Below, one piece after another: positions 1 through 64,000 of a stretch of 64,000 nt of DNA (position 1 is its first letter; every line of letters begins with the position of its first letter). Below the pieces are notes generated by a model, which saw only the letters and a list, made by a program, of their open reading frames with translations, searched no databases and had not been told where the DNA came from. The position numbers and the translations under genes were made by a program. The stretch lies in contig JAAVFD010000028.1 in NCBI GenBank assembly GCA_014800945.1, forward strand, positions 1-64,000. The letters run 5' to 3'. The DNA comes from Barnesiella sp. Its GTDB lineage: Bacteria; Bacteroidota; Bacteroidia; Bacteroidales; Muribaculaceae.

Positions 1-2
1 CA

Positions 3-238
3 CCTCACATAGTTGGCTATGCTCGGCAATCCTCATCCTCAGCGCCTTGCATCTCACCGGTTCTAACAAACCTAAGGGGTGGTGCAGCAACCGGCAATCT
101 GCGGTGTTGCTATCGGACTTCGACTCGCCTCACATAGTTGACTATGCTCGGCAATCCTCATCCTCAGCGCCTTGCATCTCACCGGTTCTAACAAACCTAA
201 GGGGTGATGCAGTAACCGGCAATCTGCGGCGTTGCTAT
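3..238. repeat. Two tandem copies of a 125-bp repeat
   Basis: Bases 3-113 recur at 128-238 with an exact offset of 125 bp and only a few substitutions (for example ggc/gac in the tagttg stretch, ggtgcagcaa/gatgcagtaa). The copies begin at the window edge, so the array may continue upstream. A 79-codon open frame crosses it, but nothing suggests coding: no promoter, and the frame simply follows the repeat. The remaining stretch up to 358 shows no gene. Confidence 0.85.
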
Positions 239-358
239 TGTTTCTTTTGTCTGATACACAGCGATATACATAGTAGTTATGGGTAATTGTTCAATGAATT
301 TAGCGTAGTTTTACAGGCATTTTTCGCAGATAATTCAAAGGTCTAAAAAATTTTTATT

Positions 359-366
359 TATTTTTG
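359..366 (+). promoter_or_regulatory. Bacteroidetes -7 promoter element for the M28 peptidase
   Basis: TATTTTTG matches TAnnTTTG. Transcription should start near 372-374, just ahead of the ATG at 385, which supports that start over the upstream TTG at 364 lying inside the element. Confidence 0.6.
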
Positions 367-384
367 TGGTTCAAACACACTGAT

Positions 385-1389
385 ATGAACAGATATATTT
401 CACTCGCAGCAGCAAGCTGTATGTTTGTAGCGCTCCATGCAGAAACACCGGTTGACAAAGGTTACCGCACCATCAACCGCGAAACCGCTGAAGCCCATAT
501 AAGCTTTTTGGCGTCAGATGAGCTTGAAGGCAGAGAAGCCGGTTATCAGTCCGGCAGAATTGCCGGCAACTATCTGTTAGCCAATGTGAAAGCTATGGGT
601 CTGAAGCCTTGGAGCGGTGACAGCTACGAGCAGCCGTTTGAAGTGTATAGGGCGGAGCGTCAGCGCCGCGGCAGATATCAGGTGCATCCGGACAGCATTG
701 CCCGGCTGAAAGAATCGGTTCATCAGAAGCTGGACATGAGAAACATCCTTGCAGTGCTTCCCGGCGAGAAGAGTGACGAATATGTGGTTATGGGCGCGCA
801 CTATGATCACCTCGGCACAGACCCTCTGCTTGACGGAGACAAGATTTACAACGGAGCAGATGACAACGCCTCCGGTGTAGCGGCAGTTCTTCAGATAGCC
901 CGCGCTTTTATCGAGAGCGGCAAAAAGCCGGAACGCACAATAATCTTTGCATTGTGGGACGGCGAGGAGAAAGGTCTTCTCGGGTCAGAACACTTTATGC
1001 TGAACTGGGCTGAGCCGGAAAAGATAAAGGGTTATATCAATTTTGATATGATAGGCAGAAACAACCGCGAGGATGTGCCGGAGCACGTCGTGTTTTTCTA
1101 CACAGCAGCTTACCCCGCCTTCGAGCAGTGGCTGCGCAACGATATAAAAGAGCGCGGATTGAATCTAAAGCCAGACTACCGTGCATGGGACCGTCCGATT
1201 GGAGGAGGGGACAACGGCTCGTTTGCCAAGCGGGACATTCCGGTGATATGGTATCACACTGACGGGCACCCCGACTATCACATGCCAACTGATCATGCAG
1301 ACCGAATCAACTATCCAAAGACAGTTGAGATAACCCGTGCAGCTTATTTGAATCTATGGAACATGGCTAACCCATCATCCGGAAAATAA
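385..1389 (+). CDS. M28 family zinc aminopeptidase, secreted
   Basis: Predicted exported metallopeptidase that removes N-terminal residues from peptides, probably in the periplasm. The protein has 334 residues. An N-terminal signal peptide is visible, with likely cleavage after ALHA near residue 19. The M28 co-catalytic zinc motifs follow in order: GAHYDHLG (His139), NGADDNASG (Asp159), WDGEEKGLLG (Glu194/195), NFDMIGRN (Asp221) and a C-terminal PDYHMPTDH (His299). All expected metal ligands are therefore present. The ATG at 385 is preferred because the longer frame would start at a TTG inside the promoter box. It is followed 36 bp later by pdxA in the same direction. Substrate specificity cannot be read from the sequence. 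Confidence 0.9.
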   Translation: MNRYISLAAASCMFVALHAETPVDKGYRTINRETAEAHISFLASDELEGREAGYQSGRIAGNYLLANVKAMGLKPWSGDSYEQPFEVYRAERQRRGRYQVHPDSIARLKESVHQKLDMRNILAVLPGEKSDEYVVMGAHYDHLGTDPLLDGDKIYNGADDNASGVAAVLQIARAFIESGKKPERTIIFALWDGEEKGLLGSEHFMLNWAEPEKIKGYINFDMIGRNNREDVPEHVVFFYTAAYPAFEQWLRNDIKERGLNLKPDYRAWDRPIGGGDNGSFAKRDIPVIWYHTDGHPDYHMPTDHADRINYPKTVEITRAAYLNLWNMANPSSGK

Positions 1390-1425
1390 GTTCAGCCAGA
1401 ATCAACCGAACAAATATAAATAACC

Positions 1426-2541
1426 ATGAGTGATAGAAATAAGATAAGGGTTGGAATAACCCAAGGAGATATAAATGGAGTGGGCTATGAGGTAATTCTC
1501 AAAGCCCTTGAGGATGAGAGAATGCCTGAGATGTGTACTCCGGTGATTTACGGCTCTGCCAAGATTGCCGGCTATTACCGCAAGGGAGCTATTGCCAACC
1601 CGCTTCAGTTAAATCAGATATCTCAGGCTTCAGAAGCCCGCGACGGACAGTATAATATCATCAATGTTATCGGCGAGGAGGTTAAAGTTGAACCCGGAGT
1701 TGCTTCCGCAGAATCGGGTCAAGCCGCTTATGCCGCCCTTGAGCGCGCGGTGACGGATCTCCGCGCGGGCGACATTGATGTGCTCGTTACCGCTCCTATC
1801 AACAAGCATACAATTCAGAGCAACACATTCCATTTTCCCGGTCACACCGAGTACCTGGAGGCATCGCTTGGCGAAAATGGCGAAAAAGCTCTGATGATTA
1901 TGTGCGACCCTCAGACGTCGCTCCGTGTGGCTCTTGTGACGGGTCATCTGCCGTTGGCAAAAGTTGCTCAGTCAATCACCAAGGAGACGGTTGAGGAGCG
2001 CATCAAGGAGTTTGACAGCTCCCTCAGAAAAGATTTCGGCATTCACCGTCCACGCATCGCTGTGCTGTCGCTAAACCCCCACGCCGGAGAGGATGGTCTT
2101 CTCGGAAGCGAGGAAGCGGAGATAATTGAGCCGGCAATCGCAGAGTGCCAGAGTCAGAAAATCAATTGCTACGGTCCTTATGCTGCCGATGGATTTTTCG
2201 GTACCGGTCAGTTTGCTAAATTTGACGGTGTACTCGCTATGTACCATGACCAGGGTCTGACCCCGTTCAAAACCATTGCGATGAACAGCGGAGTGAATTT
2301 CACAGCTGGACTTCCATACGTGCGAACCTCTCCCGACCATGGCACCGCTTACGATATAGCCGGCAGAGGCACCGCCAATCCCGACTCAATGCGCCAGGCT
2401 ATTTTCGAGGCGATAGACATATACCGCAACCGTGCGTCTTATAACAAAGCTTATTCCAATCCTCTGCGCAAACAGTACATTGAAAAAAACAAGAGTGACA
2501 ACGTTGTTCTTGACCTGACCAAGAGCGACGACGCGGAATGA
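1426..2541 (+). CDS. pdxA: 4-hydroxythreonine-4-phosphate dehydrogenase
   Basis: NAD-dependent oxidation and decarboxylation of 4-phosphohydroxy-L-threonine in the DXP-dependent pyridoxal phosphate pathway (cytosol). Its 371 residues are slightly longer than the roughly 330 of enterobacterial PdxA. Visible family signatures are GDINGVGYEVILKAL at 14-28, APINKHTI at 123-130 followed by FPGHTEYL with the metal-binding His140, NPHAGEDG near 217 and MYHDQGLTPFK near 273, which carry the other metal-site histidines. It lies between the M28 peptidase and the ATP-grasp gene with short gaps, so a shared transcript is likely. A second enzyme of the same pathway, pdxB, is at 30484 in this window. Confidence 0.95.
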   Translation: MSDRNKIRVGITQGDINGVGYEVILKALEDERMPEMCTPVIYGSAKIAGYYRKGAIANPLQLNQISQASEARDGQYNIINVIGEEVKVEPGVASAESGQAAYAALERAVTDLRAGDIDVLVTAPINKHTIQSNTFHFPGHTEYLEASLGENGEKALMIMCDPQTSLRVALVTGHLPLAKVAQSITKETVEERIKEFDSSLRKDFGIHRPRIAVLSLNPHAGEDGLLGSEEAEIIEPAIAECQSQKINCYGPYAADGFFGTGQFAKFDGVLAMYHDQGLTPFKTIAMNSGVNFTAGLPYVRTSPDHGTAYDIAGRGTANPDSMRQAIFEAIDIYRNRASYNKAYSNPLRKQYIEKNKSDNVVLDLTKSDDAE

Positions 2542-2564
2542 ACTAACCGATAAAAAGTAACCCG

Positions 2565-3404
2565 ATGTCTCAAATCAAGATAGCAGCAGTGAAGAGGGCG
2601 GGGGTGTATTCTCCCAACCATATAGGCAACGACACGGCGATTCTGAATGTGGTTGCCGAGCAGCTGCGCAAGCGTGGCTGTGAGGTGAGCCTTTACAGCG
2701 AGGACGAACTTGCCGCCGGCAAGGTTGACGAGAGCATTGTGGTGAATATGTGTCGCGAACCGCGCTCAATAGCGCTGCTGCAGCAATTTGAGGATGAGGG
2801 AAGGATAGTGATTAATTCCGGTTTCGGTATTGAAAACTGTCTTCGCGAGCGAATGACCCGTATTCTTGTGGGCAATAACATACCTTTTCCCGAAAGCATA
2901 ATCGTCAACACCGATGAGGCTGTAAGGGCTCGTCTTGTGAAAGATGGGTTTCAGCGATGCTGGATCAAGAGAGCAGACTCGCATACCATGCACAAGGAGG
3001 ATGTAACTATCGTGAGGCATCCTGTGGAGGCGCAGGAGGTACTTCAGGAGTATTTTCTGCGCGGAATCAAGCGAGCCGTTATAAGTCGCCACATTGAAGG
3101 CAGGCTCATCAAGTTTTACGGTATTACCGGCACGCCCTTTTTTGAGTGGCTTTTTCCTCACTCCGATGGCTTGAGTGACACCCCGGTGCTCACAAAAACC
3201 GATGAGGACAAGCTAAAAAGCATCTGCTGCAAAGCCGCTGAAGCTCTTGATGTGAAGATATTCGGTGGTGACTGTATCATAACTCCGGAAGGAGAGCTGA
3301 TAATAGTTCATATAAACGACTGGCCGAGTTTCGCGCCCTGCCGCACCGAGGCAGCAACAAGTATAGCCAAAGCGGTGATGGCAGAAATAAAAGCCAGACA
3401 ATAA
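2565..3404 (+). CDS. ATP-grasp domain protein, substrate unknown
   Basis: A 279-residue soluble protein with an ATP-grasp layout. It has a Rossmann-like N-terminal third, the hinge GNNIPFPESIIVNTDEA near 105-120, a nucleotide-binding lysine segment CWIKRADSHTMHKEDV near 130-145, and a C-terminal metal-binding region GGDCIITPEGELIIVHINDWPSF near 235-260. Such enzymes usually form an acyl-phosphate and ligate it to an amine or thiol. I do not recognise a specific named family. It sits 23 bp after pdxA and 28 bp before the acyltransferase gene, so it probably belongs to the same operon, but the neighbours do not define its substrate. A function in lipid or amino-acid modification is only a guess. 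Confidence 0.75.
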   Translation: MSQIKIAAVKRAGVYSPNHIGNDTAILNVVAEQLRKRGCEVSLYSEDELAAGKVDESIVVNMCREPRSIALLQQFEDEGRIVINSGFGIENCLRERMTRILVGNNIPFPESIIVNTDEAVRARLVKDGFQRCWIKRADSHTMHKEDVTIVRHPVEAQEVLQEYFLRGIKRAVISRHIEGRLIKFYGITGTPFFEWLFPHSDGLSDTPVLTKTDEDKLKSICCKAAEALDVKIFGGDCIITPEGELIIVHINDWPSFAPCRTEAATSIAKAVMAEIKARQ

Positions 3405-3432
3405 TTAAGTTTCTTAAAACACTAAAGCTGAT

Positions 3433-4287
3433 ATGGAAACGAATTCTCAGGATTATGAAGTAAGACCGGATGTGCTGAACTATGATGATATCCGTGCTCT
3501 TGTGCCTAAGCTGGACGGTCATGAGAAGCTGGTGAACCGGCTTCTTCATTTTCTGTCGGTTGATAAGGTGAATGCAGTGCATAGCAAATGCTGCGACACT
3601 CCGGGACCGGAATTTACCCGTCGTCTTCTGTTTGAAGAATTCAAGATGAAGCTACGCATCGACAATGAGGCTCAGCTTGACAATCTGCCTGAAGGAGCAT
3701 TCATAACCGTGAGCAATCATCCCTTCGGTGCTCTTGACGGCATAGCGCTTATTTATATAATAGGTTCGCGACGCCCGCAGTACAAGGTGATGGTGAATAT
3801 GATTCTGAATAAGATATCTGCCATGCGCCCCAATTTCATAGCGGTAGATGCTTTGTCGTCTGATGACCCCGCCAAGCGCGCTGTTTCTGTTGCCGGCATC
3901 CGTCAGGCGCTGCGCCAGATCAGCTCCGGCGAACCGCTCGGCTTTTTTCCCGCAGGAGCGATGAGCAAGGTTAATTGGAAATACCAGCAGATTGATCGTG
4001 AGTGGCAGGATTCCGTTCTCCAGATAATCTACCGTGCAAAGGTGCCCGTTATCCCTATATTTTTTCACGGCGGCAACAGCCTGTGGTGTAATATTCTCGG
4101 TCATATCTGCTGGCCGGCACGCTCGCTGCGGCTCCCGGCGGAGGTATTCCGCAAGAACGGCAAGGAGATGCATATCAGTGTAGGTGATGTGATAAGCGTA
4201 GAGGAGCAGGAGCCTTACCGCAAGGATGCGGCTACTCTTGGAGCGTTTCTGAGGGAGCGCACCTATGCTCTGCGTAACCAAAAATAA
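3433..4287 (+). CDS. 1-acyl-glycerol-3-phosphate-type (lyso-lipid) acyltransferase
   Basis: Member of the PlsC-like acyltransferase superfamily, which transfers acyl chains to a lysophospholipid or an acyl-ornithine/glycine acceptor at the inner membrane. In its 284 residues the NHx4D catalytic motif is visible as NHPFGALD at 95-102. The third family block appears as FFPAGAMSK near 171. The N-terminal region has no obvious signal peptide and only one hydrophobic stretch (IALIYIIG) after the motif. In Bacteroidetes this subgroup includes glycine- and ornithine-lipid O-acyltransferases, so that is a possible role, not shown here. It is the last gene before a terminator at 4351-4383. Confidence 0.8.
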   Translation: METNSQDYEVRPDVLNYDDIRALVPKLDGHEKLVNRLLHFLSVDKVNAVHSKCCDTPGPEFTRRLLFEEFKMKLRIDNEAQLDNLPEGAFITVSNHPFGALDGIALIYIIGSRRPQYKVMVNMILNKISAMRPNFIAVDALSSDDPAKRAVSVAGIRQALRQISSGEPLGFFPAGAMSKVNWKYQQIDREWQDSVLQIIYRAKVPVIPIFFHGGNSLWCNILGHICWPARSLRLPAEVFRKNGKEMHISVGDVISVEEQEPYRKDAATLGAFLRERTYALRNQK

Positions 4288-4350
4288 CGGTGAATTGCCA
4301 CACGTATCATTAGCAAATATTTACACAAAGATAGAGTAATTGGAATAAAT

Positions 4351-4383
4351 TTAGCCAATTTTTTCCATTTTGGCTAATTTTTA
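4351..4383 (+). terminator. Rho-independent terminator after the acyltransferase
   Basis: TTAGCCAA at 4351-4358 pairs with TTGGCTAA at 4370-4377, with further A/T pairs outside, followed by a run of T. It ends the 385-4287 transcript and separates it from the inositol phosphate synthase gene. Confidence 0.7.
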
Positions 4384-4548
4384 GTAAATCTTAATAAAAA
4401 TAAGGGAAGTTTTATTTGCAAATAATTTTGCATGTCGGAGAATATCAGTACTTTTACACGCTTTTTGCCGGATAAGCTATGAATATGCACAGGCGAGAAG
4501 TGTATAAAAGTAGAGAAACATAAAATATAACCAACATCTTTTCACATC

Positions 4549-5892
4549 ATGAACAAATCAACAGTAAAACCTGCTGAAGGTAAACTCGGTGTTCTCGTGG
4601 TTGGACTTGGAGCTGTGACCTCAACCTTTATGACCGGTGTTCTCATGGCACGTAAAGGTCTTGCCAAACCTGTCGGCTCCATGACACAGTACGACAAAAT
4701 TCGTGTAGGCAAAGGCGCGGACAAAAAGTACCTCAAGTATGAGGATATCGTGCCTATGGCAAAACTTGATGATATCGTTTTCGGTGCATGGGACGTTTAT
4801 CCCGCAAACGCATACGAGAGCGCTTGCTATGCAGAGGTTCTTCAGCCCAAGGATATAGAGCCGGTAAAGGACGAACTTGAAAAGATCGTTCCCATGAAAG
4901 CCGCTTTTGACCATAACTATGCAAAGCGTCTTGACGGCAACAATGTTATGACCGGCAAAACCCGCTGGGAAATGGTGGAACAGCTCCGCGAGGATATCCG
5001 CAAATTCAAAAAAGACAATAACCTTGACAGAGTAGTTGTTCTCTGGGCAGCTTCTACCGAGGTGTATGTGCCTGTTAATGACAAAATTCACGGCACTCTC
5101 GAAGCTCTTGAAGCAGCAATGAAGGCAGACGACAAAGAGCATATCGCACCCTCTATGTGCTATGCTTACGCAGCCCTCAGCGAAGGTGCTCCCTTTATCA
5201 TGGGTGCTCCCAACACAACTGTTGATATTCCTGCAATGTGGGAACTCAGCGAAAAAACCAAAATGCCTATCGCAGGTAAGGACTTCAAGACCGGTCAGAC
5301 ACTTGTTAAGTCAGGTTTCGCACCTATCATCGGCACACGTTGCCTTGGTTTGAACGGCTGGTTCTCAACCAATATTCTGGGCAACCGCGACGGTCTTGTT
5401 CTTGATGAGCCCGCTAACTTCCGCACCAAGGAGGTTTCTAAACTTTCAACTCTCGAGTCTATCCTCGTTCCCGAAGATCAGCCGGATCTTTACAATGCAA
5501 ACTGTGGCGGTGCTGAAGAGGGTGGTCATCAGGGTTACTACCACAAAGTGCGCATCAACTACTATCCCCCGCGCAACGACAGCAAAGAGGGATGGGACAA
5601 CATCGATATTTTCGGCTGGATGGGCTATCCGATGCAGATCAAGATCAACTTCCTCTGCCGCGACTCTATCCTCGCTGCTCCGCTTTGCCTTGACCTCGTG
5701 CTTCTCAGCGACCTCGCTGCCCGCGCAGGCAAGCATGGCATCCAGCGTTTCCTCAGCTTCTTCCTCAAGAGCCCGATGCATGACTATACCAAGGGTGAGG
5801 TACCTGTAAACCACCTCTTCCAGCAATATACCATGCTCAAAAACGCTATCCGCGAAATGGGCGGCTACGAGGCTGACGAAGAAATCGACTAA
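4549..5892 (+). CDS. ino1: myo-inositol-1-phosphate synthase
   Basis: Converts glucose-6-phosphate to 1L-myo-inositol-1-phosphate with NAD as internal redox cofactor (cytosol), the committed step towards inositol lipids. The 447 residues show an N-terminal dinucleotide fold LGVLVVGLGAVTSTF at 14-28, the conserved VVLWAASTEVYVP near 165, FIMGAPNTTVDIPAMW near 217-232, KTGQTLVKSGFAPII near 247-261 and LFLCRDSILAAPLCLDL-like sequence near 364-380. It is flanked by terminators on both sides, so it is probably transcribed alone. In Bacteroides thetaiotaomicron the synthase is encoded next to inositol-lipid genes (established knowledge). None of those are adjacent here. The gene has no clear TAnnTTTG box immediately upstream. 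Confidence 0.92.
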   Translation: MNKSTVKPAEGKLGVLVVGLGAVTSTFMTGVLMARKGLAKPVGSMTQYDKIRVGKGADKKYLKYEDIVPMAKLDDIVFGAWDVYPANAYESACYAEVLQPKDIEPVKDELEKIVPMKAAFDHNYAKRLDGNNVMTGKTRWEMVEQLREDIRKFKKDNNLDRVVVLWAASTEVYVPVNDKIHGTLEALEAAMKADDKEHIAPSMCYAYAALSEGAPFIMGAPNTTVDIPAMWELSEKTKMPIAGKDFKTGQTLVKSGFAPIIGTRCLGLNGWFSTNILGNRDGLVLDEPANFRTKEVSKLSTLESILVPEDQPDLYNANCGGAEEGGHQGYYHKVRINYYPPRNDSKEGWDNIDIFGWMGYPMQIKINFLCRDSILAAPLCLDLVLLSDLAARAGKHGIQRFLSFFLKSPMHDYTKGEVPVNHLFQQYTMLKNAIREMGGYEADEEID

Positions 5893-5917
5893 TCGTTACA
5901 GCGACATAAATTTACCG

Positions 5918-5945
5918 GAGGCGGTGTCTGATCAGACACCGCCTC
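5918..5945. terminator. Perfect 28-nt palindrome, terminator after ino1
   Basis: GAGGCGGTGTCTGA is followed immediately by its exact reverse complement (5918-5931/5932-5945), giving a 14-bp stem 25 bp past the ino1 stop. The T content after it is modest (TGTTGTTATT), so it may act in either direction. Confidence 0.65.
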
Positions 5946-5965
5946 TGTTGTTATTATCCATTATT

Positions 5966-6010
5966 AACTAAAAAATTAGTTGACAGAGTGGGTCAACTAA
6001 AAAATTAGTT
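5966..6010 (+). promoter_or_regulatory. Two BlaI-type operators
   Basis: The dyad AACTAAAAAATTAGTT (arms AACTAA/TTAGTT) occurs twice, at 5966-5981 and 5995-6010, spaced 29 bp apart (between two and three helical turns). Together with the -7 box that follows and the BlaI gene just downstream, this is the expected layout of an autoregulated BlaI/MecI operon. Binding itself is inferred. Confidence 0.75.
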
Positions 6011-6011
6011 A

Positions 6012-6019
6012 TATTTTTG
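6012..6019 (+). promoter_or_regulatory. -7 promoter element of the blaI operon
   Basis: TATTTTTG matches TAnnTTTG and begins one base after the second operator dyad, so a bound repressor would block it. Confidence 0.65.
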
Positions 6020-6038
6020 CCTCAAAATCATTTTATAT

Positions 6039-6425
6039 ATGTTTAAGAATAGAAACAAGATAGTACTCACTGAAAAAGAGGAGGAAATAATGAAGCTCCT
6101 GTGGGAGCACGGTCCGATGTTTGTTCGTCAGATGGTGGAATATTACAATGAGCCCAAGCCACATGTCAACACGGTATCAACTCTTGTGCGGATACTGGAA
6201 CAGAAAGGCTATGTAGGACATGAGGCTGTTGGCGGTTCTCACCGCTATCATGCAATAGCGAGGATGGAGGACTTTCGCAGGAAAACTTTCGGAGAGTTGA
6301 TAAGAAACTATTTCGGCAACAGTTATATGGGCGCGGTGTCAGCACTTGTGGAGGAGGAGAAAATCTCTGTTGATGAGTTAAAGAAGCTTATCGAGCAGGT
6401 GGAGAAAGGTAGAAAGGAGGTATAA
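6039..6425 (+). CDS. BlaI/MecI family transcriptional repressor
   Basis: A 128-residue winged-helix repressor of the type that dimerises on TACA/ACTA-type dyads and is cleaved by a partner BlaR1-like membrane protease. The N-terminal half, with LTEKEEEIMKLLWEHGP at 9-25 and NTVSTLVRILEQKGYVGHE at 44-62, is the typical helix-turn-helix and wing. The C-terminal helices (VSALVEEEKISVDELKKLIEQ) form the dimerisation part. Two matching dyads lie directly upstream. The M56 peptidase gene starts 1 bp after the stop, giving the usual sensor/repressor pair. The inducing signal is unknown. No beta-lactamase is encoded nearby. Confidence 0.92.
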   Translation: MFKNRNKIVLTEKEEEIMKLLWEHGPMFVRQMVEYYNEPKPHVNTVSTLVRILEQKGYVGHEAVGGSHRYHAIARMEDFRRKTFGELIRNYFGNSYMGAVSALVEEEKISVDELKKLIEQVEKGRKEV

Positions 6426-6426
6426 T

Positions 6427-7500
6427 ATGTCCGCGAGTCTGTTTTACTATTCTCTTATCGGAGGAATCGTTTTGTTAACGCTTTATCTGGTTTACAGATG
6501 GGTGATGGCGTCTGAGAATCAGCATTCTTTCAACCGCTTCGTGCTTCTGGCGATATATGTAGTGGCTTTCGGTATTGCCCCTTTCATGTCACTTTTTGCC
6601 CCAAAACCTAAAATTATGGGTCCCATAACGGTTACTCAGGTCGGGACAATATCCAGAAGCATAGTGCCTTCCGTGCTGTTGTGGATATATCTTGCGGGAG
6701 TGGTGGTCATGGTAGCTTTAACTATTTTCAATATACTTAGACTATGGGCTATCGTGCATCGGGGGCGCAAGATTAAGCATAGCGGTTACACTCTTGTAAT
6801 AAGTGCTGACAGTTCGGTGGCTCCTTTCAGTTGGATGAGGTATATTGTACTTCCTGAGAAAGATTTTATGAATGGAGTTGAGATGATTGTGTGCCACGAG
6901 GAGCAGCATATCGCCCAAAGGCATTGGATTGATCTTATTGCAGCTCAGATTGTGGTGATTCTCAATTGGTTTAATCCGGCGGCATGGCTTATGCGCGAGG
7001 AGATAAAAACCGTCCATGAGTATCAGGCGGATATGGGTGTTATTGCCTCCGGTGCAGATATGAAATCCTATCAGATGCTGCTGATAGCCAAAGCGGTAGG
7101 CGTTAAATTCCCCGGAATGGCAAACAGCTTGAATCATAGTAAGCTAAAGAAACGCATCAATATGATGCTTTTGCCACTCAGAAATCCAACAGGAGCACGA
7201 CTTCGCTCTCTTCTTCTGATACCGGCGATTATACTGGCTTGGTTAATGGTAAGTACTCCGGTGGTGGCTTCACGCCTGTCACTAATACGTAATTGTAGCT
7301 TGACACAAAATAAAATTCCGGATGAAACGGTAATAATTGATTTAACCAAACCTCAGCCGGCGGGTGAGCCTGTAGTATTTTTGAACGGTGAGCAGATAGA
7401 TGCCGCCGAGATGAATAAGATAAATCCAAATGATATAAAGGAAATATCCGTGAGCAAAAGTAATAGACCTGAAGGCGAAATATTCATTACCACTAAATAA
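6427..7500 (+). CDS. M56 family (BlaR1-like) membrane metallopeptidase
   Basis: Integral membrane zinc protease expected to sense an envelope signal and inactivate the BlaI-type repressor. Of 357 residues, hydrophobic segments lie near 7-24, 40-58, 85-110 and 270-288. The zinc-binding HEXXH is HEEQH at 157-161 on the cytoplasmic side, followed by the downstream YQADMG region with the third ligand. The C-terminal 60 residues outside the membrane are not a penicillin-binding domain. Instead they form a short tail (NGEQIDAAEMNKINPNDIKE then a GEIFITTK end) resembling the plug segment of TonB-dependent receptors, a known feature of Bacteroidetes M56 proteins. It therefore probably does not sense beta-lactams. 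Confidence 0.88.
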   Translation: MSASLFYYSLIGGIVLLTLYLVYRWVMASENQHSFNRFVLLAIYVVAFGIAPFMSLFAPKPKIMGPITVTQVGTISRSIVPSVLLWIYLAGVVVMVALTIFNILRLWAIVHRGRKIKHSGYTLVISADSSVAPFSWMRYIVLPEKDFMNGVEMIVCHEEQHIAQRHWIDLIAAQIVVILNWFNPAAWLMREEIKTVHEYQADMGVIASGADMKSYQMLLIAKAVGVKFPGMANSLNHSKLKKRINMMLLPLRNPTGARLRSLLLIPAIILAWLMVSTPVVASRLSLIRNCSLTQNKIPDETVIIDLTKPQPAGEPVVFLNGEQIDAAEMNKINPNDIKEISVSKSNRPEGEIFITTK

Positions 7501-7507
7501 TGCTATT

Positions 7508-8446
7508 ATGAAGAGACTATTCGCGATGATACTGCTTGGCAGTGTTGCTGTGTGCCAGGCGTCCGCTCAGGACGTTATGGTGGTAAAAGCCGGTACAATG
7601 GCTAAAAATTCAACTTCTGTAAAGGAGTTGGTAGCTAAAAAGTCGGATTTCAAAGACCCTAAGCTATACAATAACTTCGGCGACAGCCGTTATGCGGCAT
7701 TGTATGATTATAACCTCAACACCACGACAAAAAACGGTGATCCGATTACAGAAACTTATGTGACGGCTCTCAGAATTGGTGATAACGGTGCTGTTTTCAC
7801 TGATTATCTTACATTTGAGGCTGATTCTATCACTAACAGTGACCTGAGTGATGAGGAGAAGGCTGCTTTTAGCGAGAATGCCGGTAAGGTGGATTTCTTT
7901 TTTGTGCCGGAAATAGTTCAGAATATTCCGGATGGAGTGCTCACTGTGACCGATCAGGCTGCAATCACAATAGGTAATTATACCGAGCCTTTTGGAGAGA
8001 TAGAATGGAATCTGACAGAGGAGACAGATACAATTGCCGGCTACAAGGTTAACGCCGCGGTTGGTTCCTATGGTGGCAGAGAGTGGAAGGTGTGGTTCAC
8101 TGAAGAGATTCCGGTGCCTTTCGGTCCATGGAAATTAGCCGGTCTGCCGGGACTGGTCCTTATGGCTAAGGACAGCGAGAATATCCATGAATTCAAACTC
8201 ATATCCTTTACCAAATGCGATGTGCCGATGGTTCAGAAAAAGAATCCGGCTGAGGTGAAGACCGACAGAGATAAGTTTATCGAGATGAAAAACCGTACGG
8301 CTCAAGATCCGATGAAATCTATAGATCCTGCATCAATTTCCAATGTGATGGTGCGGAAGGCAACGAGTGGAGAGCCAAATTTGATTATAAACGGTATTCC
8401 ACTGCGTGTTCCCGCAAACATATATATACCCCTTGAACTTAAATGA
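7508..8446 (+). CDS. GLPGLI family exported protein
   Basis: A 312-residue exported protein with a clear signal peptide (MKRLFAMILLGSVAVCQASAQ, 21 residues). It has the family hallmark GLPGLVLMAKD at 212-222, in the context FGPWKLAGLPGL. The biochemical role of GLPGLI proteins is unknown; they are restricted to Bacteroidetes and typically lie beside an outer-membrane receptor gene, as here. The start is 7 bp after the M56 stop. The stop overlaps the next start by 4 bp (ATGA), so translational coupling within the BlaI-controlled operon is likely. Secreted or periplasmic location is inferred from the signal peptide. Confidence 0.9.
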   Translation: MKRLFAMILLGSVAVCQASAQDVMVVKAGTMAKNSTSVKELVAKKSDFKDPKLYNNFGDSRYAALYDYNLNTTTKNGDPITETYVTALRIGDNGAVFTDYLTFEADSITNSDLSDEEKAAFSENAGKVDFFFVPEIVQNIPDGVLTVTDQAAITIGNYTEPFGEIEWNLTEETDTIAGYKVNAAVGSYGGREWKVWFTEEIPVPFGPWKLAGLPGLVLMAKDSENIHEFKLISFTKCDVPMVQKKNPAEVKTDRDKFIEMKNRTAQDPMKSIDPASISNVMVRKATSGEPNLIINGIPLRVPANIYIPLELK

Positions 8447-11028
8447 GGAGATTGCTGATAATATTATGGTTGCTCTGTGTTGTCTCTGTTACCTCCGCGC
8501 AGCAGAGACAACTCAGCGGCACTGTCAGCAACAGTGATGGCGAACCGCTTGGGGGAGTATCGGTGAAGGTGATGAGCGGAAAGAGAATACGAACCTTCAC
8601 GCGCACATCCGGTACCGGTGACTACCTTATCAAGATACCTGAGGGAGACTCGCTTACATTGCGCTTCGAAAGGATGTCGTATGCCGCAATAGAACTACCT
8701 GTACCGTCTTCGGCACGGTTTGATGTAACAATGACTGAATCTCCTACAGAAATCAGGGAGGTTGTTATCAGCGCACCATCGGTTAAAGTTCGAGGCGACA
8801 CCTTGTCGTTTAACGTGGCGGCGTTTATCGGTAAGGGCGATGTGTCGCTGGAAGATGCCTTGAAGAAAATTCCTGGTATTTCGGTTGCCTCAAACGGGGC
8901 TATCCGGTACCTGGGCAAAGATATCAGCAAATTTTATGTGGAGGGGTTGGATATGCTCGGCGGGAGATACTCACTTGCAACAAGGAATCTGCCAGCGGAC
9001 TATGTGAGTGCTGTGGAGGTTATATCCAATCACAACGAGCGAAAAATGGATGCCGGCAAGCATAGCGACAATGTAGCGCTTAATGTGAAACTGAAATCGT
9101 CGGTGAAAATCCGTCCGGTAGGTACCTATGAAGGTGGACTCGGCTATGTTGACAAGCGTGCGCTCTACCACATATCAGGCACAGCGATGGTTTTCCGTCC
9201 CAAGCTGCAGACGCTCGTTAATGTTAAGGGCGGTAATATTTCAGGTTTTGCTTCCTCCGATATGATAGTGCATTATGGGGGTAATAATGAGAGTTCCAGG
9301 GCAGAGGAAATACTTCCCGGTGCAAGTACCGGTCGCGCTCCGGTGAATCAGCGACGCTACGAAAATGTAAGAGACTGGCTGGTAAGTGCGAACAGTATAT
9401 TGAAAACCTCTAAGGACGCAACAATGAGAATCAATGCTTCCTACGCATCGAATCACAGTGGTTTCAGCTATTCCACACTCACGGAATATTTTGCCGGGGG
9501 AGATAATCTGAGTATAGAAGAGGTGATTTCACCGTCCATAGTCACAGATAAGCCTTCGCTGGAGGTGGATTATACCTTAAATGCCGATAATAAATATCTT
9601 AAAAACACTCTTAAAGCGTCCGGAGAAATCTCACGGCAGAAGCTTGGGGTGATGAGCAACGGAGTGCCATTGAATCAGCAGCGGCGGATGAGAAGTGTCA
9701 GTATCAGTGATTATTTCAATTTTTCAACTAAGATAGGTAATAAAAAGTGGAATTTTGACACCCGAATAAATTATAATAATAATCCGCTCACACGCCTGTC
9801 CATTTCGCACGGATACGGCTCGAATATACCCGCAGGCACTCAGACTGTAAAGAATTCCTCCCTGTCAGTGACTCAGAGTGGTTATGCCTCATGGAAATTC
9901 AACAAATCTTCGTTGTATCTGCCTGTGAGCGTGAGGTACGAGTATTGCGATATCTACACAGGGTTATTCAAGGACACGGAAGCATACACTAACAGGATAT
10001 CAGCCAATATTTCTAAAATCAGTATCAGTCCGTCATACAGCTATGAACTTCCGGGGAATAAATTGGAGATAAGAGCAACAATGCCTGTGGTGCTTAATAT
10101 AATCAGGGGAGACAATCGTGCCACCGGGGAAAGCATGAATGTTACCCGCCCGAACCTTACTCCGGATATCTATCTGTTTTACAAGTTTAACGGAAACTCC
10201 GAGCTGAACTTCAGCGGCGGTTACAATTTCAGAGTAGGTGATATTCTGTCGCTCCTCGGTAATCCCGTACAGACTTCTTTCAGAAACCTCGTTACCCGTT
10301 CCGGCATAATTGCCCGAACAAGAGGCTGGCAGGGCAATCTGGGCTACAAATATCAGCGCCCGTTTGACTATTGGTTCATACGCACAAGTCTGACGTACTC
10401 TTCCACCAAACGTAACACTATGTCATCAAGCTACATAACGGAAGGTGAGACTTATATCACGGATATCCTTTCGCCAAACTCAACAGATGCGGCAAATGCC
10501 ACGGTTACTTTATCAAAGACCTTTAACCGGATAAAAACCAAAATAGATGGTTCAGTTTCAGGTACCTGGTCAAGAAGGGAGACCGTTCAGCAAAACATAC
10601 CCGTGAGATATTACGGAAGGGGCATTACCGGAAGAGTGACAGTTGACTGCACTCCTGTCAGATGGATGTCGTTCAGCTGGATGCCCGGAATATCCTATAC
10701 CGTTTCATCCTACTTGAAGCAAAGCAGTTCCTACACCGATTTCAACGAGAACTTCCGGCTATCGTTCTTTCCGGTTAGAGGAGTTCAAATAATAGGAGAG
10801 CTGGAGCATGTGCGCACTCCGGTGAGTGATGGGGTATATAAAAATATTGCTTTGCTGGACTGCTCCGTGGTTTGGAAAAATGGAAAATGGAGATTGACGC
10901 TGTCTCTGGACAATATCCTGAACCGTAAGCATTACCGCTATACGGTGTTCAGCGGGCTTGACACCCGCCATATCGATTACACTCTCAAAGGCCGCTGCTC
11001 TGTAGCATCTGTTGCCTTTACACTGTAA
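8443..11028 (+). CDS. TonB-receptor-like outer-membrane protein with carboxypeptidase-regulatory domain
   Basis: An 861-residue outer-membrane protein with a signal peptide (MRRLLIILWLLCVVSVTSAQQ). A carboxypeptidase-D regulatory-like beta-sandwich spans about 22-90 (RQLSGTVSNSDGEPLGGVSV). A plug-like region runs from about 100 to 215 (ISAPSVKVRGDTLSFNVAAF, then LEDALKKIPGISVASNGAI). A long C-terminal part alternates polar and aromatic residues as in a beta-barrel and ends with VASVAFTL. It lacks an obvious SusD partner, so it is not a classical polysaccharide utilisation pair. The family often follows a GLPGLI gene. Cargo, if it is a transporter, is unknown. It is the last gene of the blaI operon. 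Confidence 0.85.
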   Translation: MRRLLIILWLLCVVSVTSAQQRQLSGTVSNSDGEPLGGVSVKVMSGKRIRTFTRTSGTGDYLIKIPEGDSLTLRFERMSYAAIELPVPSSARFDVTMTESPTEIREVVISAPSVKVRGDTLSFNVAAFIGKGDVSLEDALKKIPGISVASNGAIRYLGKDISKFYVEGLDMLGGRYSLATRNLPADYVSAVEVISNHNERKMDAGKHSDNVALNVKLKSSVKIRPVGTYEGGLGYVDKRALYHISGTAMVFRPKLQTLVNVKGGNISGFASSDMIVHYGGNNESSRAEEILPGASTGRAPVNQRRYENVRDWLVSANSILKTSKDATMRINASYASNHSGFSYSTLTEYFAGGDNLSIEEVISPSIVTDKPSLEVDYTLNADNKYLKNTLKASGEISRQKLGVMSNGVPLNQQRRMRSVSISDYFNFSTKIGNKKWNFDTRINYNNNPLTRLSISHGYGSNIPAGTQTVKNSSLSVTQSGYASWKFNKSSLYLPVSVRYEYCDIYTGLFKDTEAYTNRISANISKISISPSYSYELPGNKLEIRATMPVVLNIIRGDNRATGESMNVTRPNLTPDIYLFYKFNGNSELNFSGGYNFRVGDILSLLGNPVQTSFRNLVTRSGIIARTRGWQGNLGYKYQRPFDYWFIRTSLTYSSTKRNTMSSSYITEGETYITDILSPNSTDAANATVTLSKTFNRIKTKIDGSVSGTWSRRETVQQNIPVRYYGRGITGRVTVDCTPVRWMSFSWMPGISYTVSSYLKQSSSYTDFNENFRLSFFPVRGVQIIGELEHVRTPVSDGVYKNIALLDCSVVWKNGKWRLTLSLDNILNRKHYRYTVFSGLDTRHIDYTLKGRCSVASVAFTL

Positions 11029-11045
11029 CTCCGAAATCTTTTTTG

Positions 11046-11053
11046 TAACTTTG
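11046..11053 (+). promoter_or_regulatory. -7 element of the LOG gene, essentially leaderless
   Basis: TAACTTTG matches TAnnTTTG and ends only 4 bases before the ATG at 11058. A start site 5-8 bases past the box would fall on the start codon. Confidence 0.65.
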
Positions 11054-11057
11054 CAGC

Positions 11058-11615
11058 ATGGAGTTGCAAGATAAGGCAATATGTGTTTACGGAGCGTCAC
11101 GCGACAGCGTTGCAGATCGTTTCAAGCAGGATGCTTTTGCTGTTGGAGAGCTTGTTGCCCGTCAGGGGATGGCTCTTGTGAGCGGGGGCGGCCGCGGCGG
11201 TTTGATGGCGAGCGCAATCAATGGTGCTCTCAGTGCCGGTGGCAAAACCATTGGCGTTCTGCCTGAATTCATGGTGGAGAAAGGCTGGCAGCATGAGGGT
11301 CTCACCCAAATGATTACCTGCCCTGATATGCATACCCGTAAACGTACTATGGCTCAGATGAGCGCAGGTGTCATTGCTCTGCCTGGCGGAGTAGGCACTC
11401 TTGAGGAACTCCTGGAGATAATAACCTGGCGTCAGCTACACCTGTACTCCGGCACAGTGGTTATTCTAAATACAGACGGTTTTTATGACCCTCTTCTTGA
11501 GATGTTTGCAAAAATAAAGGCTCTTAAGTTCATGCGTCCTTCGCGCAACTCTCTCTGGATGGTGGCTGACTCTCCCGAAGCTGCCGTTGAAGGGGTTATA
11601 AGTCATCTTGGTTGA
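11058..11615 (+). CDS. LOG family protein (TIGR00730-type nucleotide phosphoribohydrolase)
   Basis: Rossmann-fold enzyme of the LONELY GUY family, which hydrolyses nucleoside 5'-monophosphates (in plants and some bacteria cytokinin ribotides) to base plus ribose-5-phosphate. Its 185 residues match the family's usual size. Visible signatures are VSGGGRGGLM at 41-50, MHTRKRTM at 90-97 and the catalytic PGGVGTLEEL at 108-117. The bacterial substrate is probably AMP or a related nucleotide. The promoter box lies 4 bp upstream of the ATG. The next gene begins 1 bp after the stop. Confidence 0.92.
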   Translation: MELQDKAICVYGASRDSVADRFKQDAFAVGELVARQGMALVSGGGRGGLMASAINGALSAGGKTIGVLPEFMVEKGWQHEGLTQMITCPDMHTRKRTMAQMSAGVIALPGGVGTLEELLEIITWRQLHLYSGTVVILNTDGFYDPLLEMFAKIKALKFMRPSRNSLWMVADSPEAAVEGVISHLG

Positions 11616-11616
11616 T

Positions 11617-12525
11617 ATGGGACAGTTTAACCAGACATCAATATATAATGAGGAACCGGAAATTATTATTATAAATACCGATTCCGGTGATCCGATAAAG
11701 TCATCTACAGGTGATTATGTCGGCATGATGTTTGGTTCCCATACCGAGCGGACACTTGATTACAGCCTTATCGAGGGCAAAGTATGCACATATTCGGATC
11801 TTCCCTCGGAGCCGGGTGCAATATCCTATAAATTGCCCTATTCCACCGGTTTTCCTACCGTTCCGCGCCCGGTGCTCCCGGGCTATGACACCGGTGTTGC
11901 GACTTATGTTTTCGGCATGTTTATTTTCGTGGCTCTCAATCTGCGTCACTATTCTTCTTTGCTGAAGGGTTTTATGCGGGATCTGTTTTCTATAAAGCCT
12001 GCGGAAAATGTGTTTGAAGATCATAAGGGCAGTGTTGTCGGTGTTGTGTTGTCTCTGATATTGTTTCTCTGTGTAAACGAGGGAATTGTACTGAACAATA
12101 TCGTGAAAATTCCTATGCTTGAGAATTATCCGAAAGTTGTGCCGATGATTGTTCTTGCGTGTGTTGCGGTGTGCTTCTATATCTGGCAGATTGTTGTGTA
12201 TAATTTCATCGGATATGTGTTTGCCCACAGCAAGGAAATGAAGCGGATATGGCTTCGCGGCTTCAATGCGTCCCAGGTACTTTTAGGGCTTATTCTGTGG
12301 GTTCCGGCACTGATAACTCTCTTTGATCCGACCAACTCAAAGATGATGCTGATAGTGTCGGCTTGTCTCTACGCAATCACACGTCTGATATTCATAGTAA
12401 AAGGTTTTAGAATTTTTTACACTAATATTTACTCGCTGATTTACTTTATTTTGTACTTTTGCAGCCTGGAAATCATACCTCTTCTTACAATATATAATAT
12501 CATTAATTATCTGACTCTTTCCTAA
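11617..12525 (+). CDS. DUF4271 membrane protein
   Basis: A 302-residue inner-membrane protein of a Bacteroidetes-specific family of unknown function. A soluble N-terminus of about 90 residues precedes six likely membrane segments: TYVFGMFIFVALNL, VVGVVLSLILFLCVNEG, VPMIVLACVAVCFYIWQI, QVLLGLILWVPALI, LIVSACLYAITRLIFIV and the C-terminal SLIYFILYFCSLEIIPLLTI. I chose the ATG at 11617, one base after the LOG stop. A TTG three codons earlier would overlap that gene. It precedes hemD, an arrangement I recall from other Bacteroidales. The DNA for its last transmembrane segment contains a promoter box for hemD (12454-12461). Confidence 0.85.
   Translation: MGQFNQTSIYNEEPEIIIINTDSGDPIKSSTGDYVGMMFGSHTERTLDYSLIEGKVCTYSDLPSEPGAISYKLPYSTGFPTVPRPVLPGYDTGVATYVFGMFIFVALNLRHYSSLLKGFMRDLFSIKPAENVFEDHKGSVVGVVLSLILFLCVNEGIVLNNIVKIPMLENYPKVVPMIVLACVAVCFYIWQIVVYNFIGYVFAHSKEMKRIWLRGFNASQVLLGLILWVPALITLFDPTNSKMMLIVSACLYAITRLIFIVKGFRIFYTNIYSLIYFILYFCSLEIIPLLTIYNIINYLTLS
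12454..12461 (+). promoter_or_regulatory. -7 element for hemD inside the DUF4271 gene
   Basis: TACTTTTG matches TAnnTTTG and lies within codons of the upstream gene, 91 bp before the hemD start. Confidence 0.5.
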
Positions 12526-12544
12526 CTATCTAACTCTACATAGC

Positions 12545-13285
12545 GTGAAAGTAAAGAAAATATTGGTTTCACAGCCAAAGCCATCTTCTGAGAAGTCGCC
12601 CTACTATGAAATTGCGAAAACTTATGGTGTAGATATCGTGTTCAGACCTTTCATCAAGGTGGAAGGACTGACATCTAAGGAGTTTCGTCAACAAAAAATA
12701 TCCATTCCCGAGTTTACGGCTGTAATCTTTACCGCCCGTACAGCTATTGATCATTTCTTCCGCCTTTGCGAGGAGATGCGCATAACGATTCCCGACACCA
12801 TGAAGTATTTCTGCACAACAGAGAGCATAGCTCTTTATCTTCAGAAATACACAGTTTACCGCAAGCGTAAAATTTTTCATGGTGAAACAGGTAAACTTGA
12901 AGAACTGATGCCCTTCATCATCAAGCACAACAAGGAGAAATTTCTCTATGCTGTGAGTGATGTTCATAAGGATGATACGAGTCTTTTGGATTCCAATAAC
13001 ATAAATTATACCAAGGCTGTAATGTATCGCACAGTGAGCAATGATTTCGGCCCGGATGAGGAATTTGATTACGATATGCTCATATTTTTCAGCCCCAACG
13101 GTATAGCGTCCTTATTGAAAAACTTCCCTAATTTCGAGCAGGGAGATATTCGTATCGGTTGCTTGGGCTCTACCACTGCAAAGGCTGTGAGAGATGCCGG
13201 ACTTCGTCTTGATATCGAGGCTCCCAACCCTCAGGCACCTTCCATGACAGCAGCACTTGAGAATTATCTCAAGAGTGAAAATTGA
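12545..13285 (+). CDS. hemD: Uroporphyrinogen-III synthase
   Basis: Cyclises hydroxymethylbilane to uroporphyrinogen III in tetrapyrrole synthesis (cytosol). The 246 residues resemble Bacteroidales HemD from the start: VKKILVSQPKPSSEKSPYYE at 3-22, VIFTARTAIDHFFRL near 59-73, MKYFCTTESIALYLQKY near 84-100 and a C-terminal IFFSPNGIASLLKNFP near 180. The start is a GTG at 12545; no ATG fits the conserved N-terminus. rnpA begins 3 bp after the stop, so hemD-rnpA-yidD-tatD form one unit. Confidence 0.9.
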   Translation: MKVKKILVSQPKPSSEKSPYYEIAKTYGVDIVFRPFIKVEGLTSKEFRQQKISIPEFTAVIFTARTAIDHFFRLCEEMRITIPDTMKYFCTTESIALYLQKYTVYRKRKIFHGETGKLEELMPFIIKHNKEKFLYAVSDVHKDDTSLLDSNNINYTKAVMYRTVSNDFGPDEEFDYDMLIFFSPNGIASLLKNFPNFEQGDIRIGCLGSTTAKAVRDAGLRLDIEAPNPQAPSMTAALENYLKSEN

Positions 13286-13288
13286 TTT

Positions 13289-13690
13289 ATGACCGGTAAC
13301 CGGCTATATAAGAAAGAGCGTCTATGCGGTAAAACTGCTATAGACGCTTTGTTTTTACCTGGGAGTGACAGGGAGTCGGTGATGGCTTATCCTTGGCGAG
13401 CTGTGTGGCGGGTGAATGATACGCGCCCGGTGAGCAATCCGCGTTTTCTTATCTCAGTGCCTAAGAAAAGGTTGCGCCATGCTGTAGATAGGGTTTTGAT
13501 GAGACGTCGCTGCCGCGAAGCCTACCGTCTTAACCGTAATCTGATTCCTGCCGACAGCAGAGCTGATATAGCCTTTATTTATGTTGGCACCGGACTGACT
13601 TCATATAGCGATGCCGAAAGGTCAGTGGTTAAGATACTGACTAAAATAACATCAAAACTAAATACCGATAAGGTCGATGGCACTGAGTAA
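13289..13690 (+). CDS. rnpA: Ribonuclease P protein component
   Basis: Basic protein subunit of RNase P, which helps the catalytic RNA remove 5' leaders from pre-tRNAs. Its 133 residues include an N-terminal [16 protein letters not shown] region and the central [14 protein letters not shown] followed by [13 protein letters not shown] near 62-83. This is the arginine-rich RNA-binding helix corresponding to the RNR motif, in a somewhat divergent form. It starts 3 bp after hemD and overlaps yidD by 14 bp, the conserved rnpA-yidD coupling. The RNase P RNA gene itself was not seen in this window. Confidence 0.92.
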
Positions 13691-13904
13691 GTATTTGCGA
13701 GGCATGGTCATAGCTCCCATACGCTTTTATCAGCTGTGCATCTCACCTATGTTTCCTTCCTGCTGCCGATTCACTCCCACTTGCAGCAGTTATGCCATCG
13801 AGGCAGTGAGCAAGCATGGTATTTTCAAAGGTCTGTGGCTTGCCGGTAAACGAATATTGCGTTGCCATCCGTGGGGCGGCAGCGGTTATGATCCTGTGCC
13901 GTGA
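13677..13904 (+). CDS. yidD: Membrane protein insertion efficiency factor YidD
   Basis: Small 75-residue inner-membrane-associated protein that assists YidC-dependent insertion. Diagnostic features are the amphipathic N-terminus ([19 protein letters not shown]), the cysteine motif [16 protein letters not shown] at 31-46 and the C-terminal [14 protein letters not shown] ending. It overlaps rnpA upstream and tatD downstream (GTGA overlap), so translation is probably coupled along the three genes. Confidence 0.95.
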
Positions 13905-14524
13905 ATTATTCCAATCTTTCAGATGCCCATACGCACTCCTTGGCGAGCAATAACGGAATTATTGCTTTAGAGCCACGTGAGGCTCATTTTCAGGCGGGGA
14001 AGGTATATTCGGTCGGAATTCATCCGTGGAGCGTGTCAGGCGCGTCAGAGAGCGATTGGGCGCTTGTTGAGCGCCTTTGTGCGAATCCTCAGGTGATAGC
14101 AATAGGGGAGTCAGGGCTTGACCGGCTTCGTGGTGGCGATTTGCAGCGTCAGGCAGAAATCTTCACGCGGCATATCTCTTTGAGCGAATCTCTTAAGAAA
14201 CCGCTGATTATTCACAATGTCAGATGTTCGGCAGAGATTCTCGCGCTGAGGAAGACGAGCCGGGCGACTCAGCCCTGGATTCTTCACGGGTTTCGCGGAA
14301 ATGCGTTAACAGCGAAGCAATTTTGTGATTCCGGAATCATGCTTTCGTTCGGTGAAAAATTTCGGCCCGGTGTTCCTCAAAGTGTTCCGGAGGATATGAT
14401 TCTTGCTGAAACCGACATGTCATTACTGCCGATAGAGGAAATTGCCCTGAGTGTGTGTCCTGATAATCCGGATTTGCCCGGGCGTAATCTCCGCAGGCTC
14501 TTAAAGTTTACAGACCGTGAGTAA
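13901..14524 (+). CDS. TatD family metal-dependent hydrolase
   Basis: TIM-barrel metallohydrolase of the TatD DNase group. Its 207 residues are shorter than the usual roughly 260. Conserved blocks visible are DAHTHS at 8-13 (metal-binding HxH), VGIHPW near 43-48, [10 protein letters not shown] near 68-77 (metal-bridging Glu), PLIIHNVR near 105-112, ILHGFRG near 126-132 and ILAETDMS near 167-174 (metal-binding Asp). The short length comes from compact loops, not from loss of an active-site block. The start is a GTG overlapping the yidD stop. Physiological substrate is uncertain. Confidence 0.88.
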
Positions 14525-14540
14525 AAAAAGTATGCCATAA

Positions 14541-14572
14541 TTTGGCTTGAAATAATGATTTTTATACTTTTG
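14541..14572 (+). promoter_or_regulatory. Promoter of a candidate small RNA
   Basis: TTTG at 14541-14544 is separated by 20 bp from TACTTTTG at 14565-14572, a near-ideal Bacteroidetes -33/-7 pair. Expected start is about 14577-14580. Confidence 0.7.
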
Positions 14573-14575
14573 CAG

Positions 14576-14686
14576 TGTAATTAAAGCGAAAGCAATTACA
14601 AGATAATATTAGAATAATAGTTGTTTTATAGATAATTGTGTATTTGAAGCTTAAGGATAGTCGTGAGACTATCCTTTCGTTTTTTG
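14576..14686 (+). ncRNA. Candidate small RNA of about 110 nt
   Basis: A promoter and an intrinsic terminator bracket roughly 110 nt with no open frame of note. The RNA would begin with a hairpin: TGTAATT at 14576-14582 pairs with AATTACA at 14594-14600, enclosing GC-GAAA-GC with a GNRA tetraloop. An A/U-rich unstructured middle follows, then the terminator hairpin at 14653-14676. It lies between tatD and a convergent DUF1016 gene. I do not recognise an Rfam family. An untranslated remnant of a lost downstream gene's leader is the main alternative. Confidence 0.55.
14653..14686 (+). terminator. Rho-independent terminator of the candidate small RNA
   Basis: AAGGATAGTC (14653-14662) and GACTATCCTT (14667-14676) form a perfect 10-bp stem with a GTGA loop, followed by TCGTTTTTT. 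The T run is on the plus strand only. Confidence 0.85.
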
Positions 14687-14691
14687 GGCAA

Positions 14692-15636
14692 CTATTCAGC
14701 GATTCCACCGTATTCTTTATCGGATTTGTCAGCTATCTCTTTATTAAAGGTTTTTATTTCGTCTGATATAAGTTGCTTAAGTTCTTTTTGAGGGACAATC
14801 AGTTTGTATTCGGCTACTCCGATTGGTTTTGTGAAACCGTCTAAAGCAAGCTCGACCTCCACATTGTCTTTCTCTGCACATAGTATTATGCCGATGGAGG
14901 GGTTTTCATCTTTGCCTTTTTCTAACTTATCAAGCAGCGACAGATAGACGTTCATCTTACCGACATACTCCGGCTTAAACTCGGAGATTTTAAGGTCTAT
15001 TGCGACCAGCGATCGAAGACCTCGGTGGAAGAAGAGCATATCTACTTTATAGTCCTTACCATTGTAACTCATTATGTGCTGATTGCCGATATATGTGAAA
15101 CCTTGCCCAAGCTCAAGTAGAAACTGCTTGATTTTTTCGACGAGCCTCCGCTCCAGTTCTAATTCAAGAATTGGCTCATTCACGCCTAAGAAGCCCATGC
15201 AATAGGAATCCTTAAATACCTCGTTAGCGTAAGCTGCCTGAACATGAGGGAGTGTCAAGGCAAAATTGTTAGAGGTATTTGTTACAGGTAATTGAGTGTG
15301 CATTCCCATATTGATGGCGTTAACCATCAGGTCTCGATTCCATTTTTTAGCGATTGTCTGCTCAGCATAATATAGGATTGCCTCGTCATCATCACCGAGT
15401 TTAGCAATCAGCTTATTTATATTCCACCACGGCAAAACTCCGACAGCGTGTCGGAGTTTTTGAGAAGATTCACGAAATCGCACATAGTACCGCTTCATAT
15501 CCCAAAGATTTGTAACCGACATACCCATCTTAGGATAGGCTGCCTTCAGATCTCCAGAGAGTCGTTTTACCACACTGTCACCATGTTTGCTATCAAGCTT
15601 ACGCTCATACAAAAGCTTGCCGATTTCCCAGCGCAT
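14692..15636 (-). CDS. DUF1016/YhcG-type PD-(D/E)XK nuclease, probably 5'-disrupted
   Basis: A 314-residue remnant of a DUF1016 protein: an N-terminal helical domain (MRWEIGKLLYERKLDSKHGD, then YYVRFRESSQKLRHAV) followed by a PD-(D/E)XK nuclease domain. The putative catalytic residues are in DYKVDMLFF and LVAIDLKISEF near 195-220. Family members are tied to mobile elements and possibly restriction or defence; the precise function is unknown. Upstream and in frame, codons from 15732 to 15649 read ...VIETAKSKATRAIVE, then TAA at 15648-15646, then SNEMRWEIG, a natural continuation of the family N-terminus. The gene therefore seems to carry a nonsense mutation, and the remaining ATG at 15636 may not make a functional protein. 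Confidence 0.75.
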   Translation of the reverse strand: MRWEIGKLLYERKLDSKHGDSVVKRLSGDLKAAYPKMGMSVTNLWDMKRYYVRFRESSQKLRHAVGVLPWWNINKLIAKLGDDDEAILYYAEQTIAKKWNRDLMVNAINMGMHTQLPVTNTSNNFALTLPHVQAAYANEVFKDSYCMGFLGVNEPILELELERRLVEKIKQFLLELGQGFTYIGNQHIMSYNGKDYKVDMLFFHRGLRSLVAIDLKISEFKPEYVGKMNVYLSLLDKLEKGKDENPSIGIILCAEKDNVEVELALDGFTKPIGVAEYKLIVPQKELKQLISDEIKTFNKEIADKSDKEYGGIAE

Positions 15637-15645
15637 TTCATTGGA

Positions 15646-15732
15646 TTATTCCACAATAGCACGAGTCGCTTTACTTTTTGCCGTTTCAATAACTGCGACA
15701 GCCTGTCGCAGCGTCGGGTAGTTTTCTCCAGT
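15646..15732 (-). pseudogene. Detached N-terminal coding fragment of the DUF1016 gene
   Basis: An open stretch of 28 codons in the same frame as the downstream nuclease, separated from it only by one TAA (15646-15648). It reads TGENYPTLRQAVAVIETA and on to AIVE. No start codon is visible before an earlier in-frame TAA at 15733-15735, so the original start may also have been lost or frameshifted (an adjacent frame reads VVKLEKTT). Confidence 0.5.
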
Positions 15733-15780
15733 TTAACAACCTACTATTTACATTGCCCTGTTTGGCTGAGAATATAAAGG

Positions 15781-15814
15781 AAAGAGACTGAACCGAATTT
15801 GGCTCAGTCTCTTT
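15781..15814 (-). terminator. Hairpin downstream of the fimbria-like operon
   Basis: AAAGAGACTGA (15781-15791) and TCAGTCTCTTT (15804-15814) form a perfect 11-bp stem, located 115 bp beyond the stop of the minus-strand operon. The T tract is weak on both strands. Confidence 0.5.
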
Positions 15815-15928
15815 TCTGTGATATTTCCGAGGTAATAGCCTTTCTCTACGAAACGCCAGAACCGGGGATAATATCAAATAGATAATTGCTTAAAAATATA
15901 ATATAAGGAATCGAATAAGTGCAATTTA

Positions 15929-17821
15929 TCAGTTTGTGGAATCCATGTCGATGATTTCCGGTGGAACTTCAACCCATTCATCAACAACGACCTTAAAGTC
16001 AATAGGTTTTCCAAGAACAGGATCACCTTGTTTCTTTTTAACCCATGTGTGATTCAAATCCTCTGTTCCCGGATCCCAGAAACGTACCCAGGGTGAGGGT
16101 ATGATTTTGTACCTGTCCGGTTTCTTCTCCGGGCGAGGGTATTTGTATTCGGGGCTGTTGATAGGTTCTTGCGGACCGTCTTTCTGCCACGGTCTGTCAG
16201 AATAGTCTGTACCGAAAGAGGGTGCTTCAACCCATGGTGCGCTAAGGTCGCCGAACAGGTCAAGGTCGTCAGGCGGATAATCTCCGGCACCGCTGTTGGG
16301 TCCCATGAATTCAAGGATGTATGTGTATTTATTGCCGGGTTCCCAATTGTCTTTAATAGGCACTGCCACCCATGCAAATTCGTCAGGGTCGTACGGTCTC
16401 CAGTCGGCGGGGTTTATAACCATTCCGTCATCGTCTTTTTCTTCCGGCTGTCGGTAGGGGAATACAAGGTGGCGGTGCATGTGTTCCGGTGTTCCGTGCA
16501 CGTTGTAAATACTTACGAGCAGCATTATATATGCTCCGTGGTTATTTACCGAGTCGGAAATGATAGGATGCTGAGTTGTATTGCCTTCGTACTCTGTATG
16601 TCTATTTTTGTTCCATGGGGTTAGTGCTTGAGAAACGAGCAGCATATTTCTGCGCTTATTTCTCATGGTCAGGAGGTGGGTAAGTGTATCCGGCTGGACA
16701 ACATCTCCATAATTCACAAGGTGGTCGCAAAGTCCGTCACCATTATAGTCGGTGTGGTCGTAGAGTCCGCCAATGCCCGGTTCAAGGGTCTGGTCTCCGG
16801 CGCGGCTGCGAGATGTGGTTTGGTTCTCTTCGCCATTACCGTCGCCACCTTCGCCTTCACCGTTTCCTTCGCCATTTCCTTCGCCCTCCTCGTTGCCATC
16901 GCCTTCTTCGTTGCCGCTGTTATCATCACCGTCGTCAACTGTGGGTGGTTTGAGGTATGGGAATCGATCGGCTATACTACCGGCTATAGATTGTCCGAGC
17001 ATGATAGGTTCTTCGAAATAGTCGCCGTAGTGTCTGCGATGATATTCGTTAACAACTCCGTGCTCATTTCTTTGCGGCAGAACCCAGCGCAGATTGTTAT
17101 CACCGTAGCCATAAGGTTTAGGCTGTGGGAAAATCACATCTCCGTGGTCAATGATGTTGCAGAAGAAAGCAGCAGCCACCATGACCCGGACATTTCTGTT
17201 AGGTGCGTAAGCATATAGTTCAATCTGTGATGTGGCATGATGAAAGTGAAGGTCCACACCACTCACTTCATCGCTGTATGAGCGGCGGTGAGTAATTATA
17301 GGGTCTTCTTGCTCGGGGAGTTCGTCAAGTGGCTCAAAGTTATGGATAACCTGTTTTTCAAAAGTTATTTCAACTCCTTTGGGTAGTTTTTCACCAGTTT
17401 CCCTGTTAGTAAATGTTCCTTCAAAGCCTTTAATGTGGCGATAGCACCAGAAGTCGAGCCAGGCAACATCCTGGGGGAAGTAGAATGGTCCGCCTTCGAT
17501 TTCCCAGCTTAGATGGTAATAGTTGTGTTGAATTTTGTCAGGGTCCATTTTGGTCACAAGTGCATTGTCCAAAAAGATTGTGCCATCAGGACAGAATGCA
17601 TAGCAACGGAAAGAATCAAGGTTTTCCGTTGTGTGAATAAGTCCCGATCTGCTGATCGTGTTGACCGAAGTCACAAATCCGATGGGATTACCCTTAGGCT
17701 CATCAATGACACTACTTCGGATGCACGACGTCAGTGCGGTAAAAGCTAATAACCCTGCTCCAATTAATAATGAAATAGAGTAGCGATGCATATTTTGATA
17801 ATTGAGTTGGTTTATTTTCAT
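15929..17821 (-). CDS. Fimbrillin-like surface lipoprotein with acidic low-complexity insert
   Basis: A 630-residue exported protein. From the ATG at 17821 the N-terminus is hydrophobic and ends in a lipoprotein-type site, LLAFTALTSC, near residue 32. The body is rich in aromatic and beta-type sequence. Around residues 295-350 lies an acidic glycine/glutamate/asparagine tract (GDGNEEGEGNGEGN-type repeats), then TTSRSRAGD. It is the last gene of a DUF3575-DUF5119-fimbrillin-like trio, a layout found in Bacteroidales fimbria-type loci. I assign fimbrillin/Mfa-like from that context and the lipoprotein, not from a clear motif. The upstream ATG at 17887 would overlap the DUF5119 gene and precede the signal peptide awkwardly. 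Confidence 0.6.
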   Translation of the reverse strand: MKINQLNYQNMHRYSISLLIGAGLLAFTALTSCIRSSVIDEPKGNPIGFVTSVNTISRSGLIHTTENLDSFRCYAFCPDGTIFLDNALVTKMDPDKIQHNYYHLSWEIEGGPFYFPQDVAWLDFWCYRHIKGFEGTFTNRETGEKLPKGVEITFEKQVIHNFEPLDELPEQEDPIITHRRSYSDEVSGVDLHFHHATSQIELYAYAPNRNVRVMVAAAFFCNIIDHGDVIFPQPKPYGYGDNNLRWVLPQRNEHGVVNEYHRRHYGDYFEEPIMLGQSIAGSIADRFPYLKPPTVDDGDDNSGNEEGDGNEEGEGNGEGNGEGEGGDGNGEENQTTSRSRAGDQTLEPGIGGLYDHTDYNGDGLCDHLVNYGDVVQPDTLTHLLTMRNKRRNMLLVSQALTPWNKNRHTEYEGNTTQHPIISDSVNNHGAYIMLLVSIYNVHGTPEHMHRHLVFPYRQPEEKDDDGMVINPADWRPYDPDEFAWVAVPIKDNWEPGNKYTYILEFMGPNSGAGDYPPDDLDLFGDLSAPWVEAPSFGTDYSDRPWQKDGPQEPINSPEYKYPRPEKKPDRYKIIPSPWVRFWDPGTEDLNHTWVKKKQGDPVLGKPIDFKVVVDEWVEVPPEIIDMDSTN

Positions 17822-17840
17822 ATTCTTAAGTATGGTAGTA

Positions 17841-18851
17841 TTACTCCATAGGTATAATGATTGGTGGTAAAGGATTCCATTCATCAACCTTCAATACATT
17901 GTGATCTTCATCGCAGATATTTGCTCCGTTCTCATAAATCACTATGTACCGTTGGTTTTTGGCATACTTAACCTGCTCTGTTACGTCAAATTCGAGAAAC
18001 AGATGGTCATCACTCTCAGTAATTGCATATATAGCCAGTTTATGGAATTTCTCCAAGTCTTCCGGGCAGTGGCCGAATGCAATAAAGTGTCCTTCGAGTG
18101 TCTGCTCTCCGGTACGGACGAGTGAGAACGGAACGATGTTGTGTTCACCGATTCTTGATGCGTCCATCACTTTGACTCTTCCTGAAAGTCCGGACAGGGT
18201 TCCGGATATTTTCTGTATTGTTTCAATACATTCCACCCCGTCGATAACCACGTGAAAGTGCATGGTAAGGTTTTTGGGGTACAGAGTGACTACCTGCACA
18301 ACTCCCGGCTGTCCATGCACATGTATATCTTCAACGGCATGTCCGTATGCTTCTTCCGCCTCTCGTGAAACACGCTCGTTCTGAGTGCCTTCAGCACGTC
18401 GGATTGTTTCATAGTCGTCGCTGATATTGAAATCTTCTCCGGCTCTAACCTCCATTCCGGACAGCGGATGGGCATTTCTTGTGTAAACGGCAAAGGTGTT
18501 ATGTGTGTTTGTGTTTTCATAAAGCAGTGTCTCTGTGTCGGAATTGAGACACAGGAAGTTATAATCTCCTACTTTAAGTTCAATCAATCCACCGTGAGTA
18601 CCAACAAAATCAATGCGGTGACTATAGTTGTTTGATCCGTCTTTGGGATATACGTACAACGCCATAGATTTTACAAGGTCCTCACCTTCGGGCGCATCCC
18701 ACCAAGCAAAATCCACCCTTAGCATTCCGGTGTGCGGGTGATGCCAACAAAGAGGTTTGTGCTCACACGAGGACGCACCGACGGTAAGCAGTATAATTGT
18801 AATTATCCTGCGAACGGTTCTGTACTTTAATATGTTAACGAATCGGTTCAT
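17841..18851 (-). CDS. DUF5119 domain lipoprotein
   Basis: A 336-residue predicted lipoprotein. The signal sequence IITIILLTVGASSC ends in a cysteine near residue 29, followed by EHKPLCWHHPHTGMLRVDFAW, the characteristic opening of DUF5119 proteins, which are Bacteroidales-specific and found in fimbria-like loci. The rest looks like two beta-sandwich domains, as in fimbrial minor subunits or anchors. The start overlaps the DUF3575 stop by 17 bp, and the next gene begins 19 bp after its stop, so the three are cotranscribed. Its role as an assembly or anchoring component is inferred from context. Confidence 0.85.
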   Translation of the reverse strand: MNRFVNILKYRTVRRIITIILLTVGASSCEHKPLCWHHPHTGMLRVDFAWWDAPEGEDLVKSMALYVYPKDGSNNYSHRIDFVGTHGGLIELKVGDYNFLCLNSDTETLLYENTNTHNTFAVYTRNAHPLSGMEVRAGEDFNISDDYETIRRAEGTQNERVSREAEEAYGHAVEDIHVHGQPGVVQVVTLYPKNLTMHFHVVIDGVECIETIQKISGTLSGLSGRVKVMDASRIGEHNIVPFSLVRTGEQTLEGHFIAFGHCPEDLEKFHKLAIYAITESDDHLFLEFDVTEQVKYAKNQRYIVIYENGANICDEDHNVLKVDEWNPLPPIIIPME

Positions 18852-20115
18852 TCGCTAATGTCCTCCTTTCTCTTTCTCTTTCCGCTTTCTTTTCCTTATC
18901 CTCGTTATAATTGAGGCTACCAATAAGCCAGACGAGTGAAAGCTCTATCTTAGTGGGTGTTATTGCAAGTCGTTTTCGTGTTTTTTTCCACACATAGTGG
19001 TCATCAATAGGTACATATCTGTAGTAGTTGCCGAAGTGGCAGCCAACTCCGAGTGTAAAGTCAATGTTAAACCTGGCACTGATGGGCTTTGAATAACCGT
19101 AAGCAATACCTCCACCCTTTGTCCATCGTCGTCCCTGATAGCCTCTGTGTCCAAGCTCGAAGTCATAGGTGAGCAGCTGGAAGTATGTGCCCAAATGGTG
19201 TCCTGTAAGCGGTTTTTCATGCGCTTTCTTTCCCATCCATTTTCTGAATTCGATATCACCGCCATAAGCTCTCCAGTACCAGTGCTTGTGGTCGCATTTC
19301 CACCAGGCATATTCCCAGTTTACCGCGACGGACCAGTTGTTTCCCATATACACATCCACTCCGAGGCTTGGCACTAATGCGAGATCATATAGAAGATTGG
19401 TCTTGAATGCCGCATAAAAGGGGAGCTGCGGTAAAAGCCTGTTGAACTTGAATTTGAATCTAAGCGTGTCAATGGAATCATGGAGTTCAAGAGGCCTGAA
19501 CATGGCTTTTCTCAAGCTATCGAGCTTGAAAATGCGGTCGAAAATAATCTGCACCTGAGAGGCACGCAACGGGGGATAATATTTTTGATACAGGTATTGC
19601 CAGGGAATACTCCATTTAAGAGCTTTGAGTCGTTTCACACGGTCATCACCGGGTCCGGGATGGTCGATGATATAAAGAACCTGATCTCTGTTTGGCACAT
19701 CGGGGTCGTTAAGCACAAATCTCTTTAGTCCTTCCCAGTCAACGCCGGGGTACTCGTAAGTAACCTGATATTCGTTGAATGGCACTATGGAGTTGTCCTC
19801 AATGTACTCTGTGATACGGTCGGCGCGTTGTTTAGACAACCAGTTGTTGAATCGCTTGGTGCCTTCCGGTGATGCACCGCCTTTGATGTTTATAGATCTG
19901 AATCGATATTGTGGATTTGTCTGCACTTTGTGTAGTTCATTAATGAAGGAGTCGAGTCTTTCCGAGTTGCGCTTATAATCAGGGAGCAGATTGACTTTGG
20001 ACTGATGGAAATATACACGCACACCAATTGTGTCGGCTATCAGTTTAAGAGCTGAAGCTCTGGGCACTGCAACCGCAAACACAAAAAATAGTGCTATGAC
20101 TAGTTTCTTTCTCAT
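18835..20115 (-). CDS. DUF3575 outer-membrane protein with OmpA-like N-terminal domain
   Basis: A 426-residue exported protein with a signal peptide (MRKKLVIALFFVFAVAVPRASA). Residues about 30-170 contain an OmpA-like peptidoglycan-binding segment (INIKGGASPEGTKRFNNWLSKQRADRI near 73-99, with the NxxLSxxRA pattern). Residues about 215-410 are the DUF3575 part, likely an outer-membrane beta-barrel (FKTNLLYDLALVPSLGVDVYMG, then WSVAVNWEYAWW). The C-terminus is highly charged (KEKKAERERERR). First gene of the fimbria-like operon; it probably anchors the surface structure to the cell wall. A -7 box on the minus strand lies about 120 bp upstream. Confidence 0.88.
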   Translation of the reverse strand: MRKKLVIALFFVFAVAVPRASALKLIADTIGVRVYFHQSKVNLLPDYKRNSERLDSFINELHKVQTNPQYRFRSINIKGGASPEGTKRFNNWLSKQRADRITEYIEDNSIVPFNEYQVTYEYPGVDWEGLKRFVLNDPDVPNRDQVLYIIDHPGPGDDRVKRLKALKWSIPWQYLYQKYYPPLRASQVQIIFDRIFKLDSLRKAMFRPLELHDSIDTLRFKFKFNRLLPQLPFYAAFKTNLLYDLALVPSLGVDVYMGNNWSVAVNWEYAWWKCDHKHWYWRAYGGDIEFRKWMGKKAHEKPLTGHHLGTYFQLLTYDFELGHRGYQGRRWTKGGGIAYGYSKPISARFNIDFTLGVGCHFGNYYRYVPIDDHYVWKKTRKRLAITPTKIELSLVWLIGSLNYNEDKEKKAERERERRTLANEPIR

Positions 20116-20235
20116 GTCGATCCCTTACACAACTCTGCAAAAAAATCAATTAAATACGCTCTATTACACCTGTAATCTGTATATTTTACAGTTTATGATT
20201 GGTTTAGTTGTTTTTAGCTGATATGCAGAATGGGG

Positions 20236-20243
20236 CAAAATTA
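20236..20243 (-). promoter_or_regulatory. -7 element for the fimbria-like operon
   Basis: On the minus strand this reads TAATTTTG (TAnnTTTG), giving a leader of about 110 nt before the DUF3575 ATG at 20115. Confidence 0.45.
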
Positions 20244-20326
20244 GTAAAAAAATCTAATTACCAAGTATATCAATGGGTTTTTAACATGACAAACGCGATA
20301 AAATCTTATTTATTGCCGAACCGGTT

Positions 20327-20486
20327 ATAAAAAAATTCGGCCGCTTGAAAAAGCGACCGGTGTGAATTTTCAATCTTTACAGATAGTGCTTCTAACTCAA
20401 GGTATCACTTAAACCTAAATCTCAACTCCTGAAATCCGATTGAGGAGGTTTAATGAAAGTGTGTAAGAAGTGTTAGTGCTAAAAAT
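20327..20486 (-). ncRNA. Candidate structured RNA of about 160 nt
   Basis: Reading the minus strand, a promoter (TTTG at 20526-20523, then TAAATTTG at 20500-20493) and a terminator at 20359-20329 frame about 160 nt with no convincing ORF. The interior folds well: AAACCT and AGGTTT close an arm that contains CTCAA/TTGAG. Outside that, CACTT pairs with AAGTG and CTAAC with GTTAG, giving one long imperfect rod. A rod of this size could be 6S-like, but that is unverified. It lies between the fimbria-like operon and the divergent tolC operon. Confidence 0.55.
20329..20359 (-). terminator. Intrinsic terminator on the minus strand
   Basis: On the minus strand CGGTCGCTT pairs with AAGCGGCCG across a TTTC loop (20338-20359, one mismatch) and is followed by AATTTTTTT (20337-20329). 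No protein gene reads into it from the right. Confidence 0.75.
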
Positions 20487-20492
20487 TCATCG

Positions 20493-20526
20493 CAAATTTA
20501 GAAAATTTATTTTGAAATTTCCCAAA
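20493..20526 (-). promoter_or_regulatory. Promoter of the minus-strand candidate RNA
   Basis: On the minus strand TTTG (20526-20523) is separated by 22 bp from TAAATTTG (20500-20493). Start expected near 20486. Confidence 0.55.
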
Positions 20527-20567
20527 TAATCATAAAATAGATTTGCAAAAAAAGTAAAAGAAACCGA

Positions 20568-20583
20568 TAAAGTGTACACTTTA
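20568..20583. promoter_or_regulatory. Perfect 16-bp palindrome, candidate operator of the tolC operon
   Basis: TAAAGTGTACACTTTA is a perfect dyad ending 22 bp before the -7 box at 20606, where the -33 element should be. A repressor bound here would block that promoter. The cognate regulator is not encoded next to it. Confidence 0.6.
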
Positions 20584-20605
20584 CAGCTATTTATCGTCAT
20601 TTTCA

Positions 20606-20613
20606 TATCTTTG
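20606..20613 (+). promoter_or_regulatory. -7 element P1 of the tolC operon
   Basis: TATCTTTG, 100 bp before the tolC-family ATG and directly downstream of the palindrome. Confidence 0.55.
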
Positions 20614-20652
20614 ATATAAATAAAGATTGAACTATATTAAATAGTAAATTGT

Positions 20653-20660
20653 TAAATTTG
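20653..20660 (+). promoter_or_regulatory. -7 element P2 of the tolC operon
   Basis: TAAATTTG, 53 bp before the ATG; a second possible start that would not overlap the palindrome. Confidence 0.45.
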
Positions 20661-20713
20661 CAAAGCGGTGAAGTGTAATTTCATTCGCCGTTCACGTTTT
20701 AACGCAATGATTT

Positions 20714-22210
20714 ATGGGTAAGAATTTCCGGCGTAATAATATTTGCCGCTATATGCTGGCGGCTTTAGTGCTGTCGGGTGCAGCCGCGCCATCATCCGCA
20801 CAAACTGTGAGCCTTGACTCCTGCCGCAGCATGGCTTTGCAGAGCAACAAGCGTATGCTCATAGGCAATGAGAGTGTAAAACAGGCTCATTATCAGAATC
20901 AAGAGGCATTTGCCGCATATTTACCGGCTATAGATTTTGCTGGCGGGTATATGTATAATCAGAAAAATCTTTCGGTATTTTCCAAAGACCAGTTACTACC
21001 GACCAAGACATTTAATCTCGAAAAACAGACTTACGAATTCAATCTTGTCAAGAATCCCATGACCGGTGAGCCGGTAAAGGGTCCTGATGGACAGTATATT
21101 CCGGAGACAGTGGCTCTGATTCCGAAGGATGCCATGACATTTAACGTGCATAATGTGTTTTTCGGAGCGGTGACATTGACTCAGCCCGTATTTATGGGCG
21201 GTAAGATTGTTGCCATGAATAAAATCACCAAATTCGCCGAGAATCTTGCAAAAGAGATGCGCAGTAATGAGGCGGAAAACATTATCTATGCAGTTGATGC
21301 GGCTTACTGGCAGGTGGTTTCGCTCAAGGCAAAGAAAAAACTCGCCGACTCCTATGTGTCACTTCTTGATACCCTGCGCTCCAACGTAAACGCAATGGTG
21401 GAGCAGGGAGTAGCCACCAAAAGCGACCTTCTCACTGTTGAGGTGAAGCTTAATCAGGCTCAGGTGGATCAGACCAAGGTTGACAACGGATTGGTTCTTT
21501 CACGCATGGCACTCGCTCAGGTGTGCGGATTGCCGGTGGATACCCGGATGCAGCTTGCCGATGAGGATTGCTCACTTGAGTCTGTGGAAGGCACCACTCC
21601 TCCGGCAACAGAATATAATATGGAGGATGTTTATGCCCGCCGCCCCGACCTGCGGGCTCTCGCTATCGGCGTGAAGATTTATGAGCAGAAGGCGAATGTG
21701 GAGAAAGCGTCCATGATGCCCAATCTTGCAGTGATAGGAGCATATTCTTTCAGTAATCCAAATATGTTTGACGGTTTCAGCCGACGTTTTGCCGGAGGCT
21801 TCAATGTGGGAGCTATGCTTTCGGTGCCTATCTGGCACTGGGGCGGCAACTATAACAAGTACCGTGCGGCAAAGGCTCAGACAAAGATAGCTCAGCTTGA
21901 GCTCGAAGATGCCCGTGAAATGGTGCAGCTTCAGGTGAGCCAGAGCGCGTTCAAGGCTCAGGAGGCAGTGAAGACCTTCAATATGACCGAAACCAACCTC
22001 ACAAAGGCAAATGAAAATCTGCGTCAGGCAAATCTCGGATTCAGAGAGGGTGTAATGGCAATAGATAATGTAATGGAGGCGCAGACAGCATGGCTTAAGG
22101 CTAATTCAGAAAATATCGATGCAATGATTGATGTTCATTTGTGTGATGTTTATCTGAGCAAGGCTCTGGGCACTCTTGTTACTCCGAATTATAGTAATGA
22201 CAATAAATAA
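20714..22210 (+). CDS. TolC family outer-membrane efflux protein
   Basis: Outer-membrane channel component of a tripartite exporter. Its 498 residues have a signal peptide ending near SSAQ (residue 30), an N-terminal TVSLDSCRSMALQSNKRML helix, and two long alpha-helical repeats separated by barrel strands. Typical segments are AYLPAIDFAGGYMYNQ at about 66-81 and, in the second repeat, ASMMPNLAVIGAYSFSNPN and FNVGAMLSVPIWHWGGN near 334-380. Coiled-coil stretches such as QAQVDQTKVDNGLVLSRMAL are obvious. It is the first gene of a four-gene exporter operon, with the adaptor starting 7 bp after its stop. Substrate unknown. Confidence 0.92.
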   Translation: MGKNFRRNNICRYMLAALVLSGAAAPSSAQTVSLDSCRSMALQSNKRMLIGNESVKQAHYQNQEAFAAYLPAIDFAGGYMYNQKNLSVFSKDQLLPTKTFNLEKQTYEFNLVKNPMTGEPVKGPDGQYIPETVALIPKDAMTFNVHNVFFGAVTLTQPVFMGGKIVAMNKITKFAENLAKEMRSNEAENIIYAVDAAYWQVVSLKAKKKLADSYVSLLDTLRSNVNAMVEQGVATKSDLLTVEVKLNQAQVDQTKVDNGLVLSRMALAQVCGLPVDTRMQLADEDCSLESVEGTTPPATEYNMEDVYARRPDLRALAIGVKIYEQKANVEKASMMPNLAVIGAYSFSNPNMFDGFSRRFAGGFNVGAMLSVPIWHWGGNYNKYRAAKAQTKIAQLELEDAREMVQLQVSQSAFKAQEAVKTFNMTETNLTKANENLRQANLGFREGVMAIDNVMEAQTAWLKANSENIDAMIDVHLCDVYLSKALGTLVTPNYSNDNK

Positions 22211-22217
22211 AAGCGTT

Positions 22218-23228
22218 ATGGCAGATATGTATAGCAGCAATGCAGAGAAGCGTGAGTCAAAAACCATAATGGTTGCTCTCGCAGGAGTAGTGGTGGCAAC
22301 ATTGGCTCTCGCCATCATAGGATTCTGTTTTTTGAATGAGCCGGATGAGATAATCGAAGGTCAGGCTGATGCCACTTCAGTGAGAGTGAGCGGCAAGTTG
22401 CCGGGCAGAGTGCTCGAATTTTATGTGAGCGAGGGAGATATGGTCAAGGCAGGTGACACTCTGGTGCATATTCACTCGTCGCTCGCAGAGGCAAAACTGA
22501 TGCAGGCTGAGGCTATGGAAAGCGCCGCCGCCGCTCAGAATAAGAAGGTTGACGCTGGCACACGCTCTCAGATAATAACCGCTGCAAGAGAGCTGGTGGC
22601 ACAGGCCCAGGCTGCCGTGACCATTACCAAGAAAACTTATGACCGAATGGAGGCTCTGTACAAGCAAGATGTGGTGAGCGAGCAGAAGCGCGATGAGGCT
22701 AAGGCTGCTTATGATGCGGCGGTAGCTTCAAAGGCGGCAGCCGAAAGCCAGTTGAGTCTTGCCATTTCCGGTGCTCAGAAAGAGGATAAGGAGAGTGCGG
22801 CAGCTATGGTAACCGTAGCCAAAGGCGGTGTGGCTGAAGTGGAGAGTCTGCTTGAGGATCAGTACCTCACAGCACCGTGCGATGGACAGATAGACCAGAT
22901 TTATCCGGAGGTTGGCGAGCTGGTAAGTCTCGGTGCGCCAATCATGAGTGTGCTCAAAGTCGAGGATAAATGGGTGGTATTCAATGTCCGCGAAACCCTT
23001 CTCAACGATATGAAGCTCGGCGATACAATCAATATCATGATTCCCGCTCTTGATAAGAAGGAGGCTAAGGCGCGCATATATTATGTGCGAGACCTCGGCA
23101 GCTACGCAACGTGGAGGGCTACCAAGGCAACCGGAGACTGGGACAGCCGCACATTTGAGGTGAAGGCACGTCCGATTGAGGCGATAAAGGATTTACGTCC
23201 CGGCATGACTGTGATTTATAAGAAATAA
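22218..23228 (+). CDS. HlyD/EmrA-type membrane fusion protein
   Basis: Periplasmic adaptor linking the inner-membrane permeases to the TolC channel. Its 336 residues have one N-terminal membrane anchor (TIMVALAGVVVATLALAIIG, about 17-36). A lipoyl-like half motif, SVRVSGKLPGRVLEFYVSEG, spans about 55-74. A helical hairpin follows (SQIITAARELVAQAQAAV, then YDRMEALYKQDVVSEQKRDE). The second lipoyl half (YLTAPCDGQIDQIYPEVGEL) and a C-terminal beta-barrel (VVFNVRETLLNDMKLGD) complete it. The ATG at 22218 is preferred; the earlier start would overlap the tolC gene. Confidence 0.92.
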   Translation: MADMYSSNAEKRESKTIMVALAGVVVATLALAIIGFCFLNEPDEIIEGQADATSVRVSGKLPGRVLEFYVSEGDMVKAGDTLVHIHSSLAEAKLMQAEAMESAAAAQNKKVDAGTRSQIITAARELVAQAQAAVTITKKTYDRMEALYKQDVVSEQKRDEAKAAYDAAVASKAAAESQLSLAISGAQKEDKESAAAMVTVAKGGVAEVESLLEDQYLTAPCDGQIDQIYPEVGELVSLGAPIMSVLKVEDKWVVFNVRETLLNDMKLGDTINIMIPALDKKEAKARIYYVRDLGSYATWRATKATGDWDSRTFEVKARPIEAIKDLRPGMTVIYKK

Positions 23229-23248
23229 CAATTTATCCTTAAAAGGAG

Positions 23249-24412
23249 ATGTTTAAGATATTTTGGCAATCAATTAGTTACGGTTGGCGTAAACTATGTT
23301 CACGCAAGGTTTATCTTGTGAGTTGTGTGGTTGTGCCGATACTATTCGCCGTATTCTTTATCGATTTGATGAAGGAGGGATTGCCACTGAAGGTACCTGT
23401 ATCTGTTGTTGATCAGGATCAGTCTTCACTTTCAAGGAGGGTTACACGCAATCTCGGCGCATCCGAGTTGATAGCTGTTACGCATAAAGACGAAAGCTAT
23501 GCAACCGCTCTTGCTCGTCTGCGCAAAGGTGAAACATTCGGTTTCTTCATTATTCCTCATGATTTTCAGAAGGATGCAATCTCAGGAGCGGGTACTACAA
23601 TAACTTATTATAGCGATTTGTCGGTCTTTGTTCCGGGGTCTCTTGCTTATAAAGGATTCAAGACCGCTGCGGTGACAACTGCCGGGGGCGTGGTGCAAAC
23701 CACCCTTGTAAGCACCGGAATAAATGAAAGTGTAGCCGGAACTCTTTTGCAGCCGGTGGTGATAGCTGAGCAGGGTATAGGCAATCCGTGGATGAATTAC
23801 TCCATATATTTATGCAATTCATTTATTCCCGGAGTGGTGTCTCTAATGGTGATGCTGATGGTTTGCTTCACAGTGTGCGAGGAGATTAAAAACGGCACCT
23901 CTGTTGAGTGGCTCAGAGAGAGCGGTGGCTCCATGCTATGTGCCGTTCTCGGTAAGCTTATACCTCAGGCAGTGGTTTTCAGTGTGATAGGGGTGGGGCT
24001 TCAGGCAGTGATGTTCACTATGGCTCATTTCCCCATGAACTGCCCTGCATGGCACATGGTGCTTGCAATGATTCTGCTTGTTATAGGCAGCCAGGGACTG
24101 GCATTGGCGCTTGTGTGCGCTATTCCAAACCTGCGACTGAGTACGAGTCTGGCATCTCTGACAGGTATTCTGGCATTTTCAATAGCGGCATATTCTTTTC
24201 CGGTTCAAAGTATGTATGGGGCTATAGGAATATTCAGCTATATTCTCCCTCCCCGCTACTATTTCCTTATCTATGCCGATCAGGCTCTTAACGGTATTCC
24301 GCTTTATTACTCAAGGTGGTACTATGTGGCTTTGATGATATTTCCGTTGGCGGGGCTTCTTGGATTGAACCGCCTGAAGAAGCACTGCCTGAACCCGGTG
24401 TATGTGCCATAA
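23249..24412 (+). CDS. ABC-2 type transporter permease (YhgE/YbhS-like), first of two
   Basis: A 387-residue inner-membrane protein with the ABC-2 membrane layout: one N-terminal membrane segment (VYLVSCVVVPILFAVFFIDL, about 21-40), a large extracytoplasmic domain of about 140 residues (VSVVDQDQSSLSRRVTRNL), then five membrane segments from about residue 185 to 380 (FIPGVVSLMVMLMVCFTVC, then IPQAVVFSVIGVGLQAVMF). It pairs with the next gene as a heterodimeric permease. No ATP-binding subunit is encoded in the operon. It starts 20 bp after the adaptor stop. Confidence 0.88.
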   Translation: MFKIFWQSISYGWRKLCSRKVYLVSCVVVPILFAVFFIDLMKEGLPLKVPVSVVDQDQSSLSRRVTRNLGASELIAVTHKDESYATALARLRKGETFGFFIIPHDFQKDAISGAGTTITYYSDLSVFVPGSLAYKGFKTAAVTTAGGVVQTTLVSTGINESVAGTLLQPVVIAEQGIGNPWMNYSIYLCNSFIPGVVSLMVMLMVCFTVCEEIKNGTSVEWLRESGGSMLCAVLGKLIPQAVVFSVIGVGLQAVMFTMAHFPMNCPAWHMVLAMILLVIGSQGLALALVCAIPNLRLSTSLASLTGILAFSIAAYSFPVQSMYGAIGIFSYILPPRYYFLIYADQALNGIPLYYSRWYYVALMIFPLAGLLGLNRLKKHCLNPVYVP

Positions 24413-24424
24413 TAATAAATTGTA

Positions 24425-25645
24425 ATGATTATGAATTCTGTAAACGGCATATTGGGATGGTTTCAATCTGTGGCAAAGGTCTGGGCTCGCGAGTTCAGGC
24501 TGGTGTTCGGCGATATGGGTGTTATTATATTTTTCTTTCTCCTGCCGCTTGGCTATCCGGTAATATATACCTTGATATATAATACAGAGGTTATCCGCAA
24601 CCTGCCAATAGCTGTTGTTGACCACAGCCGGAGCCCCGAAAGCCGCGAACTAGCCAGAATGATAGATGCTACCTCGGCACTGGAGGTTTACGATTATTGT
24701 ACCGACATTCCTGCGGCAAGACGTTTGAGCAATGAGAAGAAGGTGTTCGGAATATTGGAGATTCCGGCTGATTATGCAAAAAAAATAGGTCGCGGAGAGC
24801 AGACCCAGGTGACTTATTATGCCGATATGAGCCTGTTGCTTCGCTATCGTGCCGCTCTCGGTGCCCTTACCGATGTGCAGCTCAGTCTCGGTGAAAATAT
24901 TCGTGGCGAGACAATTGACAATCTCGGCATTATTGCTCAGAGCCTTGGTGGTAATTCCATAAGTAATGACGCTGTGTTTACAGGTGACCCCACTCAGGGG
25001 TTCGCTTCCTTTATTATTCCCGGCATAATAGTGCTGATATTGCAGCAGAGCATGGTGCTTGGCATTACAATGATTGCCGGTGGTGTGAGCGAGCGTCGCC
25101 GTCGCAACCGTGGTTATGATCCTATGAGTGTGGAAGCTCCGGCAGGTGCGACTATATTGGGAAAGACACTGTGCTATCTGGTGTGCTATATTCCGATGAC
25201 ATTGTATGTTCTCCATATAGTTCCGATGATGTTCTCGCTGCCTCATGTAGGCGATATCTGGCACAGCTTCACGTTTATACTGCCTCTGCTGCTGGCAAGC
25301 GCAATGCTCGGTCAGTTTATCGGAGTGTTTGTTACAGAGCGCGAAAGTTCCATGCTTGTAGTGGTGTTTACCTCTGTGGTGTTCCTCTTTTTGAGCGGAC
25401 TCACATGGCCTCGATACGCAATGAGTCCGTTCTGGACACTTGTGAGCGATGCTGTTCCTGCCACATGGGGTGTTGAAGGATTCATCCGTATAAACAGCAA
25501 TGGAGCCACTCTTGCAGAGGAATCGCATCCTTACACCATGCTTTGGGTGCTTACGGGTGTATATTTTGTTGCCGCTTATATTATGCGCCGAATAGGTTTT
25601 GGCGGAAAAAAGGCGGAAGCACACAGTAGCGTGGGCAAGCTCTAA
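24425..25645 (+). CDS. ABC-2 type transporter permease, second of two
   Basis: A 406-residue paralogue of the preceding permease with the same plan. It has an N-terminal membrane segment (GVIIFFFLLPLGYPVIYTLI), an external domain beginning LPIAVVDHSRSPESRELARM, and a C-terminal block of five membrane segments (FIIPGIIVLILQQSMVLGIT, then the TFILPLLLASAMLGQFIGVF and VVVFTSVVFLFLSGLTWPR helices). The conserved GLTWP segment before the last helix fits ABC-2 exporters. An ATG at 24431 is an equally good start. A substrate cannot be inferred. Confidence 0.88.
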   Translation: MIMNSVNGILGWFQSVAKVWAREFRLVFGDMGVIIFFFLLPLGYPVIYTLIYNTEVIRNLPIAVVDHSRSPESRELARMIDATSALEVYDYCTDIPAARRLSNEKKVFGILEIPADYAKKIGRGEQTQVTYYADMSLLLRYRAALGALTDVQLSLGENIRGETIDNLGIIAQSLGGNSISNDAVFTGDPTQGFASFIIPGIIVLILQQSMVLGITMIAGGVSERRRRNRGYDPMSVEAPAGATILGKTLCYLVCYIPMTLYVLHIVPMMFSLPHVGDIWHSFTFILPLLLASAMLGQFIGVFVTERESSMLVVVFTSVVFLFLSGLTWPRYAMSPFWTLVSDAVPATWGVEGFIRINSNGATLAEESHPYTMLWVLTGVYFVAAYIMRRIGFGGKKAEAHSSVGKL

Positions 25646-25691
25646 GAGTCTGCATTTAACATTTATTTTTGAAACGGCTCTAAACTCTTTT

Positions 25692-25722
25692 TTGATTGTC
25701 ACATTTATTGTGACTACCTTTG
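25692..25722 (+). promoter_or_regulatory. Promoter of the serine acetyltransferase gene
   Basis: TTG at 25692-25694 and TACCTTTG at 25715-25722 are 20 bp apart. The ATG at 25730 begins only 7 bases past the -7 box, so the mRNA should be leaderless or nearly so. Confidence 0.65.
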
Positions 25723-25729
25723 CAGAGTT

Positions 25730-26650
25730 ATGGACAGGCATAAGTTTGCACCGGGAGTGCGTGAATGTGAAGAGAGAGTAACGGCTGTCGTGAAGCAGCT
25801 GGTGGATGAACGCTGTACCCGTCTGCCCCATGAGGGTATAAATGGAGGTGCTCCGCTCCCGAGTCATGATGACGTAAGCAAGATAATATCACTGAGCCGC
25901 AGACTCGTTTTTCCGGGATTCTTCGGCGCTTCGGGAATATCCTATCATAATCTGGAGTATTATGCCGGAATTGCTGTTGAGGAACTATACAATTGCCTCA
26001 AAGTTCAGATTGCGGCAGGGCTGGCTTTCGGTGAACCGGGCAACAGTCATATTAAGGATAAGGCTCGGGAGATGGCTCTTGAATTTGTTGAGCAGTTGCC
26101 GGAATTGAGGCGCGTATTGTTTGCCGACGCCCAGGCAACCTATGTAGGAGATCCGGCCGCAACATCCGTGGATGAGGTTATTTTCTGTTATCCGGGTGTC
26201 AGAGCCACAGTGAATTATCGCATAGCTCATATACTTCAGCAGCTTGGTGTGCCGGTTATTCCGCGAATGATCAGCGAGCAGGCTCACCGTGACACCGGAA
26301 TTGATATACATCCCGGGGCTTCGATAGGCGAGGGGTTTGTTATTGATCACGGCACCGGTGTTGTTGTCGGAGCTACTTCCATAATAGGCAAAAATGTGAA
26401 ATTGTATCAGGGAGTTACTCTTGGAGCCAAGAGTTTTGACCGTGATGAGAACAATAATCCGGTAAAAGGTGTGCCTCGGCACCCTATTATCGGTAATGAC
26501 GTGATTATTTATGCCAACAGCACTGTGCTCGGCAGGATAACCATTGGCGACGGTGCCATTATCGGAGGTAACCTTTGGGTGACCGAAGATGTGGGTGCAG
26601 GTGAAAAACTTGTGCAGGCACGGCCTGACAATATTTTAAGATTCAAATAA
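25730..26650 (+). CDS. cysE: Serine O-acetyltransferase (EpsC/CysE type)
   Basis: Acetylates L-serine with acetyl-CoA to O-acetylserine, the precursor of cysteine (cytosol). The 306 residues comprise a helical N-terminal domain followed by a left-handed beta-helix of hexapeptide repeats from about 190 (IDIHPGASIGEGFVIDHGTG, then SIIGKNVKLYQGVTLGAKS and VIIYANSTVLGRITIGDGAI). The catalytic histidine region DIHPGASIG and the DHGTG block are intact. It carries the long N-terminal helical extension of the EpsC-like group. No cysK is adjacent. Confidence 0.9.
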   Translation: MDRHKFAPGVRECEERVTAVVKQLVDERCTRLPHEGINGGAPLPSHDDVSKIISLSRRLVFPGFFGASGISYHNLEYYAGIAVEELYNCLKVQIAAGLAFGEPGNSHIKDKAREMALEFVEQLPELRRVLFADAQATYVGDPAATSVDEVIFCYPGVRATVNYRIAHILQQLGVPVIPRMISEQAHRDTGIDIHPGASIGEGFVIDHGTGVVVGATSIIGKNVKLYQGVTLGAKSFDRDENNNPVKGVPRHPIIGNDVIIYANSTVLGRITIGDGAIIGGNLWVTEDVGAGEKLVQARPDNILRFK

Positions 26651-26668
26651 TATTTCCCGAAAACAGTG

Positions 26669-28210
26669 ATGGAGGATAATTTCAAGTTTGAGATGGTTGC
26701 CAAGACTTTTCACGGTCTTGAGGACGTTCTTGCAGAGGAACTGCGCGGTTTAGGTGCGATTAATGTTGAGCCGGGGCGCAGAATGGTGTCCTTTGAAGGT
26801 GATAAAGCTATGCTTTACAGAGCCAATATGTGTTGCCGCACGGCTCTTCGCATACTCAAACCGATATATAAATTTGTAGCACACGATGCCGATGACCTTT
26901 ACGAGATGGTGAAGGAATTCGACTGGACGCAGGTGCTATCACTGGATAAGACTTTTTCACTTGACACGGTGAGCAACTCCGATGAGTTTACGCACTCACG
27001 CTATGTGACCTATCGCGTGAAGGATGCTATTGTGGATTTTTTCAAGGACCGCTTTGGCGCTGACAAACGCCCCGGGGTGAGACTCCAGGATGCCGACGTG
27101 ATGATAAACGTTCACATTTCGGGTGAGAGAGTAACTCTTTCACTTGATTCGTCAGGCGAGTCGCTGCACAAGCGCGGATATCGCGTAGCTCAGACTGAGG
27201 CGCCTATAAATGAGGTGCTTGCCGCCGGTATAATTCTTAAAAGTGGCTGGAGGGGCGATTGTCCTTTTGTTGACCCGATGTGCGGCTCCGGCACCTTCCT
27301 GATTGAAGCGGCACTCATCGGTGCCGGTATCATGCCGGGTATATACCGTAAGAAGTTTGCATTTGAGTCGTGGAAAGATTTTGATGCGGAACTGTTTGAC
27401 AGTATATATAATGATGAGTCGGGCGAAAAGGAATTGAAACAGTGTATCTATGGCTGTGACATATCTCCCAAGGCGGTAGCTATTGCAGAGAAAAATATAA
27501 AGCAAGCCGGTGTGGGTAAGTATATCAATCTGAAGGTAAGGCCGATATCTCAGTGGGAGGAGGCTCCGGAAGATGGTATTCTTGTGACAAATCCTCCTTA
27601 TGGAGAACGAATCGGCTCGGAAGATATGGAGGGATTGTATCGCACTATAGGCACCAAACTTAAAAGGGTGTTCACCGGTTATCACGCATGGATAATTGGC
27701 TATCGCGAGGAGTATTTCAACTGCATAGGGTTGTCACCGTCAGTAAAAGAAACAATTTACAACGGAGCTCTTGAATGCGAGCTTAGGGAATATATTATAT
27801 TTGACGGTGATTATGAGAGTTTCCGCAAGTCAGGACGTTCGCTCCGCGATGGTGAAGGCCGTGGTGAGAGAAAGCCGAAAGGTCCGCGCAGAATGACCGA
27901 TGAGGAGTGGAAACGCGATGCTCGCAAGAAGGGATTTGGAGGCAAGGAGTCACGTGCTGAGAGCGGTTTTCGTAAGCACTCGGGCAATGATGTCCGCAGA
28001 GGTGAACGACACAACCGTTTGGAAGACAATTATCGTCCGAAAAAAGGGCGGTTTGCCCAGCGTGAACAGGAGCAGCCTGAAAGTGAAAATCCGCTGGCAC
28101 GCCGTAGAAGCGAGTCTGCCTTGAATCAGCTCATTGGCAAGCAGCCTTCACTGCCGCCTGCAGAGGGAGGAGTGATGATGCGCAGCCGCAAAGGTTGGAA
28201 AAAGAAATAA
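26669..28210 (+). CDS. THUMP-domain 23S rRNA-type guanine N2-methyltransferase (RlmL N-terminal-like)
   Basis: Predicted SAM-dependent RNA methyltransferase of the RlmK/L group. From the ATG at 26669 (a GTG one codon earlier is also possible) it has 513 residues. A THUMP RNA-binding domain spans about 45-155. A Rossmann methyltransferase domain follows from about 160, with DPMCGSGTFLIEAAL near 205-219 (SAM binding) and the catalytic NPPYGERIG near 308-316. Residues from about 395 to the end are a long basic, low-complexity tail (RKSGRSLRDGEGRGERKPK), likely unfolded and RNA-binding. It has only the RlmL half and lacks RlmK. Confidence 0.9.
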   Translation: MEDNFKFEMVAKTFHGLEDVLAEELRGLGAINVEPGRRMVSFEGDKAMLYRANMCCRTALRILKPIYKFVAHDADDLYEMVKEFDWTQVLSLDKTFSLDTVSNSDEFTHSRYVTYRVKDAIVDFFKDRFGADKRPGVRLQDADVMINVHISGERVTLSLDSSGESLHKRGYRVAQTEAPINEVLAAGIILKSGWRGDCPFVDPMCGSGTFLIEAALIGAGIMPGIYRKKFAFESWKDFDAELFDSIYNDESGEKELKQCIYGCDISPKAVAIAEKNIKQAGVGKYINLKVRPISQWEEAPEDGILVTNPPYGERIGSEDMEGLYRTIGTKLKRVFTGYHAWIIGYREEYFNCIGLSPSVKETIYNGALECELREYIIFDGDYESFRKSGRSLRDGEGRGERKPKGPRRMTDEEWKRDARKKGFGGKESRAESGFRKHSGNDVRRGERHNRLEDNYRPKKGRFAQREQEQPESENPLARRRSESALNQLIGKQPSLPPAEGGVMMRSRKGWKKK

Positions 28211-28219
28211 TATCTTGTT

Positions 28220-29506
28220 ATGAATATACTATTACTCGGTAGCGGAGGTAGAGAATCCGCACTTGCCTGGAAGATGGCTCAGAGCTCAATGCTTGATAAA
28301 CTGTTTATTGCTCCCGGAAATGGTGGAACCTCGCAGTATGGAACCAATGTGGCAATTTCTCCACTCGACTTTCCGGCAATAGGAAAGTTTGTGGCAGATA
28401 ACGCAATAGATATGATTGTTGCCGGTAACGAGGATCCGCTTGTTGCAGGTATTTATGACTATTTTGAGAATAAGCCGGTCAAAGTGTGTGGTCCGTCCAA
28501 GGCGGGAGCGGCTCTGGAAGGTAGCAAGGATTTTGCCAAGCGATTTATGGAAGTTAATAATATTCCCACTGCAAGATACCGCTCATTTACCGCTGAAACA
28601 CTTGAGGAGGGAAAGAAATTTCTTGCCACGCTGAAAGCACCCTATGTGTTGAAGGCTGACGGACTGGCTGCCGGCAAGGGTGTGCTTATTATTGATAATC
28701 TTGCCGAGGCTGAAAAAGCTCTTGAGGAGATGCTTGGCGGAATGTTCGGCAAATCATCGGCAACAGTTGTTATCGAAGAATTTCTTAGCGGAATAGAGTG
28801 CTCGGTATTTGTTCTCACAGATGGCAACGGCGGTTATCGCATTCTCCCGGTTGCGAAGGATTACAAGCGTATTGGAGAAGGTGATACAGGACTGAATACC
28901 GGTGGCATGGGGGCTGTGAGCCCTGTGGTATTCGCAGATAAGGAGTTTATGGATAAGGTTGAGAGCCGCATTATCAAGCCTACAATCGAGGGTCTTAAGA
29001 ATGCAGGTATAACTTATCGCGGATTCATTTTCCTCGGTCTTATCAATGTTGATGGAGAACCGATGGTGATTGAATATAATGTGAGAATGGGCGACCCGGA
29101 AACTGAAGCTGTGATGCTCAGGGTTGACGCTGACCTGGTGGAACTCCTTGATGCGGCTGCCTCAGGTAATCTCGGTGATATAGAACTTAGGCATAACCCC
29201 AAACCGGCTGTTACGGTAATGATGGTTTCAGAAGGTTATCCCGGATCTTATCCTAAAGGAAGGGTAATTACCGGAATTGATGAGGTGACAGAGAGCATAC
29301 CGTTTCATGCAGGTACTGCTGTCAATGCCGAGGGGCAGCTCGTTACCTCCGGTGGACGCGTTATATCTGTAAGTTCAACCGGTAATGATATTGCTGAAGC
29401 TCTCTCCAAGAGCTATGCATCTATTGAAAAAATCAAATTTGACGGTAAATACTCCAGGCGTGATATCGGTCGCGACCTATTGAAACTTGCAGCTGACTCA
29501 AAATAA
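28220..29506 (+). CDS. purD: Phosphoribosylamine-glycine ligase
   Basis: Second step of de novo purine synthesis: ATP-dependent joining of glycine to phosphoribosylamine (cytosol). The 428 residues begin with MNILLLGSGGRESALAWKMA, the conserved GARS N-terminus. The ATP-grasp core shows YVLKADGLAAGKGVLI near 139-154, EEFLSGIECSVFVLTDG near 187-203, the signature RMGDPETEAVM near 289-299 and the C-terminal GGRVISVSSTGNDIAEA region. It lies 9 bp after the methyltransferase gene and 9 bp before the next open frame, consistent with one operon running to pdxB. Confidence 0.96.
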   Translation: MNILLLGSGGRESALAWKMAQSSMLDKLFIAPGNGGTSQYGTNVAISPLDFPAIGKFVADNAIDMIVAGNEDPLVAGIYDYFENKPVKVCGPSKAGAALEGSKDFAKRFMEVNNIPTARYRSFTAETLEEGKKFLATLKAPYVLKADGLAAGKGVLIIDNLAEAEKALEEMLGGMFGKSSATVVIEEFLSGIECSVFVLTDGNGGYRILPVAKDYKRIGEGDTGLNTGGMGAVSPVVFADKEFMDKVESRIIKPTIEGLKNAGITYRGFIFLGLINVDGEPMVIEYNVRMGDPETEAVMLRVDADLVELLDAAASGNLGDIELRHNPKPAVTVMMVSEGYPGSYPKGRVITGIDEVTESIPFHAGTAVNAEGQLVTSGGRVISVSSTGNDIAEALSKSYASIEKIKFDGKYSRRDIGRDLLKLAADSK

Positions 29507-29515
29507 AGGCTACTC

Positions 29516-30502
29516 GTGAAAAACGCGGAAAATAAAATAACAGCGGTACTTAAGTCATCGGGATTTGCATGGCTGCTCATCATCGAGTCTTTTGTAATGG
29601 GCTGGGCTGCCTTTTTTTCCGGATTTTGTGCTGAAAACATATCTGTTGACGGCATCTGGTTGCCTAATTTTGACAATGTTGCATCAGCCAGAGATATTTC
29701 CATAATATTCGCGGTGGTAATAATCGGGCTGTGCTGTATTGTTATGGCAGTAATAGGCAAGATGTACAATGTGCTGAAAACCACAGCTATGCTGTTTGTG
29801 GGGTTGTTTTCGGTAATGGTTTCGAGTACTCCTGAGCTATATGTATCACTTGACACCGGTGTAGTTCTTGCATTTGTAATACTGTTATGTGTCGCATTAC
29901 TTTATTCCACCTATCTGGCTCCTCAACAAACCAGACGTATATTTCTAATATACTTCCTGATAGCCTGTGGAATATTATTTGACTACTCATTCCTGCCCTT
30001 CATTTTTGTATTTTTCATAGGGATGAATCAGATGCGATGTTTTAGTTTGCGAACCTTTCTTGCTGCACTAATCGGTTTGATTACTCCTGTGTGGATATTG
30101 TGGGGCTTCGGACTATTGAATTTGCATGAATTTGTAATACCTGATCCCTTATATGTTTATAAATGGTTCCTTGCAAAGGAGGGCTTTGACACATTCATCT
30201 GTGTAGGATTTGCAATGGTTATAGGCTTGATTCTCGGTGTTTGTAATCTGATGAAGACAATAGCGTTTAATGCACGAAACAGGGCATTTACAGGTGTATG
30301 GAGTGTTATGGGCATTATTTGCGGTATCTTATGTTTCATTGATTTTACGAATATATGGGCTTATGTGCCGCTTCTCTACATCTGTGTGGCATATCAGGCT
30401 GCGCTTTTTATGCGATTGTTTGAGCATTACCGGTCTTACATTGTCATTCTTATAATCCTTATACTGTATATAGGCTTTTTTGTATGGAATCTGACAGTAT
30501 AA
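29516..30502 (+). CDS. Polytopic membrane protein of unknown function
   Basis: A 328-residue inner-membrane protein that I do not recognise. About ten hydrophobic segments are visible, including WLLIIESFVMGWAAFFSGF, IIFAVVIIGLCCIVMAVIG, TAMLFVGLFSVMVSS, VVLAFVILLCVALLYSTYL, IFLIYFLIACGILFDYSFLP, FLAALIGLITPVWILWGF and the C-terminal IVILIILILYIGFFVWNL. No catalytic motif stands out. It starts with a GTG 9 bp after purD and overlaps pdxB by 19 bp, so it is tightly held between two biosynthetic genes. A Bacteroidales DUF family member (possibly DUF6427-like) is likely. Confidence 0.75.
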   Translation: MKNAENKITAVLKSSGFAWLLIIESFVMGWAAFFSGFCAENISVDGIWLPNFDNVASARDISIIFAVVIIGLCCIVMAVIGKMYNVLKTTAMLFVGLFSVMVSSTPELYVSLDTGVVLAFVILLCVALLYSTYLAPQQTRRIFLIYFLIACGILFDYSFLPFIFVFFIGMNQMRCFSLRTFLAALIGLITPVWILWGFGLLNLHEFVIPDPLYVYKWFLAKEGFDTFICVGFAMVIGLILGVCNLMKTIAFNARNRAFTGVWSVMGIICGILCFIDFTNIWAYVPLLYICVAYQAALFMRLFEHYRSYIVILIILILYIGFFVWNLTV

Positions 30503-31503
30503 AAGTCATAGTAGAGAATAAGATACCTTTTTTCAAGGGGTTGCTGGATGATGTAGCGGAGGTAAGCTATCTGTCTCCGGAGGAAATTACCGCTGAAGCA
30601 GTAAAGGATACAGATGCGATAGTTACTCGCACACGCACCAGATGTGATAAAAATCTACTTGAGGGCAGTCGCTGCTCGCTTATAGCAAGCGCAACTATCG
30701 GACTGGATCATGTAGATGTGGAGTGGTGTGAGCAAAATGGAATAGAAGTGAAGAATGCTCCGGGATGTAATGCTCCGGCTGTCGCGCAATATGTTTTTGC
30801 ATCACTGCTCTCCATGGGTGTGGAACTTGAGGGTAAGTGTCTCGGAATAATTGGAGCCGGCAATGTAGGCAAAATTGTGGCTGACTGGGGCAAGCAGTTG
30901 GGCATGAAGGTTATAATAAACGACCCGCCGAGAGAACTTGTTGAGGGTAAGGGCGAGTTTGTGAGTCTTGACACTATAGCTGCTGAGGCTGATGTGATTA
31001 CCTTTCATACTCCTTATACAAGGAATGGAGTATTTGCCACACGTCATTTGCTTGATTCACAGCTTGTTGATAAATTCAGACGCAAGCCTGTAGTTATTAA
31101 CTCTGCCAGAGGGGCGGTCACTGATACTAAGGCGCTCGTGAAAGGTATGGCTGATGGTAAGATTTCCCATCTCATAATAGACTGTTGGGAGGGTGAGCCG
31201 GAAATATCCAGGCAGTTGCTGGAGATGGCGTCTGTTGCTACTCCGCATATAGCTGGATATTCCTTGCAGGGTAAGCAGAGGGCTTCCTACACCGCAGCGC
31301 ATGAGGTGGCGGATAAATTCAGTTTAAGGATGAAATCGGTTCCGGAAATGCAATATCTGCCTGAAAAGGTTACTGAGGAAGATATAAAAAAATCATATAA
31401 TCCCATTGACGACACAGTCTCTCTGAAAAATGCTCCGGAAATGTTTGAATCGCTGCGAAACAATTACAAGTTGCGAAACGAAGTTCTATTCCCGGAGCAG
31501 TAA
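30484..31503 (+). CDS. pdxB: 4-phosphoerythronate dehydrogenase
   Basis: NAD-dependent oxidation of 4-phosphoerythronate in pyridoxal phosphate synthesis, upstream of pdxA in the same pathway. The 339 residues form a D-2-hydroxyacid dehydrogenase: GLDHVDVEWCEQNGIEVKNAPG near 78-99, the dinucleotide-binding LGIIGAGNVGKIVADWGKQLG near 120-140, then FHTPYTRNG near 181-189 and VINSARGAVTDTKAL near 205-219. The late PHIAGYSLQGK carries the catalytic His near 257, and a PdxB-type C-terminal extension follows. It overlaps the membrane protein gene by 19 bp. Confidence 0.93.
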   Translation: MESDSIKVIVENKIPFFKGLLDDVAEVSYLSPEEITAEAVKDTDAIVTRTRTRCDKNLLEGSRCSLIASATIGLDHVDVEWCEQNGIEVKNAPGCNAPAVAQYVFASLLSMGVELEGKCLGIIGAGNVGKIVADWGKQLGMKVIINDPPRELVEGKGEFVSLDTIAAEADVITFHTPYTRNGVFATRHLLDSQLVDKFRRKPVVINSARGAVTDTKALVKGMADGKISHLIIDCWEGEPEISRQLLEMASVATPHIAGYSLQGKQRASYTAAHEVADKFSLRMKSVPEMQYLPEKVTEEDIKKSYNPIDDTVSLKNAPEMFESLRNNYKLRNEVLFPEQ

Positions 31504-31559
31504 AACCTAAACAGATAATCCGTTTCAAGTGTTAATAAATAATTGGCAAATATTTGGTT

Positions 31560-32741
31560 ATGAACAATAATATAAGTGATTCAATTCGTTATGTTGGTGT
31601 TAATGACACAGATATACAGTTTTTTGAAAATCAGTATCCTGTGCCAAAAGGCATATCATATAATTCATACCTTTTAATAGACTCAAAAATTGTGCTCTTT
31701 GACACTGTTGACCGTGGTTTCGGTGATGAATGGCTTGAAAAAATTCATCTTGAACTCGGTGACCGCAAGCCGGATTATCTTGTAGTGCATCACATGGAGC
31801 CAGATCATTCCTCAAATATTACCCGTGCAATGACTGAGTATCCTGAGATGAAGTTGGTTGCTTCACGCCAGGCTGTGAATATGTTACCGCAGTTTTTTGA
31901 GGATTACAATTTTGAAGGTCGCACTATGGTTGTTAAAGATGGTGATACTCTTTCAACCGGGTCACATGAATTGACTTTTCTTACAGCTCCCATGGTTCAT
32001 TGGCCGGAGGTACTTGTTTCATACGAAAAGACTGAAAAAGTGGCTTTTACAGCAGACGCTTTCGGGAAATTCGGCTCTACTGATTATGAAGACGACTGGG
32101 TAAATGAGGGCAGACGTTACTACATAAACATCGTAGGGAAATATGGAACGCAAACACAAGCTCTGTTAAAGAAGTTTTCTCAACTGGAGGTTAGTGTTAT
32201 AGCACCTCTGCATGGGCCCGTGCTTAAGGATAGTATTGGTAAATATGTGGCTCTTTACGATATCTGGAGCAGCTACAGACCCGAAACAGAGGGCGTGATG
32301 GTTGCTTACGCATCTGTTTATGGAGGCACCAAAGAATGCGCTCTTGAGTTTGCCGACATTCTCAGGGCAAAAGGTGTTGACAATGTGATTACCTTCGATT
32401 TGTGCCGACAAGAACTTTCGGAGGCGGTGAGTCAGGCATTCAGGATGAGCACTCTCGTACTTGCCGCTGTAACTTATGATGCCTCACTGTTCCCTCCGAT
32501 GCATCATTTTCTGCATCATTTGAAAATGAAGAATTTCAGAAACCGAAAAGTTGCCATTATTGAAAACGGGTCATGGGCTCCGGTTGCCGGAAAACTGATG
32601 ACGGAAACAATGAGTTCCCTTCCTGATATAACCATTATTCCTCCCATGATTACAATCAAGAGCAGAATGAATGGCGCAACGCGAGAAGCAATGAATCAAC
32701 TGGCAGAAGCAATAGCCGCAGATGGCAAAGTTTCAGATTAA
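31560..32741 (+). CDS. FprA family A-type flavoprotein (flavodiiron protein)
   Basis: Flavodiiron protein that reduces O2 to water and/or NO to N2O, a typical oxidative-stress enzyme of anaerobes. From the ATG at 31560 it has 393 residues. The N-terminal metallo-beta-lactamase-like diiron domain shows HHMEPDHSSN at 77-86 (His-x-Glu-x-Asp-His ligands) and the second ligand histidine in APMVHWPEVL near 145. LHGPVLK near 220 supplies the last. A flavodoxin domain begins at about 250 (MVAYASVYGGTKECALEFAD) for FMN binding. It overlaps the RNase Z gene by 20 bp. Confidence 0.92.
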   Translation: MNNNISDSIRYVGVNDTDIQFFENQYPVPKGISYNSYLLIDSKIVLFDTVDRGFGDEWLEKIHLELGDRKPDYLVVHHMEPDHSSNITRAMTEYPEMKLVASRQAVNMLPQFFEDYNFEGRTMVVKDGDTLSTGSHELTFLTAPMVHWPEVLVSYEKTEKVAFTADAFGKFGSTDYEDDWVNEGRRYYINIVGKYGTQTQALLKKFSQLEVSVIAPLHGPVLKDSIGKYVALYDIWSSYRPETEGVMVAYASVYGGTKECALEFADILRAKGVDNVITFDLCRQELSEAVSQAFRMSTLVLAAVTYDASLFPPMHHFLHHLKMKNFRNRKVAIIENGSWAPVAGKLMTETMSSLPDITIIPPMITIKSRMNGATREAMNQLAEAIAADGKVSD

Positions 32742-33636
32742 TATTCTGGGTTGCGGCTCTGCAACTCCTACTTTGCGTCACAACCCGTCATGTCAGGTGA
32801 TAGATTTCCGAGATCGACTGTTTATGATAGATTGCGGTGAGGGAGCACAGGTTGAGATGAGGCGGATGAAACTCAGTTATCAGCGTCTTTCTCACATTTT
32901 TATAAGTCATCTTCATGGAGATCACTGTTTCGGTCTGCCCGGACTTCTCTGCACCATGGGGTTGCACCAGAAAGGTGGCAAGGTAACAGTGTGCATGCCG
33001 CAACAGGGTCTTGAACTGTTTCGCAGTTTCGTAAATTATTTCTGCAAGGAAACACCGTTTGAAATAGAGTTTATCCCCGTTCCCAAAGAGGGTGGTGTTG
33101 TGTATGAAGATCACGCTCTTATAGTAGAAGCATTTCCTCTGTATCACAGAGTGCCTTGTTACGGATATATATTCCGGGAGAAGCCCAAGCAGCGTCACAT
33201 AAACGGAGAAATGGCAAAGTTTTACCAGGTGCCCGTGTACATGATGAACGATATTAGATGCGGGGCGGATTTTGTAACCCCTTCAGGAGAAGTGATACCG
33301 AACAAAATTCTAACCACACCGGCGGATGCCGCCACAAGCTATGCTTACTGCTCTGATACGGTGTTTGACTCCAGAGTAGCCGAGTCGGTAAAGGGTGTTG
33401 ATGTCATTTATCATGAGGCAACTTATGCTGATGATAACATAGATAAGGCTCTTGAAAGAGGGCACTCAACCGCCAGGCAGGCAGCGATAATAGCGCGCGA
33501 GGCAGGCGCACGTGAGCTTATTATAGGGCATTACTCAAAGCGTTACAAAGATTATGAGGTGATGCTTAGTGAGGCAAAAGAGGAATTTGACTGTGTGATT
33601 GCTGCCGATGAAGGTATGAAAATTGATTTGTTATGA
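32722..33636 (+). CDS. rnz: Ribonuclease Z
   Basis: tRNA 3' processing endonuclease of the metallo-beta-lactamase fold. The 304 residues begin with ILGCGSATPTLRHNPSCQV and DRLFMIDCGEGAQ. The zinc motif is HLHGDH at 63-68, followed by FGLPGLLCTMG, the ligand histidine of YHRVPCYGYI near 141 and the late AYCSDTVFD and HYSKRY blocks that supply the remaining ligands. Its start lies within the end of the fprA gene and its stop overlaps tadA by 4 bp, so three genes are translationally coupled. Confidence 0.93.
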   Translation: MAKFQINILGCGSATPTLRHNPSCQVIDFRDRLFMIDCGEGAQVEMRRMKLSYQRLSHIFISHLHGDHCFGLPGLLCTMGLHQKGGKVTVCMPQQGLELFRSFVNYFCKETPFEIEFIPVPKEGGVVYEDHALIVEAFPLYHRVPCYGYIFREKPKQRHINGEMAKFYQVPVYMMNDIRCGADFVTPSGEVIPNKILTTPADAATSYAYCSDTVFDSRVAESVKGVDVIYHEATYADDNIDKALERGHSTARQAAIIAREAGARELIIGHYSKRYKDYEVMLSEAKEEFDCVIAADEGMKIDLL

Positions 33637-34070
33637 CAGAGGACGAGAGATTCATGCGCATAGCGCTTGACGAAGCGAATAAGGCTGCTGAAATAGATGA
33701 AGTGCCTATCGGAGCTGTGATTGTGTGTGACGGCAGAGTGATAGGGCGTGGTCATAATATGACAGAGACGCTTAATGATGTGACTGCTCATGCCGAGATG
33801 CAGGCTATTACTGCAGCAGAGGCTGCCATGGGTGGCAAATATCTGGATAAATGCACCCTTTATGTTACTGTGGAGCCATGCCTGATGTGTGCGGGCGCCA
33901 TTGGTTGGAGTCAGCTTAAGCGCATAGTGTATGGAGCCGGTGATTCCAAAAGAGGTTACACAACATATACGCAAATTCCGTTTCACCCTAAAGCAACAGT
34001 TACCTCCGGTGTCCTCGCGGATGAATGTTCAGCTCTGATGAAGAGTTTTTTTGCGAAAAAGCGTAGTTAG
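33633..34070 (+). CDS. tadA: tRNA-specific adenosine deaminase
   Basis: Deaminates A34 of tRNA-Arg(ACG) to inosine. Its 145 residues have the cytidine-deaminase-like zinc site TAHAEMQAI (His53, Glu55) and PCLMCAGAI (Cys83, Cys86) with the expected spacing, and [13 protein letters not shown] near 98-110. It starts at an ATGA overlap with rnz. Its stop codon overlaps that of the convergent mutS gene by two bases (34068-34069), and no terminator lies between them. Confidence 0.92.
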
Positions 34071-36697
34071 CCCTTACCGGTAATAATCTTCTTGATGTCG
34101 TTAAGTTTGGTCAGTGCGTCAATAGGTGTGAGATTGTTGATATCTGTCTGAATAATCTCATTTCTGATTTGTGACAGAACCGGGTCATCGAGCTGAAAGA
34201 AAGTCATTTGCATCTGTCCTGCTCCACCTTTGGAGATATTGTCAAGAGTTTTTTCTATAACCTCCTTATTTTCCTTTCTGTTTGCACCTTCAAGTTGTGT
34301 CAGCACCTTGGTAGCCCTGTCAACGATGGTGCGTGGCATTCCTGCGAGTTTTGCCACATGAATACCGAAGCTATGTTCGCTTCCTCCCCGAACAAGTTTG
34401 CGCAAAAATACGATTTTGCCATCTATCTCGCTTACAGATACATTGTAGTTGACTATACGGCTGAAATTTTTCTCCATCTCATTCAGCTCGTGGTAGTGTG
34501 TGGCAAATAGGGTTTTCGGTCGAAGGTCAGCGAACTCATGGATATACTCCACAATAGCCCATGCTATGGAAATACCGTCATAAGTAGAGGTTCCTCTGCC
34601 GAGTTCATCAAATAGTATCAGGGACCGGGCGCTCATATTGTTGAGAATGGATGCGGCTTCGGTCATCTCTACCATGAATGTGCTTTCGCCGAGTGAAATA
34701 TTGTCGCTTGCACCCACACGGGTGAAAATTTTGTCAACAACACCGATTTTAGCGCTCTGAGCTGCAACGAAGCAGCCAATCTGAGCCAGGAGTACATTTA
34801 GTGCGGTCTGACGCAACAGCGCTGACTTACCGGACATATTCGGTCCTGTAATCATCATTATCTGGGTGCCGTTGTTTGATAGGCTCACGCTATTAGAAAT
34901 ATACGGTTCACCCGCAGGAAGCTGTTTTTCTATAACCGGATGCCTTCCTTCAACAATGTCTATTTCCAGTGAGTCATCCACAACAGGTCTGTTGTACCTG
35001 TTCTCTATTGAAATTCTGGTAAATGAAAGAAGCACATCCAGCTGCGCGACAAGCATGGCATTTTTCTGAATGGCATGGATATATTTGGTAATCTCGGCAA
35101 CGAGTGAATTATATATCCGTGTTTCAATCACACCAATCTGCTCCTGAGCACCGAGAATTTTCTCTTCGTATTCCTTGAGTTCCTCCGTGATATACCTTTC
35201 GGCGTTGACAAGAGTTTGCTTGCGAATCCATTCCGGCGGAACTTTGCTTTTGTGGGTATTTGTGACCTCTATATAGTAGCCGAAAACGTTGTTATAACCG
35301 ATTTTCAGGCTTGGAATACCTGTAGCTTCGCTCTCTCTTGCCTGAACCTTCATGAGATAATCCTTGCCCGAAAATGCAATTTCTCGCAGTTCATCGAGTT
35401 GAGCATCCACTCCGGATTTGATAACAGGTCCACGGCCGAGTGCTATAGGGGCGTCATCCACAATGGTATTTTCAATAGCTTTCGCTGCATCAGAGCAAGG
35501 ATTCAGTCCGGCTCCGATAGCTTCCACTCCCGGATTCTGAGCCATTTCACATATATCCTTGATAGGCTTGATTGCCCTGAGTGCGTTGCGAAGCTGCACG
35601 AGTTCACGGGGTGATACTCTGCCAACACCGATTTTAGATACGAGTCGTTCCATATCGCCAACCTGTTCCAGCCAGCTTTTAAGCTCATCTCTCTCCTCCG
35701 GTTTTCTGAAGAAATACTCCACAACATCCAGACGTCTGTTTATCTCACCGGCATCTTTCAGTGGGAACAGTACCCAGCGCCTGAGCAATCTGGCACCCAT
35801 AGGACTAATTGTGTCGTCAATCACATCAATCAGGCTCTTGCCTTCGCCACCCATGCTTTCCACAAGCTCAAGATTGCGCACAGTGAATTTGTCAAGTCGC
35901 ACAAACCTATCCTCCTCAATCCTTGCGAGTGAAGATATATGACCAATCTGAGTGTGCTGAGTAATGTCGAGATAGTGAAGTATAGCTCCGGCTGCAACTA
36001 CAGCCGCAGGCATATCATTGATGCCGAACCCCTTCAGGGTTCCGGTTTCAAACTGCTTCAGTAGTCTGTCTGTTGCCGCTTCTTTTGTAAAAATCCAGTC
36101 GTCAAGACCTGAGATAAGGCATTTGTAATTATAGAACAGCTCATCGAATTTTCTTTTGCGCTCGTTTTCAACCAGAACCTCTTTAGGAGCAAAATTCACA
36201 AGCAGTTTCTCGATGTAGTCAGGTTTACCCTCAGCGGTAAGGAATTCTCCGGTAGAAATGTCAAGAAAAGCAATTCCTACCGGTCCATTGCCGATATGAA
36301 CTGCAGCCAGAAAATTATTCTGCTTATGGTCAAGAATATTATCATTTATGCTCACCCCGGGAGTCACAAGCTCGGTAATGCCCCTCTTGACAAGCTTTTT
36401 TGTGAGTTTCGGATCTTCAAGCTGCTCACATATAGCCACTCTCTTTCCGGCTCTGACAAGTTTGGGCAGATAGGTGTCGAGCGCATGATGAGGAAATCCC
36501 GCGAGCTCAACTGTAGCCGCGTATCCGTTAGCTCTTTTTGTAAGTGTAATACCGAGTATTTCAGATGCAGTTATAGCATCCTCACTGAAAGTTTCGTAAA
36601 AGTCTCCCACGCGGAAAAGAAGCACAGCATCGGGATGCTTCTGCTTCATTTCAAAGTATTGCTTCATCAGCGGGGTTTCAACAATCTTCTTAGCCAT
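34067..36697 (-). CDS. mutS: DNA mismatch repair protein MutS
   Basis: Mismatch-recognition ATPase of methyl-independent mismatch repair. Its 876 residues are typical of MutS1. The N-terminal mismatch wedge [11 protein letters not shown] (Phe33-Tyr34-Glu35) is intact. The ATPase domain shows the Walker [21 protein letters not shown] near 612-631, the signature [17 protein letters not shown] and the Walker [17 protein letters not shown]. The C-terminal helix-turn-helix with [10 protein letters not shown] and [18 protein letters not shown] follows. It is the last gene of the GH20-DUF2461-mutS minus-strand cluster, beginning 9 bp after DUF2461. Confidence 0.96.
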
Positions 36698-36706
36698 AGG
36701 AGTGAC

Positions 36707-37378
36707 TTATTCGTCGATAGAGTAATTTAGGAAATCAACAAACGGTTTTACCGTGCGAAACATATCGGCAGCCACAAGAGGCCAGTCGTTGTTGCGGTAG
36801 AACTTTGTGCCGCAACGTGCGAATCTGCCATAATCCTTGCGGCGCAGCAATTCAGCCTGAGGATGGCTTCTATCCCAACCTTTAGGCACAGTTTTCAGTG
36901 TGTCACCAACCCAAACAGGAAAGTTTTTTCTGAGCTCCGGATTATCGATGATGTCTGTAAATTCCTCTATGTTATCAACTATTGCGTGACGCAGTTTTTT
37001 TAGAACAGGAGGTTCCGGGCACCAGATGCCGGCATAGAGTCCCTCATCATTTCCGCCTCTGATACCTGTTTCTATATAATAGCCTGCCCGGTCAGTTTTA
37101 CGTCCCCACGGTGACACAGCTGCTGAGAAGTAGAGCTTGAATGGGGTTTTATCCGGGCTGAAGCGTGTATCGCGATATATCCGGTACGCGCAGCTTTTTG
37201 CTGTTTGTCCTGCCAGAGCCGGTTCCCAAGCTGTCATAGCAGCAATCATCCGGTCAATATCCTCCAGCCACAAAGCCCTTAGTTCCTCATACTCCTTCTT
37301 GTGTTCTGCAAACCAGGGTCGGTTATTGTTCTCTTTCAGTTGTTCAAAGAAAGTATGCAGTCTATCTATATAATTCAT
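36707..37378 (-). CDS. DUF2461 domain protein
   Basis: A 223-residue soluble protein from the ATG at 37378, belonging to a widespread family of unknown function (TIGR02453-type). Family-like blocks are FFEQLKENNNRPWFAEHKKEYEE near the start (given here in parts: NNNRPWFAEHKKEYE), YRIYRDTRFSPDKTPFKLYF near 66-85, GYYIETGIRGGNDEGLYAGI near 98-117 and YGRFARCGTKFYRNNDWPL near 190-208. The gene follows the hexosaminidase stop by 2 bp and precedes mutS by 9 bp. An upstream TTG (37384) would overlap the neighbour. Confidence 0.88.
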   Translation of the reverse strand: MNYIDRLHTFFEQLKENNNRPWFAEHKKEYEELRALWLEDIDRMIAAMTAWEPALAGQTAKSCAYRIYRDTRFSPDKTPFKLYFSAAVSPWGRKTDRAGYYIETGIRGGNDEGLYAGIWCPEPPVLKKLRHAIVDNIEEFTDIIDNPELRKNFPVWVGDTLKTVPKGWDRSHPQAELLRRKDYGRFARCGTKFYRNNDWPLVAADMFRTVKPFVDFLNYSIDE

Positions 37379-37380
37379 TA

Positions 37381-39579
37381 TCAATCAATCTTGCGGATAA
37401 GTACAAGCCCGTGAGAGTCAGCGGCATTTTCTCCCCACTGCTCAACAACAGCTGTAAAAGGAGTTCCCGCTTCAAAAGAGTCAATGCTGAAAGTATATTG
37501 CACGGGCTCAGAAATTAAAGTATTGTTTCCGGCAACCTCTGCAATTTTTTCGTTCCTCTTGTAGATAGCCAGAGAGCCGAGATGAATTTTTGCATCACCT
37601 TTAAGTGGTATGAAAGTTATTTCATAGTTGCCGTTACCTGAAATCTTGCCGGTCGCATCAATATTCCAGTTGGCTTTTTTTGGCTGAATCTGGAGGGGAT
37701 TCCATTCGGTGGCAATTCGTCCGTATTGCTTGTAAGCGGAATAGTCAGGAGCGTAATAAACCGGGAGCGATGTCTTTTTCCCGTCAACAACGGTAATGGC
37801 ATGGAAATCCTGTTTAGAATCAGCGGTTACCGGAGTTCCATCATACAGAGGTGAGTGGATTGTAGGATAAGTGCCGTCAACAGTATAGCGAATCTGCGAG
37901 CCCGGAACTGATGGCGCGAGAGTGAATGTTACTCCGGCAGGTGATTCTGTTACAGATGTTACTTCCGGTTCAGGGATTCTATATACCGCACCTTTTGCAT
38001 CCATCTTGGCATAGTGCTCGGTCAAACGTTTTTTGAACGCATCGAAATTGCGTCTGGATTCCTTGCCCCAAGCCACTTCAGAAACAGCCATCAGGCGAGG
38101 GAATGTGAGGTAATCGATATAGTTTTCAGAACGGTTTTCGTTGAGCTGCGGTAGCTCCTGAAGCACAGTGCCGTGAATAAACTGATCGCTCCACAGGCAT
38201 CCCTGCACACCAATAACGGTAGATGAGTCGCTATAATCGTTTACCGGCATGGAGTAGCATTTTTCAAGTGAAATCGGCGGCATCCATGTAGCTGATTTTA
38301 TTTCACCGGGAGTAGAGCTTTCGGGGAAGTCAAGATACATGTGTGTGGCAGGTGTGAGAATAGTCTTGTGACCGTCAGGCACAGCCATGGTAGTATCGCT
38401 GACGTTGTGCCATATCAGCGCCACAACAGGAGTTTCGACCTTTCCGCGTGTGATAATCTCCTCCCAGCCTATAACCGTGCGGTTTTTCTCCCTCATCATT
38501 TTTGCAACTTCATTTGTGAGCCATCCCTGGAGCTCGGAGGCTTTTGTCAGTCCCTCCTTTTTCATCAGTGCCTGACAGTCGGGGCACTCGTCCCATCGGG
38601 TATAAACAGCTTCGTCTCCACCTATATTAATATACTTTGAAGGGAACAGCTCAACCGTTTCGTCAAGAATATCGCGGAGAAACTTCATGGAACTTTCTTT
38701 TCCGACGCACAGCAAATCTCTACTGATAAAGTGCTGGCGTGGTAGCTCGTGCTGTAATCCTGTGCATGATAACCAAGGATACGCAACGATTGCTGAAAGT
38801 ATATGGGCAGGAAACTCAATTTCCGGAATGATTTCAACGTTGCGGAGTCTGCCGTACTCAATTATTTCCTTGATGTCTTCCTGAGTATAGTAACCTCCGA
38901 GCTTGTTGTGCTCCGGTCCGGCGTAAGCACCAACCTCGGTGAGGCGCGGGTATTTCTTACTCTCAAGTCTCCAACCTGAATCATCGATGAGATGAAACTG
39001 GAGCTTGTTGAGTTTGTACATAGCCATCATGTCAATGAAATGCTTCACATAGTCCTTATCATGGAAATAACGTGCAACATCCAGCATCATGCCACGCCAG
39101 GGGCGCTCCGGCGCATCGGTGATGCTCACGCATGGGGCAGTCCATTCAACCCCCTTTACCGGGTGGGATGAATAAATTTCAGAGGGGAGGAGTTGTAGAA
39201 ATGACTGTATGCCATAGAAAACGCCGGCAGCATCCGCCCCGGTAACAGTCACCCCTTTGGGTGTAACGTTCAGAGTGTAGCCTTCGGCTTTTTTTACTTT
39301 ATCGTTATTTATGCCGAGTGTAATGCCGGCGTTACCTTTCTTTACCTGAAAAGTCATACCGGTTGAAGCTTCAAGCACATCTTTAAGGTATTCGGCATAC
39401 TCTTTTGTGGCATCGGTAGTATATCCGATAGATGTGGCAGGTGATAATCTGAATGTTCCGGAATTTTCAACTATGGATTGCGGCTCGGGTATAACAGATA
39501 TCTTAGCTGAACCGGCAATAGGAACAAAACATATTGCCGCACCAAGGGCAATGTCTCTCAGAAAGCATGGTATTTTCAT
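37381..39579 (-). CDS. Beta-N-acetylhexosaminidase, GH20, secreted
   Basis: Exported glycoside hydrolase removing terminal N-acetylglucosamine or -galactosamine from host or microbial glycans. The 732 residues have a signal peptide (MKIPCFLRDIALGAAICFVPIAGSA) and an N-terminal GH20b domain to about 150. A TIM barrel follows with LIDDSGWRLESKKYPRL, IPEIEFPAHI near 245-255 and the catalytic Asp-Glu in NIGGDEAVYTRW (about 322-323). A chitobiase-type C-terminal segment (IRYTVDGTYPTIHSPLY) lies near 574-590, followed by a beta-sandwich. It heads a minus-strand unit and has a -7 box at 39611-39618. Confidence 0.93.
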   Translation of the reverse strand: MKIPCFLRDIALGAAICFVPIAGSAKISVIPEPQSIVENSGTFRLSPATSIGYTTDATKEYAEYLKDVLEASTGMTFQVKKGNAGITLGINNDKVKKAEGYTLNVTPKGVTVTGADAAGVFYGIQSFLQLLPSEIYSSHPVKGVEWTAPCVSITDAPERPWRGMMLDVARYFHDKDYVKHFIDMMAMYKLNKLQFHLIDDSGWRLESKKYPRLTEVGAYAGPEHNKLGGYYTQEDIKEIIEYGRLRNVEIIPEIEFPAHILSAIVAYPWLSCTGLQHELPRQHFISRDLLCVGKESSMKFLRDILDETVELFPSKYINIGGDEAVYTRWDECPDCQALMKKEGLTKASELQGWLTNEVAKMMREKNRTVIGWEEIITRGKVETPVVALIWHNVSDTTMAVPDGHKTILTPATHMYLDFPESSTPGEIKSATWMPPISLEKCYSMPVNDYSDSSTVIGVQGCLWSDQFIHGTVLQELPQLNENRSENYIDYLTFPRLMAVSEVAWGKESRRNFDAFKKRLTEHYAKMDAKGAVYRIPEPEVTSVTESPAGVTFTLAPSVPGSQIRYTVDGTYPTIHSPLYDGTPVTADSKQDFHAITVVDGKKTSLPVYYAPDYSAYKQYGRIATEWNPLQIQPKKANWNIDATGKISGNGNYEITFIPLKGDAKIHLGSLAIYKRNEKIAEVAGNNTLISEPVQYTFSIDSFEAGTPFTAVVEQWGENAADSHGLVLIRKID

Positions 39580-39610
39580 CGGGAAAATGGTAAATTTGAT
39601 GTTTGATGTG

Positions 39611-39618
39611 CAAATATA
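39611..39618 (-). promoter_or_regulatory. -7 element for the GH20-DUF2461-mutS operon
   Basis: Reads TATATTTG on the minus strand, about 32 bp before the hexosaminidase ATG. Confidence 0.65.
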
Positions 39619-39689
39619 ATGAAAAAACGGGTGAGAAGCGGCTTGGAGTAAAATGTTTTGGAAGCGTTAAAGATTTTTTTCTTTAATCG

Positions 39690-39720
39690 TTGGAATGATG
39701 GCTAATTTAATTTACTTTTG
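39690..39720 (+). promoter_or_regulatory. Promoter of the sdhCAB operon
   Basis: TTGG at 39690-39693 and TACTTTTG at 39713-39720 with a 19-bp spacer, 63 bp before the sdhC ATG. Confidence 0.65.
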
Positions 39721-39783
39721 CAGAACGTATAAGTTCCGTTAATTCCAAATAACCGAAAAATAAATCTAAATTTCATTATCACT

Positions 39784-40629
39784 ATGTGGTTAACATCCTC
39801 ATCCATAGGAAGGAAGCTTGTGATGGCTATCACTGGAGCTTGCCTTATCCTATTCGTAACATTCCACTGTCTGATGAACGGTGTTGCGCTGTTCTGGCCT
39901 CAGGGCTACAACGCAGTGTGTGAATTTCTCGGTGCAAACTGGTATGCATTGGTAGCAACCGTGGGTCTTGCAGCCCTTGTTGTTATCCATATCATCTATG
40001 CAGTTTGGCTCACCCTTCAGAACCGTAAAGCTCGCGGTGCCGACCGTTATGCTGTAACCAGCCGTCCCAAGCAGGTTGAGTGGGCAAGCAAAAATATGCT
40101 TGTTCTCGGTATCGTGGTTCTTGCGTTCCTCGTTGTTCACTTCATTCAGTTCTGGGCAAAGATGCAGCTCGCCGAGATTCTCGGATGCGAGTATGAGGCA
40201 AACGGAGTTGAAGTTCCCCCCGCAGCCGGCACAATGTTTATTCAGATTGCATTTTCTCAGATCTGGACCCCCATTGTTTATATTATCGGCTTCGTAGCCC
40301 TCTGGTTCCACATGAACCATGGTTTCTGGTCAATGTTCCAGAGCGCCGGTTGGGACAACGATATCTGGATCAAACGTCTCAAATGTATCGGATGCTGGTG
40401 GACCACAATCGTAATTGGTCTCTTCATCGCGCAGGCAATAGTATTTACCGTTCGCGCAAACCGTGAGAACGCTTTTGAAACACAGCTCAAGGAATACTAT
40501 GAGTGGAAGAGCGCAGCCAATGTGCTTGACACCGATGTGTTCAATGCCGGTGAACCTTTCAGCGAATCAGCTTCATGCGGTGAACAGGCTTGTGATAAAG
40601 CAGAGTGTGAAAACAATACTAACGAATAA
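39784..40629 (+). CDS. sdhC: Succinate dehydrogenase/fumarate reductase cytochrome b subunit
   Basis: Membrane anchor of the B-type (two-haem) quinol:fumarate reductase family, single-subunit anchor with menaquinol and haem b sites. Of 281 residues, five membrane helices are visible: [79 protein letters not shown] and [19 protein letters not shown]. Conserved histidines for haem are in FHCLM, VVIHI, VVHFI and WFHMNHG. The last 20 residues are an unusual acidic tail with three cysteines ([17 protein letters not shown]). First gene of sdhCAB. Confidence 0.92.
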
Positions 40630-40646
40630 TTAACACAATCACAGAT

Positions 40647-42674
40647 ATGGCAGACTTAAAAAGTGTAGAGGGAATGATTGATTCTACCACTATAATGAAG
40701 GATTACGCCGACATCGAATCCTCCAAGCTCCCCGAATATCAGATTGACTCTAAAGTGCCCGAAGGTCCCATCGCAGAAAAATGGACCAACTATAAGGCTC
40801 ATCAGAAACTCGTCAATCCCGCCAACAAGCGCAATCTTGATGTGATTGTGGTAGGCACAGGTCTTGCAGGTGCGTCAGCGGCTTCAACCCTTGCCGAACT
40901 CGGCTTCAATGTGTCTAACTTCTGCATTCAGGACAGCCCCCGCCGCGCTCACTCTATTGCAGCACAGGGCGGTATCAATGCAGCCAAGGATTATCAGAAC
41001 GATGGTGACTCTGTGTACCGCCTGTTCTATGACACAGTTAAGGGCGGTGACTTCCGCAGCCGCGAAGCAAACGTTTACCGTCTTGCAGAGGTGTCAAACA
41101 ATATTATCGACCAGTGTGTGCAGCAGGGTGTTCCTTTCGCACGTGAATACGGTGGTCTTCTTGCAAACCGTTCATTCGGCGGTGCTCAGGTAAGCCGTAC
41201 TTTCTACGCTAAAGGTCAGACCGGTCAGCAGCTTCTTCTTGGCGCATACGCTTCTCTCAACCGTCAGATTCAGAAAGGTCAGGTTAAGTCATATAACCGC
41301 CGTGAGATGCTCGACCTCGTAATTATTGACGGTCGCGCACGTGGTATCATTGTACGTAACCTCGTTACAGGTGAGCTCGAACGCTATGCAGCTCATGCAG
41401 TGGTTCTCGCAACAGGTGGCTACGGACGTACATTCTTCCTATCCACCAATGCTATGGGATGTAACGGTTCAGCAGCTATTCAGGCATTTAAGAAAGGTGC
41501 TTACCTCTCAAACCTCGCATTCACTCAGATTCACCCCACCTGTATCCCTGTTCACGGTGAGGACCAGTCAAAGCTCACCCTTATGAGCGAATCGCTCCGT
41601 AACGACGGACGCATCTGGGTGCCCAAGAAAAAAGAAGATGCGGAAGCTATTCGCGCCGGTAAGAAAAAACCGACCGATATTCCTGATGAGGATCGCGACT
41701 TCTACCTGGAACGCCGCTATCCCGCATTCGGTAACCTCTGTCCCCGCGACATTGCCAGCCGTGCCGCCAAAGAGCGTTGCGATGCCGGTTATGGTGTTGG
41801 AACAGGCAATGCCGTTTATCTTGACTTCAAGTACGCTATCCAGCGTCTTGGTGCCGATGTTGTGCGCGACCGCTACGGCAACCTCTTCGATATGTATCAG
41901 ATGATTTCTGATGACAATCCCTATGAAACACCGATGATGATTTTCCCTGCCAGCCACTACACAATGGGTGGTATCTGGGTTGATTACGAACTCCAGACTT
42001 CAATCAAGGGTCTCTTCGCAATCGGTGAATGTAACTTCTCTGATCACGGTGCAAACCGTCTTGGTGCTTCTGCGCTCATGCAGGGTCTTGCCGACGGTTA
42101 TTTCGTGCTGCCTTACACCATGCAGAACTATCTCAGCGACCAGATCAAGGTGCCTCACTTCACCACCGACACTCCCGAGTTTGATAAAGCTCAGAAGGAT
42201 GTTGAGGATCGTATCGCCAAACTCATGGCTATCAAGGGTACCAAGAGCCCCGACGAGATTCACAAGCGTCTCGGCCATGTGATGTGGAACCTTGTAGGTA
42301 TGGGTCGCACACTTCAGAGCCTTGTAAAAGCTATTGACGAACTTGAGGATGTTCGCAAAGAGTTTTACAATGATCTCCGCATCGTGGGCAGTGCCAATGA
42401 CCTCAACACAGAGCTTGAAAAGGCACTTCGTCTCGAAGACTTCCTCGTTATGGCTAAGATGATGGCTATTGATGCTCTTCACCGTAACGAAAGCTGCGGT
42501 GCTCACTTCCGTGAGGAGTACCAGACACCTGACGGTGAAGCTAAGCGTGATGATGAACACTATATGTATGTTAGCTGCTGGAAATATACCGGTGACAATG
42601 AGAAGCCGGTGCTTCTCAAAGAGCCGCTCAAGTACGAAGCTATCCAGGTTCAGACACGTAACTATAAGTCATAA
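40647..42674 (+). CDS. sdhA: Fumarate reductase/succinate dehydrogenase flavoprotein subunit
   Basis: Catalytic subunit with covalent FAD, interconverting fumarate and succinate on the cytoplasmic side; in gut Bacteroidales it mainly reduces fumarate. Its 675 residues show the FAD-binding [20 protein letters not shown] near 66-85, [19 protein letters not shown] near 99-117 with the flavinylation histidine, the active-site [15 protein letters not shown] near 297-311, [14 protein letters not shown] near 433-446 and [19 protein letters not shown] near 458-476. The large size fits the two-helix Bacteroidetes/Epsilonproteobacterial type. Confidence 0.96.
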
Positions 42675-42691
42675 ACAGTAAACCACGGGGT

Positions 42692-42719
42692 TGTGCCGGT
42701 GGATTTTACCTCCGGCGCA
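42692..42719 (+). other. Intercistronic hairpin between sdhA and sdhB
   Basis: TGTGCCGGTGG (42692-42702) pairs with CCTCCGGCGCA (42709-42719), 10 of 11 positions including one wobble, loop ATTTTA. There is no T run after it, so it is more likely an mRNA processing or stability element than a terminator. Confidence 0.55.
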
Positions 42720-42744
42720 GCCTACCAAATAAAAATCATATCAA

Positions 42745-43500
42745 ATGGAAACAACAATCAGCGTAAACCTGAAAATTTGGCGTCAACGTGGTCCTAAGGA
42801 AAAAGGCCAGTTTGCCACATATCACCTCGACAATGTGTCGACAGGCAGCAGCTTCCTCGAAATGCTTGACATGCTCAACCAGCAGCTTGTTGAAAAAGGA
42901 GAAGAGCCTGTAGTGTTTGACAGCGACTGCCGCGAAGGTATCTGCGGTATGTGCTCGCTCTACATCAACGGTCATCCCCACGGACCGGTGCAGGGCATTA
43001 CAACCTGTCAGCTCCACATGCGTAAGTTCAACGATGGCGATACAATTACCATTGAACCCTGGCGTTCTGCTGCGTTCCCGGTGATTCGTGACCTTATGGT
43101 AAACCGCAATGCTTTCGACCAGATTCAGCAGGCAGGCGGTTATGTATCGTTCAACTGCGGTGGTGCTCCCGATGCAAACGCCACTCCTATATCAAAAGAG
43201 GTGGCTGATGTGGCTATGGACTCTGCAACCTGTATTGGCTGCGGTGCTTGTGTAGCTGCTTGCAAAAACGGCTCAGCAATGCTCTTCGTTTCAGCAAAGG
43301 TGAGCCAGTTCGCCCTCCTGCCTCAGGGTCAGGTGGAACGCAAGCGTCGTGCCCGCGCTATGGTCAAGAAGATGGACGAGCTCGGATTTGGTAACTGCAC
43401 CAACACCGGAGCTTGTGCAGCAGAATGTCCCAAAAACATTCCGCTGAGCAACATCGCGCGTCTTAACCGCGAATTTGTTAAAGCTAAATGCGCTGACTGA
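42745..43500 (+). CDS. sdhB: Fumarate reductase/succinate dehydrogenase iron-sulfur subunit
   Basis: Electron-transfer subunit linking the flavoprotein to the cytochrome b anchor. In its 251 residues the N-terminal 2Fe-2S cluster ligands are in [17 protein letters not shown] with a later cysteine in GITTCQL. The C-terminal domain has [14 protein letters not shown] near 155-168 and [16 protein letters not shown] near 214-229 for the 3Fe-4S and 4Fe-4S clusters. All cysteines expected are present. Ends the sdh operon, followed by a strong terminator. Confidence 0.96.
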
Positions 43501-43530
43501 TAAAGCGGCGTAAATAATACAATTAATTGG

Positions 43531-43564
43531 AGAGGGTGTGTCTAAAAAAATTGACACACCCTCT
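43531..43564 (+). terminator. Rho-independent terminator of sdhCAB
   Basis: AGAGGGTGTGTC (43531-43542) and GACACACCCTCT (43553-43564) make a perfect 12-bp stem, 31 bp past the sdhB stop, followed by TTGTTAT. Confidence 0.8.
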
Positions 43565-43714
43565 TTGTTATATCATAGGTTTCATTGGAATTTTACGAAT
43601 CATCCGAATCATGGTACATCAGATATTTCGTATGTTTCTGATTCCGATGCCATACTGGCATATATTTTAACGCATTTTTAACGGGATTGTAAAATATACT
43701 ATAGTATTATTCGT

Positions 43715-43722
43715 TATCTTTG
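43715..43722 (+). promoter_or_regulatory. -7 element for the giant LRR/Ig-like gene
   Basis: TATCTTTG, 57 bp before the ATG at 43780. Confidence 0.55.
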
Positions 43723-43779
43723 CGAGATATTGGAAATAAAGTACACTTATCACATTGAAAATAAACCGGATTATTTGAT

Positions 43780-46700
43780 ATGAAGAATAAAGGATTACTG
43801 TTTATTACGTTAATACTGGCAAATATAGTTTGTTCCGAATCTGTGTGCGCTCAGAAAAAGGGTATTGTTGTAGATGGAAGTCACAATCAGAAGCACGCGA
43901 TTCTTGAGGATTTCGGCAAGGCTAACGCAACCGGTATCAGGGAGGATTTTACAGAATTCTGGTATATTGTAGAGGATGTAACCGCACAGGAATGGACTGC
44001 TACTCTTACATATCAGAGAATGAAATCCGGAGAGGTGGATTTTTCAACCGCTACACCTCCGGAAACAGCATATAATTATGTGTGGGGTGGATGGCCGGGT
44101 ATAAAACACAATGGTCAGGTGTTCTATACAAGCAAGTTTCTGTCAACAGCTACTGAAGATTATGATGTGTTTCATTCAGCACTTTCAATACTCACAAACA
44201 CAGTCATAACTTACAATGGGGTAATGCATAAGGCTAATGTAAGCAAAATCGGAGATTATGCATTCAGCAACAGTAATATACGCTGCATTGATGTGATATT
44301 ATGGAGCGATGATAACGATAATGAGCCTGATAAGAACCTCGAATTCGGAAACTATGTGTTTTACAATTGCAAGAACTTCATAGGGCTGCCCGAGGGTTCG
44401 CCTTATAAGGTTATTCCTAACAACGTAACCAAAATAGGCCGGGGTGTTTTCAAGGGATGCTCTGCTATGGAGCGGATGATTATCGGCGATAAAGTTGCGG
44501 TGATTCCCGAAGAGACATTTGACGGCTGTACAGCTTTGAAAGAGCTGAAACTGGGTAGCGGTGTCAAAGAGATTCGCTGCTCTATCACCGGACTCAAGAG
44601 GCTCGCTGTAAGTGCGCCTGTACCTCCGGCAGTAGCATCCGGTTGCACTGTGGAGGCTGAGGAAATTTGGGTGCCGGAGGAATATCTGGATGCCTACAAA
44701 ACAGCCTGGGCAGGAAAAAATATCAAACCCTATAGTTTCAAGTTCAAAAATAATCCCGTAGTGGCTTATGCCGGTTATCAGGGAGAAGTGTATTTTGACC
44801 GTGTGTCTCCCGGAGAGGGCGAAAATAATTATGTTTATTGCTATCCGCGAGATAAAAAAAGTGACGGTTCACAGAATATCATCTGGACTGTTGACGGAAC
44901 ACATGGTAGCAACACCCCATCCGGCAAGTTCAAAACTGTGTGGTACTCATACGATTGCGACCAGCGAAAAATGCTTGCAGCAGGTAATGTTGTTTATGAA
45001 AACCGCACGCTTGTGAGATTCGACAGCCCGGGCACATACAAACTGTACTTTACCACTCTGGATATAACCAATCACACCGAGGAGGTTACGGTAGAGGTTG
45101 AAGCGCTTCCGGCAGGTTATGTGCCTGTGGAAAAAATTACCGTCAGTGATGCCGGTGCGCTCCTGAACCATACACTCAAAGTTGGAGGCAAAGAAAAACT
45201 GAGAGCAACGATAGGGACTGTTGACGGAACTACGGCTACTTTTGATAAGGTGACTTGGGAGAGTTCCAACCCCGAAGTGGCAACAATTAATCAGACAGGC
45301 GATAAGATTCTCGAAGTTACCGGAGTGAAACCGGGAGAAACTGTTATAACCGCACGCAGTACCGACCCGCGTATGCCGGATGTATATGGTACCTACACCC
45401 TTAGAGTGGTTCAGCTTATGGAAAGTTTTATACTTGAAGCGAATTACGGTGGAGTGTGGGATGAGATTGATAAGGTCGGCAACTATACTCTTGAAGGTAT
45501 TGTTGGTGAAACTCTCCAAATTCGACCCGTTTGTTTCCCGGAGGGCACTTCACATACAGCAATGTATATAAATGTTGATCAGTTTACTTATGAGGGGCAG
45601 CATCCGGATCTTGAAATAGATGAACAGGCTGGTACTATCAAGCTGAACTCGGCAGGAAAAGCTCAACTCAACATTATGGTATTGGATGAAACTGTTCATA
45701 AAGAGAAGCCTGTTATAATCACGGTATCCGAACCCGGAAAAAAGGTTAATATGATCTGGGTAAAGGAGATTGAATCCGGTAAGCTGTATGACTACAGTAA
45801 CGGTTATACCGGAGATGTCAGCGATCAAGTGCCAATCCGCCTTAGTTATAACGGCGATGCGGAGCGAAAGCAGGTTGTGTGGGAGTCAAGTGACCCCACA
45901 GTGGCAGAGGTAGTTCCTACCAATCAGATAGCTACTTTAGCTGAAGATAATGAGCCGCAATATCATTTTACCATTCTCTGTAAGAAGCCCGGAACAGTGC
46001 GACTTTCAGCAGCAGCTGCTGATGGCGGCACAGGCTATGCGAGCTTCCCGGTGACTGTCAATCAGCCGAAAGTGGTTTCAGTTCCGGTGAAACAGAAAGC
46101 TAAATATGAGTATGAAAGCAACAGGTACCAGCTGAAGCAATATGAGCAAAACTTCTTTTTTGAACTACATAAAGATGGCACAGCATCTCTTGTTCACCCT
46201 TCGGCAGGAACAGCTTCACCTTTGACAAGTGACGGAGTGCCTGCTGAGCCATACAACTTTGAATATCCGGGAGATCTGTTCCTGTCAAGTTCAGGCTGGA
46301 TATTATGGAGCCCTGTTATGGACTCGTTGCAGTATAAGAACCGTGATATGTATTTCACAGCTCTTGCTATTCCGGACGAGATTGAATATGAGGGTGATAA
46401 ATATACCGTAACCTCTATTGGCGACTATGCTTTTGCCGGAAGTAATGTGGTGTGTGTCAATGTGCCGCCAACAGTTACATCCATAGGAAACTATGCATTC
46501 AAGGATGCTAAAAATTATAGGGGATTTTCACAGGTTACGCATTATCAGTTGATGCCTGAAAGCGTAACAGAATTGGGTAAGGGAATTTTTAGCGGCTGTA
46601 GTGCATTGGAATGTATGCATATAGGTCATAATGTCAGGGTATTACCTGAAGAAACATTTGACGGGTGTACTAAACTCGGTTCAATTTCTTTTGGTAAGAA

Positions 46701-48876
46701 TCTTGAAAGGATAGATTGTAATATAAATATTCAACCTGCCGGACTTGATATGGTGGTTTTCAATTCAATGACCCCACCGGAATTTTCTGAGGGATGTGAA
46801 TTGTCAATGTCTAAATCCGATTATATTATTTATGTAGATCCCAGTGCGTCTGAAGCCTATAAAAATGCTTTTCCGCAGTTCAAAATTTCCCCCGCAGCTC
46901 TCACTATAAATTCTGTTTCACGTAATAAGGTTTATATAGGGGATCCTATTATGGTTAAGTATAGCCCATTCAGAACTTCAAAATGTGAGTACATAGAGTT
47001 CTATCCCAGAGGTGCTGAAGGTGGATTCAGTAATTCAGGATACCAGTACAGCTACAGTAATGACTGGCTGACATGGTCCTTTGATGACTTGTCTGTTGTG
47101 GATGATGCTACTGAAATACATTATACCGGACACTATATGTATTTGTCATTTGCCAAGGAGGGAACGCATAAGGTTTATTTCAATGTGATGGGTTTGCCTG
47201 ACCTGCAGCCGACGGAAGTGGAATTTGAAGTCCTTCCCGGCACCCCGGTTTCCAAGGTGGAACTGACAACTGCGCCGCCTCAGTATTTGGATGTTGATTC
47301 TCCTTTAAGGCTTAATGTTAAGGTCAGCCCCGAAACAGCGTCTAATAAAGCAGTTGCATGGGAAGTGTCTGACACAACAATAGCCAGGATTAATGAGAAG
47401 AACGAACTGATAGGCCTGAAACCGGGCGTTGTGAAACTCAGGGCGCTTTCCGCAGACCCTATCGGAGCTACCAGACGCAGTGATGAATACACGGTAAATG
47501 TGGTTCGGGCTGTCAGAGAAATCAATATATATAATAATGGAGTCAAGGTACCCGGTTCCGGCATTTCCGGTTATCAGGGGGACATACTCAAACTCACGGC
47601 AGTGATGAATCCTGAAGACGGTGAGTACACTACCAGTTCGTGGGCTACTTCTTCAGCCTCGATAGCGAAAGTTAAAGGTGAGGATAAAGAGGGTATTATA
47701 GAACTCATGGGAACCGGTAGAGGAATCATCACCTTTAGTTTAGGTCAAAAGGCAGGAGAAACTGAAATGAGAAAAGAGATTCCTGTACAGGTGAAAATTC
47801 CTGTTAAGGAAATTGTTGTCAAGGTCAATGGATTAGTTTCAACTCCTCAGACCCCGATTATTGGTGAAATCGGATCGGTTTATACCATAACGGCGGCAGT
47901 TAATGCCGATGCAACAGATCAGAAAGTTACCTGGGCTGTGTCAGATCCAAAGATTCTGGAATATACTCAGAATGGAAACGAAATCAAAGTCACTCTGAAA
48001 TCGACGGGAGTAGCTCAACTTACCATCACCTCTACCGATGGAAAGGGACGAAATGTGGTTTTGTCTTTTGGTGTAAAGGAATCCGGTGCACCTGACCCGG
48101 TTGTTCCGGTAGATGTCAAGGTGAACCGTATCGAGATTCTGAAGCAACCTCTGAAGGGCTATGTCGGAGACCGATTGGCTCTTGAAGTTAAAGTTTATCC
48201 CGAAAACGCAACAAACAAGGAGATTAAATGGGAGTCAACGGATCCGTTTATAGCTTCAGTTACAAACGCCGGAGAGATAATAATGCAGAAAGAGGGCGAT
48301 GTTGAAATTATTGGCAAGGCTATGGATGGTTCCGGCGTAAGCGTGAGCTGTGCTGTAAAAGTTGAAAAGCGTCCGGAAAAACCTCAAGAGATAAAGGTGC
48401 AGCAAATCACTCTTGATTCAAATATGCATTCGGGCTATCCCGGCGACAGAATAATTCTGATAGTTGTTGTATTGCCTGAGAATGCCACAAATCCAAAAAT
48501 CATCTGGAAGTCAAACAATGAAGGTGTAGCATCTGTAACAAACGCCGGTGTGATAACATTGCTTGGTGAAGGAGCTGCTCTAATAACAGGCACCGCTGCA
48601 GATGGCTCCGGAGTAAGTGTCTCCTGCTCGGTTAATGTTAAAGCACAACCCTCGGCGATTGACGGAATAGAGAGTGACAAGAAAGGTGTTTCAATAGAGG
48701 AGTCCGCTCTTATAGTGAGGGGACTCAATGAGGGTGACACTGTTTCACTCTATAATATGTCCGGCGCTCTTGTCGGCACCAAAAAGTGCAGTGACGAGTC
48801 GGTAACTTTCAGCCTGAGAAATCACGGTATTTACATCGTTGTTACCCCAGCAGGCAGTTTCAAAGTGAGATATTGA
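43780..48876 (+). CDS. Giant exported protein with BspA-type LRRs and multiple Ig-like (BIG2) domains
   Basis: A 1698-residue surface or secreted protein with a signal peptide (MKNKGLLFITLILANIVCSESVCAQ). BspA-type leucine-rich repeats occur in two blocks, about 150-275 (KIGDYAFSNSNI, then CSAMERMIIGDKVAVIPEET) and about 870-1000 (SIGDYAFAGSNV, then CSALECMHIGHNVRVLPEET). Each block is followed by a different fold region and then bacterial Ig-like domains (SSNPEVATINQTGDK, then WESTDPFIASVTNAGEI near the end). The last roughly 75 residues resemble a sorting or anchoring domain (VSLYNMSGALVGTKKCSDES, then GIYIVVTPAGSFKVRY). It is flanked by a terminator upstream and by an independent promoter downstream. 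Function is probably adhesion or glycan binding, inferred. Confidence 0.85.
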   Translation: MKNKGLLFITLILANIVCSESVCAQKKGIVVDGSHNQKHAILEDFGKANATGIREDFTEFWYIVEDVTAQEWTATLTYQRMKSGEVDFSTATPPETAYNYVWGGWPGIKHNGQVFYTSKFLSTATEDYDVFHSALSILTNTVITYNGVMHKANVSKIGDYAFSNSNIRCIDVILWSDDNDNEPDKNLEFGNYVFYNCKNFIGLPEGSPYKVIPNNVTKIGRGVFKGCSAMERMIIGDKVAVIPEETFDGCTALKELKLGSGVKEIRCSITGLKRLAVSAPVPPAVASGCTVEAEEIWVPEEYLDAYKTAWAGKNIKPYSFKFKNNPVVAYAGYQGEVYFDRVSPGEGENNYVYCYPRDKKSDGSQNIIWTVDGTHGSNTPSGKFKTVWYSYDCDQRKMLAAGNVVYENRTLVRFDSPGTYKLYFTTLDITNHTEEVTVEVEALPAGYVPVEKITVSDAGALLNHTLKVGGKEKLRATIGTVDGTTATFDKVTWESSNPEVATINQTGDKILEVTGVKPGETVITARSTDPRMPDVYGTYTLRVVQLMESFILEANYGGVWDEIDKVGNYTLEGIVGETLQIRPVCFPEGTSHTAMYINVDQFTYEGQHPDLEIDEQAGTIKLNSAGKAQLNIMVLDETVHKEKPVIITVSEPGKKVNMIWVKEIESGKLYDYSNGYTGDVSDQVPIRLSYNGDAERKQVVWESSDPTVAEVVPTNQIATLAEDNEPQYHFTILCKKPGTVRLSAAAADGGTGYASFPVTVNQPKVVSVPVKQKAKYEYESNRYQLKQYEQNFFFELHKDGTASLVHPSAGTASPLTSDGVPAEPYNFEYPGDLFLSSSGWILWSPVMDSLQYKNRDMYFTALAIPDEIEYEGDKYTVTSIGDYAFAGSNVVCVNVPPTVTSIGNYAFKDAKNYRGFSQVTHYQLMPESVTELGKGIFSGCSALECMHIGHNVRVLPEETFDGCTKLGSISFGKNLERIDCNINIQPAGLDMVVFNSMTPPEFSEGCELSMSKSDYIIYVDPSASEAYKNAFPQFKISPAALTINSVSRNKVYIGDPIMVKYSPFRTSKCEYIEFYPRGAEGGFSNSGYQYSYSNDWLTWSFDDLSVVDDATEIHYTGHYMYLSFAKEGTHKVYFNVMGLPDLQPTEVEFEVLPGTPVSKVELTTAPPQYLDVDSPLRLNVKVSPETASNKAVAWEVSDTTIARINEKNELIGLKPGVVKLRALSADPIGATRRSDEYTVNVVRAVREINIYNNGVKVPGSGISGYQGDILKLTAVMNPEDGEYTTSSWATSSASIAKVKGEDKEGIIELMGTGRGIITFSLGQKAGETEMRKEIPVQVKIPVKEIVVKVNGLVSTPQTPIIGEIGSVYTITAAVNADATDQKVTWAVSDPKILEYTQNGNEIKVTLKSTGVAQLTITSTDGKGRNVVLSFGVKESGAPDPVVPVDVKVNRIEILKQPLKGYVGDRLALEVKVYPENATNKEIKWESTDPFIASVTNAGEIIMQKEGDVEIIGKAMDGSGVSVSCAVKVEKRPEKPQEIKVQQITLDSNMHSGYPGDRIILIVVVLPENATNPKIIWKSNNEGVASVTNAGVITLLGEGAALITGTAADGSGVSVSCSVNVKAQPSAIDGIESDKKGVSIEESALIVRGLNEGDTVSLYNMSGALVGTKKCSDESVTFSLRNHGIYIVVTPAGSFKVRY

Positions 48877-48966
48877 ACCGTTTTTGACTAATAAAGCGGC
48901 AAGTACAGTGTATAGAGCCGGTTCAACATTTATTGTCGAACCGGCTCTAATCATAGTAAAAATGGT

Positions 48967-48974
48967 TATATTTG
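48967..48974 (+). promoter_or_regulatory. -7 element for the GH20-HD-pncA-pncB operon
   Basis: TATATTTG lies 24 bp before the ATG at 48999. It overlaps the upstream TTG at 48972, which rules that start out. Confidence 0.65.
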
Positions 48975-48998
48975 CGAAAACTTATTTTTAATACCTCT

Positions 48999-51224
48999 AT
49001 GTTAAAAGGACTTATAGCATCGGTTGCACTTGCTTCAAGTGTAACCGCAGCCGCAGCTCCGGTTGAAGTAGCGTGGCAAAATCTCATGAACCGTGTCGGT
49101 GCCGACGGTAATCCGGAATATGTGCAGCGATTCATTATCAAGGGTGATCTTTCAAATCTATCGCGTATCGCCTTCAATCAGTTTGACCGGAAAATGACCC
49201 CGGTAAATTCCGCTGACACAGTGGGTAGGATAATCCCGGGTTATTATTATATAGCCTCACCACGATTTGCCCAAAATGCAGACAGTGTGGTGGTGGATAT
49301 TGTAACATCCGGCACAATGCCGCAATATAGCTACGGTGCCGACGGTGTTCATGGTGTCAATGCTGCCGGCGAACCTTTTGACGTTGAATTTATTCGCCTC
49401 AGCGGAACCATGCGTCCAGAGCAGTGGGCACTCCCCGGAAGGGACAGGAATACTCCCGCAGAAAAGATTTTCGAGAAAAATGAAGAGCTCATAAATGGCG
49501 CAAAGGCAGGCGCATACGATATTGTGCCCTCATTCAAGAGCGTTAAGCTTGGAGAAGGGATATATACCGGTGGTGACAAAACTCTCAAACTGATCAAGCA
49601 TGAAAATCCTGAATTTTACCGTATCACTGTTACACCGCAGGGCATAACGACTGAAGGTGCAAGTCAGAAAGCGCTTTACACCGCAAGTCGCACACTTGAC
49701 AAACTGCTCCGGGTAAACGGTGGCAAACTTCCGGCGGCAGTGATTGAGGATTATCCCGATTATGGCTATCGCGGAGTTATGATTGACATAGCAAGAAATT
49801 ATCAGTCACTTGATCAGATGAAGAAATTTGTGGACGTCATGGCAGATTATCGTTTGAATCGTCTGCAGTTCCACTTCATTGATGATGAGGCATGGCGTCT
49901 CGAAATTCCCGGATTGCCTGAACTAACCGAGTATGGCAGCCGCAGAGGTTATACGACTGATGAAAAAGATTTCCTCGCTCAGATTTATGCCGGCGACGGA
50001 AGACCTTCCACATTGGGAGGCACTGCTAACGGTTACATCACCCGTCAGGAATTCATTGACTTTCTTAAGTACTGTGATGCTCGCGGTGTGACTGTGATAC
50101 CGGAAATTGAAACCCCCGGACACGCTCGTGCGGCCCGCAAATCTATGGAAGCGCGCTATCGCAAGACCGGTGATGACACCTACCGCCTGATAGAGGACGG
50201 AGACACTTCTGTATATCGTTCCGCTCAGGACTTCGGTGACAACGTGATGAATCCGGCTGTACCCGGCACATTACGCTTTATGGAAAAAGTGTTTGATGAG
50301 ATTATCGCTATGTACAAAGAGGCTGGGGTAAATCTTGAAACAATCCATATCGGTGGAGATGAAGTGCCTCACGGTGCGTGGAGCGGTTCTCCTTCCGCTA
50401 TTAAGTTCATGAAGGAAAACAACATGAATAGCGAGAGCGACCTGCACGCATATTTTGTAAAACAGCTGGGGCAGGCGTTAAAGGACAGAGGTCTCAAGAT
50501 GTCAGGATGGCAGGAAGTGGTACTGGGCAAGGATGAGGCAACAGCAAAAAGCATATCACCCTATCTTGAATTTGTCAACCTGTGGGTGACATGGCCTCAG
50601 GGCAAGGAGAAAGAGTTGCCGGCAATCAAGGCGCAGCAGCTTGGAGCTCCGGTTGTATTTTCAACTGCCCACGGATTCTATCTTGATCAGCCTTATAGCG
50701 GTCATCCGGACGAAAGAGGACTCGGTTGGGCTATGATTACCGATGAGCTCGCATCGCTTGATGCTTATCCGGCAGTTCTTGCCCCCCAACAGCCCGGCGG
50801 TAAGATATTAGGTGTGCAGGGACAGCTCTGGAGTGAAACAGTCAGAGGTCCGCAACAAATGGAGTTGTATCTTTTCCCGAAAATGCTCGGTATGGTTGAG
50901 CGAGCCTGGAATTCAGACACTACCTATACCCATTCTCAGTTCAATAGCGCGCTCGGCAAGCACGAGCTTCCTTTCCTTGCTCAGCGTGGTGTGAATTTCC
51001 ACCTGCGCCAGCCGGGTGTGAAAATTGAAAACGGAAAAATTCTCATGAATTCACCCTATGAGGGTGCTGAAATTCGTTATACCGTTGACGGTACCGATCC
51101 CGACATCAATTCTACACTTTATACCGGAGCTGTTGATGTGCCTCAGGGAGCAGGTCAGATTCGCGCACGCCTTTACTATCTCGGTAAGGAGAGTGTGAGC
51201 ACAATGCATGATATTGCCGAATGA
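48999..51224 (+). CDS. Beta-N-acetylhexosaminidase, GH20, secreted
   Basis: Second exported GH20 enzyme in the window, 741 residues. The signal peptide is MLKGLIASVALASSVTAAAA. An N-terminal carbohydrate-binding-like domain of about 115 residues (VEVAWQNLMNRVGADGNPEY) is followed by a GH20b domain. The TIM barrel shows FIDDEAWRLEIPGLPELTEY, IPEIETPGHARAA near 368-380 and the catalytic Asp-Glu in HIGGDEVPHGAWSG (about 454-455). A chitobiase-type C-terminal module (AEIRYTVDGTDPDINSTLY) ends the protein. Its stop overlaps the HD protein start by 4 bp. It is only distantly similar to the GH20 at 37381. Confidence 0.93.
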   Translation: MLKGLIASVALASSVTAAAAPVEVAWQNLMNRVGADGNPEYVQRFIIKGDLSNLSRIAFNQFDRKMTPVNSADTVGRIIPGYYYIASPRFAQNADSVVVDIVTSGTMPQYSYGADGVHGVNAAGEPFDVEFIRLSGTMRPEQWALPGRDRNTPAEKIFEKNEELINGAKAGAYDIVPSFKSVKLGEGIYTGGDKTLKLIKHENPEFYRITVTPQGITTEGASQKALYTASRTLDKLLRVNGGKLPAAVIEDYPDYGYRGVMIDIARNYQSLDQMKKFVDVMADYRLNRLQFHFIDDEAWRLEIPGLPELTEYGSRRGYTTDEKDFLAQIYAGDGRPSTLGGTANGYITRQEFIDFLKYCDARGVTVIPEIETPGHARAARKSMEARYRKTGDDTYRLIEDGDTSVYRSAQDFGDNVMNPAVPGTLRFMEKVFDEIIAMYKEAGVNLETIHIGGDEVPHGAWSGSPSAIKFMKENNMNSESDLHAYFVKQLGQALKDRGLKMSGWQEVVLGKDEATAKSISPYLEFVNLWVTWPQGKEKELPAIKAQQLGAPVVFSTAHGFYLDQPYSGHPDERGLGWAMITDELASLDAYPAVLAPQQPGGKILGVQGQLWSETVRGPQQMELYLFPKMLGMVERAWNSDTTYTHSQFNSALGKHELPFLAQRGVNFHLRQPGVKIENGKILMNSPYEGAEIRYTVDGTDPDINSTLYTGAVDVPQGAGQIRARLYYLGKESVSTMHDIAE

Positions 51225-51868
51225 TAGTTCCCGACTCTTATACCGAAAATCTCAGCGAGCCTGTCAGGAGATTATTTTTCAAGTGGAGACAATTTATGTA
51301 CTCCTCGGTAAAATACAATCGTCCTGATAGCCTCATTCACGGTATGGGGCATTATGAGCGGGTGCTCCTGTATGCTCTTATGGTTGCCGAAAAAGAATTG
51401 CCGGGTGACGAGGAGGCTATGGAAATTCTCGCACACGCGGCTGTGTGGCATGACTCGCGTCGGCTTGATGAATATCTTGACACCGGACATGGTGCCAGAG
51501 CGGCGGTGTATTACCATGAGTACTGTTCCGTCAATCCGGAATTCAAGTGTCATCCGGAGGTGGAAGACATCATGAGGTTTCATGATATAGATGACCGCAT
51601 AGGCAACGAAAGAATACAACGGGATTTTGGTGATAGAGCCGAGTATGTCAAAAAACTATACCATATCTTCAAGGATGCGGATGCGCTGGACAGATGGCGC
51701 CTCGGTGACACCGGTCTTGATCCGAAATTTCTTCGCACTGACACGGCAAGGAATCTGACCTCTTTCTCCAGAAAACTTGTTTTAGATACAATGGACAGTG
51801 ATTTTCTGGAGGAAATATCCGAAGAGGTCAGACGAACTCAAAAAGAAAACAAATGGAAAGGATGCTGA
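51221..51868 (+). CDS. HD domain phosphohydrolase-like protein
   Basis: A 215-residue soluble protein with an HD-superfamily metal site: HGMGHYERV at 40-48 (first histidine), AAVWHDSRR at 73-81 (His77-Asp78) and FHDIDDR near 112 with a further histidine, then FKDADALDRWR near 150 with the C-terminal aspartate. Such enzymes hydrolyse nucleotides or phosphate esters. The substrate here is unknown. The gene is locked between a GH20 and pncA by overlaps of 4 and 16 bp. A link to nucleotide or NAD salvage is possible from context only. Confidence 0.88.
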   Translation: MIVPDSYTENLSEPVRRLFFKWRQFMYSSVKYNRPDSLIHGMGHYERVLLYALMVAEKELPGDEEAMEILAHAAVWHDSRRLDEYLDTGHGARAAVYYHEYCSVNPEFKCHPEVEDIMRFHDIDDRIGNERIQRDFGDRAEYVKKLYHIFKDADALDRWRLGDTGLDPKFLRTDTARNLTSFSRKLVLDTMDSDFLEEISEEVRRTQKENKWKGC

Positions 51869-52419
51869 TGATAGTTGACCCTCAGGTTGACTTTGTTTCA
51901 GGTACATTACCGGTGCCGGGAGCGGAAAAGTCAATGGCTGATCTGGCTCTCTATATTAAAGAGCGTGGCAATGACTACAGTGTTATTGTTATCACAGCCG
52001 ATTCCCATCCCTTTAATCACTCCTCGTTTGCCGACTGCGGAGGGCTGTGGCAAAGACATTGTGTGCACGATAGTGTTGGTGCAGCAATCGTGCCTGAGAT
52101 ATTGGAAGCCGCTTACTCAGCCGGCTGTGAAGTAGTGGTGATGCACAAAGGTGAAAATGTGGCAAAAGAGGAATATTCTGTATTTCAGGCACCCGGTGCA
52201 ACAGCGATCATCGCAGGATTGTTACAAAAATATCGGATAAACGAGATTGATATATGCGGACTTGCCGGGGATGTTTGTGTGCTTTCCACCCTTAAGGATG
52301 CCATGTCTGAGCTTCCCGGTCAAAATTTCCGTGTGCTTTCATCTTTCTCGCCGAGTCTTGACGGAGGAGCCCGGTTAGCTGCTTTTATAACTGAAAATTC
52401 AACTATATGCGCCAAATAA
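51853..52419 (+). CDS. pncA: Nicotinamidase
   Basis: Hydrolyses nicotinamide to nicotinate and ammonia in NAD salvage (cytosol). Its 188 residues have the catalytic triad Asp13 (DPQVDF), Lys99 (MHKGEN) and Cys142 (GLAGDVCVLST). The metal-binding Asp50 and His52 are in TADSHPFNHSSF, and WQRHCVHDSVGA matches the conserved region after them. The lysine and cysteine context favours nicotinamidase over other isochorismatase-like hydrolases, and the next gene is nicotinate phosphoribosyltransferase, the following step. It overlaps the HD gene by 16 bp and pncB by 13 bp. Confidence 0.92.
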   Translation: MERMLMIVDPQVDFVSGTLPVPGAEKSMADLALYIKERGNDYSVIVITADSHPFNHSSFADCGGLWQRHCVHDSVGAAIVPEILEAAYSAGCEVVVMHKGENVAKEEYSVFQAPGATAIIAGLLQKYRINEIDICGLAGDVCVLSTLKDAMSELPGQNFRVLSSFSPSLDGGARLAAFITENSTICAK

Positions 52420-53606
52420 TCAACCACTTCACTGACGACGATTTATATAAATTCACAATGTGTTGCGCGGTGATAGACAATTTTCCGCGGGCACAGGTCA
52501 AATACGCTTTTACTGACAGAGACAATACCGTTTATCCGCCAGGATTTGATGCTGAGCTCCGCAAGCAGATAGAAATGCTTGAATCGGTTGTGATTACGGA
52601 TGAGGAGGTTGAGTTTATGAAACGGCGCTGCCCTTATATACCGTTCTGGTTTTACACATATCTCAAAGGATTCCGCTACAGCAGGGAGTGGGTAAAGGTC
52701 AGGCAGGATGAAGAAGGGCATCTCGAAATAGAGTTTGAAGGATGTTGGAGCGCAACCATACTGCTTGAAGTTAAGGTGCTTGCCATAATTTCCGAACTCT
52801 ATTATGAAATGACAGGGGAAAACCGCAAGATTAATCTTGACTACTGCTATTCAGCCTCACGTACCAAAGCAAGCCGTCTTATAGAAGCCGGATGTTGTTT
52901 CAGTGATTTCGGAACCAGACGCAGAGCCTCGTTTGACGCGCAGGACACTCTGGTGAAGGCAATGTCGGAATGTTCGCGTCAAAATCCCGGTCCAGGGCGG
53001 TTTATCGGCACGAGCAATGTGTATTTCGCCATGAAGTATGACCTTATTCCGATAGGTACAATGGCTCATGAACTCATTTGTGCCATTGCCGGAATGTTCG
53101 GCCCGCAGATGGCAAACCATCTGGCAATGAAAACGTGGGCTACTACCTATCGAGGAGCGCTCGGCACATTCCTGTATGATACATACGGCTGGAATATTTT
53201 CAGTCTCAACTTCTCGGAGGACTATGCCAATATGTTCAAGGGGCTGAGGGTTGACAGTGGAGATAATTACGAGCAGCTTGATAAAATATGTGCAAAGTAC
53301 CGTAGTCTGGGTATTGATCCGTCAACAAAGCAGGTTGTGTTCAGCAACGCACTCAATACCGATGAGGCTATAAGGCTTCAGAACCATGCCAAAGGCAAGT
53401 GTATTCCATCTTACGGAATCGGCACTCATTTCACCAACGATTTCCCTGATCTCAAACCACGCAACATTGTTATCAAGCTTACAGAAGTGAAAATCACCGA
53501 GTCATGGGATTTTTACAACGACACCTGCAAGCTGAGTGAAGATCGCGGCAAGCACACCGGCAAGCCGGAAGTAGTAAAAATGTTCAAGGAAATCCTCCAT
53601 ATTTAG
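52407..53606 (+). CDS. pncB: Nicotinate phosphoribosyltransferase
   Basis: Forms nicotinate mononucleotide from nicotinate and PRPP with ATP. The 399 residues begin MRQIINHFTDDDLYKFTMCC, the conserved nicotinate phosphoribosyltransferase N-terminus, with VKYAFTDRD near 31-39 and FGTRRRASFDAQD near 170-182. IGTSNVYFAMKYDLIPIGTM is followed by AHE, containing the phosphorylatable histidine, near 195-216. LRVDSGDNYEQLDKICAKY lies near 280-298 and VFSNALNTDEAIRL near 311-324. Start overlaps pncA, so the salvage pair is translationally coupled. Confidence 0.95.
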   Translation: MRQIINHFTDDDLYKFTMCCAVIDNFPRAQVKYAFTDRDNTVYPPGFDAELRKQIEMLESVVITDEEVEFMKRRCPYIPFWFYTYLKGFRYSREWVKVRQDEEGHLEIEFEGCWSATILLEVKVLAIISELYYEMTGENRKINLDYCYSASRTKASRLIEAGCCFSDFGTRRRASFDAQDTLVKAMSECSRQNPGPGRFIGTSNVYFAMKYDLIPIGTMAHELICAIAGMFGPQMANHLAMKTWATTYRGALGTFLYDTYGWNIFSLNFSEDYANMFKGLRVDSGDNYEQLDKICAKYRSLGIDPSTKQVVFSNALNTDEAIRLQNHAKGKCIPSYGIGTHFTNDFPDLKPRNIVIKLTEVKITESWDFYNDTCKLSEDRGKHTGKPEVVKMFKEILHI

Positions 53607-53677
53607 CATAAGTAGGGACAATGTGGTGTGCGATGTCCGGCATGTGAACGATTGCTTTTTTGGGGATATGTGCGGCA

Positions 53678-53721
53678 ATAGACGCTCCGGACGCGCTATC
53701 CTACGCCTCATCCTTTTCCAA
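53678..53721. repeat. REP-like repeat, short copy
   Basis: ATAGACGCTCCGGA (53678-53691) followed directly by CGCGCTATCCTACGCCTCAT. The same two ends occur at 54155-54273, where an extra 68 nt lie between them. Confidence 0.6.
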
Positions 53722-53780
53722 ACGGAGATGTCACGGGGCAGCAATACTTGATGAGAATTTGTTATCTCAAAAAAAAATGG

Positions 53781-53788
53781 TAAATTTG
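53781..53788 (+). promoter_or_regulatory. -7 element of the Abi_2 leader RNA
   Basis: TAAATTTG; transcription should start near 53794-53797, directly ahead of a hairpin. Confidence 0.55.
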
Positions 53789-53794
53789 CAGCAA

Positions 53795-53850
53795 CATACT
53801 TACCCCGCTTCCCGTAAGAACAGCGCGCTCAGGGTAAGTTTTTCTTTTTT
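53795..53850 (+). ncRNA. Candidate AbiF-type antitoxin RNA ending in a terminator hairpin
   Basis: Promoter-driven leader of about 55 nt. ACTTACCC (53798-53805) pairs with GGGTAAGT (53832-53839) and a T-rich run (TTTTCTTTTTT) follows immediately, as in an intrinsic terminator. A competing inner pairing CTTAC/GTAAG (53799-53803/53813-53817) exists. The ATG of an Abi_2-family remnant begins right after the T run. AbiF-type proteins are known to be preceded by a structured RNA acting as antitoxin; assigning this RNA to that class is inference. Confidence 0.5.
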
Positions 53851-54090
53851 ATGACACTACCACGTTACAATCAACCACAAATTTCAGTTGCTGAACAAAT
53901 AAGACTTCTGAAATCAGAAGGTCTGGTTTAGTACTATATCATGTCAATTCTGCTGTATTTTCTTCAAGCGGTCAATCCTCAGAATACATTTGCAGCCCGT
54001 TTCAGGTCTTTACTTGGTAAATATCCCAATGTTGATGTGTCAGCAATGGGTTTTCCAAATGACTGGCAAGATGAGAAACTGTGGCAGTAA
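53851..54090 (+). pseudogene. Abi_2/AbiF family abortive-infection protein, internally deleted
   Basis: Two coding scraps of one Abi_2-type gene remain. The first (53851-53931) reads MTLPRYNQPQISVAEQIRLL and five more residues, then a TAG; this is a typical Abi_2 N-terminus. The second (53941-54090) reads SILLYFLQAVNPQNTFAARF and ends SAMGFPNDWQDEKLWQ, then TAA, a typical Abi_2 C-terminus. The central part, which should be about 200-250 residues, is gone. A functional protein is impossible, but the leader RNA and its promoter are intact. Family recognition is from memory of the conserved ends. Confidence 0.7.
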
Positions 54091-54154
54091 AATATTCTTT
54101 TGCGTATCTGAGTTTATCGGCTTACAATAGTGTCCCCGTAGGGGATAAATTGAA

Positions 54155-54273
54155 ATAGACGCTCCGGAGTGAGCGTCCCGATAGTAGCGATGCGGGATGC
54201 GCTCCCTAAGGTCGCTTATCCGCACCGCTACCCTGACGCGCTATCTTGTGCGTCATTCTTTCAAAACAACCTC
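54155..54273. repeat. REP-like structured repeat, long copy
   Basis: Starts ATAGACGCTCCGGA and ends CGCGCTATCTTGTGCGTCAT plus TCTTTCAAAAC, matching the ends of the copy at 53678. It contains the hairpin GACGCTC/GAGCGTC (54158-54164/54171-54177). A smaller hairpin TCCCC/GGGGA (54133-54145) lies just upstream. Confidence 0.6.
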
Positions 54274-54325
54274 CGTCTATACCCGGTGCTACCCCTCTCT
54301 TATTCCCCAATTTAACACTCTGTGA

Positions 54326-54358
54326 TTTGGGAATATTATACATTTTGATGTACCTTTG
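54326..54358 (+). promoter_or_regulatory. Promoter of the large structured RNA
   Basis: TTTG at 54326-54329 and TACCTTTG at 54351-54358 with a 21-bp spacer. Start expected near 54364-54366. Confidence 0.65.
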
Positions 54359-54363
54359 CAGTG

Positions 54364-54680
54364 CTGCCCGCAAGCAGAGGCCCGGTTATGGGTTTTTGAG
54401 GGTGGGAAGCAGACATAACAGACAGCGTTTACTCGACGCTCTTTCTTGACGCATAGAAATCTGGCAGTTTCTAATTGGAGTCAAGAATGAGACAGACGGT
54501 AGATGCCTATGCGGATGTATATTATCCCTTCGCTGACTGGCGCGTGAGTGTCGCAGCGCAAGGTATATTATACATATATGCGTGAGGCCTCTGCAAGTTT
54601 GTCCGTTCTACTCCAATAGGCAAGCCAGAGCCTCTATGCGTGGAACGGGCAACAAGTATGGTTCTCACGCTCTCTTTTTT
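54364..54680 (+). ncRNA. Large structured non-coding RNA, about 315 nt, unrecognised family
   Basis: A promoter-to-terminator unit without a convincing ORF but dense in complementary segments. Hairpins are AGCGT/ACGCT (54424-54440) and UUCUUGAC/GUCAAGAA (54443-54450/54480-54487), the latter enclosing UAGAAA/UUUCUA (54454-54459/54468-54473). An arm AUGUAUA/UAUACAU (54515-54521/54569-54575) encloses CGCU-GAC/GUC-GC-AGCG. GAGGC-c-UCUG pairs with CAGAGCCUC (54584-54593/54626-54634). Inside that loop GUCCGUUC (54601-54608) pairs with GAACGGGC (54643-54650) beyond it, an H-type pseudoknot. GCGUGAG/CUCACGC (54580-54586/54664-54670) closes the 3' domain ahead of the T run. Either a trans-acting RNA or a leader of the P-loop NTPase gene 50 bp downstream. 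Confidence 0.65.
54664..54680 (+). terminator. 3' end of the structured RNA: terminator arm and T run
   Basis: CTCACGC (54664-54670), complementary to GCGTGAG at 54580-54586, is followed by TCTCTTTTTT. The terminator stem therefore closes the pseudoknotted domain and is not a short local hairpin. Confidence 0.55.
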
Positions 54681-54729
54681 AAAGAAGTAAAAAGCCAACG
54701 AAGTGAACCCGGCGGCATCTGGTAAAACA

Positions 54730-55149
54730 ATGAAAATATATCTTATCTATGGCGAGAGGGATTCCGGCAAAACCAATACTTGCGCTAAAATATTGAAATC
54801 CCTCATTGCATTAGGGGCATCAGTAAATTTCTATGAAACCTTCAAGTGGGAGGGCGATTTCAAAACTGTGACTGCCTTTCAGGGAAAAACAATAGGTATC
54901 TATTCGCCGGGCGACAGTAAAGCTCAGCTTCAGGCGGCAATCAATATGGGTAAAAACAAAGGTTGCGATATACTTATCGCAACAATCAGGAAAAATATTG
55001 CTTATAAGGATGTATTGGAAAAATGCGCAGCCAGATATCCTCAGGAATGGATGTATATAGAAAAAGGCAATAATGAGAATGAAATGGAGCGAATAGAAAC
55101 CCGGATGGCTCTTGAAATGCTCAATAAGATTTATACTGAAATTTTCTAA
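54730..55149 (+). CDS. Small orphan P-loop NTPase-like protein
   Basis: A 139-residue soluble protein that I do not recognise. From the ATG at 54730 it begins MKIYLIYGERDSGKTNTCAK, with a Walker A loop GERDSGKT at residues 8-15. A strand TIGIYSPGDSK near 53-63 and a hydrophobic strand ending CDILIATIRKN near 77-87 could supply Walker B-type and sensor residues. The C-terminus is helical (NEMERIETRMALEMLNKIY). The size and opening resemble minimal nucleotide kinases or MobB-like GTP-binding modules. It lies 50 bp after the structured RNA's terminator with no promoter box of its own, so expression probably depends on read-through. A TTG-type start nine codons earlier is less likely. Confidence 0.7.
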   Translation: MKIYLIYGERDSGKTNTCAKILKSLIALGASVNFYETFKWEGDFKTVTAFQGKTIGIYSPGDSKAQLQAAINMGKNKGCDILIATIRKNIAYKDVLEKCAARYPQEWMYIEKGNNENEMERIETRMALEMLNKIYTEIF

Positions 55150-55176
55150 TAATTGTATTATCAATTACTTACCAAA

Positions 55177-56760
55177 ATGAACATTGCAAAAAGACTCCTC
55201 GCTGTTATATTAACCTCCACTTCAATAATTATAGCATATCCACGACCTACTGATCTTGAAAACAGCATTTCATATACTGTTACTGCTACTATTGATGGAC
55301 TCAATTATACAATTGTAGATGGGAAAGCAGAAGTAAACAGCGGTACACCCGGAGAAGATGGTTTACTGACTATTCCTTCCAGTATTGATGTTGAGGGCAC
55401 GACTTATAAGGTTGAGAAAATTGGAGAAAAAGCATTTTATGGAAACTCAGCTATAACCCAGCTAATTATATCTGAAGGTGTAACTGAAATTGGTGATGAT
55501 GCATTCTATGAGTGCCGGAATATTACCGGAAGTCTAATAATTCCTGAATCTGTAAAAATCATTGGTAGTGCAGCATTCTATCACTGTGACGGTTTCACTG
55601 GATGCCTTAAACTACCAAGTTCAGTAAAAGCAATAGGTCGTGCGGCATTTTTCCTGTGTAGCTTTACCGGTACGCTTCATATTCCTGACAGTTTGACAAT
55701 AATTGAGGAAGGTGCATTTGGCGAATGTAGAACTTTTACCGGGAGTCTTATTATACCGGATTCCGTTACAGAAGTAGAAAAGTATGCGTTTTGTTTCTGT
55801 AAGGGATTAGCTGATACACTTACAATCGGACGGAATGTTCAGAGAATATGGAGTAATGCGTTTAATAATTCCGGATTTTCAACGATAATATCTTTATCAA
55901 CTATTCCGCCTGATATCCACTTTGATCTTTCTAACCCGAGCAGTGCACATCCTTTCTTTGGGTTATATCGTTCAGAATTATATGTGCCAGATGAAAGTTT
56001 AGATCTTTATAAAGAAGATGTTGGGTGGAGAGTGTTCAATTCAATAAATCCCCTGAGTAATCTTGGTAATATCAGTGCTACAGGAATTGCATTATCTCAT
56101 TCAGAAATTGAACTAATGGTCGGGGCTTCATTATCTCTTACAGCCACTATTGTCCCAACTGAAACTACTGATAAAACAATAATATGGAGTTCAAGTGAGG
56201 AAGAATATGCCACAGTGGATGCAAGCGGTTTGGTTACAGCAGTCAAGCCGGGAACCGCAACAATTACCGCGACTACATCCACCGGTCTCACTGCAAAATG
56301 TGAAATCACAGTGATTGCAGCGACAATCGATGCAACAGGACTGACCCTTAATATCGAAGAAGCGGAGATGATTGAAGGAAATACATTACATCTCATTGCA
56401 ACAGTTGCTCCTGACAACGCCTTAGACAAGACAATAAAATGGGTTTCAAGCGATATTTCTGTTGCTACTGTTGATGTAAATGGATTCGTGTCAGCAATCA
56501 AAGTCGGCAAAGCGACCATCACTGCTACTTGCGGTGAGTTAACAGCCACTTGCGAAGTGACTGTAACTGCTAAACAAACAGCGATTGATGGAGTGGATTC
56601 GGATTTTCAGGAAGCAGTGCGTATAGAAGGTAACAGTATTGTAGCGCCGGAGGGGAGCGTGGTGTATGACCTCAACGGAAGGAGAGTCAAAGCTACCAAC
56701 CTTGCAAAAGGCATCTACATTGTACGCCTCGGCAGCAAAGCTGTGAAAGTCAAGTTGTAA
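55177..56760 (+). CDS. Exported LRR (BspA-type) and Ig-like domain protein
   Basis: A 527-residue exported protein with an N-terminal signal sequence (MNIAKRLLAVILTSTSIIIA). Six or so BspA-type leucine-rich repeats span about 70-240 (EKIGEKAFYGNSAITQLIIS, then FYECRNITGSLIIPESVKII). Two bacterial Ig-like domains follow at about 295-375 and 385-465 (IIWSSSEEEYATVDASGLVT, KWVSSDISVATVDVNGFVSA). The C-terminal 50 residues are a sorting or anchoring tail (VVYDLNGRRVKATNLAKGIY). It is a smaller relative of the protein at 43780. It begins 27 bp after the P-loop gene and may be cotranscribed with it. Its Ig-like domains are repeated nearly in tandem. Confidence 0.88.
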   Translation: MNIAKRLLAVILTSTSIIIAYPRPTDLENSISYTVTATIDGLNYTIVDGKAEVNSGTPGEDGLLTIPSSIDVEGTTYKVEKIGEKAFYGNSAITQLIISEGVTEIGDDAFYECRNITGSLIIPESVKIIGSAAFYHCDGFTGCLKLPSSVKAIGRAAFFLCSFTGTLHIPDSLTIIEEGAFGECRTFTGSLIIPDSVTEVEKYAFCFCKGLADTLTIGRNVQRIWSNAFNNSGFSTIISLSTIPPDIHFDLSNPSSAHPFFGLYRSELYVPDESLDLYKEDVGWRVFNSINPLSNLGNISATGIALSHSEIELMVGASLSLTATIVPTETTDKTIIWSSSEEEYATVDASGLVTAVKPGTATITATTSTGLTAKCEITVIAATIDATGLTLNIEEAEMIEGNTLHLIATVAPDNALDKTIKWVSSDISVATVDVNGFVSAIKVGKATITATCGELTATCEVTVTAKQTAIDGVDSDFQEAVRIEGNSIVAPEGSVVYDLNGRRVKATNLAKGIYIVRLGSKAVKVKL

Positions 56761-56786
56761 TCAAACATCCGATTTAACTCTATATT

Positions 56787-56821
56787 ATCCCCGGAGCGGT
56801 CTTTGCTTCGGGGATTTTTTT
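56787..56821 (+). terminator. Rho-independent terminator before lysS
   Basis: ATCCCCGGAGC (56787-56797) pairs with GCTTCGGGGAT (56805-56815, one wobble) and is followed by a TTTTTT run. Confidence 0.85.
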
Positions 56822-56862
56822 GGTAAAAAGGAGTTTGGTTTTGCTATGCAGGGATTAATATG

Positions 56863-56870
56863 TATTTTTG
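56863..56870 (+). promoter_or_regulatory. -7 element of the lysS-gpsA-pgi operon
   Basis: TATTTTTG, 28 bp before the lysS ATG. Confidence 0.65.
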
Positions 56871-56898
56871 CGGATAAATTCATTTATTTAGGAAATTT

Positions 56899-58668
56899 AT
56901 GGCAACGAAGAATATTCTTGAACTCAGCGAGCAGGAAATTGTGCGTCGCGGCAGCCTTGAAGAGCTGCGCAACCGTGGAATCGATCCATTTCCCGCCGCC
57001 GAATATGTGGTAACCGCCCATACCGAAGATATTAAAAAAGATTTTTCTGACGATGCTCCCAAGCGTCAGGTTACAATTGCCGGCAGGGTGATGAGCCGCA
57101 GAATAATGGGTAAGGCTTCGTTTCTTGAAATCCAGGACTCCGAGGGTAGAATTCAGGTGTATGTAAGCCGTGATGATATCTGTCCCGGAGAAGATAAGGA
57201 ATTTTATAATACCGTAATAAAGAAACTTCTTGACATCGGTGACTTTATCGGAGTTGAAGGATATGTGTTCCGCACACAGATGGGTGAAATAACCATCCAT
57301 GCCGAAAAAATCACTTTCCTTGGCAAATCATTGCGTCCGCTGCCTATAGTAAAGGTTAAGGACGGTGTTACATACGATGCCTTTGATGACCCCGAATTGC
57401 GTTACCGCCGCCGCTATGTTGACCTGGTGGTGAACGATGGTGTGAAAGAGATATTCATGAAGCGCACCAAGGTGTATAACTCCATGCGCGAGTATTTCAA
57501 CAATGCCGGCTATATCGAGGTTGAGACACCTATATTGCAGTCAATTCCCGGAGGTGCGTCCGCGCGTCCCTTTATCACCCACCACAATGCATTGGATATT
57601 CCTCTGTACCTTCGTATCGCAGACGAGCTTTATCTGAAACGTCTTATTGTGGGTGGATTCGAAGGAGTATATGAATTCTCCAAAAACTTCCGAAACGAGG
57701 GTATGGACCGCACTCATAATCCTGAGTTTACAGCCATGGAGATTTATGTGGCTTACAAGGATTATAACTGGATGATGGACTTCACCGAGCGTATGCTTGA
57801 AAAGATATGTCTCGATGTAAACGGCACTACGGAGGTGAAGGTAGGTGATAATATCATCAGTTTCAAGACACCGTTCCCTCGTGTCACAATGATTGATTCA
57901 ATCAAGCATTTCACAGGAATCGATATTTCCGGTATGGATGAGAAGCAGCTGCGTGAAGTGTGTGATAAACTTGGAATAGAGACCGATGAATCTATGGGCA
58001 AGGGCAAACTTATCGATGAGATTTTCGGTGAAAAATGCGAGGGCAACTATATTCAGCCCACCTTTATTATTGACTATCCCATTGAAATGTCTCCGCTCAC
58101 AAAGCGCCATCGCAATAATCCCGAACTTACTGAGCGCTTTGAACTTATGGTAAACGGCAAGGAGCTTGCCAACGCTTATTCAGAGCTCAATGACCCGATT
58201 GACCAGTATGAGCGATTTGTCGAGCAGATGAAACTCAGCGAGAAAGGCGATGACGAGGCAATGATTATTGACCACGACTTTATCCGCGCACTCGAATATG
58301 GTATGCCCCCCACATCTGGTATGGGCATCGGAATGGACCGTCTGGTAATGCTTATGACAGGGCAGACTACCATTCAGGAGGTGCTTTTCTTCCCCCAGAT
58401 GCGTCCGGAAAAAGTAAGAAAACGTGACAATGCAGAAGCGTTTGCCGAGGTAGGAGTGTCAGAAGACTGGGTTGCTCCTCTTCACAAACTGGGAGTTCTT
58501 ACTGTGGCTCAGCTGGCAACAACCGCTTCTGCCGGAAAACTCCAGCAGGACCTTTGCGGACTCAATAAAAAGTTTAAGCTCGAACTTGCAAATCCGTCTG
58601 TTGACGATGTTAAAAGCTGGGTAGCGGCTGCCGCTGAAAAATATCCCGCTACAGAAGCAGAAGCTTAA
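56899..58668 (+). CDS. lysS: Lysine-tRNA ligase, class II
   Basis: Charges tRNA-Lys. Its 589 residues are longer than the roughly 505 of E. coli LysS, due to a C-terminal extension of about 80 residues (VSEDWVAPLHKLGVLTVAQL), typical of Bacteroidetes. An OB-fold anticodon-binding domain at about 55-150 (VTIAGRVMSRRIMGKASFLE) is followed by the catalytic domain with motif 1 (FNNAGYIEVETPILQSIPGG), motif 2 (FRNEGMDRTHNPEFTAMEIY) near 264-283 and motif 3 (PPTSGMGIGMDRLVMLMTG) near 471-489. It heads the lysS-gpsA-pgi operon. Confidence 0.96.
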   Translation: MATKNILELSEQEIVRRGSLEELRNRGIDPFPAAEYVVTAHTEDIKKDFSDDAPKRQVTIAGRVMSRRIMGKASFLEIQDSEGRIQVYVSRDDICPGEDKEFYNTVIKKLLDIGDFIGVEGYVFRTQMGEITIHAEKITFLGKSLRPLPIVKVKDGVTYDAFDDPELRYRRRYVDLVVNDGVKEIFMKRTKVYNSMREYFNNAGYIEVETPILQSIPGGASARPFITHHNALDIPLYLRIADELYLKRLIVGGFEGVYEFSKNFRNEGMDRTHNPEFTAMEIYVAYKDYNWMMDFTERMLEKICLDVNGTTEVKVGDNIISFKTPFPRVTMIDSIKHFTGIDISGMDEKQLREVCDKLGIETDESMGKGKLIDEIFGEKCEGNYIQPTFIIDYPIEMSPLTKRHRNNPELTERFELMVNGKELANAYSELNDPIDQYERFVEQMKLSEKGDDEAMIIDHDFIRALEYGMPPTSGMGIGMDRLVMLMTGQTTIQEVLFFPQMRPEKVRKRDNAEAFAEVGVSEDWVAPLHKLGVLTVAQLATTASAGKLQQDLCGLNKKFKLELANPSVDDVKSWVAAAAEKYPATEAEA

Positions 58669-58699
58669 ACTCACTGATTATCTTATTTGTTATAACACC

Positions 58700-59695
58700 A
58701 TGAATTTTCCCGGAACAGTAGCGGTGATGGGCGGCGGAAGCTGGGCGACAGCTCTTGCAAAGCTTTTGCTGGACAACTGCGAGACCATTCTCTGGTATAT
58801 GCGGCGTGATGACCGTATTGAATATTTCAAGAAGCACCGCAGAAACCCCGCTTACCTGAGCGATGTGGTTTTTGATATTGAGAGAATTGAATTTTCATCA
58901 GATATAAACTATGTGTGTTCACAAGCAGATACACTCTTGCTTGTAATGCCCTCGCCATATTTCAAGGCGCATGTGGATAAAATCAAGGTAGATATATCTG
59001 ACAAATTCATCGTATCGGCTGTTAAAGGCATTGTGCCGGATGACAATCTGATTATCTCCACATATATGCAGAAGCGTTTCGGAGTGGATGTCAAAAAAAC
59101 ACTGGTGGTGAGCGGACCCTGTCATGCCGAAGAGGTTGCCCTTGGTCGCCAGAGTTACCTCACTATTGGATGTCCGGATATATTTATCGCTGAAAAATTT
59201 GCCAACTGTCTGAGCGGCAAGGCACTTAAGACAATCACTTCAACCGATGTGAACGGCATTGAATACGCTGCCGTTCTCAAGAATGTGTACTCGATTGCAG
59301 CCGGAATTGTTCACGGACTGAAAAGCGGTGACAACTTTCTGGCAATGCTTGTTAGCAACGCTATCCGTGAAATGGAGCGGTTTGTGGGTACAGTGTGTCC
59401 TCGTCCGCGCCAGATATGTGATTCGGTATATCTCGGTGACCTTCTTGTCACATCATATTCGAGATTCAGCAGAAATCACAATTTCGGAGCCATGATAGGC
59501 AGGGGATATTCTGTCAAGGCAGCGCGTATGGAGATGGAGCAGACCGCCGAAGGCTACTATGGCACAAAATGTATTCATGAAATAAATGAGCAATACGATG
59601 TGCCAATGCCGATACTCGACGGAGTATATGATATTCTCTACCGTGGAGTGAATGCCTCAAAGGCTATACGCGATATGGCTGATACATTCATTTGA
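58700..59695 (+). CDS. gpsA: NAD(P)-dependent glycerol-3-phosphate dehydrogenase
   Basis: Reduces dihydroxyacetone phosphate to sn-glycerol-3-phosphate for phospholipid synthesis. The 331 residues show the dinucleotide-binding AVMGGGSWATALAKLLLDN near 8-26, VSAVKGIVPDDNLIIS near 110-125, VVSGPCHAEEVALGR near 135-149, the catalytic lysine in YAAVLKNVYSIAAGIVHGLK near 190-209 and the substrate-binding SRNHNFGAMIGRGYS near 256-270. It begins 31 bp after lysS and ends 21 bp before pgi. Confidence 0.95.
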   Translation: MNFPGTVAVMGGGSWATALAKLLLDNCETILWYMRRDDRIEYFKKHRRNPAYLSDVVFDIERIEFSSDINYVCSQADTLLLVMPSPYFKAHVDKIKVDISDKFIVSAVKGIVPDDNLIISTYMQKRFGVDVKKTLVVSGPCHAEEVALGRQSYLTIGCPDIFIAEKFANCLSGKALKTITSTDVNGIEYAAVLKNVYSIAAGIVHGLKSGDNFLAMLVSNAIREMERFVGTVCPRPRQICDSVYLGDLLVTSYSRFSRNHNFGAMIGRGYSVKAARMEMEQTAEGYYGTKCIHEINEQYDVPMPILDGVYDILYRGVNASKAIRDMADTFI

Positions 59696-59716
59696 TTAAT
59701 TAAAAAATATACGATT

Positions 59717-61066
59717 ATGAAATCTATTGAAGTAAACGTATCGTCTGTTTATCAGACTGTAAGCGCCGATAATATCAAGGCACTCGATGCCGAGGCAGAA
59801 AAGTGTCTTGAAACTGTGGACAAAGGCACAGGAGCCGGAAATGATTTTCTTGGCTGGGTGAATCTGCCCTCTGCAACTCCTCAGGCACTTCTTGATGATA
59901 TTGAGGCTACTGCCGCTAAATTGCAGAAAAGCTGTGAATATGTTGTGTGCATAGGCATCGGTGGTTCTTATCTCGGAGCCAAAGCCGTCATCGAGGCGCT
60001 CAGCGACTCTTTTGCAGCCTACAAGCTGGCTGCCGGAAATCCCAAGGTGATTTTTGCAGGGCAGAATATCGGTGAGGATTATATGTTTGAGCTCATGGAT
60101 CTTCTAAGAGACAAGAAATTCGGCATCATAGTCATTTCCAAGAGCGGCACCACCACAGAGCCCGCAATAGCATTCCGTCTTCTTAAGGATATGCTTGAAA
60201 AGCAGGTTGGCAAAGCTCAGGCTTCCGAGCGCATAGTTGCCATCACCGATGAAAAGCGCGGCGCATTGCGTCAGTTAGCCACAGAAGAGGGCTACAAAAC
60301 TTTTGTTATTGCCGATAATGTTGGCGGACGTTTCTCAGTACTCTCACCCGTAGGACTGCTTCCCATAGCCGTTGCCGGTTATAATATAAAGGCGCTCATG
60401 AAAGGAGCTGCTGACATGGAGGCTGTTACAGCAAAACCGGGTGAGCAGAATCCGGCGCAATTATATGCACAGACAAGAAACGCTCTTTACCGTGCCGGTA
60501 AAAAAACAGAGATTCTTGCCAACTATTGTCCAAAACTTCACTTCTTTGCTGAGTGGTGGAAGCAGCTTTACGGCGAGAGCGAGGGCAAGGACGGAAAAGG
60601 CATTTTCCCCGCTTCCGTTGACCTCACAACCGACCTTCACTCAATGGGGCAGTGGATTCAGGATGGCGAGCGCACTATCTTTGAAACAGTGCTTACCCTT
60701 GAGCAGCAGAACCATGAGGTTATCGTGCCCACCGACAACGCTAATCTCGACGGGCTCAACTTTCTTGCCGGCAAGCGCATTGACCAGGTTAATAAAATGG
60801 CGGAACTCGGTACCCGCATCGCTCACGTTGACGGTGGAGTTCCCAACATAGTTATCACCCTTCCCGCTCTCACTGAGGAATATATAGGTCAGCTCATTTA
60901 TTTCTTTGAAAAGGCTTGTGGAATAAGCGGTTACATGCTCGGGGTCAATCCGTTTAATCAGCCCGGTGTAGAGGCGTATAAGAAAAATATGTTCGCTCTG
61001 CTCGAAAAGCCCGGCTATGAAAAAGAGACCCAAGAGATGAAAAAACGTCTTTCAGGTAACGCCTGA
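59717..61066 (+). CDS. pgi: Glucose-6-phosphate isomerase
   Basis: Interconverts glucose-6-phosphate and fructose-6-phosphate. The 449 residues match the shorter Firmicutes/Bacteroidetes-type PGI. Conserved segments are [18 protein letters not shown] near 79-96, [19 protein letters not shown] near 137-155, [20 protein letters not shown] near 203-222 with the PGI signature, and the catalytic glutamate region near 285 ([15 protein letters not shown]). [16 protein letters not shown] near 416-431 carries the active-site lysine. It is the substrate-side partner of the inositol phosphate synthase at 4549. Last gene of the lysS operon. Confidence 0.95.
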
Positions 61067-61091
61067 GCGAAACTAATAATTGCTAAAAATA

Positions 61092-61122
61092 CCCTCCTAT
61101 GAGATAATCTCCCATGGGAGGG
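61092..61122 (+). terminator. Terminator after pgi
   Basis: CCCTCC (61092-61097) pairs with GGAGGG (61117-61122), with GAGA/TCTC inside. CATTTTAT follows. Confidence 0.6.
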
Positions 61123-61148
61123 CATTTTATATGTATTGAAATTTATTG

Positions 61149-61156
61149 TATCTTTG
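61149..61156 (+). promoter_or_regulatory. -7 element for the TPR protein gene
   Basis: TATCTTTG, 23 bp before the ATG at 61180. Confidence 0.6.
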
Positions 61157-61179
61157 TGCAAAGAATAATCTCCAATAAA

Positions 61180-64000
61180 ATGAAACTCCACAGATTAGTC
61201 TCAACATCGCTTTGTGTTACGCTTTTTGCCACAAGTGCCTTTGCACAGCTGAATAGCCCCGATGCCGAAGGATATCTTCTGCGCGCGCGCAAAATGTTGA
61301 AAGACAACAACCCGATAGGATGTGTTGATCAGCTATCCAAACTAAAGTCACTTAATCCGACCCCTTCTCAGGTAGAGGAGGCGTCATTGCTGGAAGCTTT
61401 TTCCGCTGTAAAAGAGGGAGATGTGACTTCTGCCGCAAAGTTGATAACATGGATTGACAAGTATCCTGAATCTCCTTTTAGCTCAGATGCAACGCTTGCT
61501 TTGGCAAATATATATTTCGACGCACGCAATTTCAGAGAGGCATTGAAGATATACAATGCTTTGAAAGATAGCGATTTCGCATCGCCATCCGCTCAAGACC
61601 TTTATTACCATCAGGCATACTGTAACCTCGAGCTGGGAGATTTAGAAAAGGCGGAATCCCTTTTTTCAAAACTATCTGCAAAAGGCGAATATAGAGTAGA
61701 GCGGGAATACTATCTCGCATACATCGCTTACACGAAAGGTGACTATGAAAAGGCACTCCCGGCATTCTCGCACATTCCGTCGAATTCTGTTTACGCACCA
61801 TTTGCAAAATACTATATAGCGCAGATTGACTTTGTTGAAAAGCGTTTTGAAAGCGCATACACAAATGCCCGAGCCCTTATTGATTCAAAAGCTGTGCCCG
61901 AGTATAATGCGGAGGCCTGTCGTATTGCCGGCGAGTCTCTATTCAATCTGGGTAGGGAATCTGAGGCTATCCCGTACCTCAAAAGTTATTTCCGGGAAGT
62001 TGGAGAAGATATTCTGCCGTCAACCGCCTATATTCTTGGAGTCAGCGAATATCATGAGAAAAACTATGGCGGTGCAGCGGTGATGTTCAAGAAGGTGACC
62101 TCTCAGGATGACGCGATGGGACAAAGTGCCAATCTGTATCTCGGACAGTGTTATATCGCTGACGGCAACAATGTCACTAACGCCCTCATTGCTTTTGAAA
62201 AAGCGTTCAAAATGAATTTCGATAAAGAAATATCCGAAGAGGCGCTATATAATTATGCGGTTGCTAAATCAAATGGCGGAAGATTGCCGTTTGGTAACTC
62301 TGTGGGGTTGTTTGAAAACTTTCTTACTCAGTATCCGCAGTCAAAATATGCTCCGGAGGTGGAAACATATATTTTGAACGGATATATGTCTGACAACGAT
62401 TTTGAAAATGTCCTCCGTGTTGTTGACAATATAAAGAATCCGTCAACCACAATGCTACTTGCAAAGCAGAGGGCTCTTTTCATGGCAGGAACAAGAGATT
62501 ATTCATCAGGCAGAATTGAAAATGCGGTGAAGCGTTTTGCCGAAGCGGCAACCATGTCGCCGGGGGATGATGCTGTGGCACTGCAGGCTCTTCTCTGGCA
62601 GGGCATTTGCATGTATGATGACCACAATTATGCCGGAGCGGAATCGTGCTTTTCCAGATACCTCAGTGCGGCGGGAACAGATAATCCGAACTCCTTGTTG
62701 GCGCAGTACGATCTTGCCTACTCTCAATTCTCTGCCGGAAAATATGCCGCCGCACTGGCAAATTTCAGAGCAGTGACATCCGGAAAAGCTGAAAATGAGA
62801 TGATGGCTGATGCCTATAGCCGAATCGGAGACTGCCTTTATTACAGTTCCAAATTTAAGGAAGCCGGTGAAAACTACGACCTGGCTTATTCACAGAATCC
62901 CTCTGCCGGAGACTATCCAATGTACCAGCAGGCTATTATGATGGGACTGCAGAAAAAGTATTCCGATAAGGTATTCACCATGGATGAGATGATACATCGT
63001 TTCCCGGAATCACCGTTAGTGCCGGCAGCTCTGCTTGAAAAAGCTGAAGCATATACAGCTTTAGGCGAAGTTGATAAGGCAATCGAGATGTATAATATTC
63101 TTCTGGATGATTATGGAGCAACAGCTTATGGCAGAAAGGGTCTCCTGCAGCTTGCCATAGCTCGTCTTAACAGAGGGGATAGGGTAGAGGCTATAACAGA
63201 TTACCGTAAGATTATATCAGATTATCCCACCAGTGAAGAGGCGATGATTGCTATCGATGATTTGAAACGCATATATGCCGAGGATGGTAATCTGGCTGAA
63301 TTCATGAGTTTCATTGCTAATGTGCCTGATGCTCCGGAAGTCAATCCCTCGGAACTTGATGCCCTTGCTTTCAGAACTGCTGAAGCTGACTACATCAATG
63401 ACGAAAAAACAGATAAACTCACTAAATATATAAAAGATTATCCTAAGGGTACCTATGAACCGCAGGCATTGTTCTATCTTGCAGAAGCATCTTACAACAA
63501 TGCGGATTATTCCAATGCTCTCGCATTCTCAGAGAGTATGCTGCAGGCATATCCTGATGCACCCGCTGCCGAAGATGCTATGCTGATTAAAGCTGAATCT
63601 GAGATGAAGTTAGGCAAGGGTGAAATTGCTTTGGAGAGTTATAGGAATATCGTAGAGGTTGCCACTGGAGCCCGAAATCTGCAGGCCGCAAGAATCGGTT
63701 ACATGCGCACCGCACTTGCGCTGGGCGAGAACGAAGAGGTAGTTAATATTGCTGATGCGCTTTTGGCTTCAACAGCTACTTCGCTTGCGGATAACGGTGA
63801 GATTAAATACTCTAAGGCACTCGCTTTGAGAAACGCCGGTGACACAGACAAGGCGCGCGAGATTTGGCGTGAACTTGCGGTAAATCCTGCGGATGTATAT
63901 GGTGCGAGAAGCGCTGTGGCACTGGCTGAGTCTATGGTTGCTGATGGAAAATACCTGGAAGCAGGCCAGATTGCAGATGAGTTTATTAATGCCAATCCGC
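61180..64000 (+). CDS. Large TPR-repeat exported protein, truncated by the window end
   Basis: An open frame from the ATG at 61180 running off the right edge; 940 residues are visible. It begins with a signal peptide (MKLHRLVSTSLCVTLFATSAFAQ), then many tetratricopeptide-type helical pairs (DAEGYLLRARKMLKDNNPIG, ALANIYFDARNFREALKIYN, and further on ALLEKAEAYTALGEVDKAIE and IARLNRGDRVEAITDYRKII). The last visible residues are AGQIADEFINANP. The family is a long periplasmic TPR scaffold common in Bacteroidales. No catalytic motif is evident. Partners are unknown; the position after lysS-gpsA-pgi behind its own promoter gives no functional hint. Confidence 0.88.
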   Translation, partial: MKLHRLVSTSLCVTLFATSAFAQLNSPDAEGYLLRARKMLKDNNPIGCVDQLSKLKSLNPTPSQVEEASLLEAFSAVKEGDVTSAAKLITWIDKYPESPFSSDATLALANIYFDARNFREALKIYNALKDSDFASPSAQDLYYHQAYCNLELGDLEKAESLFSKLSAKGEYRVEREYYLAYIAYTKGDYEKALPAFSHIPSNSVYAPFAKYYIAQIDFVEKRFESAYTNARALIDSKAVPEYNAEACRIAGESLFNLGRESEAIPYLKSYFREVGEDILPSTAYILGVSEYHEKNYGGAAVMFKKVTSQDDAMGQSANLYLGQCYIADGNNVTNALIAFEKAFKMNFDKEISEEALYNYAVAKSNGGRLPFGNSVGLFENFLTQYPQSKYAPEVETYILNGYMSDNDFENVLRVVDNIKNPSTTMLLAKQRALFMAGTRDYSSGRIENAVKRFAEAATMSPGDDAVALQALLWQGICMYDDHNYAGAESCFSRYLSAAGTDNPNSLLAQYDLAYSQFSAGKYAAALANFRAVTSGKAENEMMADAYSRIGDCLYYSSKFKEAGENYDLAYSQNPSAGDYPMYQQAIMMGLQKKYSDKVFTMDEMIHRFPESPLVPAALLEKAEAYTALGEVDKAIEMYNILLDDYGATAYGRKGLLQLAIARLNRGDRVEAITDYRKIISDYPTSEEAMIAIDDLKRIYAEDGNLAEFMSFIANVPDAPEVNPSELDALAFRTAEADYINDEKTDKLTKYIKDYPKGTYEPQALFYLAEASYNNADYSNALAFSESMLQAYPDAPAAEDAMLIKAESEMKLGKGEIALESYRNIVEVATGARNLQAARIGYMRTALALGENEEVVNIADALLASTATSLADNGEIKYSKALALRNAGDTDKAREIWRELAVNPADVYGARSAVALAESMVADGKYLEAGQIADEFINANP

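Follow-up and report, generated by a model that had tools for sequence, protein, structure and literature searches.

Muribaculaceae are common in the mouse gut, and little is known of their RNA regulation. Bacteroidales are known to have UpxY, and antitermination of the UpxY and LoaP type acts on long operons. Among RNA architectures, paranemic motifs belong to RNA nanotechnology, and the OLE, ROOL, and GOLLD families are in Rfam. These three RNAs are reported to assemble into homo-oligomers made of RNA alone, through kissing loops (PMC12286853). The HMP-PP riboswitch is reported to have an aptamer embedded in a terminator (PMC6478431), and 2 candidate RNAs from Bacteroidetes, HMP2_4205 and HMP2_1032, are described as palindromic and terminator-like, with lengths of 132 and 106 nt, respectively, and are reported there near TPR and TonB genes (PMC8040213).

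We analyzed a stretch of 64,000 nucleotides from Barnesiella sp. (Muribaculaceae; assembly GCA_014800945.1, contig JAAVFD010000028.1, positions 1 to 64,000 of the forward strand), hereafter the window, in which an earlier note had placed a pseudoknotted RNA as a leader 5' of an NTPase gene. This placement holds. The RNA is 1 copy of a leader family that is absent from the RNA family library searched (Rfam), and it probably controls whether the genes downstream of it are read.

Leader RNA, promoter, and putative terminator at the locus

The following features were identified at the locus.

54326..54358, + strand: promoter TTTG-N21-TACCTTTG, which we take to be of the Bacteroidales type, from sequence and column conservation; it begins the conserved unit
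54364..54680, + strand: structured leader RNA of ~315 nt, from homologues, minimum free energy (MFE), and covariation, with its start predicted from the promoter
54671..54680, + strand: U-tract directly 3' of stem P4, a putative intrinsic terminator that encloses a large domain
54730..55149, + strand: downstream gene for a 139-aa P-loop NTPase (11 such genes, spread over 9 of the 198 family genomes)

The promoter, the structured RNA of ~315 nt, the GC stem with its U-tract, and the P-loop NTPase gene 49 nt later, all proposed in the earlier note, are present in the sequence. TTTG lies at 54326-54329 and is followed, after a 21-nt spacer, by TACCTTTG at 54351-54358, with TA and TTTG of the second box each at least 0.9 conserved across the columns of 68 aligned copies. 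The stem 54580-54586/54664-54670 is followed by TCTCTTTTTT at 54671-54680, and the NTPase ATG lies at 54730, 49 nt 3' of the U-tract. Conservation in the 68-copy alignment spans the promoter through the U-tract and continues more weakly onward to the ATG, and by eye the U-tract region is U-rich in most of 58 aligned copies. The putative terminator at 54671-54680 was absent from a simple terminator scan with a loop limit of 8 nt; P4 encloses 75 nt, which is unusual in an intrinsic terminator. As had been proposed, the RNA is structured beyond chance, with an MFE for 54364-54684 of -137.1 kcal/mol where 100 dinucleotide shuffles average -96.0 (z -8.1), and its homologues covary in P4 and P5 (values listed below).

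No gathering-score Rfam match was found in the whole window, and a search of 53700-55300 at E values up to 5 returned SNORD115 and SAM-II only, both sub-threshold and outside the RNA. Rfam 15, including T-box and known riboswitches, gave only 1 RNase P and 2 tRNAs at 20 loci with copies or parts of copies. With no match to the leader RNA, a known Rfam family was rejected as its identity, in agreement with the earlier remark that it matches no familiar one. Searches of open-licence PMC papers returned no description of the leader RNA.

Distribution of the leader family

A blastn search with 54340-54700 identified 8 places in the window's own genome, 2 of which belong to a single copy; within the genus, 26 of 34 genomes matched, own included. 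A covariance model, R1, was built on the 3' domain of the RNA (E-values of both covariance models are rough). In the own genome, it scored 11 matches above 60 bits along with 8 weaker rows, 5 of which are antisense echoes of the same hairpins. Across the family, R1 matched 180 of 198 genomes, representing 29 of 30 genera; each matching genome had 1 to 18 matches, some of them antisense echoes of one hairpin. In a sample of the order, 52 of 295 genomes matched at E <= 1e-4 (4 from the own family, own genome included), of which matches near 1e-5 may be chance, and near full-length copies were identified in other families of the order (L128, L131, and L133). Only the own genome matched at 1e-6 in a phylum sample of 296 genomes, where stricter filters apply above 40 genomes. 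The multicopy nature of the family was not visible from one window.

A DNA pattern search found at least 119 stretches; among the 80 matches listed, titles were mostly Muribaculaceae or Bacteroidales, and carriers included isolates 104 (HZI) and 002 (NCI) and Heminiphilus faecis AM35. Listed titles of other phyla (e.g., Paenibacillus and Lachnospiraceae) are presumably metagenome bins that were wrongly titled. Plasmid, phage-record, and E. coli sequences had no blastn match to 54413-54684 or 54340-54731. By an exact 25-base pattern, a single IMG/VR contig was retrieved, which is classed as viral and has a copy at L254 5653-6049; the contig also encodes a terminase large subunit (phrog_2) and an LRR-like protein (labeled by eye). 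Judging from L254, the leader-gene unit may travel with prophages.

Conserved fold and covariation

The fold comprises 2 hairpins joined by 3 long-range helices, with massive covariation, and its elements are as follows.

54425..54506, + strand: 5' domain, helix P1, 54425-54433/54498-54506 (95.8% paired; z 3.2)
54425..54506, + strand: 5' domain, helix P2, 54443-54448/54482-54487 (93.5% paired; z 4.9)
54425..54506, + strand: 5' domain, helix P3, 54456-54459/54468-54471 (79.0% paired; z 0.0)
54449..54481, + strand: arm R, which pairs with R' (54610-54641) via Ka, Kb, and Kc
54610..54641, + strand: partner arm R', inside the 3' domain
54449-54455/54635-54641, + strand: long-range helix Ka (covariation z 120)
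54460-54466/54623-54629, + strand: long-range helix Kb (covariation z 98; last pair unformed in the window copy)
54474-54481/54610-54617, + strand: long-range helix Kc (covariation z 105)
54580..54670, + strand: 3' domain, helix P4, 54580-54587/54663-54670 (99.1% paired; z 14.7)
54580..54670, + strand: 3' domain, helix P5, 54599-54608/54643-54652 (99.3% paired; z 29.8)
54580..54670, + strand: 3' domain, helix P6, 54618-54621/54630-54633 (98.7% paired; z 24.9)

The helices come from RNAalifold, run on 68 of the copies that were then used for scoring, and from inspection by eye. Across 56 sequences, the 63 proposed pairs of the 9 helices are standard in 94.2% of cells. Double-change cells number 437, compared to 136 after shuffling and 45-89 when partners are shifted by 1-3 columns. 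Because related sequences inflate double-change counts and the 189-copy alignment includes relatives, we used a tree-based null in which each column's substitutions are re-placed on the branches of the 189-copy tree (own script in the manner of R-scape, with 20 simulations for the pair scan and 60 for helix sums). Under this null, 14 of 75,078 column pairs reached E<0.05, all of them in Ka, Kb, and Kc, and no single pair in the local stems did so at E < 0.05. The RNA has a conserved fold with compensatory changes, as a leader should, and these occur in homologues at P4 and P5, helices that had been listed before. P1, P2, and P3 are conserved rather than covarying; P3 is nearly invariant, although just 14% of the larger alignment has a standard pair at its last position.

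Along one hairpin the order is Ka, P3, Kb, P3', Kc, and along the other it is Kc', P6, Kb', P6', Ka', which in this reading is the pattern of a paranemic contact. An overlap of 2 bp occurs at the P2 junction, and a further contact, 54430-54433/54655-54658, has a z of 8.1. A conserved local hairpin, AGCGUUUACUCGACGCU, was also observed at 54424-54440 (90-98% standard pairs); it is a possible alternative to P1, and its loop could pair with 54498-54503.

The pseudoknot drawn in the earlier note was half right. Its exact stem, 54601-54608/54643-54650, is present as part of the 10-bp helix 54599-54608/54643-54652, whereas its inner stem, 54584-54593/54626-54634, stands in one half only: 54584-54588/54630-54634 is conserved (96-99% standard pairs, nearly invariant, with no clear covariation) but excludes part of P4 and P6, stems that do covary, and 54590-54593/54626-54629 forms standard pairs in 62-98% of copies and does not covary. 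The strongest elements, the helices of 54449-54481/54610-54641 and the conserved hairpin 54694-54716, had not been described.

Exclusive pairing partners and possible read-through

Three further features involve the strands around P5 and the tail of the leader.

54485..54608, + strand: alternative helix 54485-54496/54599-54608, exclusive with P5 and part of P2
54694..54716, + strand: hairpin P7 (GCC...GGC), between the U-tract and the start codon (z 4.0; 81-87% standard pairs)
54660..54709, + strand: P8, 54660-54664 (beside P4) with the P7 loop 54705-54709 (z 9.9)

Strand 54599-54608 covaries with 2 mutually exclusive partners, in P5 (z 29.8) and at the centre of the alternative helix (54491-54493/54601-54603, three pairs, z 33.0), the remainder of which comprises 54495-54496/54599-54600 (z 9.2) and 54485-54489/54604-54608 (z 3.5). 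Such covariation with 2 partners suggests a strand-exchange switch. A switch through shared strands had been proposed in the earlier note, and shared strands do exist, but the one backed by covariation is 54599-54608, pairing with 54643-54652 or 54485-54496, and not the proposed overlap at 54584-54586.

The full rod, which is the pseudoknot-free MFE structure, was rejected as the alternative state, since only parts of it covary against the tree-based null, with z values of -0.5 to 0.8 for 54499-54513/54581-54594, -0.3 for 54425-54428/54667-54670, -1.3 for 54438-54441/54647-54650, and 2.7 for 54443-54446/54642-54645. The contested rod arms held 81 double-change cells against 17.7 shuffled and 7-30 with slid partners, and the rod would not clearly remove the GC stem before the U-tract.

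P7, based on an alignment of 116 tails (45 of them listed), and P8 were both drawn after inspection of the alignment. The copy's own P8 complement was found in 72 of 168 copies, compared to a permutation mean of 31.5 (sd 3.9; 0 of 2000 permutations reached 72), and where the flank departs from GGCUC, a matching complement was present in 31 of 82 against 5.7 expected from other copies. The P4-flank variants AGACC (0 of 6), GATTC (0 of 5), and AGCTC (0 of 3) were without a complement in P7, and the signal was weaker when looser segments were compared by energy (own -10.5 vs -8.8 kcal/mol; own best in 12 of 184). As the P8 pairs span the U-tract, they can form only in RNA that extends past it, and since P8 covaries across the U-tract, read-through RNA seems to be selected.

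Position before genes and kinds of downstream gene

A cis-regulatory leader should have a conserved position before a same-strand start codon, and an ATG ORF of at least 60 codons was identified within 150 nt in 160 of 186 copies, compared to 1752 of 3920 random positions (many intragenic) and to 64 of 177 when the divergent upstream side was scanned; the other 26 copies had no ATG ORF of 60 aa within 150 nt. The ORF started 50-75 nt past the terminator stem in 108 of the 186 copies vs 7.6% of random positions. These 186 are non-redundant copies with at least 300 nt of downstream sequence, from a copy search of 239 sequences (254 loci, with 23 excluded as overlaps or doubles, 7 put back, and the window added) that gave 238 matches above 100 bits, 222 with a recognisable terminator, and 196 after near-duplicate removal. 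Placement of the terminator end was wrong in some copies (e.g., L003, L006, L007, and L085), giving a false second distance peak at 14-18 nt. In the own genome, 10 of 11 copies had a same-strand ORF within 260 nt (ATG, GTG, or TTG start; 50 codons or cut by the contig end), and the eleventh, L005, had an ATG at the expected place with a frame of only ~25 codons.

A common downstream pathway was not found. Downstream proteins were limited to ATG distances of 48-79 nt (n=116), of which 113 were family-searched (three short ones excluded) and 111 were clustered, yielding 74 clusters, 60 of them single. They included BspA-type LRR proteins, lipoproteins, CsgG-like proteins, a glycosyltransferase, TerB-like proteins, and unknown proteins, and the family scan of the 113 identified 13 BspA-type LRR_5, 4 DUF4595, 4 CsgG, 3 DUF6567, and 2 TerB. 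Among the 50 Pfam families found, 37 match one downstream protein each; in the count-sorted best 25 of 50 Pfam and 25 of 45 NCBIfam families, 13 of the 25 Pfam families match more than 1 protein. Signal peptides were predicted in 40 of 54 downstream proteins of at least 200 aa vs 175 of 430 control ORFs, by a crude rule with tallies taken from fractions and with open frames of unchecked gene status as controls. A link to defence was rejected: PADLOC matched 7 families, each to one of the 113 proteins, and the window NTPase matched PADLOC mad8 weakly (E 4.7e-4). With no pathway common to the downstream genes, no ligand suggests itself.

In the window, the NTPase gene is followed after ~28 nt by a gene at 55177-56760 for a BspA-type LRR-like protein with Ig-like repeats (labeled by eye), without a leader of its own; this kind often follows the leader elsewhere (13 of 113).

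Leader identity did not follow kinship of the downstream genes (0.708 vs 0.693 permuted, sd 0.011; 178 of 2000 permutations as high), in a test that may be saturated, all leaders being ~70% alike. Joint inheritance of leader and gene was rejected, as this permutation gave no signal for it.

With moderate confidence, we favor the reading that the RNA acts in cis as an attenuator-type leader, and that in Bacteroidales it serves a large and fast-changing regulon whose accessory genes often encode exported proteins. The reading is supported by the multicopy family, the constant position of the leader, conservation up to the ATG, P8, the two-partner covariation, and retention of the leader by the NTPase genes; P8 with its covariation across the U-tract is sensible only if read-through RNA matters. 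Counted against an attenuator are the downstream genes without a common pathway, the rod arms that do not covary, the 75-nt P4 loop, the P4-flank variants without a complement, the 26 of 186 copies with no nearby ORF, and the scoring of helices on the copies from which they were drawn, together with leader sequences that do not track gene kinship, as would be expected of merely convenient promoters.

Own-copy matching of the loops

The R-R' duplex had a mean energy of -24.9 kcal/mol within the own copy vs -11.0 with the partner of other copies (energies computed without tree correction), and the own R' beat 40 random others in 154 of 184 copies, with no difference for a control segment. In a same-genome test on seven genomes, the own partner was best in 38 of 39 copies, and 12 of 234 cross pairs also reached -20 kcal/mol, a level reached or exceeded by the own duplex in 183 of 188 copies. 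Entropy was 1.16-1.44 bits in Ka and Kc, 1.42 in the spacer, 0.67-0.69 in Kb, and 0.13-0.64 in the stems; being near that of the spacer, the values for Ka and Kc indicate a sequence that is free provided that pairing holds. In 5 of 188 copies, R and R' were mismatched (L085, L088, L135, L218, and L223), and L218, L088, and L135 share an identical 5' Ka strand; recombination between copies and assembly chimeras are candidate readings of these 5.

Own-copy matching fits pairing within one molecule or between identical molecules. An unlikely alternative is a free-standing structured RNA with a function of its own (self-assembly or protein binding), ended at the U-tract and with the gene carried along; in one variant, the loop-loop helices could form between 2 molecules of the same copy, explaining the self-only matching. 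The RNA does have its own promoter and U-tract, its arms prefer their own partner, and covariation fits intra- and intermolecular pairing alike, with a precedent in the kissing-loop homo-oligomers of OLE, ROOL, and GOLLD (PMC12286853). However, pairing inside one molecule predicts own-copy matching equally. The constant spacing to the start codon, the conserved sequence that reaches this codon, and the P8 pairing that spans the U-tract all count against a free-standing RNA.

The P-loop NTPase gene and its surroundings

The neighborhood of pncB was compared in 21 relatives. In 4 of these (L269-L272), lysS lies directly after pncB with 0.1-0.3 kb between them, and a fifth (L268) has a different leader-gene unit at the pncB-lysS site; the other 16 had no lysS match within the stretch fetched beside pncB. 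Compared with L269, the window has ~3.2 kb extra, at about 53621-56810. This site, empty in 4 of 21 relatives and differently filled in a fifth, is what would be seen if the unit were a mobile promoter-leader cassette that expresses newly acquired genes and offers homology for cargo swaps, its fold mainly protecting mRNA. The 74 clusters among 111 downstream proteins, the leader identity that does not track the gene, and the 5 of 188 copies with mismatched halves, as recombinants would show, agree with such a cassette, but mRNA protection needs neither the two-partner covariation nor P8, and we consider this explanation improbable.

In L268, repeats of about 80-90 bp (...GTAGGGACATGATGTATCATGTC...) were seen by eye to lie in tandem between pncB and the leader copy. 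At 53798-53925 in the window, an inverted repeat (ACTTACCC at 53798-53805 and GGGTAAGT at 53832-53839, then a T-run) was also noted by eye; 53798-53925 had no Rfam match. An ATG frame from 53851, in the gene labeled a decayed AbiF in the earlier note, stops by eye after 26 codons, and this putative broken AbiF-like gene relates to the RNA by neighborhood only.

The NTPase family is ~140 aa long with a motif that we take to be Walker A. Its Pfam matches were weak only (AAA/ATPase), sequence searches returned mostly general P-loop proteins (RecA and SRP/FtsY), weakly, and a single-sequence AlphaFold model had a mean pLDDT of 41. Among the 11 homologous NTPase genes, the window's included, 9 lie directly 3' of a leader copy, although in L257 the copy is matched by its 3' part only and in L263 the gene has an in-frame stop. 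In L260, a leader copy lies ~800 nt upstream on the same strand, and in L262, the gene is 64 nt from the contig end, so its upstream side is not judgeable. Only 3 of the 111 clustered downstream proteins (W, the window's own, L224, and L053) are this NTPase, with further cases outside that set. With 9 of the 11 lying right behind a copy, the NTPase gene nearly always has the leader. The leader mostly serves other genes. The RNA and the NTPase gene, whose constant association the earlier note proposed to tabulate, are not always together. On the breadth of downstream genes, its NTPase-specific riboregulator was rejected. A dedicated RNA-protein unit of leader RNA and NTPase, also proposed there, is very improbable despite the 9 of 11 genes that follow a copy, as the same RNA precedes many unrelated genes and most sampled RNA carriers lack the NTPase (RNA in 180 and NTPase in 9 of 198 genomes).

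Proposed mechanism

The sequence comparisons show the family itself, its position 5' of same-strand genes, the pairings of Ka, Kb, Kc, P4-P6, and P8, and covariation of one strand with 2 exclusive partners. For the attenuator-type leader, we infer the transcript start, termination, read-through, folding order, the switch and its signal, and cis regulation of the gene from sequence. In a portable promoter-plus-leader unit, transcription would begin a few nt 3' of TACCTTTG; in cultured carriers, transcript starts are predicted directly 3' of TANNTTTG. The 5' domain (P1-P3) would fold before the 3' domain, and the emerging 3' loop strand would zip onto the 5' loop via Ka, Kb, and Kc, locking the halves of the molecule. 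Strand 54599-54608 could first sit on 54485-54496, where it would extend Kc, and 54643-54652 could then take it over as P5, which would complete a compact P4-P5-P6 domain just 5' of the U-tract. If P4-P6 were complete with the polymerase on the U-tract, transcription would terminate and a 315-nt RNA would be released; if incomplete, the polymerase would read through into the gene. In read-through RNA, P7 would dock via P8 on the P4 flank and may tune translation. Candidate signals for the switch are a ligand, a protein, or RNA polymerase pausing.

A fuller version of the attenuator reading, which we put forward only tentatively, takes the paranemic, self-zipped hairpins with their 3 self-matching helices as a private lock for nearly every copy in a genome. 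The lock would time the exchange of 54599-54608 that decides termination, P7 and P8 would add a second control, and the whole would be a general-purpose switch for newly acquired genes across Bacteroidales.

If the attenuator reading is true, one leader family in 180 of 198 genomes would be a major unrecognised regulatory layer for accessory, often exported proteins. The architecture is statistically strong, with its self-matching loops, 3 inter-hairpin helices, two-partner strand, and read-through docking hairpin. If the leader marks accessory genes, it would also help to find accessory functions not yet described, that of the orphan NTPase among them.

Comparison with known systems

UpxY and LoaP-type processive antitermination is comparable in that its factors influence elongation within leader regions, and differs in its long target operons. 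In the manner of paranemic motifs, it has 2 hairpins with inter-hairpin helices alternating with intra-hairpin stems, and no strand threading is needed; unlike the nanotechnology motifs, it is natural, has 7, 7, and 8 bp between the hairpins and the 4-bp P3 and P6 within them, and is read from aligned copies.

Covarying loop-loop contacts in a compact bacterial RNA are also a feature of OLE, ROOL, and GOLLD (PMC12286853). Membership in these families was rejected, as no match in sequence and structure appeared in the Rfam search; unlike them, the leader has no Rfam match, is multicopy, and is tied to a downstream start codon. HMP2_4205 and HMP2_1032 are about the size of the leader's 3' domain and could overlap it, as compared by description (PMC8040213); the reverse strand of the 3' domain weakly matches its own model, R1.

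Another likeness is to riboswitch and attenuator leaders and especially to the HMP-PP riboswitch, which also has a structured 5' leader with a conserved core and a conserved domain inside the stem that precedes the U-tract (PMC6478431). Unlike such leaders, the RNA described here is ~315 nt long, often occurs in several copies per genome, and has no common downstream pathway, and its conserved part continues past the U-tract to the start codon.
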